From positions 1 through 21,077 of the IMG/VR virus record IMGVR_UViG_3300031857_001658: DNA of 21,077 nt; one strand, written 5' to 3'. This document shows positions 1 to 21,077 of this stretch, in pieces. Under the pieces are notes generated by a model. The model searched no databases, was not told where the DNA came from, and was given only the letters and a program-made list of their open reading frames with translations. The position numbers were made by a program, and so were the translations under genes. This stretch comes from a virus. Each line of letters begins with the position of its first letter. Position 1 is the stretch's first letter.

Positions 1-155
1 ATATTCTCGTTCCTATCGCAGTAGTTACAGAATCTATGCTCCCAGGACGATCTATAAACTATCTTGTTTATGTCGCCAATATATTTGTCTGGGTTCTGTG
101 GTTGAAAGAGACCAGACCTATGAAGTCCATTGGGTTTTACGTTCTTTATGGACAT
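1..155 (-). CDS. 4: Head completion protein gp4-like, C-terminus cut by window edge
   Basis: The reading frame opens with ATG at 155-153 and runs without a stop to the left edge, giving 51 complete codons. The visible protein contains KYIGDINKIVYRSSWEHRF followed by a Cys-x-x-Cys and DRNEN. This matches the start of T4 gp4, which has a Tyr-Arg-Gly-Asp, Lys-Ile, Tyr-Arg-Ser, Trp-Glu series at the same spacing. T4 gp4 (also called gp50/65) acts late in head assembly, preparing the packaged head for tail joining, and has an endonuclease-like fold; that role is family knowledge. The catalytic half lies outside the window. The gene starts 8 bases after the gp55-like stop codon, so the two are probably co-transcribed. 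Confidence 0.8.
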   Translation of the reverse strand, partial: MSIKNVKPNGLHRSGLFQPQNPDKYIGDINKIVYRSSWEHRFCNYCDRNEN

Positions 156-163
156 AAAATTAA

Positions 164-523
164 TTAAACATTGTAGCTATTATCGTCGCCAGTTATGTAG
201 CTAAACGGAATAGTTTTCGGACTTTTAGGCGGATGTATTTTTTTCCAGCCCTTAGCAAATCCATTTTTAGCTATCTGTGTGAAGTATGCAAAAGGATTAT
301 TTGATTTAGCTGGATCAAATCTGTTCCAGTACTTGCATAGATCCTCCATGGCAAAAGCCATGCAATCATCCTTATCGTCAGGGTCCTTATAAGCCATTTT
401 TTTAGATATTCCCTCTATCATCAAGGTGAACATCTCGATAGTTTCATTTGTAAGCTGGCCTTTGGTCTTGGACTCGTTAAAAGCCCTTAAAAGATCGCTG
501 TTTCTGACGTAAACTTTTGCCAT
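164..523 (-). CDS. 55: gp55-like late-transcription sigma factor, short form
   Basis: This 119-aa protein resembles T4 gp55, the sigma-family protein that directs host RNA polymerase to phage late promoters. Matching blocks in order: VRNSDLLRAF (about 6-15), MIEGISKKM (35-43; T4 has AEGLSKR), a Glu-Asp-Leu helix ending in NRFDPAKSNNPFAYFTQIAK (67-86; T4 has HNFDETKYKNPHAYITQ) and GFAKGWKKI (88-96). T4 gp55 is 185 aa and its extreme C-terminus carries a hydrophobic motif that binds the sliding clamp. This protein stops after about 23 residues beyond the conserved core, and no clear equivalent is visible, although IPFSYI could be a reduced one. It starts at ATG 523 behind an A-rich leader, downstream of the terminator at 545-574. 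The family call rests on remembered motifs, not a search. Confidence 0.75.
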   Translation of the reverse strand: MAKVYVRNSDLLRAFNESKTKGQLTNETIEMFTLMIEGISKKMAYKDPDDKDDCMAFAMEDLCKYWNRFDPAKSNNPFAYFTQIAKNGFAKGWKKIHPPKSPKTIPFSYITGDDNSYNV

Positions 524-544
524 TGTGTTTGATTTTTTGTAAAT

Positions 545-574
545 AAAAAAAATCCCTCTATTGCTAGGGGGATT
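545..574 (-). terminator. Rho-independent terminator after the KOW-protein gene
   Basis: On the minus strand a 10-base-pair stem with one mismatch (arms 574-565 and 560-551, four-base loop) is followed by eight T (552-545). It lies after the -1-frame stop at 597-599 and before the gp55-like start at 523. It therefore separates the large structural gene from gp55 and gp4, which then need read-through or their own promoter. Confidence 0.8.
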
Positions 575-596
575 GGTTTAATATTGTAGATTTATT

Positions 597-758
597 TTAC
601 TTTGTTGTTTCGTCTTCCTCGTCGAAATCCTCAGCGGAAACCTTTGCGGATTTAGATGGGGCTGTTGCTAATTTACCCTTTGACGATTCTACGAAGCTTT
701 TTCCTGGTTTACCTTGATTTGGGTTGTCAGGAGCAAAATAAAAGTTACGACTTAATTT
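597..758 (-). CDS. Possible -1 frameshift extension of the KOW-domain protein (53 aa)
   Basis: After the annotated stop of the large gene (754-752) the -1 frame stays open to a TAA at 599-597. It encodes 53 residues beginning KLSRNFYFAPDNPNQGKPGK and ending in the acidic run EDFDEEDETTK. The frame has no ATG, GTG or TTG before this segment, so it cannot easily be a separate gene. It joins the upstream frame exactly at a run of ten A (765-756), read GAA AAA AAA AAT TAA in frame 0. Slippage of one base back after the second AAA gives an 897-aa product. The composition fits: FAPDNPNQGK and ATAPSKSAKV repeat the Ala-Pro plus Lys/Gly/Asn style found throughout the preceding 200 residues. Alternatives are transcriptional slippage on A10 or a homopolymer length error in the sequence. 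Confidence 0.6.
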   Translation of the reverse strand, partial: KLSRNFYFAPDNPNQGKPGKSFVESSKGKLATAPSKSAKVSAEDFDEEDETTK

Positions 759-3289
759 TTTTTTTCAGCCTCAGATTCGTGGATGTTATATCCCATGTGG
801 TTTCCATCAATATCGAAATCAACTTCTCCTGTTCCTTTTTTACCTGGCGCTTCAGATAGTCCTTGATTAGAAGCTATCGTTTTTAACACCTTCTTTGTTT
901 CAGGATTGATGTTTCTAGTGATCTTCTTTGGAGAAGCTAGGTTGTGCTCCTTTGTGTTAGCCTTGTTAGTCTCTTTAGCTTTAGTTCCGTTAGTAGGAGC
1001 TTTTTCAATATTCGCATCATTTGATTCCTGAACATTGTTATATCCTATCCCGTAACCCTTTACATCAAATTTAGTAGGCTTCTGTCCATCGACTCCTTCA
1101 GCAAAATTAGCTGCCTTTGGGTTTTTTAGGTCCTTAGACATAGGCTTGTCAGATTTTTCTTCTGGTGCTTCTACCAAGTTTGGTTGCTGAGGTTTAGTTT
1201 TTACAGACTTCTTTTTATCTGGTGCAGTAGCATAGTTTTGTACAGCTTTCTCAGATTTAACCTTTTTTCCGTTCTCTGGAGCAACTGCCATACCGTTTGA
1301 TTCCTTGATCTCCTCCTCTCCTTCTTCATCTTTTGAAGCAGTTTCATTGTCATCAGCAGCTTTATTAAGGGCTTCTTCTAGATCTTGAATCTCATCTATT
1401 CTGTGATCTTCCGTTTTTCCAGCGTCGGTCAAAATAGTGTATCTACCTGAAGTGTTATCTACAGATATGATCTTTCCAGTCTCGCCTGACTCTTTTATTT
1501 TAACGTAATCGCCAATAGAAAAAGCATCGTCCTCTAAAAGATCCATATCAATTTCTAAAAAATCGTTCTCGATTCTATCGATCTCCTCATTAACAGCAGA
1601 CCATTTATTTCTAAGTACCTTTAGTTCTCTTTTTAGTAGGGCCTCAGCTTCTTTGATTGAAGCCTCGTTAGCTATGATTGGGTTCTTCATAGCCTCCTGT
1701 ATCTTGTTTAGCTCTTTCTCTATCTTAGTTATGTTTGAAAGTATTTCAGTTCTATCGTTAATTAGAATTGATTTACTTCTAAGCTCACCTTCCAAGAATT
1801 CAGTTAAACCTTGAGAAATATCATATCTCAAAGACTCTTTAACCATACTAACGGCTTGTAGCGCATTTACACGGTAAACTGAATTTTCTTTCATAGCTTC
1901 GTTTACTTTCTGCAAGTATAAAGCTCCGTCCCACTTAAACAAATTAATTCTTAATCCCTCATAGATTCTAGAAACTAAAGACTTAGCAAAATCAAGTTCA
2001 ACTATAGCATTAATGTTTTCGTAAACAGACATAACCTGATTAACTACCTTCATGTCATTGTAACCTGAGGTCGAAGAAACTTCCAATCCTATAAGTTTTC
2101 CTAGTTCTGCAACTGATCTAAACTTCAATTGTGTTTTTCCTAGATAAACGTTAGGTGATCCTTCTAGACCCTCTGTTATCTTAATAAGCTTCTTACCGAT
2201 GTAGAAATTAACACCGCTTTCGTCTACCCTAACTATAGGATCGTTAACTATTGAGATAAGATTTACAAAGTCACCACCAAATTTTTCAAAAGCCTGATCA
2301 GCTGAGATCTTATAGATTCCCTCTTGGTTAGCTTCGAAAATTGAACCATTCATGTAAAATCCGAAAGAACCATCGTTAGTGAAAACTGGTGAATAAACCT
2401 TTTCAACATATGATTCATTCTGAGCTACCTCTGGTATATTAAGCTTGCTAGCATTTGTTTTTCCTTCGTTTTCGTTCAAGAAGTTAATTAAGTTTCTAAC
2501 AACTGGATTAAAAGAATACATTGAAATGTTCTTAAGTAGCAATCTATTAGACTTGTCCTCAGAAACCATCCAATTATTCAATGACTCATAAAGTCCACCG
2601 TAGAATTCTCTAGAACCAGAGTTCTTTATAGAATCTATTACTTTAGATACTTCTATTTCCCTATCAAAATCGTTTCTCTTCTTAACTAGAGACTCATAAA
2701 CAGACTTAGCTGTCTTATCCCACTGTAAATCTGAGATGTCCTTTATAAAATTGTCAATTACGTGATACTCACCAATACCTTTTGCTGAGATTATGTTTCT
2801 GTAGTTTTCCAACATTATTTTAACACCAAAGTGCTCGGAGATTGGGGAAACGCTTATTTTGTTAATAGCTTTAAGCACGCCTAAATCCTTAACAGACTCT
2901 GACAATAGGAAAGAGTTTGTAGCACGATCGTTATCTAACCCAGATAGAGATTCGTTCAATCTGTCTATTTGGTTGGTGTTTATTTCGTTTCTATTATCAG
3001 TTACCCAGGTTCCTGAATTTTGAACAGATTTATTGCCTCCCCAAGATTCCATTAAAGAAGAAGCAAGACTCTTAGAAGCTTCCATTTCTCTCTTTCTAGC
3101 TTCAGAGTGCAAATCAATGCTCTCCCTTAAGAAAGAGCCAATTGCATCGTCATTTTCCTTAATCTGTCCTAGTCCCTCCATAAGGCTTTCTCTAGAAAAA
3201 GAGCTATTTAGAAAGTTTTCACAAAGTGAACTCACTTCAGGAGACTTTGTTGTTTCTTTCAATTTTTTTACTTTATTTATAAAATCCAT
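752..3289 (-). CDS. Large unidentified protein with KOW-like domain and Lys/Ala/Pro-rich tail
   Basis: I do not recognise this 845-aa protein as a known family. The first 500 or so residues are mixed, mostly helical, with many Ser/Asn and no membrane segment. Around 500-575 is a strongly charged probable coiled coil. Around 590-640 comes a KOW/SH3-like segment (FSIGDYVKIKESGETGKIIS, then RYTILTDAG), a fold often used to bind nucleic acid or protein. The remaining 200 residues are low-complexity and Lys/Glu/Ala/Pro-rich. They contain recurrent short AP motifs (AVAPENGKK, ATAPDKKK, VEAPEEK, EKAPTNG, SEAPGKK) and two related blocks ending in GYGIGYNNVQES and GNHMGYNIHES. Size and position among late genes suggest a virion or assembly protein, which is inference. 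The frame ends on A10 and may continue by a -1 shift (597-758). ATG 3289 is the only sensible start. Confidence 0.85.
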   Translation of the reverse strand: MDFINKVKKLKETTKSPEVSSLCENFLNSSFSRESLMEGLGQIKENDDAIGSFLRESIDLHSEARKREMEASKSLASSLMESWGGNKSVQNSGTWVTDNRNEINTNQIDRLNESLSGLDNDRATNSFLLSESVKDLGVLKAINKISVSPISEHFGVKIMLENYRNIISAKGIGEYHVIDNFIKDISDLQWDKTAKSVYESLVKKRNDFDREIEVSKVIDSIKNSGSREFYGGLYESLNNWMVSEDKSNRLLLKNISMYSFNPVVRNLINFLNENEGKTNASKLNIPEVAQNESYVEKVYSPVFTNDGSFGFYMNGSIFEANQEGIYKISADQAFEKFGGDFVNLISIVNDPIVRVDESGVNFYIGKKLIKITEGLEGSPNVYLGKTQLKFRSVAELGKLIGLEVSSTSGYNDMKVVNQVMSVYENINAIVELDFAKSLVSRIYEGLRINLFKWDGALYLQKVNEAMKENSVYRVNALQAVSMVKESLRYDISQGLTEFLEGELRSKSILINDRTEILSNITKIEKELNKIQEAMKNPIIANEASIKEAEALLKRELKVLRNKWSAVNEEIDRIENDFLEIDMDLLEDDAFSIGDYVKIKESGETGKIISVDNTSGRYTILTDAGKTEDHRIDEIQDLEEALNKAADDNETASKDEEGEEEIKESNGMAVAPENGKKVKSEKAVQNYATAPDKKKSVKTKPQQPNLVEAPEEKSDKPMSKDLKNPKAANFAEGVDGQKPTKFDVKGYGIGYNNVQESNDANIEKAPTNGTKAKETNKANTKEHNLASPKKITRNINPETKKVLKTIASNQGLSEAPGKKGTGEVDFDIDGNHMGYNIHESEAEKKN

Positions 3290-3343
3290 GGGTTGTATGT
3301 TTTTTTCAAATTATATATCTAGTTTCCGAGATTTTTTTATATA

Positions 3344-3829
3344 TCACTGTCGGCAGACCATTATTTCCACTCTAACTCTTTTTCCTGTGTGATTGTTGCA
3401 TATTCTTATGCCTCCGTTTTGGTATACTGGGCCAGGTAAAGATAGATTCCATCCTATCTCTCCAGAGTCTACTGTAGTAATGTTAGGGCCACTTAATATC
3501 ATTATTTCACCCATATAGTATGTTTTTCCCTGGTATTCCCAGGTAACCCATCTATCCTTTGGTAACACATCATCAGGATAGATGCCCTTAAATACTATAA
3601 AGTTAACAAATCCGGAGGGATCAACTATATCCGTCTGACTTAAGAAAGAGCAAGTACCAGGGGCCAAATTTAGATTAACCTTAGAAAAAGCGCTAACTTC
3701 CATCTCAAAGTCTTTTAGAGAGACCATTGTCTGAGCGTTTAGAGCAGTACCGGAATCTATAACAAGATCACTCTTCTCAAATTTGAATCCTGCTGGTTCA
3801 GGTGGACAAGGTACGGGTCTAGTTGCCAT
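3344..3829 (-). CDS. Small paralogous protein 2, possible virion surface or fibre-associated
   Basis: This 161-aa protein of unknown function is a shorter relative of its upstream neighbour. Shared features in order: a Gly-Thr/Ala-Cys-(Ser/Ala)-Phe element (58-62 here), a Trp plus Tyr/Gly stretch, then MGEIMILSGP (106-115 here; MGEIMALSGG in the neighbour), a GWN (126-128), a GP-x-Y, a Gly-Gly-Ile and a C-terminal alternating hydrophobic strand (RVRVEIMV). The pattern looks all-beta. There is no signal peptide or membrane segment. It begins 4 bases after the neighbour's stop, so the two are translated from one message. Tandem small beta-rich paralogues in a structural operon are often fibre, decoration or baseplate-edge proteins; that assignment is inference. 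Confidence 0.8.
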   Translation of the reverse strand: MATRPVPCPPEPAGFKFEKSDLVIDSGTALNAQTMVSLKDFEMEVSAFSKVNLNLAPGTCSFLSQTDIVDPSGFVNFIVFKGIYPDDVLPKDRWVTWEYQGKTYYMGEIMILSGPNITTVDSGEIGWNLSLPGPVYQNGGIRICNNHTGKRVRVEIMVCRQ

Positions 3830-3833
3830 AAAT

Positions 3834-4496
3834 TTAATTAGATGTTATCACTACCAGTTTTACTGGTCTAGTTGTTATATTGGAAAAGCTGATACCTCCT
3901 AAGTTGGGATTGTAAATTGGTCCGGTGTGTCCATAATATGCAAAGGGACTCATGTTCCATCCAGCCCATGAATTTACACCCTGCTTAACTCCCCCGGAAA
4001 GTGCCATTATTTCTCCCATTGGATATCTCTCGTCACCACCATAATCCCAAAGAAGAAACTTTTCAGAGGCTATGGACTCTGGCAAATAATAAGCTCTCGC
4101 AAATATAAAACCAGCCTCGTTTGCAGTTTCTGTATAGTCTCCAGGATCTATACTTACTGTTGTATCTGGTGCTATTACAAATGTCTGCTTTTGGTATGTG
4201 GAAAAAACTAAAAGCGGATGGAAAAAAGATTCTAAATTTATAGACTCAGCAACTTGAGCTTGTTGATGAACATTGAAGCCTGAGTTAAAAAATCTGAGCT
4301 TATATGGATCATTCTTATACTTGAATGTCCAATTTATTATGGAAAGCTGGTCCCTGGTTTTTGCTACGTTTTTATAATTAGTAACAAAAGCACAAGCACC
4401 GGGAACAAATACAGGGTTTACAAATCCACCCTGTACATTACTGGACCCAGTTGAAGAACTGGAACCACCATCAAAATCAGTATTATCAGACACCAT
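3834..4496 (-). CDS. Small paralogous protein 1, possible virion surface or fibre-associated
   Basis: This 220-aa protein of unknown function is the longer member of a tandem pair. It has a Ser/Gly-rich leader (9-24), a Gly-Ala-Cys-Ala-Phe element (33-37), a middle portion without obvious motifs, and the conserved C-terminal half: LLWDYGGDERYPMGEIMALS (148-167), GWN (179-181), TGPIYNP and a final strand RPVKLVV. The C-terminal half aligns by eye with the neighbour at 3344-3829, while the N-terminal halves differ more. This suggests duplication followed by divergence of the anchoring part. The ATG at 4496 overlaps an inverted repeat (4496-4517) that could act on its transcription or translation. 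Confidence 0.8.
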   Translation of the reverse strand: MVSDNTDFDGGSSSSTGSSNVQGGFVNPVFVPGACAFVTNYKNVAKTRDQLSIINWTFKYKNDPYKLRFFNSGFNVHQQAQVAESINLESFFHPLLVFSTYQKQTFVIAPDTTVSIDPGDYTETANEAGFIFARAYYLPESIASEKFLLWDYGGDERYPMGEIMALSGGVKQGVNSWAGWNMSPFAYYGHTGPIYNPNLGGISFSNITTRPVKLVVITSN

Positions 4497-4517
4497 TAGT
4501 GTATATATTTACACTAA
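4496..4517. repeat. Perfect 8-bp inverted repeat overlapping a start codon
   Basis: TTAGTGTA at 4496-4503 is repeated in inverse as TACACTAA at 4510-4517, with a 6-base A/T spacer. It lies in the 39-base gap between the four-helix membrane protein and the first paralogue, and its left arm shares one base with the start codon of the latter (4494-4496). It could be an operator, or an RNA hairpin reducing access to the start. No T run follows, so it is not a terminator. Confidence 0.5.
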
Positions 4518-4535
4518 ACCGAAAGAAGATAAAAA

Positions 4536-5312
4536 TTATCCTCTAGGTCTCCATTTAGACCTATTAATTTCATATTCGTTCCTATTATTACGTGAAATGG
4601 TGTTTTGATTGTATGCGGGGTCAGGAGTAACAACATTAACCTCCTCGTTTACTATTTTATTATCCTCGCTAAGCTCTTGTTTATTCTCTTCCTGGGTTTC
4701 TATTTGCTCCTCTACCGGGGTTCTAGCAATTTCAGATTCTGTCACGTCTTTAGACTCTTCTTCGACATCTAAAGTCCCTGCATCACCTAAATCTACTATA
4801 TCTAACGATTCTAATTCTTCAGCCAAGCTTTTAGATTCAACAGGTTCAGAAGCATCTACCTCTACAGCGGTATCGGTAGGCTCAGGCTTTATGTAATCGA
4901 CTAATGACTTTATAAATCCAAGAGCAACTAAAGGAAGTATTGCACCCGATATAATGGAAAGTATTCTTTTCTGATATATTAGATCCTCTTCTATAAGGCC
5001 AAATAACTCAGACCACATTTTAAAATCGCCAATGTTTATATAGGCATAGTAAGTATTTCCCATAGCCTGCATACCGGTCAGTATTATAAACAAAGCCCAG
5101 ACTAAGAATTTATTCATCTTATCCAGAGCTATTATGGAAGCCAAAGAAGCAGCTGCACCTAACTCAAAAGCTATCGCTAGAGAAACAGAAAGCCACTTCG
5201 GATTTGTGAGATCGAAAAACTGAACTACGTGTATAGTGGAAATTACAGAAACAACAAGATACAGGGTAACAAAAGTTCCTATAACGAAGTATTTCAGGGC
5301 ATTGCTTTTCAC
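4536..5312 (-). CDS. Four-helix membrane protein with acidic cytoplasmic tail
   Basis: This is a 258-aa protein of unknown function. Four hydrophobic segments are plain at about 8-30, 40-62, 68-90 and 117-139. They are followed by a roughly 120-residue soluble tail rich in Glu/Asp/Ser/Thr and ending in a basic RSKWRPRG. With an even number of helices both ends would face the same side, probably the cytoplasm. The start is GTG at 5312-5310, overlapping the TGA of the preceding gene in a GTGA arrangement, so translation is probably coupled. Possible roles are lysis (holin-like), superinfection exclusion or membrane remodelling; the sequence does not decide between them. The long acidic tail is unlike a typical small holin. 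Confidence 0.8.
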   Translation of the reverse strand: MKSNALKYFVIGTFVTLYLVVSVISTIHVVQFFDLTNPKWLSVSLAIAFELGAAASLASIIALDKMNKFLVWALFIILTGMQAMGNTYYAYINIGDFKMWSELFGLIEEDLIYQKRILSIISGAILPLVALGFIKSLVDYIKPEPTDTAVEVDASEPVESKSLAEELESLDIVDLGDAGTLDVEEESKDVTESEIARTPVEEQIETQEENKQELSEDNKIVNEEVNVVTPDPAYNQNTISRNNRNEYEINRSKWRPRG

Positions 5313-5599
5313 TTTGTTTGATCTATTTTTGACTTTATATCAGACAAAGAAGACTTACCCTTATCGAAATCATCCTCATAAATTAAGAAATTAAACATCG
5401 TCTGATTCATAGATTTCTCTAAGTCACTTTTAGTTACGCTAACTTTTTGCAAAGAGTCTACAGATGTGTTAAGTGTCTTAATTCCCTTTTCGATTCTATC
5501 AACATCGTTATTTACTCCGCATTGTCTCAAAAACATCATAAGCACCAATACGATGGATATCCACCATGAATTTGATTTAATTTTTTCTAGCATTTTCAT
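5309..5599 (-). CDS. Small membrane-anchored coiled-coil protein
   Basis: This 96-aa protein has one N-terminal membrane segment (about 12-28, beginning with two Trp) after a short basic start. A soluble part with heptad-like spacing of Ile/Leu/Val from about 32 to 65 suggests a coiled coil. This is the general layout of phage spanin inner-membrane subunits, but no partner lipoprotein gene is visible nearby, so I do not assign a lysis role. It starts at ATG 5599 (a second in-frame ATG follows two codons later) behind a very A/T-rich leader, and is the first gene after the terminator at 5635-5660. Its stop overlaps the start of the four-helix membrane protein by 4 bases, so the two probably work together. 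Confidence 0.75.
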   Translation of the reverse strand: MKMLEKIKSNSWWISIVLVLMMFLRQCGVNNDVDRIEKGIKTLNTSVDSLQKVSVTKSDLEKSMNQTMFNFLIYEDDFDKGKSSLSDIKSKIDQTK

Positions 5600-5634
5600 T
5601 TTTTTTTATATTTATCTTAAAAAATATAGAACAT

Positions 5635-5660
5635 AAAAAAATAGCCAGTAAACTGGCTAT
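5635..5660 (-). terminator. Rho-independent terminator
   Basis: On the minus strand an 8-bp perfect stem (arms 5660-5653 and 5648-5641, loop of four) is followed by six T (5640-5635). It lies 18 bases past the stop of the 178-aa gene and ends that transcription unit. The 35-base A/T-rich stretch between it and the start at 5599 must hold any promoter for the membrane-protein genes. Confidence 0.85.
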
Positions 5661-5677
5661 TGATCAGTATCTATAGA

Positions 5678-6214
5678 TTAGCAAACTTCTAGTCCCTGCT
5701 CAGCTGCGTTAAGCTCTTTTTGGAGGTCGTTAACAACTAGATTATCCTCCTTGACGTTACTTAGCGCAATATCAACTGGCTTGAAAACTTTTATAAAGTT
5801 CTGAGCTGATTCTAATCCCTTACCCTTTCCCTTGGACAAAAAGTAGTGACTAGCTTCAATGGTCAATGCACCAAAATAAATCGTGTTATCTTTCACGCCA
5901 TCAGCTTCTGCTTTCTGAATGGATTTATTTATCTCGATGATACCCAATGATTCAGTGGAATTCCACTCAGCTTCTTCATTTATGAACCGCTTAAACATTG
6001 ACAATGTAGAAGAATCCATAGATACAGCATAAACTTTCTTAGAGAGTTCTTTTCTCTTCTCCTCGATTTGCTTCTTTAAAGCATCAACTTTGGCTTCGTC
6101 TACGTTTACTTTAATGCCATCTATATCAAAAGATGCACTCTCCGATGGCAATCTGTCAAGATTTTCAGATGTAGCTAAAACTAAATCGTCTTGGTTTTTT
6201 CCTGTTTTTCCCAT
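5678..6214 (-). CDS. Unidentified 178-aa soluble protein
   Basis: I do not recognise this protein. It has a polar N-terminus, a charged helix with heptad character (about 40-62, KVDALKKQIEEKRKELSKKV), a mixed centre with NTIYFGALTIEASHYFLSKG (around 110-130) and a C-terminal helix ending in a single Cys. There is no signal peptide or membrane segment. It is followed at once by a terminator, so it is the last gene of a unit that includes the RecB-like nuclease. The start at ATG 6214 has an A/T-rich leader and lies 44 bases after the nuclease stop. Confidence 0.75.
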   Translation of the reverse strand: MGKTGKNQDDLVLATSENLDRLPSESASFDIDGIKVNVDEAKVDALKKQIEEKRKELSKKVYAVSMDSSTLSMFKRFINEEAEWNSTESLGIIEINKSIQKAEADGVKDNTIYFGALTIEASHYFLSKGKGKGLESAQNFIKVFKPVDIALSNVKEDNLVVNDLQKELNAAEQGLEVC

Positions 6215-6258
6215 TTTAATAACTTTTATTATTCTATCAAATTCAACACGTTTTGTTT

Positions 6259-7128
6259 CTATCCAATATCAAAAATATCAATATCGCTGGGATCTTTTTT
6301 ATCGTCTACCTGTGTGAGAACCGATGTTTCTGTTGTTAAATCAGGATCTAGCATGTTCTGATCCAAATACATTTTTAAAGGTCCCCTTAAATCCTTAGCT
6401 GGATATATTCTTGCTGGTTCTTCTGGGCCGATGTGAACTAGAAATCCACTCTCCGTTTCTATACCCAATTCCTCCTCCAGTATTAGTCTATAAAGGGATA
6501 TCTGGATAGAATACTCGTTGTGATGATTTTCATATAGCGTATTAAACGGCCTTAGTAATTTCTTATATCTTCCTTTCGGGTGTCCATCATGCTTGAACTC
6601 CTTGTTGGTTTTCCAGTCACCTATTATGAAAATCATCTTATTCCTAGATGAATCCCACATTAAGAAAGGCTGATCTATTGTGCCGGCAATCCTCCACTTT
6701 CTGGAAAATATTTTAAGCTCAGATTTAAGCGGAATCAGATTTTTAAATTTAAGGTCATAGATTGACTTAAACTTATTAACACGCTCTAAGAAATCTGCAT
6801 CTTCGGGTAATTCAGGATTCTCACCGCTCCAGAAATCCTCTATCCATTTATGTACTCTGGACCCCAAAGAAGTAGCTTTATTACCAGCTTCAGTCCACTC
6901 ATTCTCTATCACAGACGGATCCACTCCTCTCTGTCTAGCCTTCTCCTTAATCCAATATTCCCTATTGAAAGGCTCCTTAAATTTCTTCAGGAAAGTGGTA
7001 ACGGAATCGAACTTGATGTCCTTATATTTGTAAGTGTGAGATCCTTCTTCAAAGATAAAATTAGGATCACTGAATTTACCTATCTCCTTTTCTATACGGC
7101 TCTTCTCTAACTCGATAATTTCATTCAT
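6259..7128 (-). CDS. RecB/Cas4-like PD-(D/E)XK nuclease
   Basis: This 289-aa protein has the motif series of the RecB-type PD-(D/E)XK nuclease superfamily. These are a Gly-Ser-Arg-Val-His motif (89-93), an acidic residue in SELKIFS before GTIDQPF (Asp152), the core DWKTNK (Asp171, Lys173), and a C-terminal QISLY (Gln209 to Tyr213). All key residues are present, so activity as a Mg2+-dependent DNA nuclease is likely. In phages such proteins serve in recombination, replication-fork trimming or head DNA processing; which applies here is not visible. No ATPase or helicase domain is fused to it. It starts 6 bases after the stop of the 137-aa membrane protein. Confidence 0.8.
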   Translation of the reverse strand: MNEIIELEKSRIEKEIGKFSDPNFIFEEGSHTYKYKDIKFDSVTTFLKKFKEPFNREYWIKEKARQRGVDPSVIENEWTEAGNKATSLGSRVHKWIEDFWSGENPELPEDADFLERVNKFKSIYDLKFKNLIPLKSELKIFSRKWRIAGTIDQPFLMWDSSRNKMIFIIGDWKTNKEFKHDGHPKGRYKKLLRPFNTLYENHHNEYSIQISLYRLILEEELGIETESGFLVHIGPEEPARIYPAKDLRGPLKMYLDQNMLDPDLTTETSVLTQVDDKKDPSDIDIFDIG

Positions 7129-7134
7129 ACCGGA

Positions 7135-7548
7135 TTACACCAAAAAATTAAAAATTAAATAAATCAAAGCGGAAGGAAGTAAAGCAAAGTAAAAAGTAAA
7201 CCACACCCAGTTGAACTTTTTGAATATAAAATAGTAAACTACGAGAAAAGACTCATCGTCAGTTCCGTCTATCGGTTCAAGAGATACGGAAATCATTTCC
7301 TCTATACCTGCCTTTCTGAGGTACTCGTTTATTGGCTTTAGCATATCAAAGACAAAAGAAGGTCTAACATCTTTACCCAGATCAGGCGACATCGTCACTT
7401 CAGGTGGCAAATTTACAACGGTGTATATCCGACAAAGCCAGTCATATCTAAGATTCTTCCTAGTCCAGATTATCTCCTTGGCTGATTCTTCCTTAATTAT
7501 CTTCCGATACTTAAGGTATATTAAAAACTCTTTTAGTGCTGAGAACAT
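7135..7548 (-). CDS. Small protein with C-terminal membrane anchor
   Basis: This 137-aa protein has a soluble N-terminal part and one hydrophobic segment at the extreme C-terminus (about 113-135), a tail-anchored layout. A compact block, LRYDWLCRIYTVVNLPPEV (about 33-51), looks like a conserved core; I have an impression of similar sequences in T4-like phages of cyanobacteria but cannot name the family. It is not recognisable as a lysis protein. It lies 35 bases after the ECF-like sigma factor and 6 before the nuclease gene, so it is part of the same operon. Confidence 0.75.
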   Translation of the reverse strand: MFSALKEFLIYLKYRKIIKEESAKEIIWTRKNLRYDWLCRIYTVVNLPPEVTMSPDLGKDVRPSFVFDMLKPINEYLRKAGIEEMISVSLEPIDGTDDESFLVVYYFIFKKFNWVWFTFYFALLPSALIYLIFNFLV

Positions 7549-7583
7549 AGTATCTTCATTTTATTATTATAGACCCAGATGGG

Positions 7584-8189
7584 TTAGTGTTTCTTAACCT
7601 TTCTTTTTATCTGAGCTCTAGCTCTCCTGATTCTAGTTGCGATCGATCTCTTTTTTATGCCATACTTGTGGGCTATGTCCTTATACTTCATACCGTTTAT
7701 CTCACGGTCAATCATGATGTCACGATATATTTCAGGAAGAGCACGGATTTCATCTATAACAGAGTCGTAGATCTCCTCTAGTGTGTTCTCCTCTTTGAAA
7801 CAGTAATCGGGTGAATCCTCTAGAGTGTAAGCCCCGTCAGTAAGGGTGTTTGAATTTTTCTTATTGGAGTGATAATCTATCTCCTGGTCGCTCTGTGAAA
7901 CGAATCTGCTTCTAGACTTTATAAGGAGTAGGCTTTCATTTCGGGCTATATTATAGCACCAGGTGGAAAAATTAGCTCTCTCGCTATTGTACTGATCTAT
8001 CTTGGTCCATATTTTGGACATAGTATTAATGAAAGCATCTTCTGCTTGTTCTCTATCTTTTAGAATTACAAAGCAATGGTTTAGTATACCAGGCCTAAGT
8101 CTGTCAAATAAATCAACGAAAGATTTTTCATTCTTCTCGATTAAAAAAATCTCCGCTAGGGATTGGATGTTGTTCTCTTTTTTAGCCAT
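7584..8189 (-). CDS. ECF-like sigma-70 family factor
   Basis: This 201-aa protein has the two-domain layout of extracytoplasmic-function sigma factors. Region 2 spans about 12-95: a helix with FDRLRPGILNHCF, then DREQAEDAFINTMSKIW and the RNA-polymerase-binding and -10-reading part NFSTWCYNIARNESLLLIKS. A variable linker follows (96-138). Region 4 spans about 140-197: ALPEIYRDIMIDREINGMKY, KDIAHKYGIKKRSIATRIRR and a basic end. It lacks regions 1 and 3. It should guide host RNA polymerase to a subset of promoters, either phage or host, which the sequence does not reveal. No anti-sigma gene is evident, though the adjacent membrane protein (7135-7548) could be considered. It lies 23 bases after the dCMP deaminase stop. 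Confidence 0.85.
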   Translation of the reverse strand: MAKKENNIQSLAEIFLIEKNEKSFVDLFDRLRPGILNHCFVILKDREQAEDAFINTMSKIWTKIDQYNSERANFSTWCYNIARNESLLLIKSRSRFVSQSDQEIDYHSNKKNSNTLTDGAYTLEDSPDYCFKEENTLEEIYDSVIDEIRALPEIYRDIMIDREINGMKYKDIAHKYGIKKRSIATRIRRARAQIKRKVKKH

Positions 8190-8212
8190 ATTTAATATAA
8201 AAATTATCGATT

Positions 8213-8767
8213 TTAAAGTTTAACTATCTCAATTCCACCCATTAAGAGGAATGGAATTGATTCTTTTTTCCTATACAATTCAGTAAACACAACCTTTTTT
8301 ACACCGGATTGTATAATAAGTTTTGAGCACTCGAAGCAAGGTGAAAGAGTTACATACAGTGTAGACCCATCCGAGCTAAGTGTGCTCTTTGAAAGCTTAG
8401 TTATAGCATTAGCTTCAGCGTGCAATACCCAAGACAATGTGTTATTCTCGTCATCCTCACATTGGTTAGGAAATCCAGTTGGGGATCCATTATATCCATC
8501 AGATATTATAGATTTATCCTTCACCACCAAACAACCAACCTGAGCTCTCTTACAACTTGAATTTTTAGACCAAGCTGATGCCATCTCTAAATATATCAAA
8601 TCCCTGTTCCTGTCTTTGTCAGTAGGATGAATAGAATCTCCCAAAAAGCAATGGAACCCACCGGCCTCCGGATCCCTAGATATCCTCCAATTTTCATTTT
8701 CTAGATAGAAGGTGTCATCCAAAAAATCAAGTTCACTATATAGTTGAGATTGCATTCCAGTTTTCAT
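8213..8767 (-). CDS. cd: Deoxycytidylate (dCMP) deaminase
   Basis: This enzyme deaminates dCMP to dUMP, feeding thymidylate synthesis. The 184-aa protein has the zinc-site signatures of the family: His116-Ala-Glu118 (HAEANAI) with the catalytic glutamate, and Pro-Cys144-x-x-Cys147 (SPCFECSKL). It also has the nucleotide-side element SCKRAQVGCLVVKD (71-84) and DGYNGSPTGFPNQC (90-103), as in T4 Cd (193 aa). The first 55 residues precede the usual core start and match nothing I recognise, although total length is near T4 Cd. The gene sits among virion and regulatory genes, not next to a visible thymidylate synthase. The start at ATG 8767 lies 70 bases downstream of the tape-measure candidate. 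Confidence 0.93.
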   Translation of the reverse strand: MKTGMQSQLYSELDFLDDTFYLENENWRISRDPEAGGFHCFLGDSIHPTDKDRNRDLIYLEMASAWSKNSSCKRAQVGCLVVKDKSIISDGYNGSPTGFPNQCEDDENNTLSWVLHAEANAITKLSKSTLSSDGSTLYVTLSPCFECSKLIIQSGVKKVVFTELYRKKESIPFLLMGGIEIVKL

Positions 8768-8837
8768 TAGGGCAAAGGATTAAATAGTATTTCTCGCTAA
8801 TATACTAAATAAACCCGTAGAAAAAAGTATGGTCCCC

Positions 8838-10529
8838 TTAAATTCTTCTAGAATCAGGCCTAAAAGGATCGGGATTGTATATATTAAGCGGACCACTTAA
8901 AGATCTAGCCATACTCCCAAGAAGGGCTTTTATTTCTTTCATATCATTTGATAAAAAAGGAGATCCCTCAGATACACTGACTTCACCCCCAGATTTACTA
9001 GTGGTAGAACTAGATTGTGTATTTCCACCACCGCCACTACCGCTATCTGATTTAGCCTCCATAGGAGCAGCAGATGGGGCTGGGGGTTGAGGTGCAGGCT
9101 GCGTCTGGGAAGCTTCAGCGGGTGCAGGTTTGCTAGTTTTAGAAAGAGCTGCGTTAGACTTTTCAACCTTAGGCCCAGGTTTTTTACCTGCGGGAACTGA
9201 AGCTGGTTTAGCTAAAAGACCGGATGCAGTTTTAGCCGATCCTGCTGTGGTCTTTTCAACTTTCCCGTTTTCACTAAATAATTTCTTATCTAGATTATCC
9301 GTCTGTTTGATACCCTTAGATTCCATTAACTTTGAAATCTCCGCCTCATATTGGCCCATGTAATCTTCAAGGCCAAAAGCTTTTAACATCTCTACACCGC
9401 TCTTTATTGCGTCGGTTCCAGATTTATTTCCTCCCTCTTTTTTAGCAGCGGGTCCTTCACCCTTGTTTACCTTTGATAATTCAGGGGATTCGGTATTTAA
9501 TACAGAAGATTCAGATTTTTTTTTGGCCTCAGAAAACCTTCGATTAGCTTCTTCGTCCATGAATTTCTCGATCTCGTAATTAAGGACATCACTATTGTTA
9601 GCTAAACCAGGGGTTTCTTTAATTAATTGAGCGACGTGGTTATCAACTTCACTCTGTGAAGGGTAAAAATCCTTAAAAAGCATGCTTTTTATTCCGCCAC
9701 TTTCACTGATAATAGATTCTGCTGTCTTGACATTAACTCTACCTGTTTCACCTTTTACACCTGCAAATGGTCCTGCTGTCGGTGCACCAGATGCAGCAGA
9801 TTTCCCTTGCTCTGATATCTTTTTACTTAAAGAGTCTAGGACAGTCAATTTATCAGAATCACTTTTAGTATCTAAACCCAAAGCGGAATTCTCTGCAATA
9901 TCACTCTGTATACTTTTTTTAATCTCCTCTATGGGATATCTACCATTATCACCAACCAAAAAATTATACCCACCTTGATTTTCTACTTTTACGAAACCAT
10001 CTTTTATGAAGTCCTTCATCCTAGGAATTGCATTCAATCCATCTATAAGGTCCGATACATTTAGGGGTACAACTTTGGAACCACCAGGGATCTCCATTAT
10101 TTCTGGTCCGTTTTCTCCTACCACATATGTTCCAGGTTCAGTTGCCTTTCCGCCATCTTTTAAAGCACCTTTTACAGGGACTTTCTGTTGGTTCTGTTTG
10201 GCACTTTTAGATGCCATTAGCTTTGAAATCTCCGCCTCATATTGGCCCATAAAATCTTCAAGGCCGAATTTTTTTAACATCTCTGCTCCCTTCTTTACCG
10301 CATCGTTTTCGGGAAGATTAGGATTTTTTTTAGAACCTGTGGATTCAGCAATTTTATCCGGAAGACCCTGAAGATCCTTAGAGACAGATTTTGATATCTC
10401 CTTAAGATCTTTAGAAACAGATCCTGATATAGCTCCCAGATTTTTGTTGGTTTGCTTTAGCTCTTTAACAACCTCGGCTAAGTTCCTGGAAACATCCAAT
10501 AGCTGTTTGTACTCATTGCTATCCGCCAT
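8838..10529 (-). CDS. Candidate tape-measure or baseplate-hub protein with duplicated motif
   Basis: This 563-aa protein is near the length of T4 gp29 (590 aa), the tape measure and hub protein. The N-terminal 60 residues look like a coiled coil with repeats of SVSKDL. A 31-residue block with GLEDFMGQYEAEISKLM occurs at about 75-105 and again at 372-402. Between them is GTYVVGENGPEIMEIPGGSK (about 133-152), a motif typical of phage tail tape-measure proteins. The region after 410 is rich in Ala/Pro/Lys/Ser/Gly and ends in a short structured tail with a Phe-Arg-Pro-Asp-Ser. No membrane segments are present, unlike many tape measures. Its position directly after the frameshift-type gp26-like gene supports the tape-measure idea, because frameshifted chaperones usually precede the tape measure. 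Function is inferred. Confidence 0.6.
   Translation of the reverse strand: MADSNEYKQLLDVSRNLAEVVKELKQTNKNLGAISGSVSKDLKEISKSVSKDLQGLPDKIAESTGSKKNPNLPENDAVKKGAEMLKKFGLEDFMGQYEAEISKLMASKSAKQNQQKVPVKGALKDGGKATEPGTYVVGENGPEIMEIPGGSKVVPLNVSDLIDGLNAIPRMKDFIKDGFVKVENQGGYNFLVGDNGRYPIEEIKKSIQSDIAENSALGLDTKSDSDKLTVLDSLSKKISEQGKSAASGAPTAGPFAGVKGETGRVNVKTAESIISESGGIKSMLFKDFYPSQSEVDNHVAQLIKETPGLANNSDVLNYEIEKFMDEEANRRFSEAKKKSESSVLNTESPELSKVNKGEGPAAKKEGGNKSGTDAIKSGVEMLKAFGLEDYMGQYEAEISKLMESKGIKQTDNLDKKLFSENGKVEKTTAGSAKTASGLLAKPASVPAGKKPGPKVEKSNAALSKTSKPAPAEASQTQPAPQPPAPSAAPMEAKSDSGSGGGGNTQSSSTTSKSGGEVSVSEGSPFLSNDMKEIKALLGSMARSLSGPLNIYNPDPFRPDSRRI
9323..9414 (-). repeat. Internal repeat copy 2 in tape-measure candidate
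   Basis: This is the second copy of a 92-base segment also at 10214-10305. The first 37 bases on the plus strand differ at one position only, and the rest is diverged but in register. It encodes the block with Gly-Leu-Glu-Asp-Tyr-Met-Gly-Gln-Tyr. Confidence 0.8.
10214..10305 (-). repeat. Internal repeat copy 1 in tape-measure candidate
   Basis: This is the first copy of the repeat, 891 bases from the other. It encodes the block with Gly-Leu-Glu-Asp-Phe-Met-Gly-Gln-Tyr. Near-identical bases in part of the unit indicate either a recent duplication or ongoing gene conversion. Confidence 0.8.
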
Positions 10530-10562
10530 TAATATTAAATTATTTGATTTATATATTTAATA

Positions 10563-10736
10563 TTATCTACGGAGGGTGAAAACATTCTTTTTGCCGTCTG
10601 CCTCCAGGTTACTATTGTTCTCTTCCTCTATCACGATATTCAATTTATCTAGCCATATCTGATATTCGTAATAGGGTATAGACTCCAGCCAATCTGGATC
10701 TATTTTATGCTCTTGCCAGAGCCTAAATTTAATATC
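10563..10736 (-). CDS. Probable +1 frameshift extension of the gp26-like protein (57 aa)
   Basis: Downstream of the gp26-like stop (TGA 10737-10735) the +1 frame is open to a TAA at 10565-10563. It encodes 57 residues with a sensible composition, including KIDPDWLESIPYYEYQIWLD (11-30) and an acidic stretch IEEENN. There is no ATG, GTG or TTG start in this frame before its upstream stop near 10860. The zero frame ends CTT CTT TGA TAT; a ribosome slipping from CTT to TTT would continue with GAT ATT AAA, giving a 419-aa fusion. CTT TGA is the exact shift site of bacterial prfB. The aromatic plus Glu pattern of the extension resembles the T part of tail-assembly chaperones and the gp26/gp51 group of T4-like phages, an impression from memory. 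The alternative is a sequencing indel in the shared region 10735-10860. Confidence 0.65.
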   Translation of the reverse strand, partial: DIKFRLWQEHKIDPDWLESIPYYEYQIWLDKLNIVIEEENNSNLEADGKKNVFTLRR

Positions 10737-10740
10737 AAAG
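10735..10740 (-). promoter_or_regulatory. prfB-type +1 recoding site CTT TGA
   Basis: The last sense codon (CTT 10740-10738) and stop (TGA 10737-10735) of the gp26-like gene form the hexamer used for +1 frameshifting in release factor 2 genes. The upstream bases (AGA AAA CTT) contain no strong Shine-Dalgarno-like stimulator of the kind seen in E. coli prfB. That could mean low efficiency, a different stimulator, or a chance match. Confidence 0.5.
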
Positions 10741-11823
10741 AAGTTTTCTAAGGATATCTGAAATAATGAAAAGTGATCTAATCCCGCCGGGAAATGATAT
10801 TTCAGCGGAGACCTCCCTACCTCCGCATTTAGGACATTTAACAGAAGCTTTTGGCTTAGTCCCTATCTTTATTCTTTCAGATAGTATGAAGTATAAAGAG
10901 AATTCCTCCTTTGTCCAGTAATCCATCTTTCTCATCTCGTTCATTATGAATTGATTATCCATCACCCTCCATTCTTCAAATAGGAATGGAGATATTTTAA
11001 GGAAAGAGTCATCAACATCTATATTGTTCTTTAAACAATGAGCAGTGAACTCAGATATTCTTTGAGTTACTCCTATACTAGGAACATACATTCTAATGGG
11101 ATTTGATGATCCACCTATTTGAAAGGTAAAGCATCTATTTGTAGGATCATAATATTTAGAAACCTCAGAATCCAAGGTATATGAAGCTAAAACACCGGTT
11201 CTTAATTCAAATCCATTTGTCAGCGGGCATTCTTTTTTATTCTCACACTCGGTTTCGGGGAAGAGTACAACTGAATTTTCACCCTTTACAAAGGTTAAAT
11301 CCCTTATTGCTACAATTATGAAAAATCTATCCTCTGACTTAAGATCCTTGTAAGAAACCACTCCTTCGTTTGGGAATTCCATAGAAAGGCACCTGTCTAG
11401 AATATACCCTAATTTTTCTTCTATGTCCAATCTATCTGTCTCGTCTATAGTTGAGAAGTGGCGGATTTCTTTAACATCAGCAGGTCTAATAGCCATTCTT
11501 ACACCTTCTGGATAAAACATTCCTTTAGAAGGTAGAATATCAACAGGTAGGTTTTTCCAGCCTATGTCGCCGGGTGATATTTTTCTTTCCCCTGCTTGTC
11601 CAGTGTTGCCAAATGGAGTAGCGGGTGCTCTGAAAAAATTCTGAGCTTTACCCAATGATGTTACCTCCTGCTGTTCTTCAGCAGCGGGCGGTGCAGGATC
11701 TTGCTGGGTCATTTGATTCACCTCAGCATATTCTTTGATTTCTTTTTCTGGAAGTGGATCATATTTCAATCCGCCCTCTTCTTCTCTTCTTCTTAGAATT
11801 TCTTCGGGTGATAAGTCTAGCAT
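10735..11823 (-). CDS. 26: gp26-like baseplate hub / tail-assembly protein, zero-frame product
   Basis: This 362-aa protein resembles the T4 baseplate (gp26) family. After a roughly 90-residue charged, Pro/Gln-rich N-terminus comes LPSKGMFYPEG (97-107), VRMAIRPADVKEIRHFSTID (108-127) and the DIEEKLGYILDRCL helix (133-146), which I associate with this family. Cys193 and Cys199 (ECENKKEC) and Cys330/Cys333 (KCPKCGG) may form a zinc site. T4 gp26 is about 208 aa, so this is longer, mainly at the N-terminus. The zero frame stops 29 residues after the CPKC motif; a +1 shift would add 57 residues (10563-10736). The gene begins a new unit after the terminator at 11862-11895. The family call is by motif, not by search. 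Confidence 0.7.
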   Translation of the reverse strand: MLDLSPEEILRRREEEGGLKYDPLPEKEIKEYAEVNQMTQQDPAPPAAEEQQEVTSLGKAQNFFRAPATPFGNTGQAGERKISPGDIGWKNLPVDILPSKGMFYPEGVRMAIRPADVKEIRHFSTIDETDRLDIEEKLGYILDRCLSMEFPNEGVVSYKDLKSEDRFFIIVAIRDLTFVKGENSVVLFPETECENKKECPLTNGFELRTGVLASYTLDSEVSKYYDPTNRCFTFQIGGSSNPIRMYVPSIGVTQRISEFTAHCLKNNIDVDDSFLKISPFLFEEWRVMDNQFIMNEMRKMDYWTKEEFSLYFILSERIKIGTKPKASVKCPKCGGREVSAEISFPGGIRSLFIISDILRKLL

Positions 11824-11861
11824 AACGTATAGGTTTTAAAGTCTTTAGTATATTATATACC

Positions 11862-11895
11862 AATAAAATAAAAAAGCCTCAAAAATATTGAGGCT
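11862..11895 (-). terminator. Rho-independent terminator after tail-tube genes
   Basis: On the minus strand an 8-bp perfect stem (arms 11895-11888 and 11882-11875, five-base loop) is followed by a T-rich tract (11874-11862, one A early on). It lies 30 bases after the stop of the second tube gene. The 38 bases between it and the next start (11823) contain TATATAATATA (minus strand), which could be a promoter -10 element for the gp26-like unit, but A/T richness makes this weak. Confidence 0.85.
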
Positions 11896-11925
11896 ATTGT
11901 GGGGTTTTTGAAAATTTTTGATTCT

Positions 11926-12504
11926 TTACAAGAATGTATCTTCCCAGTAATCACATTTCCATGTTACTGATAGACTGTAGATGCTATTTCCCTGATCGTA
12001 ATCGAGATCCATTGCGTTTATTGGCTCACTTATGAAGCAAGAAGGAATTCTGATTCTTCTAAATACGTCACCTTGCTTATTAAAAACAGAGATAAGAACT
12101 GATCCGACATAATCTCTCTTTAATCCCATTGCGCCAGTTAATGGGTTATAGATTAAATCAGACCACTGTCTAAGTATTTTATAGATAGTCATCGAATTGG
12201 CACTATTAAGGTTAACCTCAAAATCTATGGTCATATCCATATCTGATGTTGAAGGCTCACCTCCAGCATATCTTCTAGTTGCAAACTTATAAAACTGTTC
12301 AACCGGAGCTGAAGGTTGAATGTCTACAGCTAAACCGCTAATGCTTTTAACTTGCTGGGTAAGAATAAACTCGCCCTGGAACTGAGTTGCAGCTTCAGTT
12401 ATCGCAGCAGGTGGTGTTATAAGAACCTCAAATTGGTTCAAATAAACCGGCTCGTAATAGTTTCTAGCCGCTGTAGACTGATTGAAATGTGGTAATCCTG
12501 CCAT
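11926..12504 (-). CDS. Tail tube protein gp19-like, copy 2
   Basis: This 192-aa protein is a clear paralogue of the one encoded just upstream. They share LPHxxxS at the N-terminus, EPVYLNQFEVLITPP (18-32), the KFATRRYAGG element, a long shared centre with Leu-Arg-Gln-Trp and LIYNPLTGAMGLKRDY, SVFNKQGDVFRR, and the C-terminal DYWEDTFL. T4 gp19 (163 aa) forms the inner tube of the contractile tail. This copy has a slightly longer segment after ITPP (AAITEAATQFQGEF). With two copies, one probably builds the main tube and the other a cap, an initiator or a minor ring; which is which cannot be read from the sequence. It starts 13 bases after the stop of copy 1. Confidence 0.85.
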   Translation of the reverse strand: MAGLPHFNQSTAARNYYEPVYLNQFEVLITPPAAITEAATQFQGEFILTQQVKSISGLAVDIQPSAPVEQFYKFATRRYAGGEPSTSDMDMTIDFEVNLNSANSMTIYKILRQWSDLIYNPLTGAMGLKRDYVGSVLISVFNKQGDVFRRIRIPSCFISEPINAMDLDYDQGNSIYSLSVTWKCDYWEDTFL

Positions 12505-12517
12505 TTATGTTATTTTT

Positions 12518-13072
12518 TTATAGGAATGTATCCTCCCAGTAGTCAACCGCCCATTCCATGTTATCGATCTTGTAGATCTCCTCACTGGTATAATTTAATC
12601 CCATAGCGGAAACTGGTTTTATTGGGAAGCAATCTCTGCAAACTACTCTTCTATATACATCTCCCTGTTTGTTAAACATAGAGATTACTATAGTTCCAGT
12701 GTAATCTGTTTTTAAACCCATAGCTCCAGTTAAAGGATTGTAAATAAGATCAGTCCACTGTCTTAGAGTTTTAAAAACATACATTGAATTAGCATCATTA
12801 AGGTTAATCGTGAAACTCAACGAAACGTTCATGTAAGTTGTATCCGGCTTTGCTCCTGCATAGTTTCTTTTAGCAAACTTATACTTCTGGTTAACAGTAG
12901 AAGGATTTTTATCCAGCTGTAACCCATTAACTTTAGTAACGTGCTCTAGCAATATAGGTCCTCCAGCAACCGGTCCTGGAGGGGTAATTGTAACTTCAAA
13001 TTGGTTCAGATAAACAGGTTCAAACTTGTTTATCGAAGACATCGAACTTGAATAGTGTGGTAAATTTGCCAT
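12518..13072 (-). CDS. 19: Tail tube protein gp19-like, copy 1
   Basis: This 184-aa protein is of the T4 tail-tube (gp19) family. It contains EPVYLNQFEVTITPPGP (18-34), KFAKRNYAGAKPDTTYMNVS, Leu-Arg-Gln-Trp-Thr-Asp, LIYNPLTGAMGLKTDYTG and a final DYWEDTFL shared with copy 2. Position directly after the sheath gene, as in T4 (18 then 19), supports it as the main tube protein. It has three extra Cys/Pro positions late in the chain (CRDCFPIKP) where copy 2 has PSCFISEP. It starts at ATG 13072, 39 bases after the sheath stop, in an A/T-rich leader containing GATAAATA. Confidence 0.88.
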   Translation of the reverse strand: MANLPHYSSSMSSINKFEPVYLNQFEVTITPPGPVAGGPILLEHVTKVNGLQLDKNPSTVNQKYKFAKRNYAGAKPDTTYMNVSLSFTINLNDANSMYVFKTLRQWTDLIYNPLTGAMGLKTDYTGTIVISMFNKQGDVYRRVVCRDCFPIKPVSAMGLNYTSEEIYKIDNMEWAVDYWEDTFL

Positions 13073-13111
13073 ATCAAACTATTTATCTATTTTTCTATTG
13101 CGAGCAAATTT

Positions 13112-16100
13112 TTACGCAAACTGTATAAATCCTCCAGCTGCAATACCACCTGTTCTAGTAACAGTTATTCTGTTGATGAACTTCTGTATTCCTCTAGCTG
13201 GCTCTATTATGATGTCTATTACTCCCATATTCATATCTATGATTGCTGGAGTGTTATTAGAGGAATCCATAATAGTCTTGTATGCGTAAATTCCACCTCC
13301 TGCTCTAACACCATCTAGGTAGTTATCGACCAAAGTCTTAATCTCAAGTCTGATGGAATCTTCGTTGAAGTCGAACAAGTAGTTTGCAAGTATAGTTTCA
13401 ACGTCAGTTTCTATACTGATAAGAAGATCTCTTACGTGAACAAGGTTGAATGCTGAGTTTACGGTCTGATAAGCTGTACCATTTCCGAATATAACAACAC
13501 CAACTCCTTTTCTTCTTATAATAGGATTCAATCCGATTGGCTCTAGATTTCCTCTGTCCTCGTCTGTGAAGTCATACTCAACACCAACTATCGTACCTCC
13601 AGAAAGGACCCCTCTTTTTTGACCTGCTATAATAGCATAAGGTTCACCGTTAGCAAACTTTCTAACGAAGTTGTTAGATATCAAAGCGGCTGGTGGTACA
13701 TTTATGTTTCTATTGTTTTCCCTTATGGTAACATAGGGAAGATAGAATGCGCAGAATTTAGCTCCATCTGCCTCAGTAGGTAAGCTGAATGTGTAGCTTG
13801 GATTCAGGGATAGATTTCCTCCAGCTGCTATGTAAGCAGTATTTATAACAGGAGCTGGGTTAGCCGCTGTCGGAGCGTCAGTAAATCTAGGATCCGTAGA
13901 GTTTTGGAACTGAGTAATAGAGGGTGCATTTATAAAAGATAAGCACTTCTGTCTCATCATAGCCAATCTACTAAGTTGATACTTAGAGTTTGGCAAAATC
14001 TGACCAGAGAAAGTATCGATTATGTACCTAAATGTGATAACATCTTTCGATGCTAGTGTAACTGCAAGATTAGTATTATACAGAACGTTTAGCAATTCGC
14101 TAATTCTAGCATCAGTGCCATTAGGTCTGTGCCTCTCAGTCATAACAAATCCTCTCAAGTAAGTAAAATCAAAAGAAGTTGTGAAATCCTCTATCGAGAT
14201 AAATCTCTGAACTCTTAGAGGTGTTCCAGAATAATATAAGACCGGTCTAGCAGTAGTCACTCTATATGTTCCGAAAGTGGTTGTTGCAGAGACAGTAGAT
14301 ATTCTAGTCAATCTGTTCTGTCTAACCCCAACTGCATCAGCACAAATATTAAGATCTGTAGAAACTATCCAATCACCAACCGAGAGAGGAACGTTGCCGT
14401 TAGCGTCTTCGGTGATTAAGAAAGTTGTTGAGTCTATTCTTGAGGTAACATTAATAAATTCAGATATGTTACCATTCTGAGAGATGATATCTATTTTATT
14501 AGCGGAAACTGGCTGACCAACATTATCCGAAGCATAAGAAGCTCCAAAAGCAGCTATATTCTCCAAAGATGTTATGTCTCTGGACTCATTGCTATATGCT
14601 CTAGTAATATAGTAATCAAACTGATCCCTATCTGTAGCAAAAGTGAACTCTAAAAACTGATCCTGTGTACCGTCGCTATTTTTCCAAATGAGATCACCAT
14701 TTTGAAGCTCGTCATATTGCTTATCTATATAAGGTAAAGACATGGAATACGAAATCAAAGAATTTGAATATCCATCAGGGAATCCTGTTCCTGTTGCGCC
14801 TGTACTACCACTGGGGTTCAAGACAGAGTCTATTCCGATCCTGTCTGCCAGGCCAAACTGATAAGCAGTTCCACCGTTGGTGAAAGTTACCTCAGCAGGA
14901 TTTATTGGATCCAAATAAGGCCAAGGCTGAACTACTACACCTTGCGATCTGTAGTATGCAGTGTCCAAAGGATGACTCCAAAGTATTCTAACCTGTGAGT
15001 TTACGCTCTTAACAGTTGCTATCTTTAATTTAGTAATCTGTGTAGCTCCAGATCCACCAAAGCTATCAAGAATTCCCCCAGTAACGCCAGATGGTATAAG
15101 AACTCTACCGATAATAAATTTCTGATCAGAGGGTGAAGCTATGGTACAAAATGTCTGTAGAGCTGTTTTTTGAGATGTTGTTAATTCATTAGGACCTGTT
15201 CCAGTAACTAGATAGTGAAATCCGCTATCGAACTGGGAAGCACTATAAGTTTGGAAAGAATCAAGATTAACACCCTTATCTGTTGTTCCACCTGTTGCTC
15301 CGCCGCTTATAAAATCAAATAGAGTTCCAACGTACATTGATCCTCCAGTAGCTCCAGAAGCACCAGTTACACCTACGCTGTTTTTGGTGTAAAGATAGTC
15401 TGCGACCAAAGCCTGATCATAACTTAAGAAATTAAGTCTAGGAGTAACTAGGTCTCTATCTGATGTTAACTCATCAATAAGATTATGGCCAACCAGATCT
15501 ATCTGATAATCACTGTTACAAATATCATCAAAAGCTTCCTGGTCAATCGCACAGAATAACCCGTTTTGAGGTGTTTGTGAATTTATAAGGGTTTGTATGT
15601 ATTGGTTATTACCATTTAGATCAACGAAATCTGGAATAATACATCCAGTTTGGCTGATAACGATGTTTACATCAGGGTCAGAAAGGAAAGCGTCGATCTT
15701 ATTTTTAACAAATCCATTTGCAGTGAAATATCCGCTACCAGTGATCGGGTTATATCCCCATTTTGGATCCAAAGCAAGAACCGGATAATTAGTCCAATCA
15801 CCAGACACCGCTATTACATCAATGAAATAATCCTGCATGTAATCATATGGGTGAATAAAAGTTGGAACGTTCTCAGCACCATACCAATCTATAGCAAAGA
15901 CGTTATATCCCTTTATAGGGGTAACTGAGTCAGTAGACTTTCTAACTATAGCACTCATAGCCTGCTGACCAAGATTAACAAGGCTAAAAAGCTTTCCTTG
16001 GTCTGCAACGCTTAGTGTTGCTAGGAAATACTCAGGAGACGGGAACCAGAATCTTTCCTTGTTATAAAAAGAAGAATATAATTTTTCAGTCTCAACACCA

Positions 16101-16468
16101 TTGGCTTGCTCAGTATTCAAAGAGAATGATCTATAAACTGTAAGATCCGCAGTTGCGCTGTCTATATCATCATCAAGCTTCAAGAGGTTTAAAGCAAAAA
16201 CAGGTCCAGCATTTAAGCAGGTTAGAATCGATCTTTGGAAGAAAGATCCTCTGTTTTCTAAAGATCTGTCTATATCGCCGAAAACCGCAATCATTGTAGT
16301 AACATCTGGAATATAAACAGGTGTATTGAAAGGTCCCTTATTAGAGAAACCCACAACCAATCTGAGGGTATTCGAGGTTAGTATGACGTTTTGTGAAGCG
16401 TCAAACTCCAGTGTATAAACACCAGATGCCTTAAATTGCGAGAAATCTATCTTAATTTTTTGTGCCAT
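13112..16468 (-). CDS. 18: Contractile tail sheath protein gp18, greatly enlarged
   Basis: The ends are typical of T4-type sheaths: an N-terminal domain with VVGFSNKGPFNTPVYIPD and an FGDIDRSLENRG stretch, and a C-terminal domain running through SIRLEIKTLVDNYLDGVRAG, NNTPAIIDMNMGVIDIIIEP and an Arg-Gly-Ile segment. T4 gp18 is 659 aa; this is 1118 aa. The additional length lies in the middle, where the outward-facing domains of gp18 are found. It includes Gly/Thr/Ser-rich turns such as TGASGATGGS (about 366-375) and SGSTGATGTG (about 555), plus beta-rich stretches (GDWIVSTD, TTFGTYRVTT). Sheath monomers polymerise around the gp19 tube and contract to drive it through the envelope. The gene follows gp17 by 65 bases and precedes the tube gene, as in T4. 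The start is ATG 16468. Confidence 0.93.
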   Translation of the reverse strand: MAQKIKIDFSQFKASGVYTLEFDASQNVILTSNTLRLVVGFSNKGPFNTPVYIPDVTTMIAVFGDIDRSLENRGSFFQRSILTCLNAGPVFALNLLKLDDDIDSATADLTVYRSFSLNTEQANGVETEKLYSSFYNKERFWFPSPEYFLATLSVADQGKLFSLVNLGQQAMSAIVRKSTDSVTPIKGYNVFAIDWYGAENVPTFIHPYDYMQDYFIDVIAVSGDWTNYPVLALDPKWGYNPITGSGYFTANGFVKNKIDAFLSDPDVNIVISQTGCIIPDFVDLNGNNQYIQTLINSQTPQNGLFCAIDQEAFDDICNSDYQIDLVGHNLIDELTSDRDLVTPRLNFLSYDQALVADYLYTKNSVGVTGASGATGGSMYVGTLFDFISGGATGGTTDKGVNLDSFQTYSASQFDSGFHYLVTGTGPNELTTSQKTALQTFCTIASPSDQKFIIGRVLIPSGVTGGILDSFGGSGATQITKLKIATVKSVNSQVRILWSHPLDTAYYRSQGVVVQPWPYLDPINPAEVTFTNGGTAYQFGLADRIGIDSVLNPSGSTGATGTGFPDGYSNSLISYSMSLPYIDKQYDELQNGDLIWKNSDGTQDQFLEFTFATDRDQFDYYITRAYSNESRDITSLENIAAFGASYASDNVGQPVSANKIDIISQNGNISEFINVTSRIDSTTFLITEDANGNVPLSVGDWIVSTDLNICADAVGVRQNRLTRISTVSATTTFGTYRVTTARPVLYYSGTPLRVQRFISIEDFTTSFDFTYLRGFVMTERHRPNGTDARISELLNVLYNTNLAVTLASKDVITFRYIIDTFSGQILPNSKYQLSRLAMMRQKCLSFINAPSITQFQNSTDPRFTDAPTAANPAPVINTAYIAAGGNLSLNPSYTFSLPTEADGAKFCAFYLPYVTIRENNRNINVPPAALISNNFVRKFANGEPYAIIAGQKRGVLSGGTIVGVEYDFTDEDRGNLEPIGLNPIIRRKGVGVVIFGNGTAYQTVNSAFNLVHVRDLLISIETDVETILANYLFDFNEDSIRLEIKTLVDNYLDGVRAGGGIYAYKTIMDSSNNTPAIIDMNMGVIDIIIEPARGIQKFINRITVTRTGGIAAGGFIQFA

Positions 16469-16533
16469 TATTATTTATAGGTTATTTTGCTTCTTCACCT
16501 ATATATATCGACACGAATAAGAAAAGCAGCGCT

Positions 16534-18378
16534 TTACATTAGAGAGTTAAAGTCGCTGTATCCCTTTGCATCTTTAGAATAGAAAGTCTTGCCGGTTCCT
16601 AAAAATGGATCGTTCTGAGCAGTATTAGTTTCACCCATTTTAGATAAAATCATAGTCTTATAACCATTGTCCATAATATCAAAAAGTTCACCCGACAATT
16701 GATAGAAGGATCCACTCTCAAAAGCAGAAGGTAAATTTACTAGAGACATAGCAACGTCATCGTGACCAGTTTGACTAGAATATGTCCCCCTGGAATTTAA
16801 GCCAAAAGTGAATAGCTCAGGTACGGTCCAGTTCTTCTCGTTTACAAGTATTCTTTGTCCCCCTATTAGAATCCTAAGTTCGTCGCAGTTCTTCATCTTA
16901 TTTTTATCGTTGTACTTGATTCCTATTTTTGCCATCTTAGATGCGTCGGTGTGTTTGGTGTAGACAAATAACTCGTCGAATAAGTCCTCGTCAGATAAAA
17001 ATTTATCGATGAAAAGCTCGCCTTTATAATTAACCTCCAGTGCTATCCTTGTATTTTCAACACCAAATACATCCTTTGTTAATATCCTGGTCATTTTAAC
17101 AACCTCTTCGAGCTTTATCTCATTGTCTCTGAGTATACCAATTTGAACCAGGCCAAAGAAATCTGACTCGTCGTAGAACTCGTCTATGTACTCTATCCTA
17201 GATTTTGGGAGGGGTGTAACCTTAAATATGTTGATAACTGTGAAGTCACCCTTGTTTCCACCTGAGAGATCTATAGAAAGAATAAATTTCTTATTCACGT
17301 CGGGCAGTGAATCAACTTCAAATTTCGGATGCCATATCAGATTCTCGTAATTCAGACCAGAATCATGCAGGTAGTCAATCTCTCTCCATTTATACTCGAC
17401 GCTATTCTTTCTTATGCTTTCAAGTTCTTTCCTTCCTAAAAGAAGAGTGGATGAACTCAAGAATTGGTTTCCATACTCTTGGTTAAATAGCTCCTCCGAT
17501 CCAAGGTTGGCTATCTCGTTATTTCTCCATTTTTCATCCCTACCTGGAACTTGCCACCAATCAACCCTAATTGGATTAAATGTATTTTTGGAGTTTAGGG
17601 CATCCATGTACATGTCATAAAACTTGTTCATCCCATTAGGTGTTGAAGTTATTATGATTCTAGATACCTTAGAGGAAGATACAGTGGGATATGTAGATCT
17701 AAAGAATGACTCCATGAAGGAAGGATTGATATGGGCAAACTCGTCCATGTATAAGAAGTGAATAGTAAAACCGATACCGGATGTCTTGGTCGTTGTCTTT
17801 GACATTACCCTACACCCATTATCAAACCTCATCGACATGACGTTGTTGACCAGCATACCAGGTTTGAGAAAAAATGGAAGTCCCTTTATTATTGATTTGA
17901 TCTTGTCCATAAGCTCCTCTGATGTGCTACCAACGTTAGCCAGAATCATCGCATTCTTATCGTGGTTAAAAAGTAGATACCAAACAAGAAATACCGCTGA
18001 CATAATGGATTTACCAACCTGTCTAGGGGCTAAGAAGATGTTGAATCTGTTGTTTTGGAATTCTCTTAAAACAGAATCCTGATAATCTCTCAATCTAATA
18101 TAAGCAAGTCCTTCATCGGTCATGACCTGGCAAAACTTGGAAAAATAAATCACATCTTTAGCACACTTCTGGATCTCCAATATCTCCTCCTTTGTGTACT
18201 CAAAAAGTATATTTGCTCTCTTGAACTCCGGATCGTTATCATGAAAAGGATTGTCTACTCCTTTAAAATCAAGACCTTCCTCATCGGCTTTACGCATGAG
18301 TTCATTTACCTTCTCAGTGTTCCAATAGTTACCATTGCCAGAATCATCCTGGCCGTTCTTTAATTCTTCTGCTTTCAT
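16534..18378 (-). CDS. 17: Terminase large subunit gp17 (packaging ATPase and nuclease)
   Basis: This 614-aa protein (T4 gp17 is 610) is the motor that pumps DNA into the prohead and cuts concatemers. ATPase domain: Walker A APRQVGKS (117-124), Walker B LYMDEF (209-214, Asp212-Glu213), coupling motif ITSTPNG (243-249). Nuclease domain (RNase H fold): LSIDLSGG with Asp370, ALEVN with Glu448, and GHDDVAMSL with Asp540/Asp541. All catalytic residues expected for packaging and cleavage are present. It starts 7 bases after the gp16 stop, so the two subunits are co-translated as in T4. A weak 5-bp hairpin overlaps the stop codon, but I do not count it as a terminator. Confidence 0.97.
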   Translation of the reverse strand: MKAEELKNGQDDSGNGNYWNTEKVNELMRKADEEGLDFKGVDNPFHDNDPEFKRANILFEYTKEEILEIQKCAKDVIYFSKFCQVMTDEGLAYIRLRDYQDSVLREFQNNRFNIFLAPRQVGKSIMSAVFLVWYLLFNHDKNAMILANVGSTSEELMDKIKSIIKGLPFFLKPGMLVNNVMSMRFDNGCRVMSKTTTKTSGIGFTIHFLYMDEFAHINPSFMESFFRSTYPTVSSSKVSRIIITSTPNGMNKFYDMYMDALNSKNTFNPIRVDWWQVPGRDEKWRNNEIANLGSEELFNQEYGNQFLSSSTLLLGRKELESIRKNSVEYKWREIDYLHDSGLNYENLIWHPKFEVDSLPDVNKKFILSIDLSGGNKGDFTVINIFKVTPLPKSRIEYIDEFYDESDFFGLVQIGILRDNEIKLEEVVKMTRILTKDVFGVENTRIALEVNYKGELFIDKFLSDEDLFDELFVYTKHTDASKMAKIGIKYNDKNKMKNCDELRILIGGQRILVNEKNWTVPELFTFGLNSRGTYSSQTGHDDVAMSLVNLPSAFESGSFYQLSGELFDIMDNGYKTMILSKMGETNTAQNDPFLGTGKTFYSKDAKGYSDFNSLM

Positions 18379-18385
18379 AAATAAA

Positions 18386-19168
18386 TCAGCTAAAGATATC
18401 GTCCTCTATTTCATAATCGCCAGAACTATCGGGATCAACACCAGATTCCTTAGCATGCAAGGAATCTAGCTCTGCCTTTTTTCTAGCATTCACTACAGAA
18501 TTTTCATTTGTTATCTCGACTGGATTAACGTCGACTATATCTCCGCCTAGAATCCCTCTTAGTCCTTCCATAAGTCCCTTAGTTCCTCTAGATTTAATTC
18601 CACCATTTTCTGTTATAGGACCTCCAAAAGATCCCTCAGTCTCACCTGGAGGTAAAGCTATACCACCGTTATAATTCTTATCATCGACCTGATCCTTCAT
18701 GTTCTTATACCCCTTCTCCATCTTATCAAGATAAGTCTGGTGATCCTTCGACATCTGCATTATCTGGCCCTGAAGCTGAGCTAGCACCTCAAACAATCTG
18801 GGATGCATATTTCCCATATCAATTTCTTCTAGCAATTTAGTTATTGCATGCTGGCCGGACTTAAGCTGAAACATCATCGATGAGATGTTCATAGAGTCTA
18901 TCTTTTTTCTATACTCTAAATAGGCATTCTCCTCTATTGCGTCACTATCAAAGTAAAATTTAACTAAGGAGTCCAATAGGGTTTTAGCCTCTGATGCTGA
19001 GCTGTTCTTCTCGCCAGCAAAGTCCATCGTCACGGACGTCTTTAGTCTAGGTAAATCTGAAGTTCCAGTTTCTAAAGAATCCAGATTCTCCTCCATTATT
19101 ATAGAATCCAGGTTTTCTTTTATCTTTTCCTGGACCACCTTTTCCATTTTAGGCTTTCTTCTTGGCAT
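18386..19168 (-). CDS. 16: Terminase small subunit gp16
   Basis: This 260-aa protein contains the gp16 helical core: a Leu/Phe-rich helix (62-75), SGQHAITKLLEEIDMGNMHP (104-123) and HPRLFEVLAQLQGQIMQM (122-139) followed by a charged helix. T4-type gp16 proteins share the His-Pro-Arg-x-(Tyr/Phe)-Glu-Val element there. T4 gp16 is 164 aa, so this carries an extra basic, Lys/Glu-rich N-terminus (about 50 residues) and a long Gly/Asp-rich C-terminus (about 160-260) ending in DYEIEDDIFS. The protein recognises DNA and regulates the gp17 ATPase. It starts 11 bases after the gp14-like stop and ends 7 bases before gp17. Confidence 0.88.
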   Translation of the reverse strand: MPRRKPKMEKVVQEKIKENLDSIIMEENLDSLETGTSDLPRLKTSVTMDFAGEKNSSASEAKTLLDSLVKFYFDSDAIEENAYLEYRKKIDSMNISSMMFQLKSGQHAITKLLEEIDMGNMHPRLFEVLAQLQGQIMQMSKDHQTYLDKMEKGYKNMKDQVDDKNYNGGIALPPGETEGSFGGPITENGGIKSRGTKGLMEGLRGILGGDIVDVNPVEITNENSVVNARKKAELDSLHAKESGVDPDSSGDYEIEDDIFS

Positions 19169-19179
19169 AAATATAAAAA

Positions 19180-21077
19180 TTATCTGTTCCTAGCAAATCT
19201 TGGTGCATTGAACAGTGGTTTAGCGTTATCTATTATGTGGGCAAGTTGCTCGTCTCTAACTATATTTTGATTAAGTACAGTAGATTGATTGTCTGTATCT
19301 ATCATGTTCTTAAATAATCTAACATTACTCAAAAATAGCGGGGAAGTAAATATTTTATAAGAATTCTGGTCAGTTTTATAAAAAGGGCTGCTTGTTTGCA
19401 GGTCAATATTCTCAGGTGCATCAAAAATTATACTATCACTTAGCTGTCTGACATACTCGTGTACTTTTATCAGCTCGCTAGATTGCTGTGAAGGATTCAC
19501 GGGATCATATGACATCTTCCAAGCCTGTATAGAAAGCTGCTTGTATTTATTGGAAACGTTCACGACAAAAGCATACCATTCACCGTAGTCTATCTTAAAC
19601 TGAAGAGGCGAATTTATCTCTATGTTGTTAGCTTTCAAAGAGAAACTTCCCTGTCCTATAAAATTAGTCACCTCTTGTTCCATAGCGCCAGAGTGAATCA
19701 AATCAAACCTAAATCCCTTCATGGTCTGGTTTTGATCAATATAAAGGCCACTTAAGAAGTTCCGGGATTGAGCTTTTTGAGCTTTCCAGTTAGTTATACC
19801 AGGATCAAAAATATTAGAGTTGTTTACTACGGTAAAAGTGAAATCATCCACAACAGACAAAACCCTATATCCCCCGCTGTGGGAATAGTCGCCTTGTATT
19901 GCAACATACCCATCAGGATTATCAGCATAAGAAGTCCAGGGGGTTAAGTAGTGCTTATATGGCTGAGTAGAGTACGTAACCGTAGTGTCTGTGTAAGAGA
20001 CTGTAGTAAGAGGCAGAACGGGGTAGCCTATCTTTTTAAGTTTAGTGTTATCGTAGGCATTTCTAAGACTAAACCAAGATGTCAAAGACAACTCTTCTTT
20101 TTCAAGAAGTTTTGGCCTTACCTTATATCTTATCGCGTTTCTATTCTTGAACGGATCATAAGTAAATTCTGCATCATCAACGAAAGCAGCCTCGAGATCG
20201 TAGTAGTTATTTAATACTATTGTCCAGTTATTGTTTAGATCATATCCTATAATCGGAAGCTTTCCATATACGTAGGATCTAATAGGATCTTGAGATCTAA
20301 CATAGGTAGTGGTAGCATATTGCTGAGGTTTGGCTATCTTTTTCTCCTCCTTGTCTAGATCCGCACCAAATAATTCTTGTGTAGTTAACCCAACACCTTC
20401 TAACTCTTCCTGGTATGCTGGATCCTGGAAGAAAGTATTACTCTTAGGCTGATACTTCTTGAGTTCTATCTTAAAATAAACAGGGGCGTTCATAAAATCT
20501 CTAAACAAATATGTCGAATTTATCTCGTATATCCTGTTTGTTAACGGAAAGTAAATAATATCTCTCTTTCTAGGCTGTGATCCATTACCAAAGATCTCCC
20601 CGAAATATTTACGATCTATCTGGATCTCAAAAGGCTCTTCAAAGTTAACACCAAACGGATCGAAGTTATTCCTGTTGTCCGGAAATTGGTTATTTTGCAC
20701 CATAACCTTTATACACTTCTCATCAACAACATCAAATAATGTGTATTCTCTTAGAACAACATCTTTACCTCTAGCTTGGGGTTGTACTGAGTAGTAATTA
20801 ACTTCAAATCCAAATATCTTATTCACAATCTTACTCAGATCCTGGTATAGATTCAGAGCTCTATTTACTGCATAGGGATTAAAAGTGTACCCGCAGTCAT
20901 TGAAAACAACGGGTCTATTAGAAACCTCATCTGAACATCTTGGGCTAGGCCTGATTATTTTTTCACCTATGCTTAAAGAATCTATATAGTCCTGGTCATA
21001 CTCTAAATCTAGATCAAAATCTGTTATAACAACACTCGGGTCAACAACACTATCTGGCTCATAACCTAAGCTACCAT
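19180..21077 (-). CDS. 14: Neck protein gp14-like with large C-terminal extension, N-terminus cut by window edge
   Basis: The frame is open from the stop at 19180 to the right edge with 631 residues visible. A GTG at 20826 could be taken as a start, but 83 in-frame sense codons precede it and join smoothly (NRALNLYQDLSKIVNKIFGF), so the gene starts beyond the window. Visible residues about 70-215 match the T4 neck protein gp14: IFGFEVNYYSVQ, the LREYTLFDVVD segment, and QPRKRDIIYFPLTNRIYEIN (167-186) with PVYFKIELKKYQP. T4 gp14 is 256 aa and joins head and tail. The remaining 400 or so residues are extra. Their last 170 look like a concanavalin/LamG-type jelly roll (EWYAFVVNVSNKYKQLSIQA around 500-520, then PLFLSNVRLFKN), a fold that often binds glycans. 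Confidence 0.8.
   Translation of the reverse strand, partial: GSLGYEPDSVVDPSVVITDFDLDLEYDQDYIDSLSIGEKIIRPSPRCSDEVSNRPVVFNDCGYTFNPYAVNRALNLYQDLSKIVNKIFGFEVNYYSVQPQARGKDVVLREYTLFDVVDEKCIKVMVQNNQFPDNRNNFDPFGVNFEEPFEIQIDRKYFGEIFGNGSQPRKRDIIYFPLTNRIYEINSTYLFRDFMNAPVYFKIELKKYQPKSNTFFQDPAYQEELEGVGLTTQELFGADLDKEEKKIAKPQQYATTTYVRSQDPIRSYVYGKLPIIGYDLNNNWTIVLNNYYDLEAAFVDDAEFTYDPFKNRNAIRYKVRPKLLEKEELSLTSWFSLRNAYDNTKLKKIGYPVLPLTTVSYTDTTVTYSTQPYKHYLTPWTSYADNPDGYVAIQGDYSHSGGYRVLSVVDDFTFTVVNNSNIFDPGITNWKAQKAQSRNFLSGLYIDQNQTMKGFRFDLIHSGAMEQEVTNFIGQGSFSLKANNIEINSPLQFKIDYGEWYAFVVNVSNKYKQLSIQAWKMSYDPVNPSQQSSELIKVHEYVRQLSDSIIFDAPENIDLQTSSPFYKTDQNSYKIFTSPLFLSNVRLFKNMIDTDNQSTVLNQNIVRDEQLAHIIDNAKPLFNAPRFARNR

Follow-up and report, generated by a model that had tools for sequence, protein, structure and literature searches.

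A single gene in a phage contig, as apparently in a wide group of large phages that infect Bacteroidota-type bacteria, probably yields a gp26/gp51-type pair of tail assembly chaperones by programmed frameshifting at CUU_UUC, with −2 as the most likely direction of the slip. The contig is a 21-kb IMG/VR record, analysed over its whole length of 21,077 nucleotides (here called the window), with the T4-like gene order terminase, sheath, two tube paralogues and frameshift gene. The layout of the reading frames, the homology of both parts, frame-specific constraint and conservation of the slip site are all observed directly. The zero frame ends in CTT CTT TGA (stop at 10737-10735), and past this stop the +1 frame runs for 57 further codons to a TAA at 10565-10563. 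This arrangement had been described in an earlier sequence-only reading of the DNA and is confirmed by the ORF coordinates (Table 1). The same reading had proposed that frameshifting carries a gp26-type gene on into a second frame, so that it makes both a short and a long chaperone, and this part of its interpretation is supported.

Table 1 Features of the frameshift locus, in window coordinates
Feature	Coordinates	Strand	Basis
gp26-type tail assembly chaperone, short form, 362 aa	10735..11823	-	ORF; PHROG 36717/150; fold match
Proposed slip site CTT TTC (NUU_UUC)	10768..10773	-	Conservation; constraint changes frame there
gp51-type C-terminal extension, 68 aa + TAA, +1 (= −2) frame	10563..10769	-	PHROG 634; hhalign
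CTT TGA, stop of unshifted product, judged non-slip	10735..10740	-	CTT TGA in 56/147 unique relatives
Conserved RNA hairpin, SD-like GGAGG in loop	10805..10826	-	Pairs kept in two clades

Two frames, two parts of one protein family

By sequence comparison the 362-aa product appears to belong with the hub/chaperone proteins of T4 gp26 type, although its N-terminal homology is weak in the window itself. It matches PHROG 36717 (E 2e-23) and PHROG 150, baseplate hub (E 0.0018). Against PF12322 (T4_baseplate) the N-terminal domain of the window reaches E 0.01, below the Pfam cut-off; the PAU homologue lies above it (E 3e-8). Direct profile comparison of the N-terminal domain with cyanophage gp26 by hhalign gave no match. 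The short form as modelled by AlphaFold2 (mean pLDDT 81, pTM 0.72) retrieved predicted T4-like baseplate hub proteins from BFVD with a probability of 1.00. A fold search of the PDB with the window and cyanophage models returned no significant match; the HK97-type tail chaperone fold (2OB9) was matched weakly, at E 3.4 and probability 0.12 by the window model and at E 1-1.6 and probability about 0.5 by the cyanophage model.

For the second frame the match is PHROG 634 (gp51), annotated as ‘baseplate hub assembly catalyst’, with E 6.6e-6; the 68-aa tail alone matches it at E 4.4e-5. In hhalign the window tail aligns with cyanophage gp51 tails from the second residue after TTC (97%, E 9e-11), and for this reason SLFQISLENFF, which lies 5′ of the TGA, is regarded as true tail sequence. 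Cyanophage tails match residues 210-245 of T4 gp51, which are its end. PHROG 150 spans all of T4 gp51 and is itself spanned by cyanophage gp26 (5-232) and tail (230-281) together. Judged from these alignments, T4 gp26 and gp51 are paralogues that differ by the gp51-type tail, and the window carries this C-terminal tail.

From its upstream stop to 31 codons beyond the TGA the +1 frame contains no ATG, GTG or TTG. The earlier statement that this frame lacks a start codon is thus correct where it matters; further on, the frame has a TTG near 10643 and a GTG near 10634. As in a G/GT-type pair, the second frame is open, has no usable start and is under selection, and the first ORF has a conserved slip site close to its 3′ end. 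A separate tail gene that starts independently, perhaps at a non-canonical or coupled start, is highly improbable. Upstream of the slip site some relatives do have GTG, ATG or TTG in the +1 frame, and in GenBank the extension is listed as a short gene of its own (PAU gp94, MA9V1_007, pT24 gp131). Yet in 43 of 147 unique sites none of the three codons occurs after the upstream +1 stop and before the slip, 123 of 147 have no ATG, the +1 frame is in many cases open only about 10 codons upstream, and T4 gp51 is one fused chain. An independent gp51 start was rejected for most relatives.

The open +1 frame is no chance feature and a sequencing indel is excluded, because the frame matches PHROG 634 and the layout recurs in 51 IMG/VR loci and many further contigs. 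The probability of a sequencing or assembly indel, or of a pseudogene, is negligible: nothing points to either beyond the frame break itself, and well over 100 independent contigs and isolates are alike, with purifying selection on both parts.

A probable frame change at a conserved NTT TTC

In the window family, nucleotide variability switches phase exactly at the TTC of CTT TTC (10770-10768). On the 5′ side, changes favour zero-frame third positions; on the 3′ side, only zero-frame first positions, which are third positions of the +1 frame, vary for several codons. On a tree of 33 tips, the 12 codons that precede TTC show 22/21/39 changes at zero-frame positions 1/2/3 and the 10 codons that follow show 20/0/5 (Fisher p = 3e-4); TTC itself has 0. 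A similar pattern is seen in the L055 clade (2/2/3 before versus 13/1/0 after, p = 0.012). For the L061 clade, the first 10 codons give no significant switch (p = 0.77); the next nine codons are clear (51/22/5). Read in the +1 frame, 70% of the codon differences after TTC are synonymous in the window family and 84% in the L055 family, against 16% and 0% when the same differences are read in the zero frame. Selection on the +1 frame already acts 5′ of the TGA, back to about 10769. As constraint passes from the zero to the +1 frame at TTC, the shift is placed 10 codons before the TGA. The last ~10 residues of the short form would be read by non-shifting ribosomes only. In the loci L160-L181 codons −12 to −5 from the slip carry no substitution at all, synonymous sites included (21 tips), which suggests RNA or overlapping constraint.

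A scan of IMG/VR gave 56 relatives. Among the 51 with readable ends, 47 finish in NTT TGA (44 in CTT TGA), with the +1 frame open for 57-68 codons where complete; in the other four (L010, L011, L036, L051) the stop there is lost and they end in TAA. Queries with L055, L058 and L061 led to three further clades, and a 23-base DNA pattern found at least 120 stretches, of which 64 were unique and readable. A gp51-like +1 frame over the 3′ end of a gp26-like gene is also present in more distant relatives, namely Lak, PAU, MA9V-1, pT24, PTm1 and MaF61, and in metagenomic phages of 462-735 kb. The PAU query returned PAU itself only, the MA9V query returned nothing, and a search of genome contigs for relatives found none. 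The named relatives (Prevotella, Tenacibaculum, Chryseobacterium, Flavobacterium) point to Bacteroidota-type bacteria as the host group; the recorded host of PAU is Sphingomonas.

NTT TTC is the constant element in several clades. It occupies 141 of 147 unique sites, about 64 of which came from the DNA pattern with TTTTC fixed and the rest through protein similarity; the hexamers are CTTTTC (78), ATTTTC (62), GTTTTC (1), ATTTTT (1), ATTGTC (1), TTATTC (2) and ATATTC (2), so that TTTTC in 141 and TTTTT in one offer a codon able to re-pair two bases upstream. T is kept at the wobble position of NTT in 143 of 147, and TTC is invariant in the window family. Some exceptions count against the proposed slip. 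L156 and L159 (TTA TTC) and L065/pT24 (ATT GTC) have no NTTTTC and carry AAA A shortly upstream, which could support a +1 slip on AAA. The Lak phages L059 and L060, also exceptions, read ATA TTC at the usual site, have the gp51-like +1 frame and end the zero frame in TTT TAA; here the slip may have moved to UUU_U.

The sequence-only reading had placed the shift at the stop itself, as a prfB-type +1 event at CUU_UGA tuned by RF2 availability and giving 419 aa. The string CUU UGA is indeed shared with the +1 site of prfB (RF2), and CTT TGA occurs in the window and in 44 of the 51 relatives. This placement is nevertheless barely tenable, since +1-frame constraint starts 10 codons upstream and SLFQISLENFF, encoded in that frame, shows homology to cyanophage tails. 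Across the 147 unique sites the zero-frame stop is TGA in 93 and TAA in 54, the codon before it varies freely, and CTT TGA is found in 56, others having GTT, TTT, ATT or GTA before TGA and GAA or GAT before TAA. Relatives with GTT, GTA or TTT TGA, with GAA or GAT TAA, or with no stop there still keep NTT TTC. Unlike prfB, the window has no Shine-Dalgarno sequence 3 nt before CTT, where it reads AGAAAACTT CTT TGA; its CUU UGA is not conserved, and its frame changes elsewhere. Control by RF2 finds no support, as TAA ends many relatives and the prfB Shine-Dalgarno sequence is absent.

Likely direction of the proposed slip and an upstream hairpin

We propose that the majority of ribosomes would read the gp26-type ORF through to the TGA and produce the 362-aa form, and that a minority would slip at CUU_UUC, move to the +1-equivalent frame and extend the chain by the 68-aa gp51 tail. 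This slip would most likely be −2, with tRNA-Phe on UUC re-pairing with UUU two bases upstream. The product would then read ...RSLF-SLFQISLENFFDIK... over 420 aa, with SLFSLFQISLENFFDIK as the predicted tryptic junction peptide. Of the lengths given earlier, 362 aa stands and 419 aa is valid for a +1 slip only. Slippage itself, its direction and efficiency, and the chaperone function are what we infer.

A +1 slip at the same site is the less probable possibility. Here the P-site tRNA-Leu would slide from CUU to UUU within CUU_UUC, giving ...RSL-SLFQ... (419 aa) and the predicted tryptic peptide SLSLFQISLENFFDIK. The same CUU to UUU re-pairing is used by prfB, CTT is the commonest codon at the position (78/147), and +1 cases outnumber −2 cases in the literature (PMC5009743). 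Against it, 62 of the 147 sites have ATT and one has GTT, where the first base makes for poor pairing with UUU. Shifts of +1 usually require a slow A site, and UUC in the A site is not a stop and not known as slow. We prefer −2 by a moderate margin because re-pairing of UUC with UUU works for any N, and NUU with UUU works well only for CUU. The preference follows the logic of codon pairing; both slips reach the same frame and look the same to sequence comparison.

Past the slip site, alifold gave neither a pseudoknot nor a stem for the window family, and Rfam gave no match. Upstream there is a hairpin, GCGGAGG-[TAGGGAGG]-TCTCCGC, 35-56 nt from the slip codon, with GGAGG (10816-10812) in a loop of 8-9 nt. 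Its pairs are kept in 133 of 140 cases in the window family and in 164 of 174 in the L061 clade (loci L189-L252), where the stem has a different sequence and register. Sliding the pairing partners lowers the kept pairs to at most 46 and 107, respectively, and compensatory changes include T-A/C-G and T-A/A-T exchanges. In a comparison with synonymous-codon shuffles, 77 sequences give a mean z of −1.66, and 43% of them have p < 0.05; the window's own hairpin alone is not significant (p = 0.2). The distance to the slip site is too great for the GGAGG to be a classical Shine-Dalgarno stimulator. To our knowledge, no described frameshift has as its 5′ stimulator a hairpin that presents GGAGG in its loop. 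We suggest tentatively, as a possibility that the evidence does not yet favour, that a large lineage of Bacteroidota phages, jumbo/huge phages included, uses a conserved −2 shift at NUU_UUC helped by the GGAGG-loop hairpin.

Related systems, annotation and neighbouring genes

Many long-tailed phages have a pair of tail chaperones, and for a long time T4 was counted as the exception to frameshifting. The assignment of gp26/gp51 as T4-like tail assembly chaperones is due to Vladimirov, Gautam & Davidson (2022, PMID 34826709), as relayed in PMC10885494 and PMC12846349. Taken with lambda G/GT, the assignment as relayed there suggests a tail chaperone pair in the window; by analogy with lambda, coating of the tape measure would fall to the short form and recruitment of the tail tube protein to the long form. 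Lambda G/GT follows the same short/long logic but has a different slip site and direction (−1), and its tape measure directly follows, whereas a tape-measure neighbour is unproven in the window. T4 gp26/gp51 shares with the window the homologous gp51 tail and an N part common to short and long forms, and probably also the N-terminal hub domain, whose match is weak in the window. As far as those sources go, T4 differs in having two paralogous genes, and its relatives with a poly-T site shift −1, whereas the window tail is in the +1/−2 frame.

In cyanophage-like loci U UUU UUC lies in phase at the gp26 end, with gp51 in the −1 frame (80/80). The gp26-gp51 genes of cyanophages and pelagiphages (L069-L071, L073-L153) shift at the same Phe codon near the gp26 3′ end, into a homologous tail. 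They differ in making a −1 tandem slip on a canonical heptamer and in having the zero-frame stop one codon later. One homologous family would be made in three ways, by duplication (T4), by −1 shifting (cyanophages) and by a +1/−2-frame shift (the window group), and the evolution of shift direction can therefore be tested at a single homologous codon. Previous work has established T4-like chaperones, the duplication in T4 and the −1 shift at poly-T sites. Neither a conserved +1/−2-frame shift in this Bacteroidota phage group nor a covarying upstream hairpin with a GGAGG loop was found in the literature searched, which covered few subscription journals. Slips of −2 are rare, which counts against the proposed direction; because conserved −2 sites are rare too, a lineage with many sequenced natural variants would be a useful model.

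Near its 3′ end the chaperone gene gp41 of phage Mu reads CGG GGG CGA, which is presumably the slip position and allows the same two-base re-pairing. A −2 frameshift is known for this gene (PMC5009743). Mu is likened to the window as a chaperone gene and by its slip site, where re-pairing is exactly two bases upstream (GGG on GGGGG, UUC to UUU in the window), not by protein sequence; codon and host differ. A split of related genes by lineage is also seen in Trichomonas vaginalis virus, an RNA virus of a eukaryote, where virus 1 shifts −2 and viruses 2-4 shift −1 (PMC5009743).

The present results also correct annotation, as the extension in PAU, pT24, MA9V-1 and MaF61 has probably been recorded as a separate hypothetical gene. 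Short annotated genes in L064 (3890-4066), L065 (3845-4066), L066 (3839-4009), L067 (3899-4036) and L069 (1855-1989) are probably pieces of the frameshift extension and not separate genes.

The ORF downstream (8838-10529, minus), earlier offered as the tape measure, is unproven in that role. It encodes a polar protein of 563 aa (436-584 aa in relatives) with no family match and no hydrophobic segment, and other genes replace it downstream in other clades. The protein contains a VVGENGPEIMEIPGGSKVVP motif, and a segment resembling GxEMLKxFGLEDxMGQYEAEISKLM occurs in it twice. On the other side, the two ORFs at 11926-12504 and 12518-13072 (minus) lie next to each other and are tail-tube paralogues, with PHROG 32623 as the best match for both. 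At 7584-8189 (minus) a 201-aa ORF gives the impression, from its sequence, of an ECF-type sigma factor, and a similar ORF lies downstream in relatives.
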